Below, piece after piece: positions 1 through 64,000 of a stretch of 64,000 nt of DNA. This stretch comes from Flavobacteriales bacterium (GTDB lineage Bacteria; Bacteroidota; Bacteroidia; Flavobacteriales_D; Crocinitomicaceae). Made by a program: the position numbers and the translations under genes. The notes below the pieces were generated by a model that saw only the letters and a list, made by a program, of their open reading frames with translations, was not told where the DNA came from and made no database searches. The stretch lies in NCBI GenBank assembly GCA_947447525.1, contig CANFJL010000004.1, forward strand, positions 1-64,000. The letters run 5' to 3'. Numbering within the stretch: position 1 is the first letter of the stretch; each line of letters opens with the position of its first letter.

Positions 1-1665
1 AGGAACTTATACCGTTACCACAACTGATGCTAGTGGTTGTACAGCAACATTGAGTGTAACGATTACACAACCAACGGCCGCATTAAGTTTAACAGAAACA
101 CACACAAATGTCTTATGTTTCGGAAATAGTTCTGCCAATATAAACCTCACTCCAGCGGGCGGAACAGGACCTTACACTTATTTATGGAGTAATAATGCAA
201 CGACTGAAGATTTATCAAATGTTGCCTCTGGAACCTATTCAGTTACCACTACGGATGCCAACGGTTGTACAGCAACATTGAGTGTAATCATTACACAACC
301 AACAGCGGGATTAAGTTTAACAGAAACGCATACAAATGTCCTTTGTTTTGGCGCTTCAACAGCCTCAATAGATCAAACGGTTAGCGGAGGAACGGCACCT
401 TACACTTATTTATGGAGTAATAATGGTACCTCTGAAGACATTGCAAATCTAGCATCGGGGACCTATTCAGTAACGACTACAGATGCTAGTGGCTGTACAG
501 CAACATTGAGTGTAATGATTACACAACCAGCAGCGGGATTAAGTTTAACAGAGACACATACGAATGTGCTGTGTTTTGGAGCATCAACGTCTTCAATAAA
601 TCAAACTGTTACAGGCGGAACAGGGCCTTATTCTTATTTATGGAACAATAATGCTAGTACCGAAGACATCACTAATGTCCCGTCTGGAACTTATACTGTT
701 ACGACTACAGATGCAAACGGATGTTCAGCAACATTGAGCGTAACCATTACACAACCAACAACGGGATTAAGTTTAACAGAAACACATACGAATATCTTGT
801 GTTTTGGTAATACAACAGGAGGTATTAATCTCACTCCAGCTGGTGGAACTACACCTTACACTTATTTATGGAGTAATAATGCAACGACTGAAGATCTTTC
901 GAATATAGCCTCCGGAACCTATTCAGTTACCACTACGGATGCCAACGGTTGTACAGCAATATTGAGTGTAACGATTACACAACCACAGACTGGAATTACC
1001 TTGACAGAAACGCATACAAATGTCCTTTGTTTTGGTAACACAACAGCCGGCATCAACCAAGCGGTAACAGGCGGAACAGGGCCTTACACTTATTTATGGA
1101 GTAATAATGCTACTACTGAAGACATTGCAAATCTTGCATCGGGGACCTATTCAGTAACGACTACAGATGCTAGTGGATGTACAGCAACATTGAGTGTAAC
1201 GATTACACAACCACAGACTGGAATTACCTTGACAGAAACGCACACTAATGTCCTTTGTTATGGTAATTCAACAGCCGGCATCAACCAAACAGTTACCGGC
1301 GGAACAGGACCTTACACTTATTTATGGAGCAATACTGCTACCACAGAAGATCTAGCCAATCTTGCATCAGGAACTTATACCGTTACGACTACTGATGCTA
1401 ACGGTTGTACAGCAACATTGAGTGTAACCATTACACAACCATCAGCAGCATTGAGCATGGTCAGCACTATTCAAAATGTTGTATGTGTTAATGGTACCGG
1501 ATCGGTAGATTTAACGGTTTCGGGAGGCACTCCAAATTACACTTATTTATGGAGTAATAATGCAACTACACAAGATTTATTAGCAGTTATTTCAGGTTTA
1601 TATACTGTAACGGTTACAGATGCAAATGGATGTACTGCGACCTTTAATTCAACAGTTGCGCAAGC
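1..1665 (+). repeat. 228-bp in-frame tandem repeats coding SprB units
   Basis: The codons for ITQP recur at 62, 290, 518, 746, 974, 1202 and 1430, exactly 228 bp apart each time. That gives six complete units, a partial one at the window start and a diverged one ending near 1665. Long runs are identical at DNA level between neighbouring copies. The period is a multiple of three, so copy-number change keeps the frame. Confidence 0.95.
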
Positions 1666-3568
1666 AGTAAGCAGTACTCCTGTTCAAATAAACAATCAAA
1701 CGGGGACCAACATTTTATCTTGTCTTACAACGGCAATTGTTCTGCAAGGAACAGGGGGAACCAACTATACTTGGAATGCAGGAAGTACTCCAAACTCCGC
1801 AACCAATACTTTCATTGCCCCTGGAACATACACGCTGAGTACATTTGATAGTAATAATTGTCCTGTAACTGTTAGTGTATCAATTACTCAAAACATTAGT
1901 TTACCTATTATTACCATTACTAGTAATTCCGGAGGATTGGCATTAGATTGTAATAATTCTAGTATAAGTGTTACTGCCAATGGTGCAAGCCAATATGCTT
2001 GGAGCGGAGGCTTAGGAAATAATGCAAATACAACAATTAGTTCAGTAGGTACTTATTCAGTTGTAGGAACGGGGGCTAATGGTTGTATTGATAGTGCTGC
2101 TATCACAATTACTCTTGCTCCATCTCCTTCAGTTACCATAAATGACACTTCGATTTGTAATGGACAAAGTTTGATTCTTGCCCCAACATTTTTCCCTGCA
2201 GGAGGTAGTATTATTTGGTCTAATGCCCTACCAACACCAACAATTTCTGTAAGTCCGAACGTAACAACTACTTATAGTGTTTTATATACATGGAATGGTT
2301 GCACCGTTGCAGAAGATATCCTAGTAACCGTAAATCCTACACCTACGGTCATAGTAAATAATCCAACTATTTGTTTGGGTGACCAGGCTCTAATTACAGC
2401 AACGCCTAACCTTTTGGGAGGAACTTATCTTTGGTCAGGAGCGCAAACTACTAATACTATCTCGGTGTCACCAGTTCAAAACAACACCAACTATAGTGTG
2501 GTATATTCATTGAATGGCTGTGTAAGTCAAAATGCAACGGCAGTTGTGACCGTCAATCCAATCCCAACAGTAAATGTTTTACCTGTTACAATTTGTAACG
2601 GACAATCAGGAAATTTAGTAGCTACACCTAACTTACCAGGCGGTAATTTCTTATGGATTAATGGCGGAGAAATCACAAATTCTATTACTGCTAGTCCAAC
2701 AACTACCACTACTTATCCAGTAATATATACCTTGAATGGCTGTCCAAGTTTGCAAGCCGCAGGTACGCTGAATGTAAATCCTTTACCAATTGCGAGTATG
2801 CTTGCGGATACCTTAAGCGGATGTGCTCCTTTGACAGTTAGTTTTGAAGCAGACACGACGAACCAGCAAGCAACTTATCAATGGGCATCAAATAGTGGGG
2901 GTAGTGGAAATGGTGCGACTTCAATGATGACATTTACCAATGGTGGTTGTTACAATATTACATTAACTGCTACCATGAATGGTTGTGTTTCCAGTACTAC
3001 TAACTTAAATTATATTTGTGTTGAAGCACTACCAGTTGCTGAATTTAGTACTTCAATTAGTCATTTTTCTGAATCATCGCAATCAATGAATTTGATTAAT
3101 TCAAGTTCTGGAGCAAGCTCTTATATTTGGTCATTTGGAGATGGATCTAGTTCAGCCATTGAATCACCTACTCACCTTTTTGCGAATACTACATCAGGCT
3201 ATACCATAATGCTAACAGCGATTTCTTCATTAGGATGTGCTGATAGCACCTTGGTTACAATTGATTATCAAGAAGACGAAGTGTTTTACATTCCAAATAG
3301 TTTTACACCTGATGGAGATAAGTTCAATCAAGTATTTCTTCCTATATTTACGGCCGGAATTGATCCTTACAATTACATGATGGAGATCTATAACCGTTGG
3401 GGTGAAGTGATATTCGAAACGCATAACATGGAATACGGTTGGGATGGTTCTTATGGATTAGAAGGCAACGATTGTCCTAATGGGGCGTATACCTATAGAA
3501 TTGTAATAAAAATGCCCGATATTGATGAGCGAAAAATCATTGTTGGGCATGTAAATTTGATAAGATAG
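2..3568 (+). CDS. Giant T9SS-secreted SprB-repeat adhesin, 5'-truncated by the window edge
   Basis: This is a large surface protein whose reading frame is already open at base 2, so the N-terminus and signal peptide lie outside the window; 1188 residues are visible. Residues 1 to about 555 are SprB-type repeats of 76 residues, each with a GGTGPYTYLWSN core and two cysteines (VLCFG and NGCTA). Degenerate Ig-like domains follow, each containing an SICNGQ or TICLGD type motif. A PKD domain (WSFGDGSS) comes next. The last 95 or so residues, starting at FYIPNSFTPDGD and ending HVNLIR, form the type B (gliding-motility-associated) C-terminal domain used for T9SS export and surface attachment. SprB-repeat proteins serve in adhesion and gliding in this phylum; that role is inferred here. 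The gene lies 14 bp upstream of a second protein with the same C-terminal domain, so the two are probably co-transcribed. Confidence 0.93.
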   Translation, partial: GTYTVTTTDASGCTATLSVTITQPTAALSLTETHTNVLCFGNSSANINLTPAGGTGPYTYLWSNNATTEDLSNVASGTYSVTTTDANGCTATLSVIITQPTAGLSLTETHTNVLCFGASTASIDQTVSGGTAPYTYLWSNNGTSEDIANLASGTYSVTTTDASGCTATLSVMITQPAAGLSLTETHTNVLCFGASTSSINQTVTGGTGPYSYLWNNNASTEDITNVPSGTYTVTTTDANGCSATLSVTITQPTTGLSLTETHTNILCFGNTTGGINLTPAGGTTPYTYLWSNNATTEDLSNIASGTYSVTTTDANGCTAILSVTITQPQTGITLTETHTNVLCFGNTTAGINQAVTGGTGPYTYLWSNNATTEDIANLASGTYSVTTTDASGCTATLSVTITQPQTGITLTETHTNVLCYGNSTAGINQTVTGGTGPYTYLWSNTATTEDLANLASGTYTVTTTDANGCTATLSVTITQPSAALSMVSTIQNVVCVNGTGSVDLTVSGGTPNYTYLWSNNATTQDLLAVISGLYTVTVTDANGCTATFNSTVAQAVSSTPVQINNQTGTNILSCLTTAIVLQGTGGTNYTWNAGSTPNSATNTFIAPGTYTLSTFDSNNCPVTVSVSITQNISLPIITITSNSGGLALDCNNSSISVTANGASQYAWSGGLGNNANTTISSVGTYSVVGTGANGCIDSAAITITLAPSPSVTINDTSICNGQSLILAPTFFPAGGSIIWSNALPTPTISVSPNVTTTYSVLYTWNGCTVAEDILVTVNPTPTVIVNNPTICLGDQALITATPNLLGGTYLWSGAQTTNTISVSPVQNNTNYSVVYSLNGCVSQNATAVVTVNPIPTVNVLPVTICNGQSGNLVATPNLPGGNFLWINGGEITNSITASPTTTTTYPVIYTLNGCPSLQAAGTLNVNPLPIASMLADTLSGCAPLTVSFEADTTNQQATYQWASNSGGSGNGATSMMTFTNGGCYNITLTATMNGCVSSTTNLNYICVEALPVAEFSTSISHFSESSQSMNLINSSSGASSYIWSFGDGSSSAIESPTHLFANTTSGYTIMLTAISSLGCADSTLVTIDYQEDEVFYIPNSFTPDGDKFNQVFLPIFTAGIDPYNYMMEIYNRWGEVIFETHNMEYGWDGSYGLEGNDCPNGAYTYRIVIKMPDIDERKIIVGHVNLIR

Positions 3569-3582
3569 AAAATTAATACTAG

Positions 3583-6500
3583 ATGAAAATTATATTAAAA
3601 TGTGTATTTGTAATAAGTTTCTTATTTCTAATATCATTCAAGTCACACTCACAAACAGCAATAAGCGTCGGGGCTCAAGTCACCACATTTACTTCCATGA
3701 TTCGTGGATACCATTTTACGGCCCCAACCAACTTCACTATTTGTGGATTGCAGGTTCCACCAGACGCGAGTACTGCATTACAAACAGTAAGAGTAGTTGT
3801 ATTTAATGCCGGTGCTCCACCTGCATTTCCAGGGGTTACCAATAGTTTTACGCAAGTTTTTTCAGCGACCAATGTAGCAACAGGCATCATTCCGTGTAGT
3901 ATTCCTGTTACAACAGGTCAAATTATTGGTGTTTATGGTTCTAGAGGGGCATGCATAAATAGTTATGGTCCAGCAAATTTTGTTACAAGTATTTTGGGAT
4001 TTAATACAACTTTACAAAGAAGTGGTATGCAATCTTGTCCAGCTACAGGTGTTCCAATGTCCAATATTTGGTCAGAAGTTGCTTACAATATTGGAAGGAT
4101 AACAATGTATATTAACTGTTGTGTTTCTCCAACAGTTACCACTGCAGCAAATACTCCGGTTTGCCCTGGTCAGACACTTCAATTTACAGGAACAGCAACT
4201 CCAGCAGGAACTTATACCTACAATTGGACAGGACCAAATGGTTTTACATCTAATACATTAAGTCCATCTATTCCAAATATTACTTCTGCTGCTGCAGGCA
4301 CCTATACATTAACCGTTGGCACACCAGCATGTGGTAATGTTGTATCAACAGTTGCGGTTGCGGTAAATCCCACACCAACACTAAATGTCACTCCAGTTAC
4401 TATATGTAATGGTACTCCAGCAACACTTACGGCAACATCTAATGTCCCAAATGGCTCGTATACTTGGACACAAGGAGGTGTAACTGTGGGAACTGGTTCT
4501 ACCTTAACAGTAAACCCAACGGCACTAACAACTTATTCTGTAGGCTATTCAGTAAATGGTTGTACCCCTGTATCCACAACCGTAACAGTTAATGTTAGTC
4601 CATTACCAACAGTTACCACAAGTTCTGCAACCATCTGCGCAGGCCAGCAAGGATCTATAACCGCTACAGGCTCTCCAACGGGAGGAACCTACGCTTGGAC
4701 ATCAAATGCAACTCCTGTTGGAACTACTGCAACTTTAAATGTTTCTCCGTTAACAACAACAAATTATAGTTTGATATATACTTTAAATGGCTGTTCAAGT
4801 CTTCCTTCGGCTTCAACTATTACCGTTAATTCTGTTCAAGCTATTACAGGAAGTCTTTCCTTATGTGCTGGTGCTACAACACAACTTTCCAATACCACAG
4901 CTCCTGCAGCTACAAATGTTTGGTCAAGTGCTTCACCAGCAATCGCAACAATAAGTGCTACAGGATTGGTAACGGCAATCTCTTCTGGTACTGCAGTTGT
5001 TACTTATACTTCTATTGATGGTTGCACTGCCACCGCTACCATTACAGTTAATGCGCTACCGATTTTGACAGTAACTCCCTCCAATATTTTATGTAATGGA
5101 GGTACCGGAAGTGTTGCATTGTCAGCAAGTTCTGGCTTAGCGCCTTATTCCTACGGGGGCTCTCCAACATCCGCCTTACTTCCGGGTTTATATACTTATA
5201 CCGCAACAAGTGCTCAAGGTTGTGTTTCTGCTCCAGTGTCTGTTACCATTACACAGCCAGCTGCACCACTTACTTTAACTACGAGTCAAACTAATGTGTT
5301 ATGTTTTGGTTTTAATACTGGATCGATCAATTTAACGCCATCTGGTGGAACAGGTCCTTATTCATTTGTGTGGTCTAATACGGCAGTAACAGAAGACATT
5401 AGTAATTTATTGGTAGGAACTTATAGCGTTACTGTAACAGATGCCCATGGATGTATAGCAAATCTTGCAACTACGCTAACAGGTCCAGCTGCACCATTGT
5501 CTGTTACCATTCCTGATGCGGTAATTTGCTCTACTCAAAATTATACCTTTAACCCACAATTTTCATCTCCAGGAGGACTTTGTGCTTGGTCAACCTCACA
5601 AACAACTTCTAGTATTTCAGTAAGTCCAGTAACTACAACAACATATACTATTGCCTATACCTTAAACACTTGTGTTGCACTAGATACAGCAATAGTTACA
5701 GTAATCCCGACGCCGACATTAAGTGTAAATAGCACTGCTATTTGTTTGGGGGATAGTGCTCAAATTATAAGTACAAGCAATTTGGCGGGAGGTACTTATC
5801 AATGGAGTAATGGCTCTACATTCCCAAATATTACCGTTTCTCCAGCAGTAAATCCAACTATATATACGCTTATATATTCTTTAAATGGATGTTCTAGTAT
5901 TCCAGCATCTAGTACCATTACCGTTTATCCTATACCTCAATTAACGGTTGCGCCCGCTACTATCTGTTTTGGACAAAATGCTACCCTTACCGCCACTCCA
6001 AATCTTCCTGGAGGAACCTACTCATGGTTAACAGGCGGTGAGACAACACCTTCAATTACAGTGAGTCCAGCATTAAGTACAATTTATCCAGTTTTATATA
6101 CCCTTAACGGATGTGTAAGTAATCAAGCAAATGGCATATTGACAGTAAATCCTTTACCAAATGCAACTATACAATCAGATGTGGTATTAGGTTGTTCTCC
6201 ACTAGTCGTTAACTTTACAGCTGACACCACAGGTCAAGTTGCTACCTATCAGTGGAGCACTAATAATGGTGGCGTTGGCTCAGGAGTCAATGCGGCTATG
6301 TCCTTTATCAATACTGGATGTTACAATGTTACCTTGGTTGCAACAATGCTTGGGTGTGTTACTTCAAACACATTAGTAAATTATATTTGTGTAGCCTCAG
6401 ATCCGGTAGCTAATTTTGGTGCTTCTATCAATACATTTACCGAAGACAATCAAAATGTTTTGTTTGATAATTCAAGTACAGGAGCGAGTTCTTACACTTG

Positions 6501-6939
6501 GAATTTTGGTGATGGAAATAGTTCAAATGATGAAAATCCAGCTCATGTTTTTGGATCTGTAAGTGAAGGAGAAACTATTACTTTATATGCTTATTCAAGT
6601 TTAGGATGTATGGATAGTCTGTCAATTACAATTCCTTATCAAGAAAGCGAATTGTTCTATATTCCAAATACTTTCACTCCTGACGGGAACATGTATAACG
6701 AGACTTTTGTTCCACAATTCACCACCGGATTTGATATCTATAGTTATCACATGGAAATCTTTAATCGTTGGGGGGAATTAATTTTCGAGACTTTTAATTT
6801 AGAGCATGGATGGGATGGATCTTATGGATTAAAAGGGTTGGATGCAATTCAAGGAACGTATACTTATAAAATTTCTATTAAGTCTCCTTCAGTCGATAAA
6901 CACATGGTATATACAGGTCATGTAAATCTGATTCGTTAA
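3583..6939 (+). CDS. T9SS type B surface protein with Ig-like, SprB and PKD domains
   Basis: An 1118-residue secreted protein. Residues 1-24 form a signal peptide ending SHSQ. Residues 25 to about 180 are a unique cysteine-containing N-terminal domain I do not recognise. Several Ig-like modules follow, including one resembling bacterial Ig group 2 ([19 protein letters not shown]). One SprB repeat sits in the middle ([12 protein letters not shown]), then more Ig-like modules, a PKD domain (WNFGDGNS) and a type B T9SS sorting domain from about residue 1023 ([12 protein letters not shown]) to HVNLIR at the end. It starts 14 bp after the previous adhesin and shares its C-terminal half architecture, so the two are probably paralogues in one operon. 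The role in adhesion or gliding is inferred. Confidence 0.92.
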
Positions 6940-7018
6940 TTTTCTATTGTTAAAAAAGGTTAAGCAATTCTTTCGTTTCGTTGAGTTTTTCCATCTTGCA
7001 TAGCTTACGAAATAGTAA

Positions 7019-8650
7019 ATGAAAAAAATCAGAATTAATCTTGTTTCATTCTTATTAATTTCTTCGGTAATCGCCCTGTTGATTATTGAGGTTTTTCAGA
7101 TGCTTCAATTGTATGATAGAAAGACCATACAATTAAAAAACAATATTTCAAGATGTTTAGAAAAAATCGCTTTTAAGCATGAAAAAGCCGAAGATTACAA
7201 ACAATATATGCAGATTGTCAATCGTGATTTTAGCGGACAATATCGAGATATTATTAAGCAAGAATTTAAAAATCTATTACCCACCCAGGAATCTATTTCG
7301 ATTCAAGACACCAATATTTTAGTCCGCGGTAAAATTGAACCTTATATAATTATTCGCGGTCAAGCTGTGGATTCCTTATCTGGAGTTTCTACGGAACAAA
7401 GATCCATGATTAGGGATGTTCGTCAATTGAGGGAGTTGTTCACGCATTCCCGAAACGGAATAATGCATCAAGATAGTTCTGAATTGTCCATTCAAATTGA
7501 TCAGAAATTAATGCAGCAGATTTTTAAAAAGGCAAAATTCGTTAATGAATTAATGTTGCAAGCGTTCAAAGAAAATGTATATCATGCCCCTAAAGAGAGG
7601 ATTGATATACACTTTTTAGATTCCATAATCTGTGATGAACTTTCAAAAGAAGATGTACCAAAAGAATATGAGTTTTTAATAAAAAATGAGTTTGGGATTC
7701 CGATTAAATTTGTTGATGCACCTAAAACATATTCGCAAACTTTTGACACTTCAAAATGCATGAATACCAATCTTTTTCCAAATAACCTTTTGGATGAGAA
7801 CACTTATATTTATTTAAATTTCCCTAAAAAAAGTGCTTTTATTTTAAAGGAAATGAAAGTATATATCATAATTACATTTTTACTAGTAGTATTGATTATT
7901 TCAGCTTTAATTTTTATGTTTCGGACCATTATTGATCAGAAGCGTTTGTCTGAGATGAAATCTGATTTTATTTCTAATATGACCCATGAGTTTAAAACAC
8001 CAATATCTACCATTGCATTGGCTTGTGAAGCTTTAAATGACAATGACATGATTAAGAGCAACGCTCAGAAGGAATATATACCCTTTATAAAAATGATTTC
8101 AGAGGAGAATAAACGCTTAGAAATATTAGTTGAGGGAATATTACAAAGTGCTGTAATAAATAAAGGAGAAATTATATTTCAAAGGGAATCCATTAATTTA
8201 ATCCCTATTATAGAGGAATTAATAAAGGCGGCTCGATTTAGATTGAATAATAATGGAAGTATTTCTTTTAAGGTACAGGGAGCCTCCAGAGAGATTGAAG
8301 CGGATAAAATGCACACCACTAATATTATCGCCAATTTAATAGATAATGCTATTAAGTATAGTCCAAATACACCTATTATAGATTTATTATTAATCTTCAA
8401 TACTAATTCAATACAACTTGTCGTTACAGACCACGGCATCGGTATCAAGAAAGAATATTTATCTAGAATATTTGATAAATTGTATCGGGTCCCAACGGGA
8501 AATATTCACAATGTAAAGGGATTTGGTCTGGGATTAAGTTATGTCAAAGCAATTTGCGAAGAATTTAATTGGGATTTAACTGTTAAGAGCATTGTAGGAG
8601 AAGGCACCGTGTTTATTATAAAATTTAATTCACATAAAAATGGAAAATAA
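7019..8650 (+). CDS. Two-component sensor histidine kinase
   Basis: A membrane-bound histidine kinase of 543 residues that would pass phosphate to the response regulator directly downstream. A first membrane helix lies at about residues 6-27, an extracytoplasmic sensor region of about 250 residues follows, and a second helix lies at about 281-303. The HisKA motif MTHEFKTP places the phospho-accepting histidine at H323. The ATP-binding domain shows an N box (NLIDNAIKYS, about 439-448) and G boxes DHGIGI and GFGLGL. The sensor region matches no domain I can name. The 3' end overlaps the regulator by 11 bp, so the two are translationally coupled. Architecture resembles the RprX-type kinases of Bacteroidota, but that assignment is a guess. 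Confidence 0.93.
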   Translation: MKKIRINLVSFLLISSVIALLIIEVFQMLQLYDRKTIQLKNNISRCLEKIAFKHEKAEDYKQYMQIVNRDFSGQYRDIIKQEFKNLLPTQESISIQDTNILVRGKIEPYIIIRGQAVDSLSGVSTEQRSMIRDVRQLRELFTHSRNGIMHQDSSELSIQIDQKLMQQIFKKAKFVNELMLQAFKENVYHAPKERIDIHFLDSIICDELSKEDVPKEYEFLIKNEFGIPIKFVDAPKTYSQTFDTSKCMNTNLFPNNLLDENTYIYLNFPKKSAFILKEMKVYIIITFLLVVLIISALIFMFRTIIDQKRLSEMKSDFISNMTHEFKTPISTIALACEALNDNDMIKSNAQKEYIPFIKMISEENKRLEILVEGILQSAVINKGEIIFQRESINLIPIIEELIKAARFRLNNNGSISFKVQGASREIEADKMHTTNIIANLIDNAIKYSPNTPIIDLLLIFNTNSIQLVVTDHGIGIKKEYLSRIFDKLYRVPTGNIHNVKGFGLGLSYVKAICEEFNWDLTVKSIVGEGTVFIIKFNSHKNGK

Positions 8651-9332
8651 GTCAATTTTATTAGCGGAAGACGATGAAAATCTAGGAAATCTGTTGCATC
8701 AGTATTTACAGGGAAAAGGATTTATAACCTCATTGGCCAAGAATGGAAAAGAGGCCTACTTGATGTTCGTTGAGAATAAATCTGGTTATGACTTTATTAT
8801 TTTAGATGTAATGATGCCAGGAATGGATGGATTTACTTTGGCAAAGGAAATAAGAGAAATAGATAAAAAAACCCCCATAATTTTTCTTACCGCAAAGGCA
8901 ATGCAAGAGGATAAGTTAACAGGATTTAGTTTAGGTGCTGACGACTATATCACCAAACCATTTTCTATGGAAGAGTTGATTGCTAGAATTCATGCCATTA
9001 GCAGAAGGGCAGGGACATTAGAAAAAGACATTAATAAAAGTTTGCAAATCGGCAACTTGCGCTATGAGCCCGAATTAAGTACCCTTCATTTATCTGCTGG
9101 ACCGAAGAAACTCACGACAAAAGAAAATCATCTTTTACACTTATTGATTCAGAATAAAAATGAAATTTTAGATCGTCAAGCAACTTTGCGTGCTATTTGG
9201 GGCGATGATAATTATTTTAATGGACGCAGTATGGATGTCTACATTGCCAAACTGCGAAAATTATTAAAAGAAGATAATAGTATAGAAATCATGAATATTC
9301 ATGGGCTTGGCTTCAAATTAATAATTAAGTAA
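8640..9332 (+). CDS. OmpR/PhoB-family response regulator
   Basis: A 230-residue DNA-binding regulator, partner of the upstream kinase. The receiver domain spans residues 5-120 with the acidic pair D11/D12, phospho-acceptor D56 (ILDVMMPGMDG), T84 and K106 (ITKPF). A winged-helix effector domain of OmpR type follows (about 130-228), including the recognition-helix region RSMDVYIAKLRKLL. The start ATG lies inside the end of the kinase gene. The target genes are not visible; the adjacent flippase begins 14 bp downstream and may share the transcript, which suggests but does not prove a link to surface polysaccharide. Confidence 0.94.
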   Translation: MENKSILLAEDDENLGNLLHQYLQGKGFITSLAKNGKEAYLMFVENKSGYDFIILDVMMPGMDGFTLAKEIREIDKKTPIIFLTAKAMQEDKLTGFSLGADDYITKPFSMEELIARIHAISRRAGTLEKDINKSLQIGNLRYEPELSTLHLSAGPKKLTTKENHLLHLLIQNKNEILDRQATLRAIWGDDNYFNGRSMDVYIAKLRKLLKEDNSIEIMNIHGLGFKLIIK

Positions 9333-9346
9333 GCTAAAGCTATTCA

Positions 9347-10789
9347 ATGCAAAAACAATTTCTTTCTAATTTAATTATAACCATTTTATTAAATCTATTG
9401 GTAAAGCCAGTGGCACTTTTTGCTATTGATGCAAGCGTTCAAAATAGAGTAGGAGAAGCTGAATATGGATTGTATTTTACGCTCTTAAACCTAACGGTTA
9501 TATTTAATATTTTTCTTGATTTTGGTATCAATAATTATACAACAAAAAGAATAGCCCAACAGACGACAAATCAAGCTAATTTTTTTGGAAGTATAATGGT
9601 CTTTCGCCTGATATTATTCATATTCTATGCATTAGTTGTTTCCCTTACAGCCATTATGTTGGGTTATGGTTGGAGAGAATTTCAAATTCTATTGTTTCTT
9701 GTAATTAATCAATTACTTATCCTATCTATTGCCTTTTTTAGAAGCCATTTTTCAGGTTTACATCTATTTAAAACGGATGCAATTATCTCCATTATGGATC
9801 GATTTTTATTGATTCTGATCGCGGGCTATTTATTATTTATTTCAAATTCGGACCTAATAACAATTGATAGCTTTGTTTACATACAAACCATATGTTACTT
9901 CATTACTTTTATTGTAGGTTGGACGGTATTAAACAAGCAAATTAAAGGCCCCTTGTTTCATTGGGATTTTAAAGGAAGCTTAGCAATAATAAAACAAAGT
10001 TTACCTTATGCAGCATTGATTTTATTAATGCTTTTATATAATAGAAGTGATGCGGTAATTTTGGAACGTATTCATATAAATGGACGAATTGAGGCTGGAT
10101 TTTATGCGCAAGGATTTCGATTGTTAGATGCTTTATATATGTTTGGGATGATCTTCGCCGGACTCTTGTTCCCGATGTTTTCTCGCTTATTAAAAAATAC
10201 AATTGATGAGGTAACGCCCTTACTTCAAACGGCAGGTAATTTATTAGTTGGAGGTTCAATTGTAATTGTAACCATTAGCCACTTCAATGCAGAATTTTTT
10301 CTTGATTTACTCTATCATAATGTTAATTCTAGTTCTATTCTTTCTTTCCAGTTGCTTATTTCTTGTTTTATTCCAATCTGCATTAATTTTATTTTTGGGA
10401 CGCTTCTAACAGCCAATGGAAATCTAAAAATACTTAATATCATTTCTTTTTCTGCGGTTATATTTAGTATAGGATTAAACTTATTTATAATTCCAGGTAA
10501 TGGAGCTGTCGGGGCAGCATTGGTAGCCCTTTGCACCCAAAGTTTAGTAGCCCTTATTCAGATGAACTATGGTTTAAAATGCATTCAATTGAAATTATCA
10601 TTTAAGGACTTTCTTCCCTATTTAATTTTAATAGGAAGTATGATTCTTTTTGGTTATTCACTTCAATTAGTGCAGTTGAATCCATTATTAGCCGTTTGTA
10701 TATTTGCTTTATTTGGACTATTTCTCCTGTTTGCATTATCTCTAATCGATATTAAAAACATTAAAAAAATGTTTTTTTCTAAAGCATAA
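9347..10789 (+). CDS. Polysaccharide flippase (Wzx/MATE-like membrane protein)
   Basis: A 480-residue polytopic inner-membrane protein with about 12-14 hydrophobic helices over its whole length, of the oligosaccharide flippase / polysaccharide biosynthesis family. Such proteins move lipid-linked sugar units from the cytoplasmic to the periplasmic face for polymer assembly. The N-terminal RVGEAEYGLYFTLLNLT and the following IFLDFGINNYTTKR are typical of the Wzx group. It is followed by a Wzz-like chain-length protein and an O-antigen ligase/polymerase-type protein, which supports the assignment. The substrate is unknown. Confidence 0.85.
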   Translation: MQKQFLSNLIITILLNLLVKPVALFAIDASVQNRVGEAEYGLYFTLLNLTVIFNIFLDFGINNYTTKRIAQQTTNQANFFGSIMVFRLILFIFYALVVSLTAIMLGYGWREFQILLFLVINQLLILSIAFFRSHFSGLHLFKTDAIISIMDRFLLILIAGYLLFISNSDLITIDSFVYIQTICYFITFIVGWTVLNKQIKGPLFHWDFKGSLAIIKQSLPYAALILLMLLYNRSDAVILERIHINGRIEAGFYAQGFRLLDALYMFGMIFAGLLFPMFSRLLKNTIDEVTPLLQTAGNLLVGGSIVIVTISHFNAEFFLDLLYHNVNSSSILSFQLLISCFIPICINFIFGTLLTANGNLKILNIISFSAVIFSIGLNLFIIPGNGAVGAALVALCTQSLVALIQMNYGLKCIQLKLSFKDFLPYLILIGSMILFGYSLQLVQLNPLLAVCIFALFGLFLLFALSLIDIKNIKKMFFSKA

Positions 10790-10816
10790 GCCAATAAATC
10801 AATTCGCAATGAGTTA

Positions 10817-10845
10817 TTGCTAATCTTATAAATAACTTATCTTCG
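10817..10845 (+). promoter_or_regulatory. Bacteroidota-type promoter for the Wzz-like gene
   Basis: TTG at 10817-10819, an 18-bp spacer, then TATCTTCG at 10838-10845, one base from the consensus TAnnTTTG. The start codon lies 19 bp downstream. Confidence 0.5.
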
Positions 10846-10863
10846 CAATAAAATTGAATAAGT

Positions 10864-11853
10864 ATGGCAAATGACTCTTCAAATCTTTCCTCTCAAAGCG
10901 ATAGTTTATTTCGTTTTTTATGGGATAAAAGGAAAGCAATTTTTTTAATTTCTTTGATGGTTGCTATTGCTTCAACGATAGTAAGTTTATTAATTAAGCC
11001 ACTTTTTTTATCTACAGCCATAGTCTTTCCTGCGGCAACGAGTAGTGTTTCCTTCTCGGATCAACGAAACGCAAAATCTGCAGCAATGGATTTTGGAGAA
11101 GAGGAACAATCCGAACAATTAGTTCAAATTCTTCAGTCATCGAGAATTAGAGATAAAATAGTTTCAGAATTCAAGTTGTTGAAACATTATGACATTTCGG
11201 AAAATGATGTAAACAAGCATTTTAAATTGAGTCAAGCTTATGATGGTCATTTCGCTTTTACAAGAACTCGTTATGGATCGATTAGAATAGACGTTTTAGA
11301 TGAAGACCCAAAGTTGGCAGCAGCCATGGCAAATAAAATTGTTGATTTAATTGATACGGTTAAAAATGACATGATTGCGGAGAGAACAATTCCTGCTTTC
11401 GAAGTCAACTTAAGGAAAAAACAACAAATGGAAAGAGAGCGTGATTCTATTTTAACGCGATTGGATAGTTTAGCCAATCTTGGCGTCATAGCATTAGAGG
11501 TGAGATCAAATTTGTTTCAGGCCTATGTTGATTCTAAAAATCCAGCCGATAGAGAAGAGTTGAAGAGGAAAATAGAAGTAAATATGAAATTTGGCGCTAT
11601 GTATGATGGTTTGGAATATATGCGCAATGAAAAAATTGTGAAATTGGAGGATTTTAGAATTTCCTATGAGCAAGCAGAATCTGATGCCAACGCAAAATTC
11701 AATCATAAATTTGTAGTTGAAAAAGCGGTAGTCGCAGACAAAAAAGAGAAGCCCAAGCGCCTTATCATCGTTCTTGTATCCACCATGGCAGGGTTTTTAT
11801 TCTCTATTTTCGGATTGTTATTATATGATCGATATAAGGCGTTCGCAAAATAA
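10864..11853 (+). CDS. Wzz-type polysaccharide chain-length determinant protein
   Basis: A 329-residue inner-membrane protein with the Wzz/GumC layout: a short cytoplasmic N-terminus, a first membrane helix at about residues 28-48, a proline-containing segment, a long helical periplasmic part (coiled coil about 180-290) and a second membrane helix at about 302-322 just before the C-terminus. There is no C-terminal tyrosine kinase domain. Proteins of this type set the length of surface polysaccharides. The gene has its own probable promoter and lies between a flippase and an O-antigen ligase/polymerase-type gene. Confidence 0.85.
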   Translation: MANDSSNLSSQSDSLFRFLWDKRKAIFLISLMVAIASTIVSLLIKPLFLSTAIVFPAATSSVSFSDQRNAKSAAMDFGEEEQSEQLVQILQSSRIRDKIVSEFKLLKHYDISENDVNKHFKLSQAYDGHFAFTRTRYGSIRIDVLDEDPKLAAAMANKIVDLIDTVKNDMIAERTIPAFEVNLRKKQQMERERDSILTRLDSLANLGVIALEVRSNLFQAYVDSKNPADREELKRKIEVNMKFGAMYDGLEYMRNEKIVKLEDFRISYEQAESDANAKFNHKFVVEKAVVADKKEKPKRLIIVLVSTMAGFLFSIFGLLLYDRYKAFAK

Positions 11854-11858
11854 TCCTT

Positions 11859-13310
11859 TTGATTTCAAAAATAAATTATACCGCACTTAGTATTGGGGTC
11901 TTTTTGAGCCTTTTCTTTGCCGTTGCAATTTTTTATGACCAAGAATTCCTTTTTGCTGTACCCTTGGCCTTAGGCGCGATGTATTTCGCTTTATTTCAGA
12001 CCGAGAAATCTTTCCTAGCACTTGCTTTTTTAACTCCCCTGTCATTTAATATTGAAGAATATGTCGATGGATTTGGACTTTATATTCCCACCGAGCCATT
12101 GTTGTTTGGATTAATGCTCTACTTATGCGCCCTGCAGATAAAAGCCCCTTTTCTCAATAATAAAATATTTAGTCATCCCATAATTCTTTCCTGGTTTGCT
12201 ATTTTAATTTGGATGTTTATTACAGCAATTACCAGCTCTAACCCTTTGATCTCCTTCAAATTTATTTTATCTAAATTATGGTTTATAATTCCATTGTTGC
12301 TTTTTGGAACTTACTTTTTTAGTGAATCCAAAAACAGGATTCTTTTTTTATGGTTATTTGTAATAGGTACTGTTATCAGTATTATATATACAATTGCCCA
12401 ACACGCAAGTTTTAATTTTGGCGAAAAAGAAAGTCATTGGGTAATGTGGCCTTTTTTCAAAGATCACACTATTTATGGTGCAGTTGTGGCTCTTGTTCTG
12501 CCCTTAGTTTTGATTTTAATATTCATAAAGAAGAATACCCCTTTGATTCAAATGGTATTGATTTCTTTATTGGTAATTGTTTTATTGGGTCTTTATTTTT
12601 CCTATACCAGAGCAGCGTGGCTTAGTATTTTTTGTGCTTTTATTTTTGGGTTTTTAGTGCATATTAAGTTGAATAAAAAAATTATTTATGCGATTTTAAT
12701 TCTAGGAATTTGTCTTACCTATTTTAAATGGGATTCCATTCAGATGGAATTAGCTAGAAATAAAGAGGAACATACAACAGAGCAATTTGGTGAACGGCTT
12801 CAAAGTGCAGCCAATGTTACAACTGACGCTTCGAATTTGGAACGCATAAATCGTTGGAGTTGTGCCATTGATATGTTTAAGGAAAGACCGATATTTGGCT
12901 ATGGCCCAGGGACTTTTTCTTTTGAATACGCAAGGTTTCAGCAAGCAAAAAATCTTACCATTATTTCAACAAACTTTGGAGATATGGGTAATGCTCACAG
13001 TGAATATTTGAGTGCACTTTCTGAAATGGGTTTCATAGGATTAATTTTATTTGCACTTTTTGTGTTGGTGCTATTTTCCACTTCCATTCACTTATATCAT
13101 TATTATTCATGGAAGGAAAGGGCTCAAAAGGTATTGGTAATTGGCATTATTACTGCTCTAGCAAGTTATTTCATCCATGCATTTTTGAATAATTTTCTAG
13201 ATACCGATAAAGCAGCAGTGCCTGTTTTTGCATTGTGCTCCTTTATAGTTGTTTTAGATGTTCAAAGAAGGCGCGCTATGGAGTTTAGTTCATCTACCCT
13301 TATCTACTGA
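11859..13310 (+). CDS. O-antigen ligase / polymerase family membrane protein
   Basis: A 483-residue protein with about 10-12 membrane helices. The long hydrophilic loop in the C-terminal half contains RINRWSCAIDMFKERPIFGYGPGTF cut into RINRWSCAIDMF and RPIFGYGPGTF, then NAHSEYL with H380, the pattern of the Wzy_C / WaaL superfamily. It would join or polymerise undecaprenyl-linked glycans at the periplasmic face. The start is a TTG five bases after the chain-length gene; no ATG lies near it in frame. Its 3' end overlaps the convergent EnvC-like gene by 11 bp. Sequence alone does not tell ligase from polymerase. Confidence 0.85.
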   Translation: MISKINYTALSIGVFLSLFFAVAIFYDQEFLFAVPLALGAMYFALFQTEKSFLALAFLTPLSFNIEEYVDGFGLYIPTEPLLFGLMLYLCALQIKAPFLNNKIFSHPIILSWFAILIWMFITAITSSNPLISFKFILSKLWFIIPLLLFGTYFFSESKNRILFLWLFVIGTVISIIYTIAQHASFNFGEKESHWVMWPFFKDHTIYGAVVALVLPLVLILIFIKKNTPLIQMVLISLLVIVLLGLYFSYTRAAWLSIFCAFIFGFLVHIKLNKKIIYAILILGICLTYFKWDSIQMELARNKEEHTTEQFGERLQSAANVTTDASNLERINRWSCAIDMFKERPIFGYGPGTFSFEYARFQQAKNLTIISTNFGDMGNAHSEYLSALSEMGFIGLILFALFVLVLFSTSIHLYHYYSWKERAQKVLVIGIITALASYFIHAFLNNFLDTDKAAVPVFALCSFIVVLDVQRRRAMEFSSSTLIY

Positions 13311-14631
13311 TCCATAGGGAAGGGTTTAACGATTGGATTAAAGTTCCATTGACAACATGAACTTCAAAATGTAGCACCGATAAATTTCCTTCGTCTAACA
13401 TCAAAGCCCCTACACTTTGTTTCGTGCTAATTTTATCTCCTGTTTTTACATAGGATTCTTGTAGGTTACTGTATACAGTACGGTAATTTCCATGTTTAAT
13501 AATCACCACTTTTCCTGCACCAGAAACATTAATCACTGCACTTACCTCACCTTCAAATACGGCTCTTACTTTGGTGTGCGCCGCACAGGTGATGTCAATA
13601 CCATTATTATTAACGACAACTCCTGGCAAGGTAGGATGTGCATTATTTCCATAACGTTCCGTAATGCTTCCCCCAACTACAGGAGAAGGTAATCTTCCTT
13701 TGTTCGCTTCAAAATTCTTTCCAATAATGGAACCTTCTGAAGATAGTGTTTCAGTTTTTACCGGTGTCACTTTTTTAGGGATGTCCGTTTTGGGTGTCCC
13801 GGTTGTTTTCGGCTCAACTTTTGGATCGCTGTTTGTTTTTACTGGGGTTGCTTTACTTTTTTCGGCTTCAATTCTTCTTTTTTCAGCCTCTTTTCGTTCT
13901 CTTTCTTGGGTAGCAGCGATTTCTTGTTTAATAGCGCTATTTATTTTCTGTTTCAAGTCATCTTTTTTCCGTTCATCTGCCTTTAGTTGAACCAATAGTT
14001 TTTCTTCTTCTTTTTTGAATTTAGAATAATTTTTCTCTTTTATTTTTTTATCGGCTGTAATTTGCTCGCGTTCAGTTTTTTTCTCCACTAAAGCCAATTC
14101 TTTAATAGACTTTTCTTTTTTGATGGTTTTAATTTCTTTTTTAATTAATCCTTGATGTTGTTTGATTAATCCAATTTGCTTTTGTTGTAAATCTGCCACT
14201 TTTTTTAAGTAGGAGTTCCTTTTAATGGCCTCATTGTATGAACTTGATGACAAAAGAAACATGAGTTTACCTGTCTTATTCCTTTTTTTATAGGCGAATA
14301 AAAGCATTTTTTTATATTGAACTTTTAAACTTGAAAGTCTTTTATAAAGTCGCTTCACTTCATTTTCTTTTTCTATTACCTTGGTTTCAGCCACTCTTAC
14401 TTGATTGTCAAATACACGGACCAATGCTTCTCTACTTTTAATTTGGTTGTCTAAAAGTTTAAGCTCACTTAAAGAATTAGTGGCATTTTTTTTAACCTTT
14501 GAAAGCAAACTTTTTGTTTGGGAAATTTTTTTCTCTAATTTCTTTTGCTCTTTTTGAAGTTTATCACTGTTTTGAGCAACTACTACAAAGCCAAAAAAGA
14601 AGATGATTAAAAAACTAATTACATTTTTCAT
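13300..14631 (-). CDS. EnvC-like murein hydrolase activator with degenerate M23 (LytM) domain
   Basis: A 443-residue exported protein. Residues 1-19 form a signal peptide (FFGFVVVAQ). Residues 20 to about 260 are a long charged coiled coil, followed by a proline/threonine-rich linker and a LytM/M23 domain from about residue 315 to the end. Two zinc-binding positions of active M23 peptidases are replaced: the first His of HxxxD is Asn (NNGID), and the HxH motif is VLH in VLHFEV. This is the pattern of EnvC, which activates amidases in cell separation instead of cutting peptidoglycan itself. It is the last gene of a five-gene overlapping operon; its start overlaps the DUF4292 gene by 17 bp. Confidence 0.88.
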   Translation of the reverse strand: MKNVISFLIIFFFGFVVVAQNSDKLQKEQKKLEKKISQTKSLLSKVKKNATNSLSELKLLDNQIKSREALVRVFDNQVRVAETKVIEKENEVKRLYKRLSSLKVQYKKMLLFAYKKRNKTGKLMFLLSSSSYNEAIKRNSYLKKVADLQQKQIGLIKQHQGLIKKEIKTIKKEKSIKELALVEKKTEREQITADKKIKEKNYSKFKKEEEKLLVQLKADERKKDDLKQKINSAIKQEIAATQERERKEAEKRRIEAEKSKATPVKTNSDPKVEPKTTGTPKTDIPKKVTPVKTETLSSEGSIIGKNFEANKGRLPSPVVGGSITERYGNNAHPTLPGVVVNNNGIDITCAAHTKVRAVFEGEVSAVINVSGAGKVVIIKHGNYRTVYSNLQESYVKTGDKISTKQSVGALMLDEGNLSVLHFEVHVVNGTLIQSLNPSLWISR

Positions 14632-15424
14632 AGTTCTCGGGTATTATGATGAATAATTCTTGTGGTTCGTTTATCTCAACTTTATCATAACTAATAATCA
14701 TTTTTACTTTATTTTTCTTTCCATCAATGTTTACCTCAACATCTTTAGGCAGATTAATTCCATTTAATAATTGCCTGCTTATGTAATGGATCGATATTGT
14801 TGTTGAGTCACTTGGACTGTCAATTAAGATCGTTTCAAGGTTATCTGCCGTTTTATTGATTTGATACTTTAAAACCACATCTTCTTTAGCATGCCGCTCC
14901 ATTTTTTTCTGTTCTCTTTTTTTATGAGTTGATATCGTATAGCTGTAAGGGTCATGGACTAAAAAATATTTATTCCTTGGATCATAATCCAATGGCCTTC
15001 CGAGAAAAATTTCTTCTAAATTCAGTAAACTAAAATCGATCCCAAACATATCTTTAATATAAGTCAACGATTCTTTTTCAAAACATTTGTCACGTTTGTT
15101 TACAACGATAATACTATCTTTTGTTACCTGAGCCATAACTATTGGAATTCTTGCATAGGTAATTAATAGATTTATGGCACTGTCTTTTACAATTTTTAAA
15201 CTTGTCTTAAAGGAAATAGACCTGCTTGAATCGGAATATTGAACATCTAGTTTTGAATACAATGAATTGGGTTTAATCTGCGATAAACTATCAATAATTG
15301 CAATCAGTTCTTTTTCCTTTTTATGGGGTAATTTTTCTATTGCAATCGGAGTTTCAACGAGCACACGAGCGCAAGAACTTAGAAATATTAGGGTACAAAT
15401 TAGTAATCCAAATGTTTTATTCAT
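14615..15424 (-). CDS. DUF4292 family lipoprotein
   Basis: A 269-residue lipoprotein with a lipobox (IFLSSC, lipidated Cys at 18). The body (KLDVQYSDSSRSISFKTSLKI, in two parts KLDVQYSDSS and ISFKTSLKI) resembles the LolA/LolB-like fold that DUF4292 proteins are thought to share, consistent with handling a lipid or lipoprotein in the periplasm, but the function is not established. The gene overlaps TPR lipoprotein upstream by 8 bp and the EnvC-like gene downstream by 17 bp, so its product probably acts with them in the envelope. Confidence 0.8.
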   Translation of the reverse strand: MNKTFGLLICTLIFLSSCARVLVETPIAIEKLPHKKEKELIAIIDSLSQIKPNSLYSKLDVQYSDSSRSISFKTSLKIVKDSAINLLITYARIPIVMAQVTKDSIIVVNKRDKCFEKESLTYIKDMFGIDFSLLNLEEIFLGRPLDYDPRNKYFLVHDPYSYTISTHKKREQKKMERHAKEDVVLKYQINKTADNLETILIDSPSDSTTISIHYISRQLLNGINLPKDVEVNIDGKKNKVKMIISYDKVEINEPQELFIIIPENYEKCN

Positions 15425-17096
15425 GATATTTATTTGTTGCTATTTTAAGCAGTAAGTTCGAACTTTTATTTCCCAGTCTTTTTGATTCTAGCCAATTGAA
15501 TTTTGCTTTCTCTTGATCATTTAAAAAATAATAACAATCTCCGAGCCATTCTTTTGTTCTAGGGTCTTGTTCATTTGTTTGGTTTGCTGCTAGTAATGAG
15601 TTTAGCGCTTCTGTATATTTTTTTTCTTTGAAATTGATATACCCCATTAATGCTTGTATATGTGAATCGTTTGGATTTTCGTTCAATAAGGTTGTAACCA
15701 TTTTTTCTGCCTTTGCTAGATCAATATTTTCTTTAACCAAATGATAGGCGTAAGCTGCATTTAAAGAAATATTATTATTTGAAATTCCCAGTGCCTTCTC
15801 GTAATAATCAACACCATCTTTGTTTAATTTCATTGCGAAAGCATTTTCTCCTAATTGAGATAAAATTTCAGCTTTTACGGCGTTATTGTTAGCCAACTCT
15901 AATCCTTGAAGTAGAAAATCTTTTGCTTCCTTGTATAATAGGAGCTGATTACCAGCGTTCCCCGCTGTTAAATATGGAAAGGCAATGGAAGGGAATGCTT
16001 CTATGCATTTCTTACTGTCTACATAAAGGGAATCCCAAGAGCTACTTTGAAATTCTAACAACAAAACCTGAGACCAAATGGGATAGAGGTTAGGATCAAT
16101 TTTAATGGCTTGCTTATAAGCACTTAGGGCTGCTTCATTTTTTTTGTTCTCAAGTAGCACATCACCCTTAATGGAATACGATTTAGCTTCCTGAGGATAC
16201 CTCGTTGTCATATAATTGCACAACTGAAGAAGTTCCTCTGTAGATCCTTCCACTTTTTGAAGTCCAATTAGAATTTTCATTTTTTCATCGATGCTTGGAC
16301 CTTCACAAATAATGGCTTCTTTTAAAAATTTAGTTCCTAGTTGGTTTTCTTTTTGGTCTAAATACATTTCTCCTAGGAGCATTTTTGCTAAGCCATTAGC
16401 AGGGTCTTTTTGTACTAGATCTTTTAGTAAATCAAATGCAAGATCATATTTTCCGCTGGTAAGGTAGTTGTCTACTAATGTTGCAATAAACATGGGCTCG
16501 TCTGCATATAATTTTCTCCCCTCCATCAACACTTCTAAAGCTTTGCTTGAATTTCCCATAGCGGTATAGAGTCGATATTTTTCGAATAATAAAGAAGGGT
16601 CATTTCCTAATGTCGTAGTAAATCGATTCAACATCGCAATCGCCTTAGAATACTCTTTTGCCTTTTTGAAATTTTCAATCGAACCCATATAATAATTGGG
16701 ATCTCTTGGATTATTTTTTATTAAGGCCTCAAAAGCACCGGCGGCATTATCATATTGTCCTAATTCCGAATACATGAAGGCGGTCTCGCTCAGATAATAG
16801 TTGTTTTTAGGATCTAATTTTGCTGCTTGTTCACTATGAATCGCTGCTTTTTCAGCATCTCCCTCAATCAAATACAATTGTGCTAAAGCGAAATGCGAGG
16901 CATCGTCTTTAGGATTAATCAATAAGCATTCTTCAAAATTTTGAATGGCTTCTTTATAGTGCCCCGTTATGTGATTTCTAACGCCCTGATGAAATGCGGT
17001 AATCATCTTCTTTTCATCAAATTCAGGTGCGTGTTGCTTGGTTCCACAAGAAAGCAGGCCTAATAAAATAATGAAAATGTAAATGAATCTACGCAT
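15417..17096 (-). CDS. TPR-repeat lipoprotein
   Basis: A 559-residue protein with a lipoprotein signal (LLGLLSC, Cys at 17) followed by about 14 tetratricopeptide repeats over residues 30-550, for example AIQNFEECLLINPKDDASHF and ALSAYKQAIKIDPNLYPIW. TPR proteins act as scaffolds for protein complexes; being lipidated it should sit on a membrane facing the periplasm. It overlaps the nucleotidyltransferase upstream and the DUF4292 gene downstream by 8 bp each, which implies coupled translation. The partner is unknown. Confidence 0.88.
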   Translation of the reverse strand: MRRFIYIFIILLGLLSCGTKQHAPEFDEKKMITAFHQGVRNHITGHYKEAIQNFEECLLINPKDDASHFALAQLYLIEGDAEKAAIHSEQAAKLDPKNNYYLSETAFMYSELGQYDNAAGAFEALIKNNPRDPNYYMGSIENFKKAKEYSKAIAMLNRFTTTLGNDPSLLFEKYRLYTAMGNSSKALEVLMEGRKLYADEPMFIATLVDNYLTSGKYDLAFDLLKDLVQKDPANGLAKMLLGEMYLDQKENQLGTKFLKEAIICEGPSIDEKMKILIGLQKVEGSTEELLQLCNYMTTRYPQEAKSYSIKGDVLLENKKNEAALSAYKQAIKIDPNLYPIWSQVLLLEFQSSSWDSLYVDSKKCIEAFPSIAFPYLTAGNAGNQLLLYKEAKDFLLQGLELANNNAVKAEILSQLGENAFAMKLNKDGVDYYEKALGISNNNISLNAAYAYHLVKENIDLAKAEKMVTTLLNENPNDSHIQALMGYINFKEKKYTEALNSLLAANQTNEQDPRTKEWLGDCYYFLNDQEKAKFNWLESKRLGNKSSNLLLKIATNKYHE

Positions 17097-18099
17097 TGAT
17101 ACTTGAATAATCCCCTAAACTAAAATCACCTTTGGTATTATTTATATTTACAAAGGAACCAATCATGGAATCCTGAAGCACCGAATTTGTTATCACTGTG
17201 TTTTGTTGGATAATGCAATTTTTAATAGTGCTGTCCACAATTTTTGTTCCCCTTCCAATGGAAACATGTGGTCCTATAACACAGTCTTTAAGCGACACCT
17301 TATCTCCAATAAAACAAGGTTCAATTATTTTAGAGTTGATTAATTCACAATCATCTGCAATCAATTTGCTGTTTTTCTCGTAGTCAAATTCTAAAACTCT
17401 TTGATTGGTATGCACCGTAACTTCTTTGTTTCCGCAATCCAACCATTCTTTCACTTTACCCGGCCCAAATACACAGCCATCCTCTGTCAAGCGTCTCAAA
17501 GCATCCGGAAGTTGATACTCCCCACTTTTTATTACGGAGTGATCTACCAGGTAATTCAACTCTTTATGCAAGCGCGCTCCATCTTTAAAGTAATACACAC
17601 CAATCATCGCTAAATCAGAAATAAAGGTTTGAGGTTTTTCAATGAAATCAATTATTACCCCTTCTGCGTTTAGTTGCACGACTCCAAATTGACTTGGATC
17701 TTCAATTTGCTTGACCCATAAAATCCCCTCATCTTCTGGGTTGATCTTAAAGTCTGCTTGAAATAAGGTATCTGCAAATGCTACAACAACAGGACCTTTA
17801 AGTAATTCTTTTGCACACAAAACAGCATGTCCTGTCCCTAAAGGCTGGTGTTGGTAGTGGATAGATCCTTTAGCTCCAAATTGTTCTGCTACTCGAATCA
17901 GCTCTGCTTCAACTTCCGTTCCAAATTCCCCTACAACAAATGCAATTTCTTTAATTTCTTCTCCACACACTTGTGCAATATCTTCCACTAATCTGTGAAC
18001 AATTGGTTTCCCTCCAACTGGGATTAAAGGCTTAGGAATGGTTAAAGTATGTGGCCTTAATCTACTTCCTCTTCCAGCCATGGGTATTATTATATTCAT
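17089..18099 (-). CDS. Sugar-nucleotide pyrophosphorylase (NTP-transferase) with left-handed beta-helix tail
   Basis: A 336-residue cytoplasmic nucleotidyltransferase that would couple a sugar-1-phosphate to an NTP. The N-terminal signature MAGRGSRLRPHTLTIPKPLI is the nucleotide-binding GxGxRxxxxxxxxPK motif. The central part carries GTGHAVLCAKE, VAFADTLF and VIDFIEKPQ. From about residue 250 a short series of hexapeptide repeats (ISKIIEPCFIGDKVSLKD-like pattern) forms a left-handed helix. The family includes glucose-1-phosphate thymidylyl- and uridylyltransferases and mannose-1-phosphate guanylyltransferases; the sugar and base cannot be chosen from the sequence. It sits 3 bp after dut and overlaps the TPR gene. 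Confidence 0.88.
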   Translation of the reverse strand: MNIIIPMAGRGSRLRPHTLTIPKPLIPVGGKPIVHRLVEDIAQVCGEEIKEIAFVVGEFGTEVEAELIRVAEQFGAKGSIHYQHQPLGTGHAVLCAKELLKGPVVVAFADTLFQADFKINPEDEGILWVKQIEDPSQFGVVQLNAEGVIIDFIEKPQTFISDLAMIGVYYFKDGARLHKELNYLVDHSVIKSGEYQLPDALRRLTEDGCVFGPGKVKEWLDCGNKEVTVHTNQRVLEFDYEKNSKLIADDCELINSKIIEPCFIGDKVSLKDCVIGPHVSIGRGTKIVDSTIKNCIIQQNTVITNSVLQDSMIGSFVNINNTKGDFSLGDYSSINA

Positions 18100-18102
18100 A
18101 TT

Positions 18103-18537
18103 TTATTTATTTCCTGTGCTTCCAAATCCTCCTGCGCCTCTCTCTGAGGCATCTAATATTGTTGTTTCTGCCCACTTTATTTGAATTATTGGACAGAAAA
18201 CCATTTGTGCAATTCGTTCTCCTGGTTGTATTTCAAAAATTTCTGCTGATAAATTAACAAGAATTACACCGATCTCTCCACGATAATCTGAGTCTATTGT
18301 CCCGGGCGAATTTAATATACCAATTCCTTTTTTAAGTGCTAAACCGCTTCTTGGTCTAATTTGACATTCAAACCCTTGTGGAATTTCAAAAAATAAACCT
18401 GTTGGAATTAAACACCGCTCCATTGGAGCAAGAGTTACTGCCGAAGGAATATTTGCTTTAATATCCATGCCTGCAGATCCTTGGGTTTCATAGTTTGGAA
18501 GGGAAAACGCAGATTTATTAATTACCTTAATCTCCAT
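18103..18537 (-). CDS. dut: Deoxyuridine 5'-triphosphate nucleotidohydrolase (dUTPase)
   Basis: Hydrolyses dUTP to dUMP and pyrophosphate, keeping uracil out of DNA and supplying dTMP synthesis. The five trimeric dUTPase motifs are present: [20 protein letters not shown], the catalytic Asp region [21 protein letters not shown] and the glycine-rich C-terminal arm [10 protein letters not shown]. The ATG at 18537 gives 144 residues, the usual family length. A longer frame starting at 18570 is rejected because a perfect -7 box (18558-18565) lies downstream of that codon. First gene of a five-gene minus-strand operon that continues into envelope genes. Confidence 0.95.
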
Positions 18538-18557
18538 AGAGTTTATTAATTTATGTT

Positions 18558-18565
18558 CAAAGTTA
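18558..18565 (-). promoter_or_regulatory. -7 promoter box for dut operon
   Basis: On the minus strand this reads TAACTTTG, a perfect match to TAnnTTTG. It lies 20 bp before the dut ATG at 18537. No convincing -33 TTTG was found. Confidence 0.55.
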
Positions 18566-18763
18566 CACAAAACAAACCCCTTGCTTTTTCTATTGATTTA
18601 TGAGTAATCAACAAAGCAATTAACAATTTTGGAAGCGGACTAAATTTTTTGTGGTGGCAGTATTACATTTACTTCATTTGAAAAATAATAAATTGTTGTT
18701 TATGCTGATTTTATTTAATTACAATCTCTAATGTAAAAGCAAGTCTTATTTTCTGCTTTTGTT

Positions 18764-18771
18764 TAAATTTG
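18764..18771 (+). promoter_or_regulatory. -7 promoter box for serS
   Basis: TAAATTTG, a perfect TAnnTTTG match, 20 bp before the serS ATG at 18792. It lies downstream of an alternative TTG start at 18759, which it therefore excludes. Confidence 0.55.
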
Positions 18772-18791
18772 TAAAAAACACCAACATTCAA

Positions 18792-20060
18792 ATGTTAGAA
18801 ATACAAAGAATACGAACAGAAAGAGACGTCATTATTGCAAGCTTAGCAAAGCGCAATATTCATGTAGAAAATGTAATTGATGAAATTATAGAGTTGGACC
18901 AACAATGGAGATCCAATAAAAAGGAATTAGAGGATATTTCCGCAGAATTAAATCAAATAGCGAGAAAAATCGGCGAATTATTCCAATCTGGACAACAAGC
19001 TGCCGCTGCAGAATTAAAAGAAAAAAATCAACTTTTAAAGACACAAGAAACTACTTTAAAATCAAAAGTAGAAGCATTAGATGCGGAAATAACCAGTTTG
19101 TTATATACCATTCCAAATGTTCCAAATGCAGAAGTGCCACATGGGAAAGAACCTGCTGATAATGTAGAAGTTTCTAGCTCAGGTACAATTCCTAGCTTTA
19201 ATTTTGAGGCTTTACCGCATTGGGATCTTGCTAAAAAATATGAATTAATAGATTTTGAATTGGGCGTAAAAGTTACAGGTGCTGGATTTCCTTTCTATCG
19301 CGGTAAAGGCGCAAAATTGCAAAGGGCCTTAATTAATTTTTTTCTAGAGGAAGCTACCCAAGCAGGATATGAAGAATTTATGGCCCCCTTATTGGTTAAT
19401 GAGGCAAGTGGAATAGGAACAGGACAATTACCAGATAAGGAAGGTCAAATGTATCATTCAACTGCAGATGATTTGTATTTAATACCAACTGCTGAGGTTC
19501 CCTTAACCAATATTTATCGAGATGTTCTTTTACCTAATGCAGATTTCTCCATCAAATTAACCGGTTATACTCCTTGTTTTAGAAGAGAAGCGGGATCTTA
19601 TGGAAAAGATGTGCGTGGTTTGAATCGGCTACATCAGTTTGATAAAGTAGAGATCGTAAGAATTGAACACCCAGACAATAGCGCCGCAGCTTTAGATGAA
19701 ATGGTGCAGCATGTAGCAGCTTTATTGGACAAATTAGAACTTCCATATCGCATCTTGAGATTGTGTGGCGGAGACATGGGATTCGCCTCTGCTATGACTT
19801 ATGACTTTGAAGTTTATTCTGCCGCCCAAGATAAATGGTTAGAAGTTAGCTCTGTTTCAAGATTTGATACTTTTCAAGCGAATAGATTAAAACTTCGTTT
19901 TAAAGACGACAATAAAAAGACTCATTTATGTCATACACTTAATGGTTCTGCCTTGGCTTTACCTCGAATTGTTGCATCATTATTAGAAAACAATCAAACC
20001 GAAAACGGCATTAATATTCCAAGTGTTTTACAGGCATACACTGGATTTAAATCAATATAA
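18792..20060 (+). CDS. serS: Seryl-tRNA synthetase
   Basis: Charges tRNA-Ser with serine, a class II synthetase acting in the cytoplasm. The N-terminal part to about residue 105 is the long antiparallel coiled-coil arm that grips the tRNA's long variable loop. The catalytic core follows, with motif 2 (CFRREAGSYGKDVRGLNRLH) and motif 3 (GSALALPRIVASLLENNQ). The ATG at 18792 (MLEIQRIR) matches the usual N-terminus and gives 422 residues. It is followed 5 bp later by a lipoprotein gene. Confidence 0.97.
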   Translation: MLEIQRIRTERDVIIASLAKRNIHVENVIDEIIELDQQWRSNKKELEDISAELNQIARKIGELFQSGQQAAAAELKEKNQLLKTQETTLKSKVEALDAEITSLLYTIPNVPNAEVPHGKEPADNVEVSSSGTIPSFNFEALPHWDLAKKYELIDFELGVKVTGAGFPFYRGKGAKLQRALINFFLEEATQAGYEEFMAPLLVNEASGIGTGQLPDKEGQMYHSTADDLYLIPTAEVPLTNIYRDVLLPNADFSIKLTGYTPCFRREAGSYGKDVRGLNRLHQFDKVEIVRIEHPDNSAAALDEMVQHVAALLDKLELPYRILRLCGGDMGFASAMTYDFEVYSAAQDKWLEVSSVSRFDTFQANRLKLRFKDDNKKTHLCHTLNGSALALPRIVASLLENNQTENGINIPSVLQAYTGFKSI

Positions 20061-20065
20061 TTCTT

Positions 20066-20614
20066 ATGAAAAAATTAGCATTTCTTTTTGTGCTTTCTAT
20101 TCTTTTTACTGCTTGTTCAGATTTGGCAAAAGAAAAACAACTTAAATCAATTGCAGTATTGCAAAATAAATTATCACAATTGGACCTTAATTTATCTGCA
20201 AATAAAATTGATACTGTTGCAGGTTTGCGTTGGGCTTGTAATGCGGTTGAAATACGCATTAAAAATAATTTATATCAAGACACTGTAGACAATATTCTTG
20301 GCAAGAAAATGGATGATTATAAAAGGATGCGCCGTAGTTTTGGACCTATTAGCAAAGCCTATTTTCAATTGAAAGGAGCCGTAAAAGAAGAAAATTTAGC
20401 CTTAAAAAACTTGAAATTTGATATCGAAAACGGTAGCGGTCAACGCGATAAATACGACGATTTTATTGCTTTTGAAAAAGGCAAAATTGACCAAATGAAT
20501 TTGCTTTATGAAGACTACACCTCAAGAAAAAACGAGGCGATGTTTACTTTTAATAGGCTTCATGCAAGTTTAGATTCATTTTCTAGAAAATTATTATTGG
20601 ATCATAAAAAATGA
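20066..20614 (+). CDS. Coiled-coil lipoprotein of unknown function
   Basis: A 182-residue protein with a lipobox (LSILFTAC, Cys at 17) and an otherwise helical, charged sequence with heptad-like stretches (for example KSIAVLQNKLSQLDLNLSAN and ENLALKNLKFDIENGS). I do not recognise a family. It lies 5 bp after serS and overlaps the next TPR gene by 4 bp (ATGA), so it is translated together with that TPR protein and may be its partner at the periplasmic side of a membrane. Confidence 0.75.
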   Translation: MKKLAFLFVLSILFTACSDLAKEKQLKSIAVLQNKLSQLDLNLSANKIDTVAGLRWACNAVEIRIKNNLYQDTVDNILGKKMDDYKRMRRSFGPISKAYFQLKGAVKEENLALKNLKFDIENGSGQRDKYDDFIAFEKGKIDQMNLLYEDYTSRKNEAMFTFNRLHASLDSFSRKLLLDHKK

Positions 20615-22428
20615 AGGGACTCCTCCTGTTGATTTTCTTGTCCATTCAAATAATTGATTTTGCTCAAACTGAATCGGATATAAAATTAGCCCAATACTAT
20701 TACTCTAATGGTGAATTTGATAAAGCCGTAGGATATTTTGAAAAAATCTATTTAGGTAATCCATCTAAAGTAGTTTATACTCAGTATATAGATTGTTTGA
20801 TGGCCATTAAAGATTATAAATCTGTTGAAAAAATAATAAAGAAGCAGATCAGTTTGAATAAAAACAATCCTGAATTTACCTTGCAATTGGGATTTTTTTA
20901 TGAAGAACTTAAAGAAGACGAAAAGGCTAGGAAAGTTTTTTCTTCCGTAATAAAAGATTTAAGCTACAACCCCAATCAAGTTAAGGATGTATTTTCGATA
21001 TTCCTAAAGAATAAAAAATTAGATCTTGCCAAAGAGACTCTTGATAAAGGGAGTAGAATGATGTCAGATGTCCCCTTTGAAATGCAATATGCGCTGCTAT
21101 TTGAGGCGCAAGGAGAAAAAGGAAAAATGTTTCAATCGTATTTTAAACTTTTAGAAAAATATCCAGAATACGCAACCACTGTGCAAGAAGCTTTAGCGCT
21201 AAAGTGTAATTTTCAAAATGAAAGTCAAGATTATATAATGCTTAAAGAAATCTGTTTAGATAAAATCCAAAAGGGCGACAATAACACGATATACAATGAG
21301 TTTTTAATTTGGCTTTTTCTCCAAAACAAAAATTTCCTTTCCGCCTATACACAAGTTTTAGGACTTGAAAAAAGATACAAGGGTTCGGGCGAAAGATTAA
21401 TGAATTTGGGGTCGGTTTGTATCGAAAACAAAGAGTTTTCTGTTGCCAGAAAATGTTTTCAAGCAGTTTTAGCCATCGGACAAGAAGCGCCTTATTATTT
21501 TGAGGCCGAGACGGCTTTGTTAAATGCGAGTTATATCGAGATTACAACACAAAGAACCTTTACTAAGGAAGAGATTAACACGGTAATTCAAGATTATAAA
21601 TTGGTTATTTCTAGATTAAATAATACTAGAAAATCCTTTCCAATTCAAATGGAACTGTCCTACATTTTGGCATATTATGCTGGAGAGGAATCAGAAGCGC
21701 TTACCATGTTGGAGGCATTACTGCTTACTCCAGGTTTGACAGACATGCAAAAAGCACAGGTTAAAATGAAGATTGCTGATATCAATGTTTTGAAGGGAGA
21801 GATTTGGGATGCTTCTATTCTATATATGCAAATCGATACTGATTTCAAATATGAATTGATAGGAAATGAAGCAAAATATAAGAATGCCCGAGTTTTTTAT
21901 TTCGATGGTGAGTTTGATTATGCTCAATCTCAACTAAATATTTTAAAAGAATCTACCTCTAAACTTATTGCTAATGACGCGATGCAATTATCAATTGCCA
22001 TTACAGATAATTTCGGTTTAGACAGTAATTATCAAGCCATGATGTGGTACGCAAGTGCTGAATTATTTATTGAGCAGCATAAATATACAGAGGCATTTAC
22101 TTTGTTTGATAGTATTAAAATAAATTATCCCTTTCATTCTTTGATGGATGAAATATTATTTAAAAAAGCTCAAGTAATGGAGAAGCAGTCTTTATGGACA
22201 GACGCCTTAGGGTTTTATGATCTCATCATTTCAAAATACCCAAAAGATATTCTTGCAGATGATGCCTTATTTAAGAGCGCAAAGATTTACGAGAACCAAC
22301 TTAATAATAGCGACAAAGCTTTAGAGCTTTACATGAATCTATTATTAAACTACAGCGGAAGTTTATTCACTGACGACGCAAGGAAGCAAACAAGACTCCT
22401 TAGGGGTGATAAAATAATAGAAGACTAA
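20611..22428 (+). CDS. Exported TPR-repeat protein
   Basis: A 605-residue protein with a signal peptide (LLLLIFLSIQIIDFAQ) and TPR-like helix pairs along its length, clear at residues 22-130 (AQYYYSNGEFDKAVGYFEKI) and 475-600 (AEHKYTEAFTLFDSIK-like units). The C-terminal repeats resemble those of outer-membrane assembly and peptidoglycan-associated TPR proteins such as BamD/YbgF, but no specific homologue is claimed. The start overlaps the coiled-coil lipoprotein gene by 4 bp. Its stop lies one base from the convergent dehydrogenase gene, with no terminator between. Confidence 0.82.
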   Translation: MKGLLLLIFLSIQIIDFAQTESDIKLAQYYYSNGEFDKAVGYFEKIYLGNPSKVVYTQYIDCLMAIKDYKSVEKIIKKQISLNKNNPEFTLQLGFFYEELKEDEKARKVFSSVIKDLSYNPNQVKDVFSIFLKNKKLDLAKETLDKGSRMMSDVPFEMQYALLFEAQGEKGKMFQSYFKLLEKYPEYATTVQEALALKCNFQNESQDYIMLKEICLDKIQKGDNNTIYNEFLIWLFLQNKNFLSAYTQVLGLEKRYKGSGERLMNLGSVCIENKEFSVARKCFQAVLAIGQEAPYYFEAETALLNASYIEITTQRTFTKEEINTVIQDYKLVISRLNNTRKSFPIQMELSYILAYYAGEESEALTMLEALLLTPGLTDMQKAQVKMKIADINVLKGEIWDASILYMQIDTDFKYELIGNEAKYKNARVFYFDGEFDYAQSQLNILKESTSKLIANDAMQLSIAITDNFGLDSNYQAMMWYASAELFIEQHKYTEAFTLFDSIKINYPFHSLMDEILFKKAQVMEKQSLWTDALGFYDLIISKYPKDILADDALFKSAKIYENQLNNSDKALELYMNLLLNYSGSLFTDDARKQTRLLRGDKIIED

Positions 22429-22429
22429 T

Positions 22430-23629
22430 CTAAGAAAGATCAGGCATTTCTCGAGTAAAGGCTGGTATACCAGTTATATCCATTCCTGTGATAAGTAAAT
22501 GAATATCATGTGTTCCTTCATAAGTTACAACAGATTCTAAGTTTGCCATATGGCGCATCATAGAATATTCACTTGTAATTCCCATTCCACCATGTATTTG
22601 TCTTGCTTCGCGTGCTATATTCAAAGCAATTTCAACATTATTTCTTTTTGCCATTGAAATTTGAGCAGAGGTCGCTTTACCTTCATTGCGAAGTTGACCC
22701 AATCTAAACGTTAGCAATTGCGCTTTTGTAATTTCAGTAAGCATTTCTGCTAATTTCTTTTGAATCAATTGAAATGAACCAATTGGCACGCCAAATTGGA
22801 TACGTTCCTGTGAATATCGAACAGATTGATCATAGCAATCCATCGCTGCACCAAGGGCACCCCAAGCGATCCCAAAACGAGCAGAGTCCAAACACCCAAG
22901 TGGTGCTCCTAAGCCTGATTTATTAGGCAAAATATTACTTTTCGGTACACGAACATTTTCAAAAATCAATTCACCAGTTGAAGAAGCCCGCAAAGATAAC
23001 TTACCATGCATTTCTGGAGTTGAAAACCCTTCCATTCCTCTTTCAACAATGATTCCATGTATACGACCAGTTTCATCTTTTGCCCAAACTACAGCAATCG
23101 CTGCAAATGGAGCATTGGATATCCACATTTTGGCACCATTCAAAATAACATGGTCTCCATCATCTTTAAAATTGGTGATCATTCCACCCGGATTAGAACC
23201 GAAATCTGGTTCCGTCAATCCAAAACAACCCATCATTTCACCAGTAGCTAATTTGGGCAAATATTTCATTCTTTGTTCCTCAGAGCCATATTTCCAAATG
23301 GGATACATCACCAATGAAGATTGAACAGATGCTGTAGAGCGCAGTCCTGAATCACATCTTTCTAATTCTTGCATAATCAAACCATAAGAGATATGATCTA
23401 ATCCAGCCCCACCATATTCCACTGGAATATAAGGACCAAAGGCTCCAATTTCTCCAAGTCCAGGCAATATATGCATCGGAAAAGTTGCATTTTCATAATG
23501 CTCATCAATTATAGGAGACATTTCTTTTTTCACCCATTGTCTAGCCGTATCCCGGATTAATTTATGTTCATCAGTATATAAATCATCTAATGCGTAATAA
23601 TCAGGGTGTTTATAAAGATCTGTTTTCAT
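22430..23629 (-). CDS. gcdH: Glutaryl-CoA dehydrogenase-type acyl-CoA dehydrogenase
   Basis: A 399-residue FAD-dependent acyl-CoA dehydrogenase. The sequence follows glutaryl-CoA dehydrogenase closely: GLRSTASVQSSLVMYPIWKYG split as RSTASVQSSLVMYPI around R97 (the residue that binds the substrate carboxylate), GCFGLTEPDFGSNPGGM for FAD and substrate contacts, and YEGTHDIHLLITG containing the catalytic base E371. Glutaryl-CoA dehydrogenase oxidises and decarboxylates glutaryl-CoA to crotonyl-CoA late in lysine and tryptophan breakdown. No other gene of that route lies next to it, so another short acyl-CoA substrate remains possible. Transcribed alone from its own promoter. Confidence 0.87.
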   Translation of the reverse strand: MKTDLYKHPDYYALDDLYTDEHKLIRDTARQWVKKEMSPIIDEHYENATFPMHILPGLGEIGAFGPYIPVEYGGAGLDHISYGLIMQELERCDSGLRSTASVQSSLVMYPIWKYGSEEQRMKYLPKLATGEMMGCFGLTEPDFGSNPGGMITNFKDDGDHVILNGAKMWISNAPFAAIAVVWAKDETGRIHGIIVERGMEGFSTPEMHGKLSLRASSTGELIFENVRVPKSNILPNKSGLGAPLGCLDSARFGIAWGALGAAMDCYDQSVRYSQERIQFGVPIGSFQLIQKKLAEMLTEITKAQLLTFRLGQLRNEGKATSAQISMAKRNNVEIALNIAREARQIHGGMGITSEYSMMRHMANLESVVTYEGTHDIHLLITGMDITGIPAFTREMPDLS

Positions 23630-23649
23630 TATGAATATTTTTATTTTGA

Positions 23650-23657
23650 CAAAAGTA
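23650..23657 (-). promoter_or_regulatory. -7 promoter box for gcdH-type gene
   Basis: Minus-strand TACTTTTG, a perfect TAnnTTTG match 20 bp before the start codon at 23629. Confidence 0.5.
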
Positions 23658-23694
23658 CTGAATAAATAAAATCTAATTTAATGGACTTTCTAAT

Positions 23695-23702
23695 TAATTT
23701 TG
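23695..23702 (+). promoter_or_regulatory. -7 promoter box for the DUF4271 gene
   Basis: TAATTTTG, a perfect TAnnTTTG match, 24 bp before the ATG at 23727. It is divergent from the gcdH promoter 37 bp away. Confidence 0.5.
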
Positions 23703-23726
23703 CACCAAGTAATTATTTAAGGAGAA

Positions 23727-24401
23727 ATGGATCATAAAATGATATTGCAATTAAGGGAACCGCAAATCACAAATGGACTTTTGTTTTGTGCCCTATTGTG
23801 TTTGGCTTTAATTGCTTTGGCGCGCTTAAATAAAGAAAGACTATTTGTGCTGGTTCTGCAAGGGTTTAAAAGATTAAAGTGGCAAGATCAATTGATTAAT
23901 GAACAAGAACGGATTGAAAATGGCACCGCCCTCGTGTTAATATTGAATTTTTTAATTAGTGGGGGATTAACGATTTTTCAAATCATTCGGAGAACACCTT
24001 GTTCTAATGTAGACTTTTATCTTCTCTTAGGTATCCCTTTGTTTATTTTGTTGTATTGGAAATCTGGACAATGGTTAATTACTTTATTGGTGGGGAAACA
24101 TGAAGTAACAAGGCAAATTAAATTTAATACCAGATTCTCATTTTTTTTCGGAGGTTTCTTGTTTTTGGGAGTTGCTATTTTTTCTTTGTTAAATGTTAAA
24201 CTACTAGACCATCTCCTAATTTTTGCTTTAGCAGTATTTGTAATATTGTTAACAGCTCGAATTTTAAAGGGTATCTGGAGCGCTTACCTTCTTGCTGTAC
24301 CATGGTATTACATAATTTTGTATCTTTGCACCTTGGAAGTACTTCCTATGCTAGTTTTATTTGGACTATATGGCGATCGTTTTTCCAGTTTTGTTAAGTA
24401 G
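23727..24401 (+). CDS. DUF4271 family membrane protein
   Basis: A 224-residue inner-membrane protein with about six hydrophobic helices, typical of DUF4271, which in Bacteroidota sits directly upstream of a HemD-type uroporphyrinogen-III synthase gene, as here. No catalytic motif is visible. Its conserved pairing with the downstream gene suggests a shared but undefined role. A probable promoter lies just upstream. Confidence 0.82.
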   Translation: MDHKMILQLREPQITNGLLFCALLCLALIALARLNKERLFVLVLQGFKRLKWQDQLINEQERIENGTALVLILNFLISGGLTIFQIIRRTPCSNVDFYLLLGIPLFILLYWKSGQWLITLLVGKHEVTRQIKFNTRFSFFFGGFLFLGVAIFSLLNVKLLDHLLIFALAVFVILLTARILKGIWSAYLLAVPWYYIILYLCTLEVLPMLVLFGLYGDRFSSFVK

Positions 24402-24424
24402 TGAATTATTAAAATAGATTATCC

Positions 24425-25174
24425 TTGGCAATTAAAACCATTTTAGTGTCTCAACCTCAACCTGAAGGAGATAAGTCTCCTTACTTTGATCTTGCGGCCA
24501 AGTATAAGTTAAAAATCGATTTTCGTCCCTTCATTAAGGTCGAAGGAATTGACGCGAAAGAGTTCCGTGCTCAAAAGATCAATCTAGCAGATCATACCGC
24601 AGTTATTCTAACATCAAAAGTGGCTGTTGATCATTTTTTTAGAATTGCACAGGAAACACGATTTGAAGTTCCCGAATCAATGAAATATTTCTGTATTTCT
24701 GAAGCTGTAGCTTTATATCTTCAAAAATATGTTCCCTACCGTAAGAGGAAAATCTTTTTCGGAAAGCAAACCATTGAAGAATTAACGGAATTAATGAAGA
24801 AACATAAAGGAGAAAATTTTTTACTTCCTTGTACTGATATCCTTAGAGATAACATTCCTCAAACGCTAGAGCTACAAAAGATGCAATTCTCTAAAACAAT
24901 ATTATACAGAACGGTAGCATCAGATTTATCTGATCTAGAGGATGTGTATTATGACTTATTGGTTTTCTTTAGTCCAGGCGGGATTGAATCTTTATTTAAA
25001 AATTTCCCTGACTTTAAACAAAATGAAACAGCAATCGCTGCTTTTGGAGCAACTACCGCTAATGCAGTTGTTAAACATAATTTGCGTTTGGATGTCCATG
25101 CTCCACACCCCAAGGCTCCTTCAATGGTAGGTGCAATTGAGCTTTTTATCAAAGAGCAACTCAAGAAAAAATAA
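24425..25174 (+). CDS. hemD: Uroporphyrinogen-III synthase family protein
   Basis: A 249-residue protein of the HemD fold, two Rossmann-like lobes with the active site between. Recognisable parts are ILVSQPQPEG at the start, AVILTSKVAVDHFF, FLLPCTDILRDNIPQTL and LLVFFSPGGIESLF followed by IAAFGATTANAV. HemD closes hydroxymethylbilane to uroporphyrinogen III in haem synthesis. In Bacteroidota this divergent HemD group is often far from other hem genes and paired with DUF4271, so a changed function is possible. The start is a TTG 23 bp after the DUF4271 stop; no ATG fits. Confidence 0.8.
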   Translation: MAIKTILVSQPQPEGDKSPYFDLAAKYKLKIDFRPFIKVEGIDAKEFRAQKINLADHTAVILTSKVAVDHFFRIAQETRFEVPESMKYFCISEAVALYLQKYVPYRKRKIFFGKQTIEELTELMKKHKGENFLLPCTDILRDNIPQTLELQKMQFSKTILYRTVASDLSDLEDVYYDLLVFFSPGGIESLFKNFPDFKQNETAIAAFGATTANAVVKHNLRLDVHAPHPKAPSMVGAIELFIKEQLKKK

Positions 25175-25287
25175 ATTTTCAAGCTTATTTCCTATTATTC
25201 AACTTGAAAATTGAATAATTATACCTAAAAAGTTTTGTTTGATAGAAATTTGGAGTTATTTTTACCGATAACTTAAATCTATTTAAA

Positions 25288-26754
25288 ATGAAAAAACTAA
25301 TACTTTCTATTGCTGTATTTGCTGGAGTGTTAAGTGCAAGCGCACAAACACCCGTTGGTACAGTTGTTTCCAATTTCAATTTGACTGATATCAATGGAAA
25401 CACACAAAATCTTTTTGCTATGCTAGATGCTGGTAAAATGGTTGTTATTGATGTTTCTGCTACTTGGTGTGGTCCATGTTGGAATTACCACAACACAGGC
25501 GCATTAAATACATTCTATGCTGCTCATGGTCCTGCTGGAACAAATGATGCTGTTGTATTATTCGTTGAAGGTGATCCATCAACTCCAACTACAGGTTTAT
25601 CTGGTGGTGCAAATGGTGCTTCTGCGTCTCAGGGTGACTGGATTACAGGAGAAACTTTTCCTATTATTGATTTAGCAACGAGTGCATCTTTTACAGCTTC
25701 AGGACTTGAGATTCCTTATTTTCCTGTAATGTATGTAATTTGTCCTAACCGTACGGTAATCCAATCAGGAGTTGCTGGTGCAATTGGAACAGTTGCTTTA
25801 TTAAACAGTTATGTTGGAACTTGTCCAGCGCCTGCATCTAACCCTGCTGATGTTGCTGCTTTAGCTTACAAAGGTTCTTTAGTTCATTGTGAAGGTTCTT
25901 ATACTCCAATGGTACAAATCCAAAACAATGGTACTTCTGCATTAACTTCTGCAACTATTACAGTTACTCAAGGTGGAACAACAGTTTCTACTGGATCTTA
26001 CACAGGAAGTTTAGCTACTTATGGAGTTGCTACTGTAAACTGTACTCCAATCCCTTCTTTTACAGGTGGTGCTTTGACAGTAACGGTTACTACAACAGGT
26101 GATGCTTTAGCTACCAACAATGCTGTTACGGCTAACATTGCAACTGCTTTAATCGCAGTTTCTCAATATGCTACAGTAAACATTACTACTGATGCTTATG
26201 GTTCTGAAACAACATGGAAAATTAAAAACAGTACAGGAACAGTAGTTTCTCAAGGAGGTCCTTGGACAGATTTAACTGCTGCTGGACAAACAGTTCAAAC
26301 TCCAGTTACAGTTGCATTAAGCGCTTCTCAATGTTATACATTCGAAATCTATGATGCATATGGTGATGGTATTTGTTGTAACTATGGTAACGGAGCTTAC
26401 TCTGTTACTGATGCTGCTGCAAACACTTTAGTATCTGGTTCTGCATTTGGATCAATGGAAGCTTCTGTATTCAAAACAGGTGTTCTTGGATTGAATGAAA
26501 TGGAATTAATGGCTGTTAATGTTTATCCAAATCCTGCTGCTGATGTTGTTAATGTTTCTTTTGAAGCAAACAATCAAGATGTTGCAGTTGCTTTGATCGA
26601 TATTCAAGGTCGTACAATTGCTACTAAAAATGTAAGCAATTTATCTGGAACACAAGTTGTTTCTTTCTCAACTGAAAATGTTGCAAAAGGAAGCTACATC
26701 GTTTCTATTACTGCTAATGGATTCACTTCTACTAAGAATGTAATTGTTAAATAA
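25288..26754 (+). CDS. Secreted thioredoxin-fold protein with T9SS type A sorting domain
   Basis: A 488-residue exported protein. Residues 1-20 are a signal peptide (VLSASAQ). A thioredoxin-like domain follows (about 22-190) with the redox pair C61-G-P-C64 in SATWCGPCWNYH. Next are a CARDB-like adhesion domain (about 205-290), a cysteine-containing domain with YGDGICCNYGNGAY (about 295-400) and a type A T9SS domain (from VYPNPAADVVNVSF to the end). The protein is therefore expected at the cell surface or outside the cell. Codon choice is much more uniform than in neighbouring genes (mostly GCT, ACA, GTT, TCT), suggesting high expression. A strong terminator follows 20 bp after the stop. The extracellular redox substrate is unknown. 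Confidence 0.9.
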   Translation: MKKLILSIAVFAGVLSASAQTPVGTVVSNFNLTDINGNTQNLFAMLDAGKMVVIDVSATWCGPCWNYHNTGALNTFYAAHGPAGTNDAVVLFVEGDPSTPTTGLSGGANGASASQGDWITGETFPIIDLATSASFTASGLEIPYFPVMYVICPNRTVIQSGVAGAIGTVALLNSYVGTCPAPASNPADVAALAYKGSLVHCEGSYTPMVQIQNNGTSALTSATITVTQGGTTVSTGSYTGSLATYGVATVNCTPIPSFTGGALTVTVTTTGDALATNNAVTANIATALIAVSQYATVNITTDAYGSETTWKIKNSTGTVVSQGGPWTDLTAAGQTVQTPVTVALSASQCYTFEIYDAYGDGICCNYGNGAYSVTDAAANTLVSGSAFGSMEASVFKTGVLGLNEMELMAVNVYPNPAADVVNVSFEANNQDVAVALIDIQGRTIATKNVSNLSGTQVVSFSTENVAKGSYIVSITANGFTSTKNVIVK

Positions 26755-26774
26755 TTACACTTAATAAATTAAAA

Positions 26775-26802
26775 GGGGGAAGCTTGCTTCCCCCTTTTTT
26801 TT
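26775..26802 (+). terminator. Rho-independent terminator after the thioredoxin-fold gene
   Basis: Perfect 9-bp stem GGGGGAAGC / GCTTCCCCC (26775-26783 and 26786-26794) followed by eight T residues (26795-26802). It also separates this gene from the convergent hflX gene. Confidence 0.92.
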
Positions 26803-26826
26803 GTGCCTAAAATTTAAGTTAAGATT

Positions 26827-28017
26827 CTAGTAAAGAAAATTATTATAAGGATATCTGATTTTGAAGATGGTTTTGACTTCTTCGTATAGAACGGTTTTAA
26901 GTTCTTCGATATTCTCTTTGTCCTGTGCGGAGATAAATACGCATTGAGTTTTACCCATCTTTGCCATCCATGTTTTTTTCAAATCAGCTAAAGATTCAGA
27001 TCTATCATTTTCTTCAACATCTTCAATAGGATCGGTGTGATAAGCATCAATTTTATTGAATACAATGATACAAGGCTTTTCAGTTTTATCAATTTCATTT
27101 AATGTTTCGTTTACTACTTGAAACTGCTCTTCAAAGTTGGGATGAGAAATATCAAGTACATGCACCAATAAATCCGCCTCTCTAACTTCATCAAGGGTTG
27201 ATTTAAAGGACTCCATTAATTGTTGTGGTAATTTTCTTATGAAACCAACGGTGTCGGTTAAAAGCATAGGCATATTCTCCACTACTACTTTTCTTACAGT
27301 AGTATCAAGAGTTGCAAACAACTTATTTTCAGCAAAAACTTCTGACTTAGCCAAAAGGTTCATTAAGGTACTTTTTCCAACATTGGTATATCCAACTAAT
27401 GCAACACGCACCAATTGACCTCTGTTGCCGCGTTGAACGGCCATTTGTTTATCAATATCTTGTAATCTCTCTTTCATTAAGGAGATCCGCATTTGAATAA
27501 TCCGTCTGTCTGTCTCGATTTGAGATTCTCCAGGACCTCTTAATCCAATTCCTCCCTTTTGTCGCTCAAGGTGGGTCCACATGCGTGTTAATCTTGGTAA
27601 CATATATTGTAATTGCGCCAATTCTACTTGCGTCTTTGCATGAAATGATCGGGCCCTGCTTGCAAAGATGTCAAGAATCAGAATAGGCCTATCTATTACC
27701 TTACATTCTAATTCTCTTTCAATATTTCTTAATTGTGAGGGAGATAATTCGTCGTCAAATACAACCAACTCAATATTCGCCGCGTTGATATATTGTTTAA
27801 TTTCTTCTAGCTTTCCTTTTCCAACATAAGTTTTTGGGTGTGGATGAGGTAAACGCTGCATGAATCTTTTTTTCGAAAATGCTCCAGCAGTTTCCGCTAA
27901 AAATTCTAATTCATTTAAATATTCGATTTCAATTGCTTCGGTAATGTCCGCGCTAATTACACCAACTAAAACGCAATCTTCTTCCACAGCGTCAATGGTA
28001 CTATGTCCCTCTGTCAA
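26827..28017 (-). CDS. hflX: GTPase HflX
   Basis: A 396-residue ribosome-associated GTPase that splits or rescues stalled 70S ribosomes. The N-terminal HflX domain (about 1-190) contains the glycine-rich linker GGIGLRGPGESQIETDRR, given here as GGIGLRGPGESQ. The G domain shows G1 GYTNVGKST, G3 DTVGF and G4 NKID. It is followed on the same strand by nothing within 20 bp and ends near the convergent terminator. The upstream cytochrome c gene overlaps its start by 4 bp. Confidence 0.95.
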   Translation of the reverse strand: MTEGHSTIDAVEEDCVLVGVISADITEAIEIEYLNELEFLAETAGAFSKKRFMQRLPHPHPKTYVGKGKLEEIKQYINAANIELVVFDDELSPSQLRNIERELECKVIDRPILILDIFASRARSFHAKTQVELAQLQYMLPRLTRMWTHLERQKGGIGLRGPGESQIETDRRIIQMRISLMKERLQDIDKQMAVQRGNRGQLVRVALVGYTNVGKSTLMNLLAKSEVFAENKLFATLDTTVRKVVVENMPMLLTDTVGFIRKLPQQLMESFKSTLDEVREADLLVHVLDISHPNFEEQFQVVNETLNEIDKTEKPCIIVFNKIDAYHTDPIEDVEENDRSESLADLKKTWMAKMGKTQCVFISAQDKENIEELKTVLYEEVKTIFKIRYPYNNFLY

Positions 28018-28343
28018 TGTCTTAGTTTTTTAATATGCGCAATAACCAGATCCATATTTTTTTTAGTTTCTAAATTAGCTTTCATCGAAGGCATTGAATT
28101 TTTTCCTTCCTTGAGAATTTTCATAATCTCATGATCCTTTAAACGAGACTTCGTCAAATCTTTAGCTCCGGATGCTCCTAGTTTTCCATCATCTCCATGG
28201 CAAGCGGCACAATTCATAATAAATAAATTCTCCCCTAATACTTCTGGAGTTTCTGGTGGGCCAGATTTAATCTCATTAGATGCCGAGGTACAAGCGCTTA
28301 TAAAAATCAAGCAAATACTAATATAGAGACTCCTTAAAACCAT
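28014..28343 (-). CDS. Mono-haem cytochrome c lipoprotein
   Basis: A 109-residue periplasmic electron carrier. A lipoprotein signal ends LIFISAC, and the mature part has a single haem-attachment motif CAACH with a later methionine-rich segment (NSMPSM) providing the sixth ligand. The ATG at 28343 is preferred to a TTG at 28373, which would give a 40-bp overlap with the upstream gene; the preferred start overlaps by 10 bp. The gene lies between a four-helix membrane protein and hflX in an overlapping operon. Confidence 0.85.
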   Translation of the reverse strand: MVLRSLYISICLIFISACTSASNEIKSGPPETPEVLGENLFIMNCAACHGDDGKLGASGAKDLTKSRLKDHEIMKILKEGKNSMPSMKANLETKKNMDLVIAHIKKLRH

Positions 28344-28786
28344 CCACCGCCAAGATTTATTCTGAAGGGCCAAGGAATAAATAAGAGTATAAGGATAAAT
28401 CCAATTAAGTAAAATAAACGAATAGTTTTGAATTTATCCGCATCATTTTCCTTCCTTTTGGACTTACTATATCCTATTGTAATCAGCACAATCGCAAGTA
28501 ACATTCCAATTAGATGTTCCATTCCGTAAAAACGATGTAATGGGTTTTTCATCCATCCTGCTAAAAAAGTTACTTTTTCAGATAAAAAATATTGCACTAT
28601 TCCAATTACAAACTGCAAATGCAAAGTAACCATCGCAAAAAGCGTAATCATTTTATGTTTTTTCTCAAATTTCTTAGCTGTAAATGCATAAAAAATCGCT
28701 ATAATCAATAAAATAAGCGCTACCCATCTAAGGCCAGAATGGGTGTGATTTAAAATACTTTCAAAAGTTGAAATAGTTGTTGTCAT
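28334..28786 (-). CDS. Small four-helix membrane protein, possibly cytochrome b-like
   Basis: A 150-residue protein with four predicted membrane helices (about 17-35, 45-65, 85-107 and 127-145) and conserved histidines on helix edges (NHTHSGLRW, HLQF, GMEHLIG). The histidine pattern and the overlapping cytochrome c gene suggest a membrane haem or electron-transfer partner, which is inference. It starts 11 bp after the lepA stop and overlaps the cytochrome gene. Confidence 0.72.
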   Translation of the reverse strand: MTTTISTFESILNHTHSGLRWVALILLIIAIFYAFTAKKFEKKHKMITLFAMVTLHLQFVIGIVQYFLSEKVTFLAGWMKNPLHRFYGMEHLIGMLLAIVLITIGYSKSKRKENDADKFKTIRLFYLIGFILILLFIPWPFRINLGGGWF

Positions 28787-28797
28787 CGTTAAATAAT

Positions 28798-30594
28798 TTA
28801 ATCGTTAAGTTTTAGAACAGCTAAAAATGCCTCTTGCGGAACTTCAACACGACCCACTTGTCGCATTCTTTTTTTACCTTCTTTTTGTTTTTCTAATAAT
28901 TTTCTTTTTCTAGAAATATCACCACCATAACATTTAGCAGTAACATCTTTTCTTAATGCTTTAATGGTTTCTCTTGCAATAATCTTTGCTCCAATAGCGG
29001 CTTGAATAGGAATTTCAAATTGTTGTCTAGGGATCAGTTCTTTTAACTTTAAACAAATCCGTTTTCCTAAATCAAAGGCATTGCTTCTGTGAACTAAAGC
29101 AGATAAAGCATCTACTTGTTCAGCATTTAATAATAAATCCATTTTTATCAAATCAGATTCCCTATATCCAATTGGATGATAATCGAAAGAGGCATAACCT
29201 CTTGATACAGATTTTAATCGATCATAAAAATCAAATACGATTTCTGCTAAGGGCATTTCAAACGAAATTTCTACACGGTCTTGCGTCAGATACACTTGAT
29301 TTTTTAATTCACCTCTTTTCTCAACACATAAAGTCATAATAGATCCAACATATTCTGTCTTTGTAATTACTTGTGCTTGAATGTAAGGTTCTTCTATACG
29401 ATCCATTCCTGATGGGTCAGGCAATTCAGATGGATTGTTAACTATAATAACCTTTTGAGGATCCTTTTTCATATAAGATTTATACGAAACATTGGGAACT
29501 GTCGTAATAACAGTCATATTAAACTCTCTTTCCAATCTTTCTTGTATGATTTCCATGTGCAACATACCTAAGAAACCGCATCTAAAACCAAAACCTAAAG
29601 CTGCTGAAGATTCAGGTTCAAAAACTAAAGAAGAATCATTGAGTTGTAGCTTTTCCATTGAATAACGCAATTCTTCATAGTCTTCTGTATCAACAGGATA
29701 AATACCAGCAAAAACCATTGGCTTTACATCTTCAAATCCTTTGATTGCTGTCTCACAGGGATTCTCTGTCAAAGTAATGGTGTCTCCAACTTTAACCTCG
29801 TTGGCTTGTTTAATTCCTGAAATAATATACCCAACATCTCCAGCACGCACTTCTTTTCGAGGTGAAAGGTCCATTTTTAATATACCAATTTCATCTGCAT
29901 TATAATCTTTTCCAGTGTTAAAGAATCTAACCTTTTGCCCCTTTTTTAACACCCCATTTCTGATGCGATAATAAGCAATTATTCCTCTAAATGGATTAAA
30001 AACAGAATCAAAAATCATGGCCTGTAATGGTGCGTTCTCATCACCTTCAGGTGCAGGAATTCTGTTGATTACAGCATCTAAAATTTTATCAACGCCCAGT
30101 CCCGTTTTACCAGATGCTTGAATGATATCCTCTAGATCACATCCAATTAATTCCATTATTTGATCAGAAACCTCCTCAGGCATTGCCCCTGGCAGGTCCA
30201 TTTTATTTAATATAGGAATTATTTCTAAGTTATGATCTAGTGCTAAATAGAGATTAGAAATAGTTTGAGCCTCAATTCCTTGCGACGCGTCAACTATTAA
30301 TAATGCTCCCTCACAGGCAGCTATAGACCTAGAAACTTCATAGGAAAAATCCACATGTCCAGGAGTGTCAATGAGGTTAAGAATGTAATCTTGACCTTCA
30401 TGAGTATAATTCATTTGAATTGCATGACTTTTAATTGTGATTCCGCGTTCCCGCTCTAAATCCATATCATCCAAAGCCTGAGCCTTCATATCTCTATCAG
30501 AAATAGTACCTGTTGTTTGTAATAATCTATCAGCAAGGGTACTTTTACCGTGATCAATATGGGCAATTATGCAAAAATTTCTTATGTTTTTCAT
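28798..30594 (-). CDS. lepA: Elongation factor 4 (LepA)
   Basis: A translational GTPase that acts on elongating or initiating ribosomes. G1 [10 protein letters not shown]3 DTPGH and G4 NKMD are present, followed by the EF-G-like domains and the LepA-specific C-terminal domain ([20 protein letters not shown]). The ATG at 30594 gives [17 protein letters not shown], the usual N-terminus, and 598 residues. A longer start at 30612 is rejected because the promoter box (30602-30609) lies downstream of it. Confidence 0.97.
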
Positions 30595-30601
30595 ACGTTT
30601 G

Positions 30602-30631
30602 CGAAGGTACAATTAATGATAGAAAGTACAA
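30602..30631 (-). promoter_or_regulatory. Bacteroidota-type promoter for lepA
   Basis: On the minus strand, TTG (30629-30631), a 19-bp spacer and TACCTTCG (30602-30609), one base from TAnnTTTG. It lies 8 bp before the ATG, giving a very short or absent leader. Confidence 0.6.
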
Positions 30632-30658
30632 GAGGTTTCGTAGATATTTCCAATGTAA

Positions 30659-33049
30659 TTATCGGATCACATTTACATGACCTTCCATATGCTCCTCTTC
30701 TCTGTGGGGTCTTGTATAGGTTAGATGCCATGTATATACATCATCTTGTACAGGATGACCTCTATACAATCCGTCCCACGCAAAATCAAGTGCATCGGAA
30801 CTAAAAATGAGTTCTCCCCAGCGGTTATAAATATCCATTTGTATGCGATCAACACCAATAAAACTACCTTGAAAAACTTCATTGATGCGATTACCGTCTG
30901 GAATAAAACTATTTGGTATATAAATGTAAAACTCAGGTGAAATATAAATAGGTTTTGTAATAGTATCGGTACACCCAAACATATCTGTCGCAATCAAAGT
31001 TACCAGATAAGTACCTGTACTATCGTAGATATTAGTTGGATGAACATCATAAGAACTATTCCCATCACCAAAGTCCCAAGTGTAACCATATCCATTGATG
31101 GTTTGATTTAAAAATGAAACGGGCAAGCCTTCGGTAATGCCTCCACTATTCAAAATAGAAAAATCTGCTGCGGGTTTTACAATGTTTACATGTGCAAAAC
31201 CATTTACTGTAAATGTTTGACATTCATCTGACACCATCACTTGATAAACAGAACTAGCGGTAGGATAAACCCAAATACCCGTTGTTGTTGCTCCATTGGA
31301 GGGCCAATAATAATAGTAATTTCCATATCCTCCTGTTGCACTAGCACTGACATAGGCGCTATCTCCAGGACAAATTTTAATGGTAGGACTAACATTAACG
31401 ATTAGTGGCGGACTTGTAATGGTGTAAATTATCGTATCACTCAGCGTATTCCCACAGTTGTCCATTAAAGTCACTATGTAGGTCGAACTTGCAGATGGGG
31501 TAACTACAATGCTATCTAAATTGCTAATGATAGTATTATTTTTCTTCCAAACGAAAGTATAAGTTCCACTACCGCCTCCTGCTATTGCATAAAAAGTATG
31601 CGTAATATAGGGGCAGATTTCAGTGATATCATTTGATACTTGAAGCGTAAGTGGAGGATTAACAGGCACTGTAATAAGTGCCGAGTCAATTACGGTTTGC
31701 CCTAAGCAATTATCAACCACAGAAACCGTATACATTGCAGTTGAGTTGGCAGTAATAGAAATTGAGCTGCTGGTTGCTCCATTGCTCCATAAATAGGTGT
31801 AGGGGACAACACCACCGCTGACAATTGGGGTCAATACTAAACTATTTCCTGGGCATTGAACTGCACTGTCATTTAAGGTTACTGAAAGAGGAGCAACATC
31901 CTGAATATAAACTGTAATTGGAATAGGAGTTATATTTCCGCATGGATCAGAAACGCTAAAATTTAATATTATAGATTCTAAACCCTCCGTTAAATTATCC
32001 ATCATTACATTGATAGGGAAGGAAACAGAGCCTTGACCTGCACCAAAACTTATAGAGGTAGGAACGCCTGAATAGTCAACATTATTAGTAGCGCTTCCTG
32101 TTATCGCAATTGGAATTGTTAATGGGGAATTTAAATTACTATTCCTCTGAAGGGTAACCATTGCATTTACGCAACCCTCAGCCATCCAGTCCGGATTTGC
32201 ATATACTTGTTGAGAAATCGCTATACTGATATCAACGGGTGTTTGTGAACTTAAACTATTGGCTTCTAAAAATATTCCGGAGTCCCAACTACCATCTGTA
32301 ACATCAGCAACAGCAATTACCAAGTGATAAGTCTGTCCACATTGAACCCTCGAAACAGCTTCAAGTACATCGGTAAACCCATCATATTGTATATAATTGG
32401 GTGACGAATTATATGGGGCCATATTTCCATCACCATTGTCATTAAAATAAGATGAATTGGTAATGGCATTTACATTGTTTATTGAAACGATTCCGGCATT
32501 TCCGGGTAATTGAGCAATGTTTTGCATGCCAACAATTCCAGGTCCTGAAATAAAAAATCCAAAAACATCATTATAACTAGAATTGTTTGGTGGCGCAAAC
32601 TCCGGGTATTCATCTGAACCAAAAACATATTTAAACTTTACCGTATCAGAATAGGGAATAAAATCGAATTCTAATGTCGCAGCATTATAGGTTGTGGCTC
32701 CTCCTCCAATCAAGTTGGAAAGAATATTTGAGCCTCCCATATTATTATCAACCCCTGCACTTTGGAGATTATTAGGACCTTGCGGACCAGAAGGATTATT
32801 GGCTACTGTTCCAGTGGTCATTACAATTCCTTGATTGATTCCTAGATTTGTCCCGGCGGCTGTAAAAGATCCTATAGCAGTATTGCTACCATTATACATT
32901 ACATTGGAGACAATAACTCCGGGACCTAAAAGGACATTTTGAACAAGACTAGGAGGTGATTGTAGTGAATTGGTTATTAACTGTCCGTATCCTTTTGAAA
33001 AGAAAAGAATAGAAACTAATAAAACCAGGTATTTTGAATAAAAATTCAT
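30659..33049 (-). CDS. Choice-of-anchor L surface protein with PKD and T9SS type B domains
   Basis: A 796-residue exported protein. A signal peptide (ILFFSKGYGQ) is followed by a choice-of-anchor L domain (about 45-265) with the characteristic GINQGIVMTTG, FDFIPYSDTVKFKYVFGSDE-type sequence and FFISGPGI. Ig-like modules with SGGVVPYTYLWSNGATS, an SprB-like unit, follow; then a PKD domain (WDFGDGNSS) and a type B T9SS domain (FYIYIPNSFIPDGN to HVNVIR). Attachment to the cell surface or export is expected. The ATG at 33049 is used because the frame's outer codon is GTG. It has no operon partner. Confidence 0.9.
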   Translation of the reverse strand: MNFYSKYLVLLVSILFFSKGYGQLITNSLQSPPSLVQNVLLGPGVIVSNVMYNGSNTAIGSFTAAGTNLGINQGIVMTTGTVANNPSGPQGPNNLQSAGVDNNMGGSNILSNLIGGGATTYNAATLEFDFIPYSDTVKFKYVFGSDEYPEFAPPNNSSYNDVFGFFISGPGIVGMQNIAQLPGNAGIVSINNVNAITNSSYFNDNGDGNMAPYNSSPNYIQYDGFTDVLEAVSRVQCGQTYHLVIAVADVTDGSWDSGIFLEANSLSSQTPVDISIAISQQVYANPDWMAEGCVNAMVTLQRNSNLNSPLTIPIAITGSATNNVDYSGVPTSISFGAGQGSVSFPINVMMDNLTEGLESIILNFSVSDPCGNITPIPITVYIQDVAPLSVTLNDSAVQCPGNSLVLTPIVSGGVVPYTYLWSNGATSSSISITANSTAMYTVSVVDNCLGQTVIDSALITVPVNPPLTLQVSNDITEICPYITHTFYAIAGGGSGTYTFVWKKNNTIISNLDSIVVTPSASSTYIVTLMDNCGNTLSDTIIYTITSPPLIVNVSPTIKICPGDSAYVSASATGGYGNYYYYWPSNGATTTGIWVYPTASSVYQVMVSDECQTFTVNGFAHVNIVKPAADFSILNSGGITEGLPVSFLNQTINGYGYTWDFGDGNSSYDVHPTNIYDSTGTYLVTLIATDMFGCTDTITKPIYISPEFYIYIPNSFIPDGNRINEVFQGSFIGVDRIQMDIYNRWGELIFSSDALDFAWDGLYRGHPVQDDVYTWHLTYTRPHREEEHMEGHVNVIR

Positions 33050-33062
33050 CACAATTCTTTAA

Positions 33063-33070
33063 CGAATGTA
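33063..33070 (-). promoter_or_regulatory. Possible -7 box for the choice-of-anchor L gene
   Basis: Minus-strand TACATTCG, one base from TAnnTTTG, 13 bp before the ATG at 33049. No -33 element was found. Confidence 0.35.
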
Positions 33071-33118
33071 AACTAAAATAGTTGTCGATTTTATTGAATT
33101 TTTAACGATTTTTTTATT

Positions 33119-34960
33119 TTAATTTTTCAATCCTTGTAAAGCGCAAAAACGCGCATAAAACCCATTCAATAATAGCAATTCTTTATGATTGCCCCTTTCT
33201 ACAATTTCTCCACGAGATAAAACAATAATTTCATCTACATTTTTAATCGTGCTTAAGCGATGCGCAATGATAAAAGTTGTTTTTCCGACCATAATTTTTT
33301 CTAGTGCAGATTGTACTAATAATTCTGATTCAGTATCTAGTGCAGAGGTAGCCTCATCGAGGATTAATATTTTAGGATCTAAATACACTGCCCTAGCAAT
33401 GCTTAAGCGTTGTTTTTGACCGCCAGATAATTTATTTCCTCTTTCCCCAATAATGGTATCTAAACCATTTTCTAACTCAAGAATAAAGTCATAAGCATTT
33501 GCAATTTTAGCTGCGGCAATAATTTTATCTCTATTTGGATTTTCGTCACCAAATGAAATATTGTCTGCTACAGTGGTATTAAATAAAATAGATTCCTGAG
33601 AAACAATTCCAATAAGACCGCGAAGGTCTTTGATTCTTATATCTTTTACATCTGTATCATCAATAGTTACCTTGCCGTCTTGTACATCATAAAATCTAGG
33701 AAGTAAATCCATCATTGTAGATTTCCCACTACCAGACTCACCAACTATTGCTATGGACATCCCCTTCTTGACACTCAAATTAATTTGTTTCAATATAGGT
33801 TCATTTGCATATTGAAAGCTAACATTCTTAAACTCTATTTTGTCATTAAAATCTTTTATTTCTTTAGCATGTGGATGCTCTATAATTTTTTCATCTTCAG
33901 CAAGTACGGTATTAATTCGGTCTAAAGAAACTTGAGCTTTTGCCATATTTGCAAGGGCCGTTGAGATACCTGTTATGGGTCTTAATAATTGAGAAAAAAC
34001 GATAATAAAAGTGATAAACACTTCTCCAGTTAAACCATTGTCTTTATGATCTAAAATTAGATTCCCCCCGAACCAAACTAAGCATAACATTACCCCTGCA
34101 CCTAATGTTTCATTGATAAGAGGAGATAAATCTTTTTTCCTGAAAGTCTTTGTGATTAATTTTTGATGTCTTAAATTGTTATTTTTAAATGAATTAAAAA
34201 TATAACCAATAGCATTATAGGCTTTAATAATTCGGATTCCTGATAATGCTTCTTCCATGGCTGAAAATAACAATCCTGTTTGCTCTTGACCCGCTTTGGC
34301 AGTTCTTTTCAAGCTTTTACTTATACTCGAAATAACGAGAGCAGAAATAGGGAGGAGAAACAAGGAAATTAAGGTTAATTCAGGACTCAAATAGATTAAT
34401 GAAATCACATTAATAATTACTGCGATTGGCTCTCGAAAAAGTAACTCTAACATACTTACCACAGCAATTTCGACTTCTCCAACATCACTATTCATCCGGG
34501 CCATAAGGTCCCCTTTTCTTTCATTTGAATAATAGGAAAGAGGCAGAACAAGTATTTTATGAAACAATAAATTTCTTACATCTCTAACAACAGCCATACG
34601 CAATTGAGATTGAAACCAAACTGCACCATAACGGAAAAGATTCTTAAAGAAAAAAGCCAACATTACCGTAATACATACAAATAGAAGAGCACTCTTCGGA
34701 TCATTTGACACCAAATCATACATGGTAAAATTATAGGCGTCTTTTACAAAATTGGCAATTCCAAAAAGTGATCCATCCCAATGCGGTTCAGCGACGCTAA
34801 TAATTTCTTCAGGTTTCCTGAAAATTAATTGTAGTACAGGAATAAATAGAATAAGTGATAAAAGATTGAAAATAACAAACAAGAGATTGCAAAGCACAAC
34901 GAGTATTGCCGTACCTCGATAGGCAAATGTGTAATGAAATATTTGTTTTAGACCACGCAA
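33119..34960 (-). CDS. ABC exporter, fused membrane and ATPase domains (MsbA-like)
   Basis: A half-size ABC exporter that works as a homodimer. Six membrane helices occupy about residues 15-340; the ATPase domain has Walker A GESGSGKST, signature LSGGQKQR and Walker B ILILDEATSALD followed by the H-loop IAHRLSTI. MsbA-type proteins flip lipid A or other lipids; the substrate here is not known. The open frame reaches a TTG at 35008, but a perfect promoter box (34969-34976) lies inside that stretch, so the TTG at 34960 (613 residues, MRGLKQIFHYTF) is chosen; a GTG at 34969 is the alternative. Confidence 0.9.
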   Translation of the reverse strand: MRGLKQIFHYTFAYRGTAILVVLCNLLFVIFNLLSLILFIPVLQLIFRKPEEIISVAEPHWDGSLFGIANFVKDAYNFTMYDLVSNDPKSALLFVCITVMLAFFFKNLFRYGAVWFQSQLRMAVVRDVRNLLFHKILVLPLSYYSNERKGDLMARMNSDVGEVEIAVVSMLELLFREPIAVIINVISLIYLSPELTLISLFLLPISALVISSISKSLKRTAKAGQEQTGLLFSAMEEALSGIRIIKAYNAIGYIFNSFKNNNLRHQKLITKTFRKKDLSPLINETLGAGVMLCLVWFGGNLILDHKDNGLTGEVFITFIIVFSQLLRPITGISTALANMAKAQVSLDRINTVLAEDEKIIEHPHAKEIKDFNDKIEFKNVSFQYANEPILKQINLSVKKGMSIAIVGESGSGKSTMMDLLPRFYDVQDGKVTIDDTDVKDIRIKDLRGLIGIVSQESILFNTTVADNISFGDENPNRDKIIAAAKIANAYDFILELENGLDTIIGERGNKLSGGQKQRLSIARAVYLDPKILILDEATSALDTESELLVQSALEKIMVGKTTFIIAHRLSTIKNVDEIIVLSRGEIVERGNHKELLLLNGFYARFCALQGLKN

Positions 34961-34968
34961 GATAAGCA

Positions 34969-34976
34969 CAAAGATA
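34969..34976 (-). promoter_or_regulatory. -7 promoter box for the ABC exporter gene
   Basis: Minus-strand TATCTTTG, a perfect TAnnTTTG match. Transcription would begin within a few bases of the proposed TTG start. Confidence 0.5.
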
Positions 34977-35018
34977 CATTTTGTATGCTCGTTTTCCGAA
35001 TCAAGCAACGAACTTTCT

Positions 35019-35026
35019 TAACTTTG
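35019..35026 (+). promoter_or_regulatory. -7 promoter box for rbfA
   Basis: TAACTTTG, a perfect TAnnTTTG match, ending 4 bp before the rbfA ATG. The mRNA should be leaderless or nearly so. Confidence 0.55.
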
Positions 35027-35030
35027 TATT

Positions 35031-35372
35031 ATGAGTAGTATTAGACAAAGTAAAATAGAGGCAGCAATTCAAGGTGAATTATCTGTGTTGTTACAAAGGT
35101 TATCCGCTGAGGTTTGCCTAGGGGCAATGGTTTCCGTTACTGTAGTAAGGGTAACAAAAGATCTTTCGATAGCCAAGTGTTATTTAAGTGTTTTTGCTCA
35201 CCCAGAACCAAAGGAGGTTTTAAAATGTATTCAAACCAATCAAGGTAAAATTAGAGGTCAAATCGGGATTAGATTAAAAAATCTCAGAAAAATCCCTTCT
35301 TTATCTTTTTATATCGATGATTCAATGGAATACGCAAGCAAGATTGATCAACTTTTAAAGGGCAACGATTAA
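35031..35372 (+). CDS. rbfA: Ribosome-binding factor A
   Basis: A 113-residue KH-fold factor for late maturation of the 30S subunit, binding near the 5' end of 16S rRNA. Family features are the N-terminal SSIRQSKIEAAIQGELSVLL, the VSVTVVRVTKDLSIAKCYLS strand-helix-strand and IRGQIGIRLKNLRKIPSLSF, here in pieces RGQIGIRLKNLRKIP and LSFYIDDS. Length matches the family. It probably drives co-translation of the downstream permease, whose reading frame begins inside its stop codon. Confidence 0.93.
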   Translation: MSSIRQSKIEAAIQGELSVLLQRLSAEVCLGAMVSVTVVRVTKDLSIAKCYLSVFAHPEPKEVLKCIQTNQGKIRGQIGIRLKNLRKIPSLSFYIDDSMEYASKIDQLLKGND

Positions 35373-36579
35373 ATTTCCTTTTTACATAGCGCTTAGATAT
35401 CTTCTTTCTCCTAAAAAGAAGCAGGCGGTTACCGTAATTACTAGGATATCTGTAGTTGGCGTAATGGTGATTTCTGCTGCGCTTGTAATTTTGCTCTCTG
35501 CTTTTAATGGGATAGAATCCATGATTAATTCCCTTTACACGGCATATGATCAAGACATTACTATAAGTTCCCGACAAGGGAAAACTTTTCCACAATCACA
35601 AATAAATTGGAAACAACTTGAGCAAGTGCCGGGAGTTTTTCGCATGTCTCAAGGCTTGGAGGAGATGGTGATTTTGCGACATGAAAAAAGTTGGATTAAT
35701 GCCACACTGGTGGGTGTTGAACCTGAATTTTTAAAAATGATTGAAATTTTAAAGCAAGATCATTTATTGCTCGGTCAGGCACGCATCAAAACCCAATCGA
35801 ATTATAATTATGGAATTATTGGCGCAGGTCTTGCCAATAAGCTCTCTCTTGGATCTGTTCAGGAGGAACCCGAGAACACGATCATATATGCACCAAAATC
35901 AAATATGAAATTGAAATTTGGCAAAAATCCATTTCATCAATCTACCTTTTTAATAGGAGGGATCTTTAATTACAATAAAGAAACGAATGACCAAATCATC
36001 TTGACTAATCTAAAATTTACGCAAGATCTTTTAAATAAAGAATCTTCCATTTCACATATTTATATTCAAACAGAATCTTCTTCAGACAACGAGCAGGTTA
36101 AAGCTGAAATAAAAGATGTTGTAGGTGATAGCTTTGTTGTAAAGACAAACGCAGAAAAAAACGAACTAATTTACAAAACAAGCAAGAGTGAAAAATTAAT
36201 TGTTATCGCTATTTTATTTTTCATTTTTCTGCTTGCGTCTTTCAATCTTGTTGCTTCAATTACCATGTTATTTATTGAAAAGAAAGATAATTTACTAGTG
36301 CTTCAAACCTTAGGCCTAAATGAAATAAAGGTTTTTTCAATATTTTTTTATGAAGGAATCCTTATTTCATCACTTGGCCTTTTTCTTGGGATATTTCTTG
36401 GAACACTAATTTGTTGGCTGCAAATTAATTTTCATTTATTAACGCTTCCAGGGTCTAATATGCCTTTCCCCATGTTGATTTCATACCCAGAAATTGCTTT
36501 AATTGCCATAGCACTTTTTGCAACGAGTACTTTTTTCTCCTTTTTGACGGCTAAATATTTAATAAGAAATCTTAAATAA
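35368..36579 (+). CDS. FtsX/LolE-type ABC transporter permease, probable ATT start
   Basis: An inner-membrane permease of the lipoprotein-export / MacB type, with one N-terminal helix, a periplasmic domain and three C-terminal helices (about residues 272-295, 320-345 and 370-395 of 403). The frame is open back to 35359, and the residues before the first ATG (35464), KFPFYIALRYLLSPKKKQAV, match the conserved start of this family in Bacteroidota. The only standard-like initiator there is ATT at 35368, overlapping the rbfA stop by 5 bp. Starting at 35464 would delete the conserved cytoplasmic N-terminus and half of the first helix. No ATPase partner gene is adjacent. Confidence 0.85.
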   Translation: MKFPFYIALRYLLSPKKKQAVTVITRISVVGVMVISAALVILLSAFNGIESMINSLYTAYDQDITISSRQGKTFPQSQINWKQLEQVPGVFRMSQGLEEMVILRHEKSWINATLVGVEPEFLKMIEILKQDHLLLGQARIKTQSNYNYGIIGAGLANKLSLGSVQEEPENTIIYAPKSNMKLKFGKNPFHQSTFLIGGIFNYNKETNDQIILTNLKFTQDLLNKESSISHIYIQTESSSDNEQVKAEIKDVVGDSFVVKTNAEKNELIYKTSKSEKLIVIAILFFIFLLASFNLVASITMLFIEKKDNLLVLQTLGLNEIKVFSIFFYEGILISSLGLFLGIFLGTLICWLQINFHLLTLPGSNMPFPMLISYPEIALIAIALFATSTFFSFLTAKYLIRNLK

Positions 36580-36604
36580 ATATTAAAGATTTGTCTTTTT
36601 TGTA

Positions 36605-36634
36605 TTGCTATACATAAGGAAATAGTTATATTTG
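36605..36634 (+). promoter_or_regulatory. Bacteroidota-type promoter for atpD-atpC
   Basis: TTG at 36605-36607, a 19-bp spacer, then TATATTTG at 36627-36634, a perfect TAnnTTTG match. The atpD ATG is 24 bp downstream. Confidence 0.65.
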
Positions 36635-36651
36635 CACCCAAATTAAAATGA

Positions 36652-38160
<1,509 letters not shown>

Positions 38161-38161
38161 C

Positions 38162-38443
38162 ATGAGATTAGAAATTCTTAGCCCTGTGGCTGTACTTTTT
38201 GAAGGCGATGTAATTAGTGTTTCTTTGCCGGGTATTGATGGTGAATTTCAGTTATTGGACAATCACGCTGCAATTATTACTGCATTAAAAGCCGGTGAAT
38301 TGAAATTGAAATTATCTGGCAATCCTCCAGAAATTGAAACAGCTGTTTCTTTTGAAGGGCCGGATAAATCAATAGGTACTTATTCCATTAAAGGTGGCGT
38401 TGTTGAAATGGCGGACAATAGAGCTGTAGTTTTAGCAGAGTAA
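38162..38443 (+). CDS. atpC: F1Fo ATP synthase subunit epsilon, short form
   Basis: A 93-residue epsilon subunit. The whole sequence (RLEILSPVAVLFEGDVISVS to MADNRAVVLAE) corresponds to the N-terminal beta-sandwich that contacts the gamma subunit and c-ring. The C-terminal helical hairpin, which in longer epsilons can insert into F1 and inhibit it, is absent. The ATG one base after the atpD stop is chosen over an in-frame start inside atpD. A terminator follows 23 bp after the stop. Confidence 0.93.
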   Translation: MRLEILSPVAVLFEGDVISVSLPGIDGEFQLLDNHAAIITALKAGELKLKLSGNPPEIETAVSFEGPDKSIGTYSIKGGVVEMADNRAVVLAE

Positions 38444-38466
38444 AAAATTCTTATATTATATGGAAA

Positions 38467-38495
38467 GGGAAGGTGCTTGTCGCTTCCCTTTTTTT
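38467..38495 (+). terminator. Rho-independent terminator after atpC
   Basis: Stem GGGAAG (38467-38472) / CTTCCC (38483-38488) with a 10-nt loop, followed by seven T residues. Confidence 0.8.
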
Positions 38496-38547
38496 GTTAA
38501 GAATGGTTAAGCTAGGCTCGATATTTTTATAGACTAAATACTTTGAT

Positions 38548-38555
38548 TATATTCG
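38548..38555 (+). promoter_or_regulatory. Possible -7 box for uppS-bamA
   Basis: TATATTCG, one base from TAnnTTTG, 22 bp before the proposed uppS start. Confidence 0.4.
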
Positions 38556-38577
38556 CCTTGAATTAAATTCAAATAAA

Positions 38578-39318
38578 TTGATTGAACAAATAAATTTGCA
38601 AAATGTCCCGCAGCATGTCGCCATAATAATGGACGGTAATGGTCGATGGGCAAAACAGCAAGGGTTGGATCGATTATTTGGTCATTCGCAAGGCGTAGAA
38701 TCCGTTAGAGATACGTTAAAAACAGCACGAGAATTAGGAATTAAATACCTTACACTGTATGCATTTTCCACAGAAAATTGGAATCGTCCTAAATCAGAAA
38801 TTGATGGCTTAATGGATCTGCTTATTGAAGCAGTTACCCATGAATTAATGGAGTTAAATAATAATGGTGTTCGTTTATTGACTATTGGTGATTTAAATGC
38901 TTTACCTGAAAATTGTCAAAAAAGCCTAAGTGATGCAATTCAAAAAACATCTAATAACAAAGATATTACGCTCGTATTGGCACTTAATTATAGTTCGCAA
39001 AGTGAAATCACCTCTGCAATAAAAAATATTATTGCAGACAATAATTCGGGAAAAATTACGATTGATGAAATTAATCCAGAATTAATAGACACTTATTTAT
39101 ATACTAAAGACATTCCTGATCCTGAATTGTTAATTAGAACGAGCGGTGAGCGAAGAGTAAGTAATTTCCTTCTTTGGCAAATTGCCTATGCTGAATTTCA
39201 TTTTACCTCTGTATTTTGGCCGGATTTTAGAAGACAACATTTGTTAGAGGCCATAATTGATTTTCAACAAAGAGAGAGACGATTCGGAATGACATCAGAT
39301 CAAATTAATAAAGCTTAA
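38578..39318 (+). CDS. uppS: Isoprenyl transferase (undecaprenyl diphosphate synthase)
   Basis: A 246-residue cis-prenyltransferase making the C55 lipid carrier for peptidoglycan and surface polysaccharides. The catalytic motif IIMDGNGRWAK, the substrate region LYAFSTENWNRP and the C-terminal RTSGERRVSNFLLWQ are all present. The start is a TTG (LIEQINLQNVP); no ATG precedes the conserved core. The stop overlaps the bamA start by one base, placing lipid-carrier synthesis and outer-membrane assembly in one transcript, as is usual in Bacteroidota. Confidence 0.95.
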   Translation: MIEQINLQNVPQHVAIIMDGNGRWAKQQGLDRLFGHSQGVESVRDTLKTARELGIKYLTLYAFSTENWNRPKSEIDGLMDLLIEAVTHELMELNNNGVRLLTIGDLNALPENCQKSLSDAIQKTSNNKDITLVLALNYSSQSEITSAIKNIIADNNSGKITIDEINPELIDTYLYTKDIPDPELLIRTSGERRVSNFLLWQIAYAEFHFTSVFWPDFRRQHLLEAIIDFQQRERRFGMTSDQINKA

Positions 39319-41873
39319 TGCGTAGAATTGTACTTTTATTTTTCATTTTAATAGGCAGTTTTGCTTTTTCTCAAAATGAGCCAATGAGCATAGGGGGTTT
39401 AGACTTCTCCTATAAATCTCCCCAAGAATATGAAATTGGACCTATCAGAATTGTTGGTGCTGATAATTTTGACCATCAAGGAATAAAACTTATTGCAGGC
39501 TTAAGACAGGGACAAAAAATTACTTTGCCAAGTGATCAAATCACAAAAGCAATTCGAAAATTGTGGGATGAAGGTCTTTTTTCGAATGTTTCCATTTATG
39601 CAGAAAAAGAAATAAGCGGAATAGTTTATTTGGTTATTGAGTTAGCGCCGCGTCCTAAATTGTCTAGATTCAAATTTATTGGAGTTAATAAACGGGAAGC
39701 CGATAAAGTACGTGAAGAAATTAGTTTGTTTTCGGGAAAAACAATTACTGAGAATTTAGTTTTTCAAACCAAAAGTAAAATCATGGGATACTTCCGTGAA
39801 AAAGGTCATTATGGTATTCAGGTGGGTATCAATAGGGTTAAGGATACATTAATGAATAATGCGGAGATCTTTATTATTACGATTGAAAAAGGTAAAAAAA
39901 TTGGAATAGAAAAATTGATTATTAGTGGAAATGAAAATGTGCCCACTTGGAAATTGAAGTTGTCAATGAAAGACACCAAGCAAAAATCAATATTGAGAAT
40001 TTTCAAAAGATCTAAATTTACCGAATCTACTTACGAAAAAGATAAATTAGCCTTACTGGGTAAATTTAATGCTTCAGGTCTGCGAGATGCTGCCATTTCT
40101 TTTGATACTGTTTATCAATTGGATAATAAAAATATAGTAATTCAAATTAACATCAGCGAAGGGAATAAATATTTCTTTGGTGACGTCGAGTGGGTTGGCA
40201 ATACTAAATATAGATCTAGTTTTTTAGATACAGTTCTTGGAATAAAAAGAGGAGATATTTTCAATAAAACATTGTTGGATCAGCGTTTAATGGGAAGCGG
40301 AGATGGTCGTGATATTTCTTCACTGTATATGGATAGAGGTTATTTATTCTTTCAGGTGATTCCAGTTGAATCTAATGTTTCCAATAATTTTATCAATTAT
40401 CAGGTTAGAATCATTGAAGGAAAAGAAGCACGAATTGGCCAAATTACTATTCGTGGAAATTCTAAAACGAATGATTTTGTAATCATGAGAGAAATCCGGA
40501 CAAGACCCGGCGATTTATTCAATAAGCAAGATATAATGCGTACACAACGCGAATTATCTCAATTAGGATTTTTTAATGAACAAGGATTTCAGGTAAATCC
40601 AATGCCTGACCCTGCTAATGGTACTGTTGATATTGAATATGTAGTAGAAGAAAAATCATCAGATCAAATAGAATTATCTGGTGGTTATGGTGGTGCAGGA
40701 CCAACTACTTCAGGTAGAATCATTGGTACTTTAGGACTTACTTTTAATAATTTTTCAACAAAAAAATTCTTTAAAAAAGAAGCTTGGTCACCTCTTCCCG
40801 GTGGTGATGGACAAAAATTATCAATTCGAGCACAGTCTAATGGTCGCTATTATCAGGGATATAATTTTTCTTTTACAGAACCTTGGTTAGGCGGTAAAAA
40901 GCCCAACTCTTTATCCTTTTGGGTCAACAATACTGCGCTTTCTTCTAATGGTTTATTAAGATCTAATCCTGCATATACAGGCTTGTCTATTACAGGGACA
41001 GGATTTGGACTCCAAAGGCGTAAAAAATGGCCGGATGATTATTTCACCGCATATTATGAGTTGAGTTACCAATATTATGATGTAGTTAAGGATTATCGAT
41101 TCCCACTTTTCCCGAAAGGTTATGCAAATGATATAGCACTTAAATATGTATTGCAAAGAAGTTCTGTTAGTGCTCCAATTTATCCTCAAAGTGGTTCTCA
41201 ATTTACTTTAACCGCTAAAGCTACAGTGCCATACTCTGCTTTTGGTCCCGAAAAAGATTATAGTTCAATGAGTCCGGCGGATCGATATCATTATCTGGAG
41301 TATTATCGTTTTAAGTTTACAGGTGAATGGTTCGTTCCTTTGACGGCGGATAAAAAACTGATCTTAATGCCTCGATTTGGTTTTGGATATATTGGCTCTT
41401 ATAATAAATCAAAGGGTATAACTCCTTTTGATCGTTATTCATTGGGAGGAAGTGGATTATCAGGAACAAATCAATTGGGAGGTAGAGAAATCATCGCGCT
41501 TCGAGGGTATGAAGACCAATATCTTTCCTCAACAGGTGGAGATCCTATCATTGCAAAATACACTCTTGAATTGCGTTACCCAATTTCATTAAATCCGCAA
41601 GCTACTTTTTATGCGATGACTTTTTTAGAGGCAGGAAATACTTTCCCTTCATTTGCTAAATTCAATCCGTTTAATGTAAAAAGAACTGCAGGAGTTGGTA
41701 TCCGTGTATTTTTACCAATGTTTGGTATGCTAGGTTTAGATTATGGTCTTGGCTTCGATAAATTAGATATTTGGTCCAATGGATTTGGTAAATCGACAGA
41801 TATTTCAATTGATAAAAAAGGATTTTATCCGAAATTGAGTTTTACCATTGGTATGAACTTGGGTGAGTTGTAA
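39318..41873 (+). CDS. bamA: Outer-membrane protein assembly factor BamA
   Basis: An 851-residue outer-membrane protein that inserts beta-barrel proteins. A signal peptide (LIGSFAFSQ) is followed by five POTRA domains (about 35-430; for example IGPIRIVGADNFDHQGIKLI and ARIGQITIRGNSKTNDFVIM) and a 16-strand barrel. The barrel contains the GLSGTNQLGGREIIALRGYE segment corresponding to the (V/I)RGF lid motif (ALRGYED). The C-terminus is NLGEL and not the usual terminal aromatic. It overlaps uppS by one base and precedes two Skp-type chaperone genes. Confidence 0.95.
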   Translation: MRRIVLLFFILIGSFAFSQNEPMSIGGLDFSYKSPQEYEIGPIRIVGADNFDHQGIKLIAGLRQGQKITLPSDQITKAIRKLWDEGLFSNVSIYAEKEISGIVYLVIELAPRPKLSRFKFIGVNKREADKVREEISLFSGKTITENLVFQTKSKIMGYFREKGHYGIQVGINRVKDTLMNNAEIFIITIEKGKKIGIEKLIISGNENVPTWKLKLSMKDTKQKSILRIFKRSKFTESTYEKDKLALLGKFNASGLRDAAISFDTVYQLDNKNIVIQINISEGNKYFFGDVEWVGNTKYRSSFLDTVLGIKRGDIFNKTLLDQRLMGSGDGRDISSLYMDRGYLFFQVIPVESNVSNNFINYQVRIIEGKEARIGQITIRGNSKTNDFVIMREIRTRPGDLFNKQDIMRTQRELSQLGFFNEQGFQVNPMPDPANGTVDIEYVVEEKSSDQIELSGGYGGAGPTTSGRIIGTLGLTFNNFSTKKFFKKEAWSPLPGGDGQKLSIRAQSNGRYYQGYNFSFTEPWLGGKKPNSLSFWVNNTALSSNGLLRSNPAYTGLSITGTGFGLQRRKKWPDDYFTAYYELSYQYYDVVKDYRFPLFPKGYANDIALKYVLQRSSVSAPIYPQSGSQFTLTAKATVPYSAFGPEKDYSSMSPADRYHYLEYYRFKFTGEWFVPLTADKKLILMPRFGFGYIGSYNKSKGITPFDRYSLGGSGLSGTNQLGGREIIALRGYEDQYLSSTGGDPIIAKYTLELRYPISLNPQATFYAMTFLEAGNTFPSFAKFNPFNVKRTAGVGIRVFLPMFGMLGLDYGLGFDKLDIWSNGFGKSTDISIDKKGFYPKLSFTIGMNLGEL

Positions 41874-41927
41874 TTTTTTACAATAAATATGTAACTTAGC
41901 CGTTCGGATGCCTCAAAAAAAAATCGC

Positions 41928-42443
41928 ATGAAAATTGTACTTTTTAGTTTACTATTAATTTTTGGCACAGGCTTTGTCAAGGCACAATCCTATGCATTTA
42001 TTGATTCGGATTACATTATGAAAAATGTCCCTGAATATTTAGAAGCCAAAGAGAAATTGGATAAGTTATCTGAGAAATGGACCAAAGAAATTGAAGATAG
42101 ATATCAATTTATAAAAGTTAAAAGAGATAATTTTAATAAGGAAGAAGTTCTTTTACCAAACGAGGAAAAAGAAAAAAGAAGGGCTGAAATTGATAAGTTA
42201 GAAAAGGACGCTATTGAGTTACAAACTTTACATTTTGGAGTAAATGGAGAGTATTTTCAGAAAAGACAAGAATTTGTTAAACCAATTCAAGATCGTGTCT
42301 TTACTGCAATGAAAAAAATAGCCAAGAGAGAGGGATATGCATTTGTTTTTGACAAAGCCAATCAAAGTAACTTGGTATATGCTGAGAAAGAGTACGACAT
42401 TAGTAATACTGTTTTAGAGGAAATGGGAATAAGTAAAGAGTAA
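41928..42443 (+). CDS. OmpH/Skp family periplasmic chaperone, first copy
   Basis: A 171-residue exported protein with a signal peptide (GTGFVKAQ) and a long coiled coil (about residues 35-125) flanked by beta-strands, the Skp jellyfish layout. Skp trimers hold unfolded outer-membrane proteins on their way to BamA, which is encoded immediately upstream (54 bp). A weak promoter-like pair, TTG and TAACTTAG, lies in that gap. Confidence 0.9.
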   Translation: MKIVLFSLLLIFGTGFVKAQSYAFIDSDYIMKNVPEYLEAKEKLDKLSEKWTKEIEDRYQFIKVKRDNFNKEEVLLPNEEKEKRRAEIDKLEKDAIELQTLHFGVNGEYFQKRQEFVKPIQDRVFTAMKKIAKREGYAFVFDKANQSNLVYAEKEYDISNTVLEEMGISKE

Positions 42444-42473
42444 GAGTAGAGTGTTAATTTTTAAAAAGTAATA

Positions 42474-42989
42474 ATGAAAAATGTAATTCTGGTTATCGCG
42501 TTGTTTTTAGGTGGTTTTGTCGCAAATGCACAAATGAAAATCGCTCATGTTAATTCACAAAAATTATTAGATACTCTTCCTTCAAGGAAAATTGCCATGG
42601 GTGATTTGAAAAAGTTTGAGACTGACGGAATGAAAGAACTTGGTGAGATACAGAAAGATTTAGAAGCCGCTTATGCACGTTATGAGGCGAATAAAGCTAC
42701 CTGGTCACCTGTTATTTTGAAAATAGAAGAGGAAAAGATCATGAAAAAGCAGCAAGCTTTAGAAGATCGTCAAGGTCAACTACAACAAGAAATGCAAATT
42801 TATGGCCAAGAGTTAAATCAACCCATTTTAGAGCGAATTCAAAAAGCAGTTGAATTGGTTGCTGATAGAAAGAAAGTTAATTATGTAATCGATGAATCTC
42901 AAACGCTTTATTTTAAAGGAGGGATTGATATGACAGCGGAAGTTATGGTAGAATTACTTCGTATGGATGCCGAAGCATTGAAAAAATAA
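42474..42989 (+). CDS. OmpH/Skp family periplasmic chaperone, second copy
   Basis: A 171-residue paralogue of the preceding gene with a signal peptide (GGFVANAQ), the strand MKIAHVNSQKLLDTLPS and a coiled coil rich in Glu, Lys and Gln. Pairs of Skp-like genes after bamA are common in this phylum; how the two divide the work is not clear from sequence. It is followed by a strong terminator. Confidence 0.9.
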   Translation: MKNVILVIALFLGGFVANAQMKIAHVNSQKLLDTLPSRKIAMGDLKKFETDGMKELGEIQKDLEAAYARYEANKATWSPVILKIEEEKIMKKQQALEDRQGQLQQEMQIYGQELNQPILERIQKAVELVADRKKVNYVIDESQTLYFKGGIDMTAEVMVELLRMDAEALKK

Positions 42990-43009
42990 ATAAGTTCAAA
43001 ATATAGAAA

Positions 43010-43036
43010 GGGCAATCTTATGATTGCCCTTTTTTT
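43010..43036 (+). terminator. Rho-independent terminator after the Skp genes
   Basis: Perfect stem GGGCAATC (43010-43017) / GATTGCCC (43022-43029) with loop TTAT and seven T residues after it. Confidence 0.93.
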
Positions 43037-43051
43037 ATGTAGTTTTAAAAA

Positions 43052-43873
43052 ATGAAAAAGAGTCCAATTGGCGTTTTTGATTCTGGGTATGGTGGATTAA
43101 CCATTCTTTCTTCTTTAAGAGAGCAAATGCCTCAATATGATTTTATCTATTTTGGAGATAATGCCAGAGCACCTTATGGAAATAGATCGTTCGATGTAGT
43201 TTATTCCTATACTTTAGCAGCAGTAGAATTTTTATTTTCTCAAGGTTGTAATTTGATAATAATCGCATGTAACACTGCTTCTGCAAAGGCCTTAAGAACA
43301 ATTCAACAAAATGATTTGCATCGTTTCGGACCGAATAAAAGGGTACTTGGTGTTATTCGCCCGAGCACTGAGCAAATTGGAGCGCTTACAAAAACAAATT
43401 GTGTTGGAATTTTGGGAACTTTGGGCACTATTAATTCCTCCTCTTATCCGATCGAATTGGCAAAATTAGCTCCCCATATTGTAGTCGAACAACTCGCTTG
43501 TCCGTTATGGGTTCCACTAATAGAGAATAATTCATTTGACTCAGTTGCTGGGAAAATGATTATTGAGGAAGATGTCAATACTTTAATGAATAAAAATAAA
43601 AATATAGATACCATAATTTTAGCCTGTACTCATTATCCTGTCGTACAAACTTATATACAATCTTTGGTTGGTGAGCACTGTCAGGTAATAGCGCAAGGTC
43701 CAATTGTCGCTGAAAAGCTGCAAGAATATCTTGCTCGACACCCATGGATGCAAGAGCAAATCAGCACCTCAGGGCAAGTCACCTACTTTACTTCAGAAAA
43801 TAAATTAATTTTTGATCAGACCGCCTCTATATTTTTAAACCAAGAAGTAAATTCAAACCACATTACAATTTAG
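43052..43873 (+). CDS. murI: Glutamate racemase
   Basis: Makes D-glutamate for peptidoglycan. The enzyme (273 residues) has the N-terminal VFDSGYGGLT with catalytic-site D10, the two acid-base cysteines C73 (IACNTAS) and C192 (LACTHYP) and the glycine-rich GVIRPS segment. It starts 15 bp after the terminator of the Skp genes and carries no clear promoter box, so some transcription may read through. Confidence 0.95.
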   Translation: MKKSPIGVFDSGYGGLTILSSLREQMPQYDFIYFGDNARAPYGNRSFDVVYSYTLAAVEFLFSQGCNLIIIACNTASAKALRTIQQNDLHRFGPNKRVLGVIRPSTEQIGALTKTNCVGILGTLGTINSSSYPIELAKLAPHIVVEQLACPLWVPLIENNSFDSVAGKMIIEEDVNTLMNKNKNIDTIILACTHYPVVQTYIQSLVGEHCQVIAQGPIVAEKLQEYLARHPWMQEQISTSGQVTYFTSENKLIFDQTASIFLNQEVNSNHITI

Positions 43874-43938
43874 ATGAGGATGTTGCCTACTACTTTTTTC
43901 TTTTGCCCAATGCACTAAGATCTTCCTGTTATTTTTAG

Positions 43939-43946
43939 TAATTTCG
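43939..43946 (+). promoter_or_regulatory. Possible -7 box for the tryptophan dioxygenase gene
   Basis: TAATTTCG, one base from TAnnTTTG, 18 bp before the ATG at 43965. Confidence 0.4.
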
Positions 43947-43964
43947 AAGTGTAAAACGCTAACC

Positions 43965-44921
43965 ATGGAAATTACTCCCGAAATTCAAAATCGTCTCGAT
44001 TTATTAAACGATAAATATGCATCAATGGGACAAGATTTATTGTCTTATTTAGATGGCTTATTGTATGCAGATGTTACGACTTATTGGGATTATATTGAAT
44101 TGGAAACATTACTTAGTTTGCAAAAACCTAAAACAAAGTTTCCAGATGAGCAGGTGTTTATTATGTATCATCAGATAACAGAATTGTATTTTAAATTGGC
44201 CTTAAATGAATTCGAACAAATAGGCGAAAAAGATGCTTTAGATGCCAAGTTTTTTATCAGTAGGGTTTCTCGCATAAATCGTTATTTTGAAGCATTGATT
44301 AATAGTTTTGAAATAATGGTTGGCGGAATGGAACGCGAACAATTTTTGAAGTTTAGGATGTCATTACTTCCAGCAAGTGGCTTTCAATCTGCTCAATATA
44401 GGGACATTGAAATCTACAGCACTTCTTTTGTCAATTTAGTGGATAAGGAGTATAGAAATCAATTAAAGGGCACAGAATCAATTTCTGAGCTTTTTGAGAA
44501 TATATATTGGAAGGCTGGAGCAACTGAGGTGGCTACAGGTAAAAAGACCTTGACATTGACTCAATTTGAAGAGAAATATAAAGAGCGTTTTATTGCCTTG
44601 GCAAACAAGGTAGAGCATAAAAATTTATGGGCTTCTTACTGTAGATTATCCAAAGAAGATCAAGCAAATCCTGAAGTAATTCAGACGCTCAGGAACAATG
44701 ATTTGAATGTTAATGTCAAATGGCCACTAGCACACTATAAATCTGCAGTGAGATATTTGGTTAAGGCAGATGAAGATATTGCTGCTACTGGCGGTACAAA
44801 TTGGCAGAAATATTTACCTCCAAGATTTCAAAAAAGAATTTTTTATCCAACCCTATGGTCGGATGTTGAAATTGAGAATTGGGGTAAAGCCTGGGTAGAA
44901 GAGACGATAAAATCTTTATAG
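43965..44921 (+). CDS. Tryptophan 2,3-dioxygenase family haem protein
   Basis: A 318-residue helical protein of the TDO family, which opens the indole ring of L-tryptophan with a haem iron. Family motifs are YWDYIELETLLSLQ, FIMYHQITELYFK (substrate-binding His), FRMSLLPASGFQSAQYR, and near the C-terminus LAHYKSAVRYL with the likely haem-ligand histidine, followed by ATGGTNWQKYL, which replaces the usual GTGGS loop. No other kynurenine-pathway gene lies nearby, so the exact substrate is inferred. It converges on the solute-binding protein gene with only 4 bp between stops. Confidence 0.87.
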   Translation: MEITPEIQNRLDLLNDKYASMGQDLLSYLDGLLYADVTTYWDYIELETLLSLQKPKTKFPDEQVFIMYHQITELYFKLALNEFEQIGEKDALDAKFFISRVSRINRYFEALINSFEIMVGGMEREQFLKFRMSLLPASGFQSAQYRDIEIYSTSFVNLVDKEYRNQLKGTESISELFENIYWKAGATEVATGKKTLTLTQFEEKYKERFIALANKVEHKNLWASYCRLSKEDQANPEVIQTLRNNDLNVNVKWPLAHYKSAVRYLVKADEDIAATGGTNWQKYLPPRFQKRIFYPTLWSDVEIENWGKAWVEETIKSL

Positions 44922-44925
44922 ATTA

Positions 44926-46632
44926 TTATTTTAAGTCCTTTTTATATACTTCGGTAAAGTTTACTAATCCTAAAGGATTGAGTTCAAGATTCCTCACTTT
45001 TAAATTGATTACAGCAACAAAATCATCTATAACTACGGGCAATATAATATAATTTTCTTGTAGGATCCTATCACAATAGAGGAACAATTCATTTCTTTTT
45101 TTATTGTTTGTTTCAATAGCAGCTTTAGAAAAAGCAGCATTGTAGGCAATATTTTGTAAGGGAGGAATTGCTACTTGGTCATTATTCCTTTCGGAATTAA
45201 AAAACAAATTAAAATAACTTTCCGGATCTGGATAATCTGCCACCCAGCCAACTTTCCATAAATCAGCTTTTTTATTTTTAATTGCAGCATCTCGTGTTTT
45301 AAAATCACAATTCACAATATTTAATGAAATTCCCAAACTTGTTTTCAAATCTTTGCAATATGCTTGGCACCATTTACTTGAAAGAGAATTTTTAGGTCCA
45401 ACTATATAAAGCACGCTCTTTGGAAATGGATTATTAGTATTAAATCCAGCATCCTTAAGAAGGCTTTTTGCTAGGTTAATATCTAACTTTTTAAGTTTGA
45501 GCTTATTGTTATCATAATACTGTGAGGGAGGCACAAAGCCTTTATCTGCCGGCGTCCCATCACCATTTAATATTTCTGAGCAAAGACGTTCTCTATCCAA
45601 TACGAGCTCAAATGCTTGTCTGATTTTCGGATTATTGAAAGGCTTTTTATCACAATTGAATGCGAGAAAAGAAATGCGCGTACCAGGAGCAACTAAGACG
45701 CGATGAGGGAGCGTGTTCCCCTGCTGTGCCTCTTGTAAATTGCCCAAAATACCACTTAAATTCTCTGCGGGTACTTCAAATAAAAGGTCTAATTTATTAT
45801 TTCTGAAGGCAATAAACTCATTTTCCTTATTATTAATAATGCGAATATGTAAGGCATCTAAATAGGGGAGTTTATTACCGAATTTATCGAATTTCCAGTA
45901 CTCATTATTTCTAATAAGAAGTATTTTTTCTTTGTCAAACCAATTCAATTGAAAGGCTCCACTTCCTATAGGGTGTTTCGCAATCTTATTTTGGTAATAA
46001 TTAAAAGCAATTTTTGAAAAAATACCATAATTACTACTGGTAAGCAATTTTTGAAAATTTACAAAGGCTTGATTTAAGGTAATTTCAATGGTATAATCAT
46101 CAATTACTTTTATACCTTTCACCCCTTTTTCATTTGGAATACCGGTGTTTTTTAAATTAAATTCCTTACCACCTTTTATTTTTTCGAATAAAGCAGACCC
46201 GGAGTTATTCAAAGGATGATTAGAGCAAGCAAAATCTAAAGCGAATTTGACATCGTGCGCAGTAAGTTGGTTAGATTCACCTTTAAAGCAGACATCATTA
46301 TGAAAAAATACATCGTCTCTAAGCCCAATAATAATTTTTTTTCTGTCTTTACTATAACGATATGTTTTTACTAAATGCGGAAGAACAGTATCTTTTTTTA
46401 GATCTTGAATAAATAGCGTTTCAAAAATTTGCGAACTTACTCTGTGTGCATAAAGATCTGTTGCATCTAGTGGAAATAATGATTCTATTGGTGCTGTAGA
46501 TACAAAATTTAAAGTATCACCATAATTTACTGGTCCATTTGCTGCTTTTGGTGTTTTTACGCTCTGAAAAAAATAAAATACAACAAGGATGAGTGATATT
46601 AAGACCAGACCTATTTTTATATTTTTATGCAT
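44926..46632 (-). CDS. Peptide/nickel-type ABC solute-binding protein (SBP family 5)
   Basis: A 568-residue OppA/DppA-type binding protein. The N-terminus is a single hydrophobic anchor (VLISLILVVFYFFQ) without a lipobox. Family features are the opening PIESLFPLDATDLYAHRVSSQ, then VKFALDFACS, PIGSGAFQLNWFDKE and DYPDPESYFNLFF. Such proteins bind oligopeptides or other oligomers and hand them to a permease, but no permease or ATPase gene is close. The gene has a near-ideal promoter of its own. Confidence 0.88.
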   Translation of the reverse strand: MHKNIKIGLVLISLILVVFYFFQSVKTPKAANGPVNYGDTLNFVSTAPIESLFPLDATDLYAHRVSSQIFETLFIQDLKKDTVLPHLVKTYRYSKDRKKIIIGLRDDVFFHNDVCFKGESNQLTAHDVKFALDFACSNHPLNNSGSALFEKIKGGKEFNLKNTGIPNEKGVKGIKVIDDYTIEITLNQAFVNFQKLLTSSNYGIFSKIAFNYYQNKIAKHPIGSGAFQLNWFDKEKILLIRNNEYWKFDKFGNKLPYLDALHIRIINNKENEFIAFRNNKLDLLFEVPAENLSGILGNLQEAQQGNTLPHRVLVAPGTRISFLAFNCDKKPFNNPKIRQAFELVLDRERLCSEILNGDGTPADKGFVPPSQYYDNNKLKLKKLDINLAKSLLKDAGFNTNNPFPKSVLYIVGPKNSLSSKWCQAYCKDLKTSLGISLNIVNCDFKTRDAAIKNKKADLWKVGWVADYPDPESYFNLFFNSERNNDQVAIPPLQNIAYNAAFSKAAIETNNKKRNELFLYCDRILQENYIILPVVIDDFVAVINLKVRNLELNPLGLVNFTEVYKKDLK

Positions 46633-46642
46633 CTAAATAATT

Positions 46643-46673
46643 CAAATATAGTACAACTTCATACCAATTCAAA
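46643..46673 (-). promoter_or_regulatory. Bacteroidota-type promoter for the solute-binding protein gene
   Basis: Minus-strand TTTG (46670-46673), a 19-bp spacer and TATATTTG (46643-46650), matching the full consensus TTTG-N19-TAnnTTTG. It is 10 bp before the ATG. Confidence 0.7.
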
Positions 46674-46767
46674 TGTAGGTGTTTTCTTTTAATAGTTGTA
46701 ATGCTCCATTCTAATTATTACTACAAGTACTTACTAAAGTTTAAGATCTTTATTCTAAAATTAATAC

Positions 46768-46775
46768 TAATTTTG
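46768..46775 (+). promoter_or_regulatory. -7 promoter box for tRNA-Arg
   Basis: TAATTTTG, a perfect TAnnTTTG match ending 10 bp before the first tRNA base. Confidence 0.5.
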
Positions 46776-46785
46776 TCACTCAATC

Positions 46786-46859
46786 GGCTCCGTGGCGCAA
46801 CTGTATAGCGCATCAGATTTCGGCTCTGAGGGTTGGGGGTTAGAATCCCTCCGGGGTCA
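46786..46859 (+). tRNA. tRNA-Arg, anticodon TCG, with altered 19-56 pair
   Basis: A 74-nt cloverleaf: acceptor stem GGCTCCG / CGGGGTC with two G-U pairs, D stem GCGC / GCGC, anticodon stem TCAGA / TCTGA with loop TTTCGGC (anticodon TCG, reads CGA and related Arg codons), variable loop GGGTT, T stem GGGGG / CCCTC. A20 and C35, known arginine identity bases, are present. The CCA end is not encoded. The D loop has T where G19 is normal, and the T loop is TTAGAAT with A where C56 is normal; the two changes restore a Watson-Crick tertiary pair. Confidence 0.93.
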
Positions 46860-46866
46860 CAAAAAG

Positions 46867-46893
46867 AACCCAGCACAAAAGTGCTGGGTTTTT
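46867..46893 (+). terminator. Rho-independent terminator after tRNA-Arg
   Basis: Perfect 10-bp stem AACCCAGCAC (46867-46876) / GTGCTGGGTT (46881-46890) with loop AAAA, followed by more T residues. It lies 7 bp after the tRNA. Confidence 0.92.
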
Positions 46894-46970
46894 CCTTTTA
46901 AAGCGGTTAAAGTTTATTTTGAAAAGCAATTTAAAAGGAAAAACCCAAAAACTGCAAAGCAGTTTGGGTT
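46886..46970. repeat. Inverted repeat and second hairpin next to the tRNA terminator
   Basis: GGGTTTTTCCTTTTAAA (46886-46902) recurs as its exact reverse complement at 46930-46946. The second arm continues into a further hairpin, AACCCAAA...ACTGC (from 46942) with GCAGTTTGGGTT (to 46970). The arrangement looks like an inverted copy of the tRNA terminator region. Confidence 0.85.
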
Positions 46971-46977
46971 CTATGCT

Positions 46978-47467
46978 TGGAATGCCCAATGCGCAGGGAA
47001 CATGCGCAGCATAATCCTGACAAGGTCACAAAACAGAGTTAGAGGCTAGACCTAGAGTTTGGACCTAGAGGTTAGAGCTGGAGCGAGAGCTTCATTCTCA
47101 TTATGTTTCTCGCACTCGATTATGGAATGCCCAATGCGCAGGGAACATGCGCAGCATAATCCTGACAAGGTCACAAAACAGAGTTAGAGGCTAAACCTAG
47201 AGTTTGGACATACCCTTCGATGAACTCAGGGCGAGGAGGTTAGAGCTGGAGCGAGAGCCTCATTCTCATTTTGTTTCTCGCACTCGATTATGGAATGCCC
47301 AATGCGCAGGGAACATGCGCAGTATAATCCTGACAAGGTCACAAAAACAGACTTAGAGCTAGAGGCTAGAGTTAGAGCAAAATACTCCAATTGGTTTTTC
47401 TTCGCTTTCATTATGTTTCTCACACTCCTTCCTGGAATGCCCAATGTATTTAAATTGGGTCTTTTTC
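46978..47467. repeat. Tandem hairpin-rich repeats downstream of tRNA-Arg
   Basis: Units begin with TGGAATGCCCAATG at 46978, 47123, 47291 and 47433, giving periods of 145, 168 and 142 bp; the fourth is only a fragment. Each full unit has two ATGCGCAG direct repeats, a segment CAAGGTCACAAAA resembling the 3' end of the adjacent tRNA, runs of TAGAG, and a GAGCGAGA / TCTCGCACTC hairpin. The longer second unit holds an extra segment with CCCTTCGATGAACTCAGGG. The stretch from 46860 to 47469 holds no convincing gene. Confidence 0.9.
47439..47466 (+). terminator. Possible terminator at the end of the repeat block
   Basis: GCCCAAT (47439-47445) can pair with ATTGGGT (47454-47460), followed by CTTTTT. 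It lies at the 3' edge of the repeat fragment and just past the stop of the convergent lipoprotein gene. Confidence 0.45.
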
Positions 47468-47469
47468 AT

Positions 47470-48012
47470 TTATTCAGGTACTTTTTTAAGAATTATTTTT
47501 AATTTATTCTGGTAATTCAATTGAAGATTGCCCAATTCCAATCTTTCAATATCAAATTCAATATCAATGGATTGTCTAACCATGAATGTGTTATTTTGGA
47601 TGTATCCAAATGAAATAAATTCTGTCATGCTTAATTTGTTTTTATCACTTGTAAATTCAAATGGATTTTCATCATTTACACTCCCTAATAAAATTAAATC
47701 GCTTGGTTCACTCATAATATTTAAAAAAGTAGGTTTTAACATGTTTGAGTATAGTAGTCGTGAATCTATTGTTATATTTCCAGTTTTTGAGTAAAAACTA
47801 TATTTAGAATAGTCATATGAAATAACTATGCCCGAATCAATAACATTTGTTTGTCCTGAGCTTAAATCTAAAATCTCGGTAATTTTCCAATTTCCTTGTT
47901 TACAAAGCCTTCCCATCGCTGTATAAGTGCTAATCTTTTTATCCTCTTCGTACTTTTTACATGAGAGAAGTAGGGCTGCCATTATTGAGCAATAAATAAT
48001 GTATTTCGTCAT
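47470..48012 (-). CDS. Hypothetical lipoprotein
   Basis: A 180-residue protein with a lipobox (MAALLLSC, Cys at 18) and a beta-rich body with no motif I recognise. The opening part (GNWKITEILDLSSGQTNVID) resembles lipocalin-like lipoproteins of Bacteroidota, where a tryptophan near the start of the barrel is common, but this is weak. It starts 7 bp after the exported coiled-coil protein gene, so the two are probably one transcript. Confidence 0.7.
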   Translation of the reverse strand: MTKYIIYCSIMAALLLSCKKYEEDKKISTYTAMGRLCKQGNWKITEILDLSSGQTNVIDSGIVISYDYSKYSFYSKTGNITIDSRLLYSNMLKPTFLNIMSEPSDLILLGSVNDENPFEFTSDKNKLSMTEFISFGYIQNNTFMVRQSIDIEFDIERLELGNLQLNYQNKLKIILKKVPE

Positions 48013-48019
48013 ATCTTAA

Positions 48020-49522
48020 TTATTTAATTGATTGATTTTCTAGAATTCTTAACCCACTCCAAACAATACTGGATGCAATTAGGCCCGTTCTTCTGATAAT
48101 TCTAAAAATCTTTAGACTAAGTTTTTTATTATAAGATTTCTGAATTTCTCTAGAATCTATTTTAATTTCATTTGCAAAAACATCATGGGTGTAAAATTCT
48201 ACAACTCTAATTTGATTAGTAGGTAATTTTGAGTCATACATTTGTTGCTCAACTATTTGTTGCTCAGCAAGAGTTAACAGTACTGGTAATGGGATAGTGA
48301 AAAAATTTACTTTATAAACATGTTTTCTATTTAAACTTAAGGCCAATACTTTTTCAGTTCCTGCATATACCACTTGATTTTTGCTTTCAATTAATTTGTC
48401 CATTATTTTCATGGAAATAGGAATTTTTACAATTTGATATGTAAATAACTCATCACTATATTTTTTAAAAACGTTAGAATTCCAAGTATAAGGTTCTTTC
48501 TGTAAACATTGCCCTCTTTTATTAAATTCTATAATAATATTCGTGTCTTTTGTTAAAGACGTATAAGAATTGGCTATTTGAACTTTATTTAACTCAATGA
48601 ATTTGGAAAGATCAGTTTTAGATAAAGTGATAGGGGTATTCCCAGTTTCATTTCTAATTATGAACTGATAAATAGAATCTTTAACATTTTGATTACTTGT
48701 TTTGGAATGAAGACTTTGCCATAATTGAACAACCTTTTCTATGTCATTTGAATTTAATAATTTTCTTATATTATTTATATTCTGCTTATCTTCTTGAGCT
48801 TCTCTTTCCTTTTTTAAATTCATAAACGATAAATACGTTGTTTCAAGGTTTTGTTTATTCTTATAATTTTCAGGGAAATTAAGTTTGTCCATTTCACTTT
48901 TTGCTTCTTCAATTTTTTCCTCCAAATAAAGTTGGTCAATTAATTCATACCTTTTTTCATCTTCCTTTCTCTTTGCATCATTTTTAGTTTCTTGTTGCTG
49001 TCTTATGATTTCATTTTGCTGTCTTATGATTTCTTGATATTCAGCCTCTAATAGATTTAAAGCTTCTGCTAAGCCTTTTAAAGAAAATTTATAATAATAA
49101 GGTATTCCGGGAAACTTTACCGCTCCTTTAGTACCTTTACACAAAGCAGTTTTCAATTCAGGTGTTATGTAGTTTCCCCCGCCACTGCCATAGCTAACAT
49201 CGAATTCTTGATTAACGCCATTTATATATACATAAATTGTTGCAATAGAAATTCGATCTATTTGTTCAGATGATAATTTAGCATAATCGGATCTTGAATC
49301 AAGCAACTCCCATGTGGCTGTCCCATCAGGAAATGATTTAATCATAAAACGAGCAGCAACCGACGTTCTGTCATCCCTAGAGGCATTTGTAATGATACTT
49401 TTTTTATTAGTAAATTCATTAACTCTATATTCCCAATCTCCAATATTACTTTGTCCATAGCAGACTTGAAATAGGAACTGCAAAAGAAAAGTTGATAGTG
49501 TTAATATTTTAGTATAATACAT
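48020..49522 (-). CDS. Exported protein of unknown function with central coiled coil
   Basis: A 500-residue protein if started at the ATG at 49522, which opens a good signal peptide (ILTLSTFLLQFLFQVCYGQ). Residues 20 to about 145 form an alpha/beta domain, residues about 145-270 a charged coiled coil containing the repeated EIIRQQN/EIIRQQQ (a 21-nt direct repeat), and the C-terminal 230 residues are mixed, with a hydrophobic stretch near the end. No family is recognised. A longer start at 49603 would overlap the GIY-YIG-like gene by 62 bp and hide the signal peptide; ATG 49549 is another option. Confidence 0.68.
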   Translation of the reverse strand: MYYTKILTLSTFLLQFLFQVCYGQSNIGDWEYRVNEFTNKKSIITNASRDDRTSVAARFMIKSFPDGTATWELLDSRSDYAKLSSEQIDRISIATIYVYINGVNQEFDVSYGSGGGNYITPELKTALCKGTKGAVKFPGIPYYYKFSLKGLAEALNLLEAEYQEIIRQQNEIIRQQQETKNDAKRKEDEKRYELIDQLYLEEKIEEAKSEMDKLNFPENYKNKQNLETTYLSFMNLKKEREAQEDKQNINNIRKLLNSNDIEKVVQLWQSLHSKTSNQNVKDSIYQFIIRNETGNTPITLSKTDLSKFIELNKVQIANSYTSLTKDTNIIIEFNKRGQCLQKEPYTWNSNVFKKYSDELFTYQIVKIPISMKIMDKLIESKNQVVYAGTEKVLALSLNRKHVYKVNFFTIPLPVLLTLAEQQIVEQQMYDSKLPTNQIRVVEFYTHDVFANEIKIDSREIQKSYNKKLSLKIFRIIRRTGLIASSIVWSGLRILENQSIK

Positions 49523-49541
49523 CTGATTTTGTTTAAAAGCA

Positions 49542-50066
49542 TTATCCATTGCATGTGGGTTTATAAAATTTTCGTAGTTGAATGGTAAGATGTTCAAGTT
49601 CATCTCGGGTATTGCCTAAATTTTTTTCTTCAGGAAACCAGTAGAAAGTAAAGTCGCCTAAAAATTTATTGGTTTTAAAAGCATCCCAATTTGCGTCTGC
49701 AAAATTTACTCGGTTAACAGAGGTTTGAAATCCATTATCACTAATGTTTCCTTGAAAAATGGGATAATTAACAGATTGCTGATGTGCTACAGAAGAACTT
49801 TGTGTAAAAACCACTTGTAAGCCCCGCATGGTAATTGTTGCCAATTCCTTTTTCATTCGTTCCAACCTAGCATCTCTGTTTTTTTGACTTGGATGAAAAT
49901 AACCTATATAGATTAGTTCCTCCTTATAATATAAAAAGTAAATACCCTGTCCCGGAAGATTCGTTATCGCTTTGTCTTGCAGAATAAAATCTAAATTCAG
50001 CGGAAATGTAGCTGTCGCGTCAACAACAATTTTAAAAAGTTCTTCTGCGTTAAACTTGTGTTCCAT
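49542..50066 (-). CDS. GIY-YIG-like domain protein
   Basis: A 174-residue protein. Residues about 39-75 contain GIYFLYYKEELIYIGYF, the two-strand GIY...YIG hallmark, followed by a helix with Arg (ARLERMKKEL). The C-terminus has ELEHLTIQLRKFYKP, in the place where the metal-binding Glu and the KP(K/T)xN end of GIY-YIG domains occur. The region between is longer than usual. GIY-YIG domains cut DNA in repair, restriction and homing enzymes; activity here is untested. No signal peptide is seen, so it is cytoplasmic, unlike its downstream neighbour 19 bp away. Confidence 0.62.
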   Translation of the reverse strand: MEHKFNAEELFKIVVDATATFPLNLDFILQDKAITNLPGQGIYFLYYKEELIYIGYFHPSQKNRDARLERMKKELATITMRGLQVVFTQSSSVAHQQSVNYPIFQGNISDNGFQTSVNRVNFADANWDAFKTNKFLGDFTFYWFPEEKNLGNTRDELEHLTIQLRKFYKPTCNG

Positions 50067-50190
50067 TTATTTAAGCATTATAAAATCACCAGTAATATTT
50101 AAGGGAATTAATTAAATCCTCCCTCAATCCACTCCAAAGTAAATGAATTTGATTTTTAACTTAGAAGTAAATAAAGTGAATAAGTGTGAA

Positions 50191-51555
50191 CTATACTTTT
50201 TCCCCTATTTTATTATTTTTTAAAGCGTGAGATACTTTCTCATTGAATATGAGAATTTTCATCCTACTGTCTTGCGGATGGTGGCTTTCAGAAATTACTT
50301 TTTCTTCCTGGAGTTCATCTTTGAAATAGAACTCAAGTGCTTGTTTTAGCCCTTTAAGTAAGGTTTCTCTTCTTTTTTTCAAGGTATCTATGCTGGGGTT
50401 ATCCTGTCCAACAAAATCATTAATTTCGTTCATTTCAATTTTTAGATCCTCTTTTGTTAACCAGAAGTTTAATACCTCTAGCTCTACCTTTTTGAATTCA
50501 TATAATTTTAGATCTTTGGGTTTAGATTCTGAATTCTTTTTGCGCCCATTAATCAAATAGATTATTAAAAGCACAAGCAGTAACGCGCCTAGGGCAAGCA
50601 GAATTGAATAATTGAAAGGAGCAACTACAGGCACCAGTAATGGCCTAGTTCCCACTTTATTTTTAAAGAAATCACTTTTATTATAAACCATAATCTCATA
50701 ACCACTGCTATTGGGTGAGGTGGAGAAGGCAATAATTTTATTCTCAACTTCAATAATATTATAGTTTTGATGGTTTCCTGGATAGAAAAATTTAGAAATT
50801 TTGTTGTTTTCGTAATCTAAATGATAAAAATAACCTTTCATAACCAGGAAAGGAGAGGGTTCGGTTTTATTGCAAAGATCAGCCCAACGAATTTTTAGAT
50901 TGAGTATTCCTAATCTACGCCATCTTAGTTGTTTCAAATCAAAAGAAAAAACATCTCTTGCAGCACAATTGAAGTTGGGTTCAAATAAAATGATATTCAA
51001 TTTATCATTCAATTTAGTTGTGTATCGATTTAAATCGGCCCGTGGAATTTCTCCTCTGGTGTTGACTTTATACCATTCTTTGGAAGTGAAATTAAAGGAG
51101 GTCGTCATATTTTTGTATAAAAAATACCCATAACCGCCAAATATGTAAGGATGTCCATTATGCATGAAAACATCACCGTTGAATTGATTTTTATGATGAA
51201 AGGAATGATCTATTCTTATAATAGAATCATGTTGCCATTTGTAAACATGGCCACAACCCACATCAACAAAATAAACATGATTTTGCTTGTCTGTTATTAT
51301 TTTGTAGCCTTTAGAAAATTCTGAAAAAATATCATAAGGATCTCTGTAATAAGGCAAGACTTGTTTTTTACCCGTATTTAAATTGATTTGCGTATAATGA
51401 ATGGAATCGTCAAAAATTATTAAACTATTTTTTTTAGCATCAACAAACATTAAATCTGTTCTTTGATTTAATTCGACACGAAAAATTTGGCCAGAAGCGC
51501 TTGTGACTATAAAATATAGAAGCGCTAGGGAAAGTAAAATTTTATGGTTCAACAT
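50191..51555 (-). CDS. Membrane-anchored beta-propeller-like protein with cytoplasmic helical domain
   Basis: A 454-residue protein. A signal peptide (LLYFIVTSASGQ) leads into about 290 residues of beta-rich sequence with Kelch-like pieces (GHPYIFGGYGYF, DVFSFDLKQLRWRRLG). A single membrane helix lies at about 316-336 (LLALGALLLVLLIIYLI), and about 115 highly charged, helical residues follow on the other side. This layout suits a receptor with an outside propeller and an inside signalling or binding part, which is inference. The ATG at 51555 is chosen because the upstream TTG at 51564 lies inside a promoter box. Confidence 0.7.
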   Translation of the reverse strand: MLNHKILLSLALLYFIVTSASGQIFRVELNQRTDLMFVDAKKNSLIIFDDSIHYTQINLNTGKKQVLPYYRDPYDIFSEFSKGYKIITDKQNHVYFVDVGCGHVYKWQHDSIIRIDHSFHHKNQFNGDVFMHNGHPYIFGGYGYFLYKNMTTSFNFTSKEWYKVNTRGEIPRADLNRYTTKLNDKLNIILFEPNFNCAARDVFSFDLKQLRWRRLGILNLKIRWADLCNKTEPSPFLVMKGYFYHLDYENNKISKFFYPGNHQNYNIIEVENKIIAFSTSPNSSGYEIMVYNKSDFFKNKVGTRPLLVPVVAPFNYSILLALGALLLVLLIIYLINGRKKNSESKPKDLKLYEFKKVELEVLNFWLTKEDLKIEMNEINDFVGQDNPSIDTLKKRRETLLKGLKQALEFYFKDELQEEKVISESHHPQDSRMKILIFNEKVSHALKNNKIGEKV

Positions 51556-51561
51556 ACCATT

Positions 51562-51569
51562 CAAAGTTA
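51562..51569 (-). promoter_or_regulatory. -7 promoter box for the propeller-like membrane protein gene
   Basis: Minus-strand TAACTTTG, a perfect TAnnTTTG match, 6 bp before the ATG at 51555, which implies a leaderless or nearly leaderless mRNA. Confidence 0.5.
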
Positions 51570-51710
51570 GTAGAATTGTTCACTGCGCTTATGAAAATTT
51601 GAGTGAAACAAATTTATTCCCCTATTTTCTCCTATTTATAGCGCCTGCAAAAAGTTCGGATAAAATGGGGGTGGTTTTATTTGAAGGTACTTAGAATAAT
51701 GATCTTTGTA

Positions 51711-52269
51711 AATCGAATAAGGTTGATGGAAGTGGATCATCCTTAAGGGGATTTTTATCTAATCATAGTTAATATCCCACCCTTTCAGGGCTTTGATATT
51801 ATCGGTGAATTTCTATTTCCGATGGACTTTGCCCATCGTTGAGAGATGATACCCTTTCAGGGCTTTGTTAATATCGGTGAATTTCTATTTCTGATGGACT
51901 TTGCCCATCGTTGAGAGATGCCACCCTTTCAGGGCTATAATTATTTTTGTGTGAATCGAATAATGTTGACTAGAGTGGACAACCCTGAAGGGGTGTGATA
52001 TCTAAACATAGGGCTTTGCCCTATGTTTAATCGATAGTCACGTATTTAAAAGCCCTGAAAGGGCGTAATATTTGAGCATCATTAATCCCAATGAAATCTT
52101 TTTGTCATGATTTTAAACAAAAATACACGCCAAAAAGATGAGATGTATGTTCCGTCTTTGCGCTGGATTTCATCCAGTTATTGATATTCAAGCCCTATTG
52201 GGGTTGATTTTTTTATAAGTGAAGCATTTTATTTCTTTGTTCAAGATATTCAAGTCCTATTGGGGTTGA
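51711..52269. repeat. Intergenic repeat block with 72-bp tandem units and hairpins
   Basis: The 809-bp gap before the PAP2 gene has no gene. ACCCTTTCAGGG occurs at 51779, 51851 and 51923, exactly 72 bp apart; each unit has two hairpins (CCCT/AGGG and CGATGG/CCATCG). An inverted copy of the CCCTTTCAGGGC core is at 52051-52065. A perfect 11-bp hairpin AAACATAGGGC / GCCCTATGTTT lies at 52004-52028. AATCGAATAA-containing flanks at 51711 and 51953 form another direct repeat. A 25-bp sequence at 52183-52207 recurs with one change at 52245-52269. Confidence 0.9.
52096..52206 (+). repeat. Three-hairpin dispersed element, copy 1
   Basis: Order: a 42-bp inverted-repeat core (52096-52137) starting ATCTTTTTG, the hairpin CTGGAT/ATCCAG (52163-52177), and AAGCCC/GGGGTT (from 52190). 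The same three parts occur in reverse order and orientation at 61437-61544; the core matches at 40 of 42 positions. Confidence 0.8.
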
Positions 52270-52364
52270 GAAATTCATATTCTTCAATCGTTTAGACTTT
52301 AACACTAACTTTAAAGATTAATCGTCATGTTAAGTATTTTCTAAATCACAAAACAAATAAAAGC

Positions 52365-53003
52365 ATGGACTTTCCTTTTTCAATTAGAGAAATCAAATTC
52401 AAAGCAGTGATTTTCCTTTCATTCACTTTTTTAGTTGCAACATTTCATGCACAAAACTTTGATATCGACCTCTTGGAAAAAATAAATGTGCATAGGAATA
52501 TCGCATTGGATCCTATGTTTAAAGGAATCACCAACAGTGTTACCCCGCTGACTATAGGCGCTCCCATCCTTATTTTTTCTGCCGGACTGATACATAAAGA
52601 CAGTTCCTTAAAATCAAAAGGGATACTTTTGGGAGAGACCTTATTGGTAAATGCCTTTATTACCACTGCTTTAAAATTATCTATTCAAAGAGATCGACCC
52701 TTCGTGACGTATAGTTTTATTGATCAACAATCTAAAGCAGGATCATGGTCTTTTCCTTCAGGACACACATCGAGCGCCTTTGCCCTTGCTACTTCTTTGA
52801 GTATTATCTATCCAAAATGGTATGTAATTGCTCCTTCGTATTTGTGGGCAAGTTCCGTTGGGTATTCTCGTATGCATTTAGGAGTACATTATCCAAGTGA
52901 TGTGCTAGCGGGAGCTCTGGTTGGAACAGGGTCGGCATTTTTATCTCATGCTTTAAACAATTGTATCCACAAGAAAGTAAAGGAAAAAGCTAAAAGACAA
53001 TAG
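52365..53003 (+). CDS. PAP2 family membrane phosphatase
   Basis: A 212-residue integral membrane phosphatase. The three PAP2 motifs are intact: KLSIQRDRP (KxxxxxxRP), PSGH in SFPSGHTSSAFA, and SRMHLGVHYPSD (SRxxxxxHxxxD). The active site faces the periplasm; substrates of the family include undecaprenyl pyrophosphate and phosphatidic or lipid A phosphates. An N-terminal hydrophobic segment ending ATFHAQ resembles a signal peptide. It lies just right of the repeat block and converges on a TPR gene across a bidirectional terminator. Confidence 0.92.
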   Translation: MDFPFSIREIKFKAVIFLSFTFLVATFHAQNFDIDLLEKINVHRNIALDPMFKGITNSVTPLTIGAPILIFSAGLIHKDSSLKSKGILLGETLLVNAFITTALKLSIQRDRPFVTYSFIDQQSKAGSWSFPSGHTSSAFALATSLSIIYPKWYVIAPSYLWASSVGYSRMHLGVHYPSDVLAGALVGTGSAFLSHALNNCIHKKVKEKAKRQ

Positions 53004-53056
53004 AAACTTTAGTTTTTAAATATTGTATCAGAGATTTTCCAAAATTATGAACACAA

Positions 53057-53081
53057 AAAAAGCCGCGGTGAGCGGCTTTTT
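53057..53081. terminator. Bidirectional terminator between PAP2 and TPR genes
   Basis: AAAAAGCCGC (53057-53066) pairs with GCGGCTTTTT (53072-53081) around loop GGTGA. The A and T runs flank the GC stem on both sides, serving both convergent genes. Confidence 0.88.
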
Positions 53082-53095
53082 AAATTTATAATAAT

Positions 53096-54694
53096 TTATT
53101 TAATTCCTAAAAATGCTTTAGCTTGCTTATCATCAGGATTCAAAGTATGTACAATTGTCCAACATTCCTTTGCTTTTTCAGCATTCTTTGCAGGTGAATT
53201 CACGTAATAATCACCAAGATACTTGCATGCCTCTATTACTGTGTTTTTTGTTTTATCTGTAGCCCTCTCTTCTGCAGGGACAAGCGTAAGAATCGTGTTA
53301 TAAGCATCAAAAGCTAACCATTGCGCCTTGGTTGGATCTTGCATAAGTTTGGTTCGTGCCATCCATAAATAACCACCAACATATTTGCTTGATAATTTAT
53401 TTACTTTGGAAAAAGCACTGTCTGCAGCTATATAATTTTTAGGACCAAAATAATATGCTTTTCCTAAATCAAAATACTCTGCAACTGTAAGTTTGTCTTT
53501 TGAAATCTTCAATTCATAGGCAGCGATTGCTTTATCATACTGTTTTGTTTTAGAACATAATTTAGCCAAATCACTTGCTAAATCTACAGCAGCATTAGCA
53601 TTTAACATAGAAGCTTTTTCAATTTCAATGATCGCTAAAGAGTCTTGACCATTCTTGGAAAGTAATAAACCTTTATATTTATAATCTAGGTAAATTACTT
53701 TTTCAGCAGGAACAATCGCAAAGAATGCAGCACTTGATTTCAATCCTTGAACAGCACCGTCTGTTATTGTTGCACATTCGTAGTAAGAATAAGTCAACAT
53801 ACGTTCAATGTAGAAATTATTGAAAGAATTCTTTTGTATGTCTAACAATTCAGGAATTGCTTCACAATATTGTTTTCCATTAAATAAAGCAGTTGCATAT
53901 CGATATCTAGATTCCAAAGTGTTGTTTAAAGACAAGTACTTTTTCCAGTTCTCAATAGCTTTTTTAGATTGATTAAACATCATATTTAATTCCGCATTTT
54001 CTCTATAAGCCGGAGCATAAGTTGAATCAATACTCTGAGCTTCTTTATATTTTTCGTTCGCTAAGTCATAATTTTTAGCGCGTTGATATAATTTAGCCGT
54101 TCTAACAATTCCTCTAGGTGATTTTGGGTTTATCGTTAGCACCATGTTGTATGATTTTATCGCTGGCGAACCATCTCCAGGAGTTTTTAGATTCAATGCG
54201 TCCCCCATTAACAAATGCCCATCTTCATTTTTCGCGTCTATTTTTGTTGCGATGGTCAAAATTCGAATGGCTTCGTCTAGATCTTTTTTCTCAGAAGTAA
54301 TATAGGTTGCAGCAATACAACGCATGATTTCCGCATTTTTATTTTTAGAAACCTTCAAAGCTTGCGCAAAAAGAATTTTAGCTTTTGCTTGATCTCCACT
54401 TACCCATGCAGCTTTACCCGCACTCACTATTGAAATAGCAGCAGTTGGCTCAACTGTATAGGCTTTATTCCACTCTGCAACCGCTGAATCTTGTTCCCCT
54501 TTCGCAAAATAGTTTTCACCTGCATAGAAATGGTAAGATCCATTATTAGGAAGCGTTGCAATTAATTTATTAAATTCAATCGTCGCTTGAGCAAAACGCT
54601 CATTTTCAGTTTTATTGATGGCGTCTTTTAATGTTTGTCCGAATAAAGTTGTATTGAATAAAATTGCAATTACAACGAGTTTAGTAGTGTTCAT
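53096..54694 (-). CDS. Exported TPR-repeat protein of the Ton operon
   Basis: A 532-residue protein with a signal peptide (ILFNTTLFGQ) and about 12 TPR motifs (for example YHFYAGENYFAKGEQDSAVA and ANEKYKEAQSIDSTYAPAYR). It is the last gene of the minus-strand cluster that begins with exbB, downstream of the PstS-like gene, an arrangement common in Bacteroidota. Its role in TonB-dependent transport or envelope structure is not established. Confidence 0.87.
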   Translation of the reverse strand: MNTTKLVVIAILFNTTLFGQTLKDAINKTENERFAQATIEFNKLIATLPNNGSYHFYAGENYFAKGEQDSAVAEWNKAYTVEPTAAISIVSAGKAAWVSGDQAKAKILFAQALKVSKNKNAEIMRCIAATYITSEKKDLDEAIRILTIATKIDAKNEDGHLLMGDALNLKTPGDGSPAIKSYNMVLTINPKSPRGIVRTAKLYQRAKNYDLANEKYKEAQSIDSTYAPAYRENAELNMMFNQSKKAIENWKKYLSLNNTLESRYRYATALFNGKQYCEAIPELLDIQKNSFNNFYIERMLTYSYYECATITDGAVQGLKSSAAFFAIVPAEKVIYLDYKYKGLLLSKNGQDSLAIIEIEKASMLNANAAVDLASDLAKLCSKTKQYDKAIAAYELKISKDKLTVAEYFDLGKAYYFGPKNYIAADSAFSKVNKLSSKYVGGYLWMARTKLMQDPTKAQWLAFDAYNTILTLVPAEERATDKTKNTVIEACKYLGDYYVNSPAKNAEKAKECWTIVHTLNPDDKQAKAFLGIK

Positions 54695-54696
54695 GT

Positions 54697-54804
54697 CTAG
54701 TTTTTCTTATTGGTTAAATTGACTAAATCAATTCTCACGCCAAAAATAGAATTCTCAAGGCGAATTGCAAAATTTCTTTTAAAATAAAGCGCTAAATCAC
54801 CCAT
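54697..54804 (-). CDS. Possible 35-residue small ORF between pstS-like and TPR genes
   Basis: ATG at 54804 follows directly after the PstS-like stop (TAAATG) and the frame ends with TAG two bases before the TPR gene start, filling the 110-bp gap exactly. The peptide starts MGDLALYFKRNFAIRL and is basic. It may be a real coupled micro-gene or chance. Confidence 0.28.
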   Translation of the reverse strand: MGDLALYFKRNFAIRLENSIFGVRIDLVNLTNKKN

Positions 54805-55740
54805 TTATTCTGTTTCGAGTGAGATTAATCTAATAGGAGAATTGGCTGGAACTAAAGCTGATTTTTGAATAATTAATTGCCCTTTTTCTCCTTTCATAAA
54901 TAAAATGAAGCCAGCGGCTAGCCCAGCTTTCTTGGCTTTATTAATCATCCAGATTTCTCTTGTTAAAGGATATTCTTTGGTGTAGATATAAGATGCGAAT
55001 GGCTTGTAATAAGAAGTAGTTTCATCTTTTGCAATAGACATCACGGTGATTCCATTTACAAAATTAAGGGCGTCAAAATCATCTGCATCAGAGATCCAAT
55101 TTAATCCAATAATCCCTAAAGCATTTTTGTTTTCTTTTACGTAATTGATAACTTCTGCATTTGATTTTACTGCAAACATATTTACTGGAACCTTTTTTAA
55201 ATCGAAAAGTCTTTTGAGGTAAAAATAATTAGCTGAGTTTTCGTTATCAAAAACAATATTGATAGGTGTTTTTAATGCAGGCCATTGTGTTGTTTTCCCA
55301 AGTAAAATATCTTTTAATTCACTTAATATTAAGATAGAATCTGGATTAGAAGGATGGACAATTAAAGCCAAAGCATCTTCAGCAATTTTATCGCTGCGGA
55401 CTTCTACTTGTGCTTTTTTGAGTTCCTTTTTTTCTAAAGAAGTAAAATCTCTTGAAATACAAATGGTTTTTATTTTATTGTCATAAAAGGCTTGAATAAT
55501 ATCTCCTTCAGATTTATATACAGGTTTAATTTCACCTCTTGGAAATTGACTTTCGAAGGTATAGATGCTGGTGTCAAAAAGCGGTTTAAACGATTCTTCA
55601 ATGTAAATTTTCGAAGCACCTCTACTGTGGGTGTCTTTGCTGTAGGCAAATGGATTTTCTTCGTCAGTACAGGCTGTGAAAAATATCGCTGCTATTGGCA
55701 ACAATAAGGTAAAATAATTGAGCTTGAGTTTAATTTTCAT
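54805..55740 (-). CDS. PstS-like substrate-binding lipoprotein
   Basis: A 311-residue lipoprotein (lipobox IAAIFFTAC, Cys at 24) of the phosphate-binding-protein fold: ICISRDFTSLEKKEL, EDALALIVHPSN, LSELKDILLGKTTQWPA and NALGIIGLNWISD are typical of the PstS family. No pst permease or ATPase genes are near; instead it sits in the exbB-exbD-tonB cluster, so it may serve a different job from ABC phosphate uptake. The ATG at 55740 is preferred since the longer frame to 55797 would bury the lipoprotein signal. It overlaps the small membrane gene by 11 bp. Confidence 0.86.
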   Translation of the reverse strand: MKIKLKLNYFTLLLPIAAIFFTACTDEENPFAYSKDTHSRGASKIYIEESFKPLFDTSIYTFESQFPRGEIKPVYKSEGDIIQAFYDNKIKTICISRDFTSLEKKELKKAQVEVRSDKIAEDALALIVHPSNPDSILILSELKDILLGKTTQWPALKTPINIVFDNENSANYFYLKRLFDLKKVPVNMFAVKSNAEVINYVKENKNALGIIGLNWISDADDFDALNFVNGITVMSIAKDETTSYYKPFASYIYTKEYPLTREIWMINKAKKAGLAAGFILFMKGEKGQLIIQKSALVPANSPIRLISLETE

Positions 55741-55933
55741 CTCCTTGATTTTTAAGGGACTTATACAATCTATAGGACCTAAAGATAGCATAGGCAATTA
55801 AAATAGTGGTAAGTACAATTCTTTTCGTTCCATAAAGATTTTCTTCTAGAAGCGAAGTGCTTATTAAAAAATAAGCCATTACAAAGCTCATTAGTATCGA
55901 GAAAATAGAAAGGAGGGCACTTACTTTATGCAT
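55730..55933 (-). CDS. Small two-helix membrane protein
   Basis: A 67-residue protein with two hydrophobic helices (about 4-27 and 38-58) and a charged tail (YRLYKSLKNQGDEN). It overlaps the PstS-like gene by 11 bp and follows the tonB terminator, so it is likely the first gene of a second unit of the Ton cluster. I do not know its function. Confidence 0.72.
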   Translation of the reverse strand: MHKVSALLSIFSILMSFVMAYFLISTSLLEENLYGTKRIVLTTILIAYAIFRSYRLYKSLKNQGDEN

Positions 55934-55946
55934 AATATAAAGAAAT

Positions 55947-55977
55947 AAAAAACCCCGAATGAATTCACTCAGGGTTT
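55947..55977 (-). terminator. Strong terminator downstream of tonB, inside the cluster
   Basis: On the minus strand AAACCC-TGAGTGAA pairs with TTCATTCG-GGGTTT over about 14 bp (55951-55977), followed by six T residues (plus-strand A run 55947-55952). It separates tonB from the small membrane, pstS-like and TPR genes on the same strand. Confidence 0.85.
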
Positions 55978-55994
55978 AAACTAATTATTTAAAG

Positions 55995-56852
55995 TTATTG
56001 TAATTGGAAGTTGATAGGTATTAAACAGTAGGAAGCAACACTTCTACCATTTAATTTTGCAGGTTTCCAACGAGGCATCGCCTTAATAGCTTTGATGGCT
56101 GCTTTATCACACTCTTCACAATCAGGAACTCCTTTTTGAACTTGAACTTGTGAAATTACGCCTTCAACACTAACAACAAATCTTAAGAAGCATTTCCCTT
56201 GAATGTTATTTGCAATCGCCGTTTCTGGATAATCCAGGTTCTTTTTAATGAACTCCATCATTTTTGGGTAACCTCCATCAAACTCTGCTTCTTCATCAAC
56301 AAAAGTTTCAGGCTCTGGTGCTTTTGTTTCCGTTGGTGGTGTATCTCCAGTTTCAACGGGAGGGCCAAAATTATCTGGATCCCCATCTTGTGTTTTATCA
56401 CTTGCTTTTGTTTTGTCAAGATCATCTTGTAATGGAATGACATCATCTGTAGGAGTATCCGTTACGATAGGAGGCATAAATGCTACCGTTTCTTCCATTG
56501 GAGGAGGAGTCTCTTCTGGTGGAGGTGGAATAACTTTCTCTTCAGGAGGCGTAACCATGGATATTTGCGTTTGATCTACAGGTTTAGCAATGATTTTTGG
56601 CTCAGGCAAGTTTTTATAGATGACCCAAGAGGTATAAATTAATCCAATTAATAGGAATAAACCTCCCATAATGATTACCATTCGTTTCTCATAATTAGAT
56701 CGGATCGCATAAGCACCATATGCTCTATTGCGATGCGCAAATACAAGCTCATTTCTGTTAGATGAAGTTACTTGTTGCCAAGTTCTAGCGGAAAAATGGT
56801 CGTATAAAGTAACGAATAATACGAGGGCGATAATACTGATAATTGCTGTCAT
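55995..56852 (-). CDS. tonB: Energy transducer TonB
   Basis: A 285-residue protein that couples inner-membrane proton motive force to outer-membrane TonB-dependent receptors. It has an N-terminal membrane helix, a second one at about 58-77 (MGGLFLLIGLIYTSWVIYKN), a Pro/Glu/Thr-rich spacer (about 95-180) and the TonB C-terminal domain (GKCFLRFVVSVEGVISQVQV to the end, with GVPDCEECDKAAIKAIK). The start lies one base after the exbD stop. A strong terminator follows. Confidence 0.94.
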   Translation of the reverse strand: MTAIISIIALVLFVTLYDHFSARTWQQVTSSNRNELVFAHRNRAYGAYAIRSNYEKRMVIIMGGLFLLIGLIYTSWVIYKNLPEPKIIAKPVDQTQISMVTPPEEKVIPPPPEETPPPMEETVAFMPPIVTDTPTDDVIPLQDDLDKTKASDKTQDGDPDNFGPPVETGDTPPTETKAPEPETFVDEEAEFDGGYPKMMEFIKKNLDYPETAIANNIQGKCFLRFVVSVEGVISQVQVQKGVPDCEECDKAAIKAIKAMPRWKPAKLNGRSVASYCLIPINFQLQ

Positions 56853-56853
56853 G

Positions 56854-57492
56854 TTACTTGATTTTAGTTTTCAATAATACAAGTTCTGCTGGCATCAAAT
56901 CTACAGGGGCAATGACTCCGATTTCTGCAATTTTTAATTCATCCACTAAATCGATGAAATTTTTGCAAGTTGCTTTGTCGTCGGTTTTAATTAATACTTT
57001 CAATGCCTCTTTGTTTTTCTTGGAATCAGATAATAAACGTAAATAGGTCGTATCCTGAATTTGTTTATTTTCTAATTTCTTGCCGTTTATTTTTTTCTGA
57101 CTTAATACGTATTCATTTCCGTCAGCTAAAAGTTTCCTTACACCTTTCGTGCCAAAGTCTGTTTCTTCAAAAACAGTTGGACCTTTTGGCCCTGGTTTCG
57201 CTGCTGGATAAAACTGACCAGTGTAATAGTAGATTTTATCTTCAGATAAAATGAAGGTAATGGCATTATTGATTTTAGGTTGTTCTTTAGGTGGGTTTTT
57301 CGGATCTATTTTAGCAGGATAAACTAAACTCATTACTTTCGGTTTACTGAAAGTAGAGGTAAGAACGAAAAATGTTAATAGAAGGAAAGCTAAATCTACC
57401 ATTGGCGTCATATCGACTCTTGTAGAACTCTTTTTTGCTCTCTTTTTACCTTTGCCATGGCCACCGCCACCGCCTTCTGAAATTTCTGCCAT
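56854..57492 (-). CDS. exbD: ExbD/TolR biopolymer transport protein, second copy
   Basis: A 212-residue ExbD with a basic N-terminus, a single membrane helix carrying the proton-path aspartate (MTPMVDLAFLLLTFFVL) and a periplasmic domain. It works with ExbB and TonB in the energising complex. It lies between another exbD and tonB. The glycine-rich GGGGGHGKGKKRAKK head is unusual but positively charged as expected for the cytoplasmic side. Confidence 0.93.
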   Translation of the reverse strand: MAEISEGGGGGHGKGKKRAKKSSTRVDMTPMVDLAFLLLTFFVLTSTFSKPKVMSLVYPAKIDPKNPPKEQPKINNAITFILSEDKIYYYTGQFYPAAKPGPKGPTVFEETDFGTKGVRKLLADGNEYVLSQKKINGKKLENKQIQDTTYLRLLSDSKKNKEALKVLIKTDDKATCKNFIDLVDELKIAEIGVIAPVDLMPAELVLLKTKIK

Positions 57493-57503
57493 AAGTATTT
57501 ATT

Positions 57504-58169
57504 TTACAATGGAGCCAACTCCATTGAAGTAATGAAATTCAAGTTGTTTATGTTTAAGTCACGGAAAACATCAATTACTTTTTGCGCTTTAAAATAAAGT
57601 GTTTTACTGTCAACTCTTAAAATAAACTTAGGTTTATAGTCAATTGGATCAGGGTTTAATCCTTTCATTTTTGCTTCCATAAAGGAAGTTTTTCCTGTAT
57701 TCAATGCTGCAATATTCCCATAATAGATCCAATCTCTCAATTGATTAGCCGTAGAATCTTTATAAGGTATTGCCTCTGTTTTGAATGCTTTTCTTGCATC
57801 AGACTCCATATCAATGTAACCAGGCATCTCATTCATCTTACAGCCAAAACTTGACATGTAAGTAAATTCATCCATTTGTTCTGGAGTGAAACCAACTTTG
57901 TATTTAGCTGACATTGCAGTTAAAAGTTCTCTTCTAGCTTCAGGGTCCGACATATTAAAGAATACTCTTCCGTCTTTATCTACAGTTACAAGAACAACAT
58001 TTTCTGGAATGATCACATCACTAATACTCGATGGAACATCTACATCAACTGGTTCTGATGATCTGAAGGATGCAGCAAGCATAAAAAACGTAACGAGTAA
58101 GAAAGCCAAGTCCACCATTGGCGTCATGTCTATACTTGGACTTCCTTTAGGTATTTTAATCTTTGGCAT
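57504..58169 (-). CDS. exbD: ExbD/TolR biopolymer transport protein, first copy
   Basis: A 221-residue ExbD paralogue with the same membrane motif (DMTPMVDLAFLLVTFFML) and a longer periplasmic domain. Two different ExbD proteins per ExbB are usual in Bacteroidota and may form a heteromeric channel. It starts 34 bp after exbB and ends 11 bp before the second exbD. Confidence 0.93.
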   Translation of the reverse strand: MPKIKIPKGSPSIDMTPMVDLAFLLVTFFMLAASFRSSEPVDVDVPSSISDVIIPENVVLVTVDKDGRVFFNMSDPEARRELLTAMSAKYKVGFTPEQMDEFTYMSSFGCKMNEMPGYIDMESDARKAFKTEAIPYKDSTANQLRDWIYYGNIAALNTGKTSFMEAKMKGLNPDPIDYKPKFILRVDSKTLYFKAQKVIDVFRDLNINNLNFITSMELAPL

Positions 58170-58203
58170 CTAATTTTATTTAAAATTCAATTAGTAAATT
58201 ATC

Positions 58204-59031
58204 TTAGTTCGAAGAAGAAAAATCTTGAACAATGGTAAAGCTTGCTTCATCAATACTATAAGTCATTGAATCGATTTTAGTTGAGAAGAAGTTATACATG
58301 ATAATTGCAATTGTAGAACCCATAATACCAAAGAAAGTATTGATTAAGGCTTCAGAAATACCAGTTGCTAATTGCGCTGTATCTGGAGCTCCTTGCGACA
58401 TTGCAGCAAATGATTTAATCATTCCCATTACTGTTCCAATTAATCCAATTAAGGTTGCAATAGAAGCACAAGTAGAAAGAATCACTAAGTTTTTAGAAAG
58501 CATAGGCAATTCTAATGAAGTTGCTTCTTCTAATTCTTTTTTCAAACTCTCCACCTTTTGTTCTTTATTCATTCCTGCATCACCTTGAACATGACTGTAT
58601 TTTTCTAATCCAGCACGAACCACATTAGCAAGTGATCCTCTTTGCTTATCACATTCAGCAATTGCAGTATCAATTTGTTTAGAAGCTAAAAGATCTTTTA
58701 TTTTACCAACAAAAGAATCGATTCTACCACGACCTTTCGCCATTGAAAGTGTTACAAATCTTTCAATTGAAAAGATAATAATGATTATGTTGATAGCAAC
58801 CAAAATTGGAACAATAAATCCACCTTTATAAACGGTCCCCATTAAGTTACCATCAATTGGTTCTGCATTTGGATCGTTATCTACAAAGTTTCCTGGATCT
58901 CCAAAAATGTATTTAAAAATTAATACACCTGCGATAAGTGAAATCACAATGGTTAAAATTGCCATCAAAGACGAAAAACCACCTGATGTTTTTTGTTTCT
59001 TAAGCGCTGTTGTTTTTTGTGTTTTAGTCAT
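58204..59031 (-). CDS. exbB: ExbB/TolQ/MotA-type proton channel protein
   Basis: A 275-residue inner-membrane protein, the first gene of the Ton cluster. It has an N-terminal helix (about 18-42), a second helix pair and the conserved ExbB segment LIGLIGTVMGMIKSFAAMSQ followed by a third helix pair. With the ExbD proteins it forms the proton channel that drives TonB. A perfect -7 box lies about 42 bp upstream. Confidence 0.93.
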   Translation of the reverse strand: MTKTQKTTALKKQKTSGGFSSLMAILTIVISLIAGVLIFKYIFGDPGNFVDNDPNAEPIDGNLMGTVYKGGFIVPILVAINIIIIIFSIERFVTLSMAKGRGRIDSFVGKIKDLLASKQIDTAIAECDKQRGSLANVVRAGLEKYSHVQGDAGMNKEQKVESLKKELEEATSLELPMLSKNLVILSTCASIATLIGLIGTVMGMIKSFAAMSQGAPDTAQLATGISEALINTFFGIMGSTIAIIMYNFFSTKIDSMTYSIDEASFTIVQDFSSSN

Positions 59032-59072
59032 AATTCTAAGTTTTTTTTATCCTTTAATTTTACGATTTGTGA

Positions 59073-59080
59073 CAAACTTA
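59073..59080 (-). promoter_or_regulatory. -7 promoter box for exbB
   Basis: Minus-strand TAAGTTTG, a perfect TAnnTTTG match 42 bp before the exbB start. Confidence 0.5.
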
Positions 59081-59289
59081 GCACTTTTTTTTAAGATTTA
59101 AAATTTTTGTCTGCTTACACGATTTAAAAAATAAAAACTTAACATTCTCTTTACATAAATAATGCCAAAAATTAGGTCCTTTTTTATCTTTACAGGAAAT
59201 GATATTTCATTTTAGCAGAGGGATAATAATCTGAAAATAAAACTAAAAGAGCCGGAATTGTTTTAGATTTCTGAAAATTAAGGTCAAAA

Positions 59290-59312
59290 AAAAAGCACCA
59301 TTGGTGCTTTTT
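59290..59312 (-). terminator. Hairpin terminator after the 50-residue gene
   Basis: AAAAAGCACC (59290-59299) pairs with GGTGCTTTTT (59303-59312) with loop ATT. On the minus strand it ends 18 bp downstream of the small gene's stop. Confidence 0.8.
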
Positions 59313-59329
59313 AAAATATTTATAATTTT

Positions 59330-59482
59330 TTATTCATTGTCTTCGAAGACACGCTTTGGCTTAAGTCTTTCAAATAATCCTAATGTTATCCAATAAGGTA
59401 ATACAAATCCTAAAAGAAAAAACAGCATCCAAAATGCCATTCCAAAAATTAAAAAAAACAATACTATACCAAAACTACTCAT
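59330..59482 (-). CDS. 50-residue small membrane protein
   Basis: An ATG at 59482 opens a 50-codon frame: MSSFGIVLFFLIFGMAFW, a hydrophobic hairpin of about two helices (about 5-34), then LFERLKPKRVFEDNE as a charged tail ending in TAA at 59330. It is followed by a terminator hairpin at the right distance on the same strand, which supports a real transcribed gene. Membrane topology is predicted; function is unknown. Confidence 0.6.
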   Translation of the reverse strand: MSSFGIVLFFLIFGMAFWMLFFLLGFVLPYWITLGLFERLKPKRVFEDNE

Positions 59483-59489
59483 CTTCTAT

Positions 59490-59497
59490 TATTTTTG
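59490..59497 (+). promoter_or_regulatory. -7 promoter box for fumC
   Basis: TATTTTTG, a perfect TAnnTTTG match 51 bp before the fumC ATG, overlapping the upstream region of the divergent small gene. Confidence 0.45.
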
Positions 59498-59548
59498 TAA
59501 TCGTTACGCGGTAAAATTAAATATTAAAAATCAAATAATCATAAAAAA

Positions 59549-60943
59549 ATGCAATTTAGAATAGAAAAAGACACAATGGGGGAGGTAAAGGTGCCTGCAA
59601 CTCGTTATTGGGGAGCTCAAACGGAGCGTTCAAGGAATAATTTCAAGATCGGTCCAGCAGCATCAATGCCTATTGAAATCATACATGCTTTTGCTTATTT
59701 AAAAAAGGCTGCAGCCCATGCCAATCATGATCTTGGTGTTCTTCCGATAGAAAAAAGAGACTTGATCTCAAGCGTTTGCGATGAGATTTTAACAGGTAGG
59801 CACGATGGTGAATTCCCATTAGTGATTTGGCAAACAGGATCTGGAACTCAATCCAATATGAATTGTAATGAAGTGATTGCAAATCGAGCTCACGTATTGA
59901 ATGGAGGTAATTTGATGGATGCCGAAAAGGTTTTGAATCCAAATGACGATGTAAACAAATCACAGTCTTCCAATGATACTTTCCCTACCGCAATGCATAT
60001 TGCAGCCTATATTATGGTTACTGAGGTGACTTTACCAGGGATGGAACACCTGCGCGCTGCTCTTCAATCTAAAGTGGAAGAATTCAAGGATATCGTTAAA
60101 ACAGGAAGAACCCATTTTATGGATGCGACTCCATTAACTTTAGGTCAAGCATTTAGCGCTTATGTGGCACAATTAGACAATTCCATTCGTACTATAAAAA
60201 ATGCACTTGTCGCCGTTTCTGAATTGGCATTAGGTGGAACGGCAGTTGGAACAGGCTTAAATACTCCAAAAGGATATGATGTTCTAGTAGCGCAAAAAAT
60301 CGCGGGATTCACTGGCCGTCCTTTTATAACGGCGAAAAATAAATTTGAAGCTTTGGCAGCACATGATGCCATGGTAGAATTGTCAGGGGCATTAAAAAGA
60401 TCAGCGGTATCCTTGATGAAAATAGGAAATGATATTCGCATGCTATCTTCCGGACCTCGATGCGGTATTGGTGAATTAATAATTCCAGACAATGAACCTG
60501 GTTCTTCTATAATGCCAGGTAAGGTGAATCCTACACAGCCTGAAGCCTTAACGATGGTTTGCGCACAGGTGATGGGAAATGACATGACGGTTGCAATAGG
60601 CGGTTCCAATGGACATTTTGAATTGAATGTCTTCAAACCTGTTATCGCTTCCAATGTGCTTGAGTCTGCTCGACTTCTCGGCGATGCATGTGTTTCATTT
60701 ACCGACAATTGTGCTGCTGGAATAGAAGCGAATTTGCCAATGGTTAAAAAACATTTAGACAACTCTTTGATGTTGGTAACTGCCCTCAATACAAAGATTG
60801 GTTATTACAAGGCTGCTGAAATTGCAAAATATGCCCATAAAAATGGCACTACATTGAAAGAAGCAGCTGTTGGTTTGGGTCATGTGACTTCTGAAGAATA
60901 TGATTTATATGTTGACCCTTCAAAAATGATTGGCTCACTTTAA
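59549..60943 (+). CDS. fumC: Class II fumarate hydratase
   Basis: Converts fumarate to L-malate in the citric acid cycle; a 464-residue homotetrameric enzyme. Family sequences are [18 protein letters not shown], the B-site region [31 protein letters not shown] with the catalytic-site His-Thr pair, and the mobile signature loop [16 protein letters not shown]. Length matches FumC. It is followed 14 bp later by a small membrane gene. Confidence 0.97.
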
Positions 60944-60957
60944 TTGATATTCCGTAA

Positions 60958-61389
60958 ATGAAAAAAGTATTTTTCTTGTTGAAACAAGCTGCTATCTTTT
61001 GCATTTCAATTTTTATTGGTGGTGCAGTAAATATGAGTTTAATAAGAATCAGTGGAAAAATAATTCCTCCACCTCCGGGTTCTAATTTACAAACTACAGA
61101 AGGTTTAGTAAAAGCAATGCATTTGATGGGTCCAGAGCATTTTTTATTTCCTTTTCTTGCCCATGCATTTGGAACTTTTGTTGCTGCAATTTTAGTGAGT
61201 AAATACTGCAATCTATGGTCTAATACTGCAGCTTATTCTGTTGCAGGGTTATTTTTTATTGGAGGATTAATGATGGTGCTGATGCTTCCTTCCCCTTTGT
61301 GGTTTACTCTAATGGATTTACTCTTAGCTTATTTTCCAATGGCTTTTCTAGCATTAAAATTCAGTAAGCCGTTGAAGAATAAGGTATAA
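60958..61389 (+). CDS. Small four-helix membrane protein of unknown function
   Basis: A 143-residue protein with four hydrophobic segments (about 5-30, 60-80, 88-108 and 113-135) and a proline-rich loop (KIIPPPPGSNLQ). It starts 14 bp after fumC and may be on the same transcript. No family is recognised. Confidence 0.65.
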   Translation: MKKVFFLLKQAAIFCISIFIGGAVNMSLIRISGKIIPPPPGSNLQTTEGLVKAMHLMGPEHFLFPFLAHAFGTFVAAILVSKYCNLWSNTAAYSVAGLFFIGGLMMVLMLPSPLWFTLMDLLLAYFPMAFLALKFSKPLKNKV

Positions 61390-61436
61390 TTCCTTTTCTA
61401 TTTGACCGCTCTTAATTATGCCACAAGACCAATTTT

Positions 61437-61544
61437 AACCCCGTGAGGGGTTGAATGTGAATAGCTGGATTTTATCCAGCGACAAATCGTAAAAATAAAT
61501 TCCTTTTTGGCATGTATTTTTGTTTAAAATCATGCCAAAAAGAT
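61437..61544 (-). repeat. Three-hairpin dispersed element, copy 2 (inverted)
   Basis: AACCCC/GGGGTT (61437-61452), GCTGGAT/ATCCAGC (61464-61480) and a perfect 12-bp stem CTTTTTGGCATG / CATGCCAAAAAG (61503-61542). It is the reverse-order counterpart of 52096-52206; 40 of 42 core positions match. Confidence 0.82.
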
Positions 61545-61574
61545 ATTGTGTTAAGAAAGCGATCAGTCAAAATT

Positions 61575-62348
61575 CTATTTATTCTTAGAACTAAGATCTT
61601 CTGTTTTCCAATGATTGGACAGCACAAAATTATTAGCGCTTCTGCGAATATAGTCTGCATATTTTATAGTGCTTTGTGTCACTGGAATCTTCTTCACGGG
61701 TTCCTCATAAAAGGCGCAATACAAGCAACAAGCCGTAGCAAAGGAACCTAATTTACTTGGATGTCCTCTGTCTGGCTGGTGCAATTTAATTTTTGGGTTT
61801 TTGGATTTTAAACTTTTCCAAAACAACCCAACCGGAGCAACAGAAGCGTCAAATAATTTTGCAACTTCTAGATATTGTTTGGCCACCAAATTGGTCATCT
61901 TGATAAAAGTATTTGCTTTAGGAATAGGTTTATATCCATTTTTGTAGGCCCAAGTCATGTAAAATACAATCTGTGCATCCGGATTTCTTTTGTGAATCGC
62001 ATGAATCATTGTGCGGAGTGCAGGTAAGGTGCGTTTCTTTAAATAAGCATCACCTTTCAAAAAATCTCTACTGGATCCTTGAAGTACAACAATGTCCCAT
62101 TTTTTCCATCGAATGGCTTTAAATAATTCTGGTCTGCCTATATGCTGATAGAAAGATGTTTTACCTCGCACATTCCATTGCACATCAACTTGTTTTCCAT
62201 TGCTTTTTGCTAAGTCCCCAAACATTTTAGGCAAATGATTTCTATAGGTAAAGGAATTACCAATGAATAAAATATGCTGAACTTCTTTAGAAAAAACTCC
62301 AGAGGTAAGAAAAACTATGATCAGAAGTAAGGTGAATTTTATCTTCAT
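61575..62348 (-). CDS. SGNH-type hydrolase, exported
   Basis: A 257-residue exported protein (signal peptide LTSGVFS) with SGNH-fold landmarks: block I IGNSFTY (catalytic S32), a Gly/Asn region after it, VVLQGSSRD, and a C-terminal DRGHPSKLG that supplies the Asp-His pair. SGNH enzymes are esterases or acetylhydrolases; the substrate is unknown. The gene ends 31 bp from the inverted dispersed element. Confidence 0.8.
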   Translation of the reverse strand: MKIKFTLLLIIVFLTSGVFSKEVQHILFIGNSFTYRNHLPKMFGDLAKSNGKQVDVQWNVRGKTSFYQHIGRPELFKAIRWKKWDIVVLQGSSRDFLKGDAYLKKRTLPALRTMIHAIHKRNPDAQIVFYMTWAYKNGYKPIPKANTFIKMTNLVAKQYLEVAKLFDASVAPVGLFWKSLKSKNPKIKLHQPDRGHPSKLGSFATACCLYCAFYEEPVKKIPVTQSTIKYADYIRRSANNFVLSNHWKTEDLSSKNK

Positions 62349-62440
62349 TTCCTTTTCTTGTTTATAAATTTATGTCAATTGAATTACAAATGGTATTTTC
62401 GTACAAGCGTGTAAACATAAGTAAATTTACTTAAAATTAG

Positions 62441-62475
62441 AAGTGATTGCAAAACTGAATTTAGCAATCACTTTT
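62441..62475. other. Hairpin in the divergent region between the SGNH gene and rlmF
   Basis: Perfect stem AAGTGATTGC (62441-62450) / GCAATCACTT (62464-62473), 13-nt loop, then TT. It resembles a terminator but has no gene upstream on the plus strand; it could be a 5' regulatory hairpin of rlmF. Confidence 0.6.
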
Positions 62476-62540
62476 ATCTTAAATGTTAATTATTAGTTCT
62501 TTCTAATGGTTAGAAATGCCTACTTTAACTAAATCTAATA

Positions 62541-63464
62541 ATGAAAGATAGCTCTAGTACTCCATCTGAAATAAAAACAGGATTACATCCAAGAAATGTA
62601 CATCGAGAACGGTATGATTTTAATACATTAGTGAGTTCATTTCCGAGTTTAGAGCAACAATTAAAAATCAATAAATTCGGAGATACATGTATTGATTTTG
62701 CCGACCCAATCGCCGTTAAAAGTCTCAATACAGCTTTATTGTTAAGTTGTTATCATTTGAAATTTTGGTCCATTCCCTCAAACTTTTTATGTCCACCAAT
62801 TCCTGGAAGAGCAGATTATCTGCATTACTTAGCAGATTTAATGGATAGCCAGGTTAAGCTTCGAAATCGATCCCTTCGTTGTTTAGACATTGGAACTGGC
62901 GCCAATTGTATTTATCCTCTTCTTGGAGTACAAATTTATAATTGGGATTTTGTAGGCGTTGATTTCAATGAAAAAGCATTGGAAATTGCTCAAATAAATA
63001 TTTCTAACAACGATCTCAACCATAAGATCACATTAAGAAAACAAGAGAAGGCTGAAAATGTATTTGAAGGTATCGTCTTACCAGGAGATTATTTCGACTT
63101 GACTATGTGTAACCCACCATTTCATACCTCTGCTATTGCTGCAAAAGAAGGAAGTGTCAGAAAAATCAAGGGTCTATCCAACAAAAACACAAAAGAACCA
63201 GTATTAAATTTTGGTGGACAAGCAAATGAGCTTTGGTGTGAGGGAGGTGAATTTCAGTTCATAAAACAAATGATTTTACAAAGTTTGGCCTTTGCTCATC
63301 AGTGTTTATGGTTTACAACGCTTGTTTCAAAAAAAGAACACCTGAAACCATTACAAATATTATTAAATCAAAAAGGAGCAAAATTAATTCAGGTAATCCC
63401 AATGCAACAAGGAAATAAGAGGAGTAGAATTTTGGCATGGTCATTTAACGGAGTAGAAAGTTAA
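62541..63464 (+). CDS. rlmF: 23S rRNA (adenine-1618-N6)-methyltransferase
   Basis: A 307-residue SAM-dependent methyltransferase that modifies A1618 of 23S rRNA. The start [14 protein letters not shown], the SAM-binding [14 protein letters not shown] and the catalytic NPPFHTS are characteristic of RlmF. Length agrees with the family. It is transcribed alone, divergent from the SGNH gene. Confidence 0.93.
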
Positions 63465-63490
63465 GAGAGAAAATGTCAATAAATATTCCT

Positions 63491-63498
63491 TATTTTTG
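63491..63498 (+). promoter_or_regulatory. -7 promoter box for icd
   Basis: TATTTTTG, a perfect TAnnTTTG match 18 bp before the icd ATG at 63517. Confidence 0.5.
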
Positions 63499-63516
63499 CA
63501 TCATAAAAATATAAGC

Positions 63517-64000
63517 ATGTCAAAAATTAGTGTAGCAAATCCAGTCGTTGAATTGGATGGTGATGAGATGACAAGAATCATCTGGAAATTTATTAAAGAT
63601 AAACTTATCTTGCCTTATGTAGATTTAGATATTAAGTACTATGATTTAGGTATTGAAAAAAGAGATGAAACCAATGATCAAATCACAATTGATGCAGCAG
63701 AAGCTATCAAAAAGTATAAAGTTGGGATTAAATGTGCGACGATTACACCTGATGAAGCAAGAGTTCAAGAGTTTAATTTGAAATCTATGTGGAAGTCTCC
63801 TAATGGAACCATAAGAAATATTTTGGATGGTACAGTTTTTAGAGAGCCCATAGTAATGCAAAATGTTCCAAGATTGGTAAGCAACTGGACAGCACCAATT
63901 ATTGTGGGTCGACATGCATTCGGCGATCAATATAGAGCGACTGATGCTGTATTTAAAGGAAAAGGAAAATTAACAATGACTTTTACACCTGAAAATGGTG
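63517..64000 (+). CDS. icd: NADP-dependent isocitrate dehydrogenase, 3'-truncated by the window edge
   Basis: The first 161 codons of a dimeric NADP-dependent isocitrate dehydrogenase, which makes 2-oxoglutarate and NADPH in the citric acid cycle. The N-terminus ([19 protein letters not shown]), [15 protein letters not shown] and the substrate loop [19 protein letters not shown], here shortened to [13 protein letters not shown], match the eukaryotic-type IDH1/IDH2 subfamily and not the E. coli type. The gene runs off the right end; no stop is reached. The reading frame was found by direct translation from 63517. Confidence 0.95.

What the first reader, a model, noticed from the sequence alone, without database searches (positions are those of the whole stretch)
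46786..46859. tRNA-Arg(TCG) with a swapped U19-A56 tertiary pair
The sequence folds as a complete tRNA, but the near-universal G19 in the D loop is T and the near-universal C56 in the T loop is A (T loop TTAGAAT). Both positions change together so that a Watson-Crick pair is kept. This pair holds the D and T loops together at the elbow. Two independent errors would be unlikely to compensate. A functional tRNA with a rewired elbow would be an unusual case and would test how the ribosome, RNase P and modifying enzymes read this contact.
Basis: partly seen in the sequence, partly recalled or inferred. Interest (0 to 1): 0.72.

Follow-up and report, generated by a model that had tools for sequence, protein, structure and literature searches.

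The report
Arginine tRNA with swapped elbow pair
A bacterial arginine tRNA holds its elbow together with a U-A contact in place of the near-universal G-C, and relatives and phages show that this contact is swapped again and again in arginine tRNAs but kept as a matching pair, so its shape rather than its letters seems to be what the cell needs.

Summary
The window's only tRNA gene, tRNA-Arg(UCG) at 46786-46859 (Rfam 57.8 bits), has U19 (46804) and A56 (46842). It is no error: nine genomes of the genus, this one included, share the 74 bases. Of 24 genus genomes whose UCG gene I read, 21 have U19-A56 and 3 A19-U56; of 26 with the ACG gene read, 23 have A19-U56 and 3 U19-A56. The window genome carries U19-A56 (UCG), A19-U56 (ACG) and G19-C56 (UCU, CCU) side by side, with one ArgRS, one RNase P RNA and one TruB found.

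Scans fixing only base 19 found U19-A56 in tRNA-Arg of Bacteroidota, Clostridia, SAR116 and phages, including T4-like RB32 and VR20. In 327 of 327 distinct tRNA-Args of one loop size 19-56 is Watson-Crick, in all four types. In 148 Bacteroidota genomes A19 stands beside A20 in 25, beside another base in none. Best reading: working tRNAs whose elbow pair drifts under a Watson-Crick-only rule, mostly in tRNA-Arg. U19:A56 is in print for tRNA-Pyl; ten paper searches showed no report for tRNA-Arg.

The parts
46786..46859 (+). tRNA-Arg(UCG) gene; CCA not encoded
   Evidence: ARAGORN, Rfam RF00005 57.8 bits, identical in nine genus genomes
46804..46804 (+). U19 in the D loop (usually G)
46842..46842 (+). 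A56 in the T loop (usually C)
46805..46805 (+). A20, the main arginine identity base of bacterial tRNA-Arg
   Evidence: identity role from passages of PMC9976931
46820..46822 (+). anticodon TCG
46768..46775 (+). TAATTTTG, a match to the Bacteroidota -7 promoter box TAnnTTTG (consensus recalled), 10 bases before the tRNA
   Evidence: a box at -25 to -12 is present in 5 of 26 distinct upstream stretches, the window's own included, against 0.7% in shuffles
46867..46893 (+). terminator-like hairpin (10-bp stem, AAAA loop) followed by T
   Evidence: sequence read directly

Best explanation
This is a working tRNA-Arg(UCG), the only one found in its genome, of an uncultured Crocinitomicaceae-type bacterium. 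Its elbow is closed by a U19-A56 Watson-Crick pair in place of G19-C56. The pair is the exposed end of the D/T-loop stack, on which RNase P, the ribosomal L1 stalk and others stack; for tRNA-Arg they appear to need a flat Watson-Crick pair, not particular bases, so the pair drifts among G-C, A-U, U-A and C-G as long as both sides end up matched. In other tRNA families some reader probably holds it at G-C (leucine identity in E. coli is a published case); in tRNA-Arg, which its synthetase recognises by the neighbouring A20, that hold is looser. Shown here: the pair, its conservation, the strict covariation, the restriction to A20-bearing tRNA-Arg in the sampled Bacteroidota chromosomes (for this D-arm form), and three pair types in one genome. 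Inferred: that the tRNA is expressed, charged and used; that its readers are indifferent to the letters; and why arginine is special.
For: Identical gene in nine genus genomes; 30 of 37 genus genomes read, all with U-A or A-U in their CGN-reading tRNA-Args and none with a single change. U19 is met by A56 in 112 of 112 genome and 18 of 18 viral tRNA genes. 327 of 327 distinct tRNA-Args are Watson-Crick at 19-56 (GC 134, AU 116, UA 61, CG 16) and 19-56 ranks third of the column pairs at least four apart in corrected mutual information, among the stem pairs. Pairs of genes that differ at 19 and 56 and nowhere else: L301/L147 and L357/L218. One genome with three pair types and one ArgRS, one class A RNase P RNA, one TruB found. 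A19 beside A20 in 25 of 148 genomes, beside another base in 0 of 148. The UCG tRNA is the only CGG reader found; 21 CGG codons in 19,175 codons of 47 window ORFs (decoding rule recalled).
Against: No expression, charging or structure data. Some elbow readers are reported to care: in T. thermophilus C56 is a determinant for thiolation at 54 (PMC7912444 passage), and G19 and C56 variants of tRNA-Leu lost TrmK methylation (PMC9801127 passages); changing U19:A56 of tRNA-Pyl to G19:C56 raised suppression, so U-A may be weaker (PMC5758916 passages). Arginine is not the only family: in viral contigs A19-U56 occurs in 43 of 49 non-A20 tRNA genes with A19, of eleven families, so the A20 argument is at best partial. 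The scans chose sequences by base 19, so the pair counts are not natural frequencies. Outside Arg, mismatched 19-56 exists (6 A-C and 3 U-C among the non-A20 genes).
Confidence: 0.8

Rival explanations
1. The swap is selected, not neutral: a changed elbow pair lets arginine tRNAs be told apart from other tRNAs, for example to escape a nuclease, to avoid a modifying enzyme, or to tune charging or decoding of rare CGN codons.
For: Concentration in tRNA-Arg: 25 of 148 against 0 of 148 Bacteroidota genomes and 14 of 78 against 53 of 1,642 pattern-free viral tRNAs lacking C56. Recurrence in distant bacteria and in phage tRNA-Arg(UCU). Retention of U-A or A-U across the genus.
Against: Four pair types interchange, and within one cell three coexist, which no single reader of identity would favour. 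T4 itself keeps G19-C56 while close kin have U19-A56. No nuclease, enzyme or phenotype was tied to it here.
Confidence: 0.15
2. A tRNA that escapes translation and donates arginine elsewhere, as known for altered-elbow tRNA-Gly of staphylococci (recalled).
For: An altered elbow and a low-usage codon family.
Against: It is the only CGG reader found, its 19-56 contact is kept as a pair rather than lost, and the same trait is in the ACG tRNA of most relatives.
Confidence: 0.03
3. Sequencing or assembly error, or a decaying gene.
For: The genome is a draft of 22 contigs.
Against: Nine genomes share the 74 bases and intact genes covary without exception in the set. Real decayed copies look different: six tRNA-like halves have U19 with a TTC T arm.
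Confidence: 0.01

Closest known systems
Canonical bacterial tRNA-Arg (class I tRNA, G19-C56 elbow pair)
   Same: Cloverleaf, 9-base D loop, A20, G18, TT at 54-55, purine 57, A58, 5-base variable loop
   Different: 19-56 is U-A instead of G-C
Methanosarcina tRNA-Pyl (PMC5758916, passages read)
   Different: tRNA-Pyl is a shrunken non-canonical scaffold; this is an ordinary tRNA-Arg with the rest of the elbow intact
Eukaryotic tRNA-Ala with unusual tertiary pairs (PMC7566577, passages read)
   Same: One amino-acid family that departs from otherwise conserved tRNA pairs, seen in alignments
   Different: The passages concern other positions (such as 15, 54, 58 and 30-40) and speak of a conserved G19=C56
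tRNA-Arg(UCU) of T4-like phages RB32, VR20, HY03, G4498, Manna
   Same: tRNA-Arg with A20 and U19-A56
   Different: Phage gene, anticodon UCU, different stems; annotated or predicted as ordinary tRNA-Arg

Membership tests
Functional bacterial tRNA-Arg | Scores as tRNA with complete stems | tested here: met
   RF00005 57.8 bits, gathering 29, full length; ARAGORN
Functional bacterial tRNA-Arg | Arginine identity bases A20 and C35, with G36 for a CGN reader | tested here: met
   A20 and anticodon TCG read directly; identity set from PMC9976931 passages
Functional bacterial tRNA-Arg | G19-C56 | tested here: not met
   U19-A56; not a fixed trait of the family, as 193 of 327 distinct tRNA-Args in my base-19-selected set lack it
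Functional bacterial tRNA-Arg | 19-56 able to pair Watson-Crick | tested here: met
   U-A here; 327 of 327 distinct tRNA-Args
Functional bacterial tRNA-Arg | Expressed, charged, used in translation | not testable with these tools
   Only indirect: promoter-like box, terminator-like hairpin, sole CGG reader found, conservation
tRNA-Pyl type elbow | Small D loop without GG, one base between acceptor and D stem, long anticodon stem (PMC7609411 passages) | tested here: not met
   9-base D loop, two connecting bases, 5-bp anticodon stem
Non-translational tRNA with altered elbow (staphylococcal tRNA-Gly, recalled) | Loss of the D/T-loop contacts and a duplicate of a normal isoacceptor | tested here: not met
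   Contact kept as U-A; no second UCG gene among 31
tRNA pseudogene | Loss of pairing or of constraint among relatives | tested here: not met

The most novel reading that the evidence does not exclude
The 'invariant' G19-C56 elbow pair of tRNA can be any Watson-Crick pair in arginine tRNAs, has switched many times in bacteria and phages, and in this cell three versions work side by side; in some lineages the switch is adaptive, because a nuclease, modifying enzyme or synthetase tells arginine tRNAs apart at the elbow.
Probability: 0.15. Interest if true: 0.8.

Novelty: new variant of a known kind. Interest (0 to 1): 0.58.

Why it matters
The 19-56 pair is the exposed flat face on which RNase P, the L1 stalk and T-box leaders stack (passages of PMC9433436 and PMC5309774), and it is called invariant in print (PMC6337575 passage). 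A natural series in which the same tRNA body carries A-U, U-A or C-G, in two cases differing at nothing else, makes it directly testable whether these readers sense base identity or only pair geometry, and why arginine tRNAs are let off. It also bears on tRNA design and on gene-finding models that weigh G19 and C56.

Tried and rejected
Error or pseudogene: rejected by nine identical genomes and by covariation. A second normal tRNA-Arg(UCG) as the real reader: none among 31 tRNA genes; but only 150 of 257 first-look candidates were scored, and tRNA-Ile(GAT) and tRNA-Ala(TGC) are missing from the 31, so an unassembled or unscored gene cannot be wholly excluded. Change of the T arm by an integrating element: not favoured because the D loop changes with it, though repeats follow the tRNA. 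Synteny: besides the window's own copies, the gene before the tRNA (a peptide-binding protein by look) stands next to it in 2 contigs (L011, L098); nine others hold a homologue further off, and most contigs tested showed none, so orthology by position is not shown. A parsimony count of pair switches on a tree of 71 tRNA columns (81 changes; shuffled labels mean 153) was made, but such a tree is weak and I do not lean on it. One search used a wrong index for the T loop and is replaced. Papers: ten searches; of 13 papers I saw passages only, none in full; others I saw as listings. I saw no report of U19-A56 or A19-U56 in tRNA-Arg there; most subscription journals are not held, and one relevant paper (Lehmann 2013) was not held.

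Full report
What is there. The window holds one tRNA gene, tRNA-Arg with anticodon TCG, at 46786-46859. Its D loop is AACTGTATA and its T loop TTAGAAT, so base 19 is U (46804) and base 56 is A (46842); G18, A20, U54, U55, purine 57 and A58 are as usual. A promoter-like box lies 10 bases upstream and a terminator-like hairpin just downstream. A box in that range is present in 5 of 26 distinct upstream stretches, the window's own included (shuffles 0.7%), so expression is likely but not shown.

The genome. G000 has 2.66 Mb in 22 contigs and is 99.7% complete; 31 tRNA genes were found, with 150 of 257 first-look candidates scored. Its four tRNA-Args are UCG (U19-A56), ACG (A19-U56), UCU and CCU (both G19-C56); the other 27 all have C56. 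No CCG gene was found. By decoding rules (recalled) inosine-34 reads CGU, CGC and CGA, so CGG needs the UCG tRNA; CGG occurs 21 times in 19,175 codons of 47 mechanically chosen ORFs of the window, in 15 of them. One ArgRS frame, one class A RNase P RNA and one TruB were found. By equal contig lengths, genus mates are deposited as Cryomorphaceae, Crocinitomicaceae or Lishizhenia metagenome bins (G001 contig 329 and JAIXRD010000111.1, both 26,833 bases; G035 contig 24 and JANQWC010000024.1, both 29,499; G030 contig 21 and CALQIX020000021.1, both 64,110), so the organism is most likely an uncultured Crocinitomicaceae; this is inference.

Relatives. A search of 60 relatives gave a match in 39. Nine genus genomes, this one included, have the identical 74 bases. 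With further fetches and tRNA calling, tabulated, 30 of 37 genus genomes had at least one CGN-reading tRNA-Arg read: UCG is U-A in 21 genomes (22 genes) and A-U in 3; ACG is A-U in 23 and U-A in 3. None had one change without the other. Seven genus genomes gave no gene to read. In other families of the order the UCG gene is G19-C56 in eight genomes and A19-U56 in four (five genes), and G043 has G19-C56 in UCG beside A19-U56 in ACG.

Wider scan. Of 123 genome hits 112 lie in tRNA genes called by ARAGORN; all 112 have A56 and are tRNA-Arg (75 TCG, 36 ACG, 1 CCT). The titles shown for 80 of the 119 name Flavobacteriales, Bacteroidales, Saprospiraceae, Clostridia, Christensenella and one SAR116 alphaproteobacterium among others; some bins carry doubtful genus names. 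Of 22 viral hits 18 lie in tRNA genes, all tRNA-Arg with A56. Of the 11 genome hits without a call, six (L096, L128, L132, L169, L187, L191; three titled Clostridia, three titles not shown) are tRNA-like halves with U19 and a TTC T arm: decayed copies break the rule that intact genes keep. One is cut by a contig end and four do not look like tRNA. The pattern contains A20, so it leans towards tRNA-Arg by design; the next paragraph is the check on that.

Controls. With a base other than A at 20, A19 gave U56 in 43 of 49 genes of eleven families, none Arg, and U19 gave A56 in 4 of 7, two of them Arg. So swapped pairs are not confined to arginine in phages, and mismatches do occur outside Arg.

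Covariation. From 580 tRNA-Arg calls over the loci then held, 90 were dropped (84 other loop sizes, 5 other register, 1 odd T loop); the 490 kept, some fetched more than once, give 327 distinct sequences. All 327 are Watson-Crick at 19-56: GC 134, AU 116, UA 61, CG 16; 19-56 ranks third of the column pairs at least four apart in corrected mutual information, among the stem pairs. The scans chose by base 19, so these are not natural frequencies; base 56 was never fixed. Two pairs of genes differ at 19 and 56 and nowhere else: L301/L147 (A-U against U-A) and L357/L218 (C-G against U-A).

How common. In Bacteroidota genomes asked to be at least 90% complete, U19 beside A20 in this D-arm form occurs in 2 of 392, both of this genus; A19 beside A20 in 25 of 148, all in the window's class as the tool groups it (25 of 37 there, 0 of 111 outside); G19 beside A20 in 115 of 148; A19 beside another base in 0 of 148. 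The 29 A19 genes read from 30 loci are all tRNA-Arg with U56; the 28 G19 genes read from 30 loci are all tRNA-Arg(UCU) with C56. So A19-U56, mostly in the ACG gene, is common in the class, and U19-A56 is rare in the phylum and frequent in this genus. U19 beside a base other than A20 was not counted in chromosomes, and genomes whose D arm departs from the motif are invisible to these counts.

Phages. Of 16 named phage stretches fetched, five (T4-like VR20, RB32, HY03, G4498, Manna) have tRNA-Arg(UCU) with U19-A56; T4 itself and ten others (nine with tRNA-Arg, one tRNA-Thr) have G19-C56. Among viral tRNAs not chosen by pattern, 14 of 78 tRNA-Args and 53 of 1,642 others lack C56 (Fisher p 7e-7, but the contigs themselves were chosen for carrying such genes).

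Mechanism. The 19-56 pair ends the D/T-loop stack and offers a flat face to RNase P, the L1 stalk and T-box leaders (passages of PMC9433436, PMC5309774, PMC4810234). Watson-Crick covariation in four forms, three of them in one cell with one ArgRS and one RNase P found, says that for tRNA-Arg the pair is needed, not its letters. Why arginine: ArgRS identifies bacterial tRNA-Arg mainly by A20, next to base 19, whereas leucine identity in E. coli needs G19-C56 (PMC9976931 passages); other families may be held by such readers. That is inference. Against full indifference: C56 is a determinant of thiolation at 54 in T. thermophilus (PMC7912444 passage), G19 and C56 variants of tRNA-Leu lost TrmK methylation (PMC9801127 passages), and turning U19:A56 of tRNA-Pyl into G19:C56 raised suppression in mammalian cells (PMC5758916 passages).

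Known or new. U19:A56 is stated in print for Methanosarcina tRNA-Pyl. Ten paper searches in an open-licence library showed me no account of swapped 19-56 pairs in tRNA-Arg; most subscription journals are not held, and older suppressor-tRNA selections on the D and T loops (recalled, Steinberg group) could not be read. I call it a new variant of a known kind.

Noticed in passing
window 46923-47346: Three tandem-like copies of about 111 nt downstream of the tRNA each contain AATCCTGACAAGGTCA (47013, 47158, 47326), the exact 3' end of this genome's tRNA-Arg(ACG); one more copy lies at C3:99556 besides the tRNA itself at C3:54198. Possible attachment-site or repeat-element remnants.
   Followed up: partly
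L096, L128, L132, L169, L187, L191 (genome contigs; three titled Clostridia): A tRNA-Arg-like 5' half with U19, followed by a short TTC hairpin and a run of A, lies directly before another tRNA-Arg start; in L132 and L169 that next D arm reads TTGGATA (G19).
   Followed up: partly
viral contig loci: Phage-contig tRNAs of several families (Gly, Ala, Thr, Phe, Val and others) also carry A19-U56 and, less often, C19-G56, suggesting a looser elbow rule in phage tRNAs generally.
   Followed up: partly
L368 (viral contig), five tRNA-Args and a tRNA-Ser: One viral contig carries several tRNA-Args (TCG, GCG, CCG, CCT) with A56 or G56 T loops together.
   Followed up: no
upstream of tRNA-Arg(TCG) in L013, L018, L021, L022 and in L012, L015, L024, L033: Two recurring kinds of upstream sequence in genus mates (a hairpin-like GCAACTG...CAGTTGC stretch and a CTCCGTTTCGGCGGACAGGCAAC stretch), unlike the window's own upstream region.
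   Followed up: no
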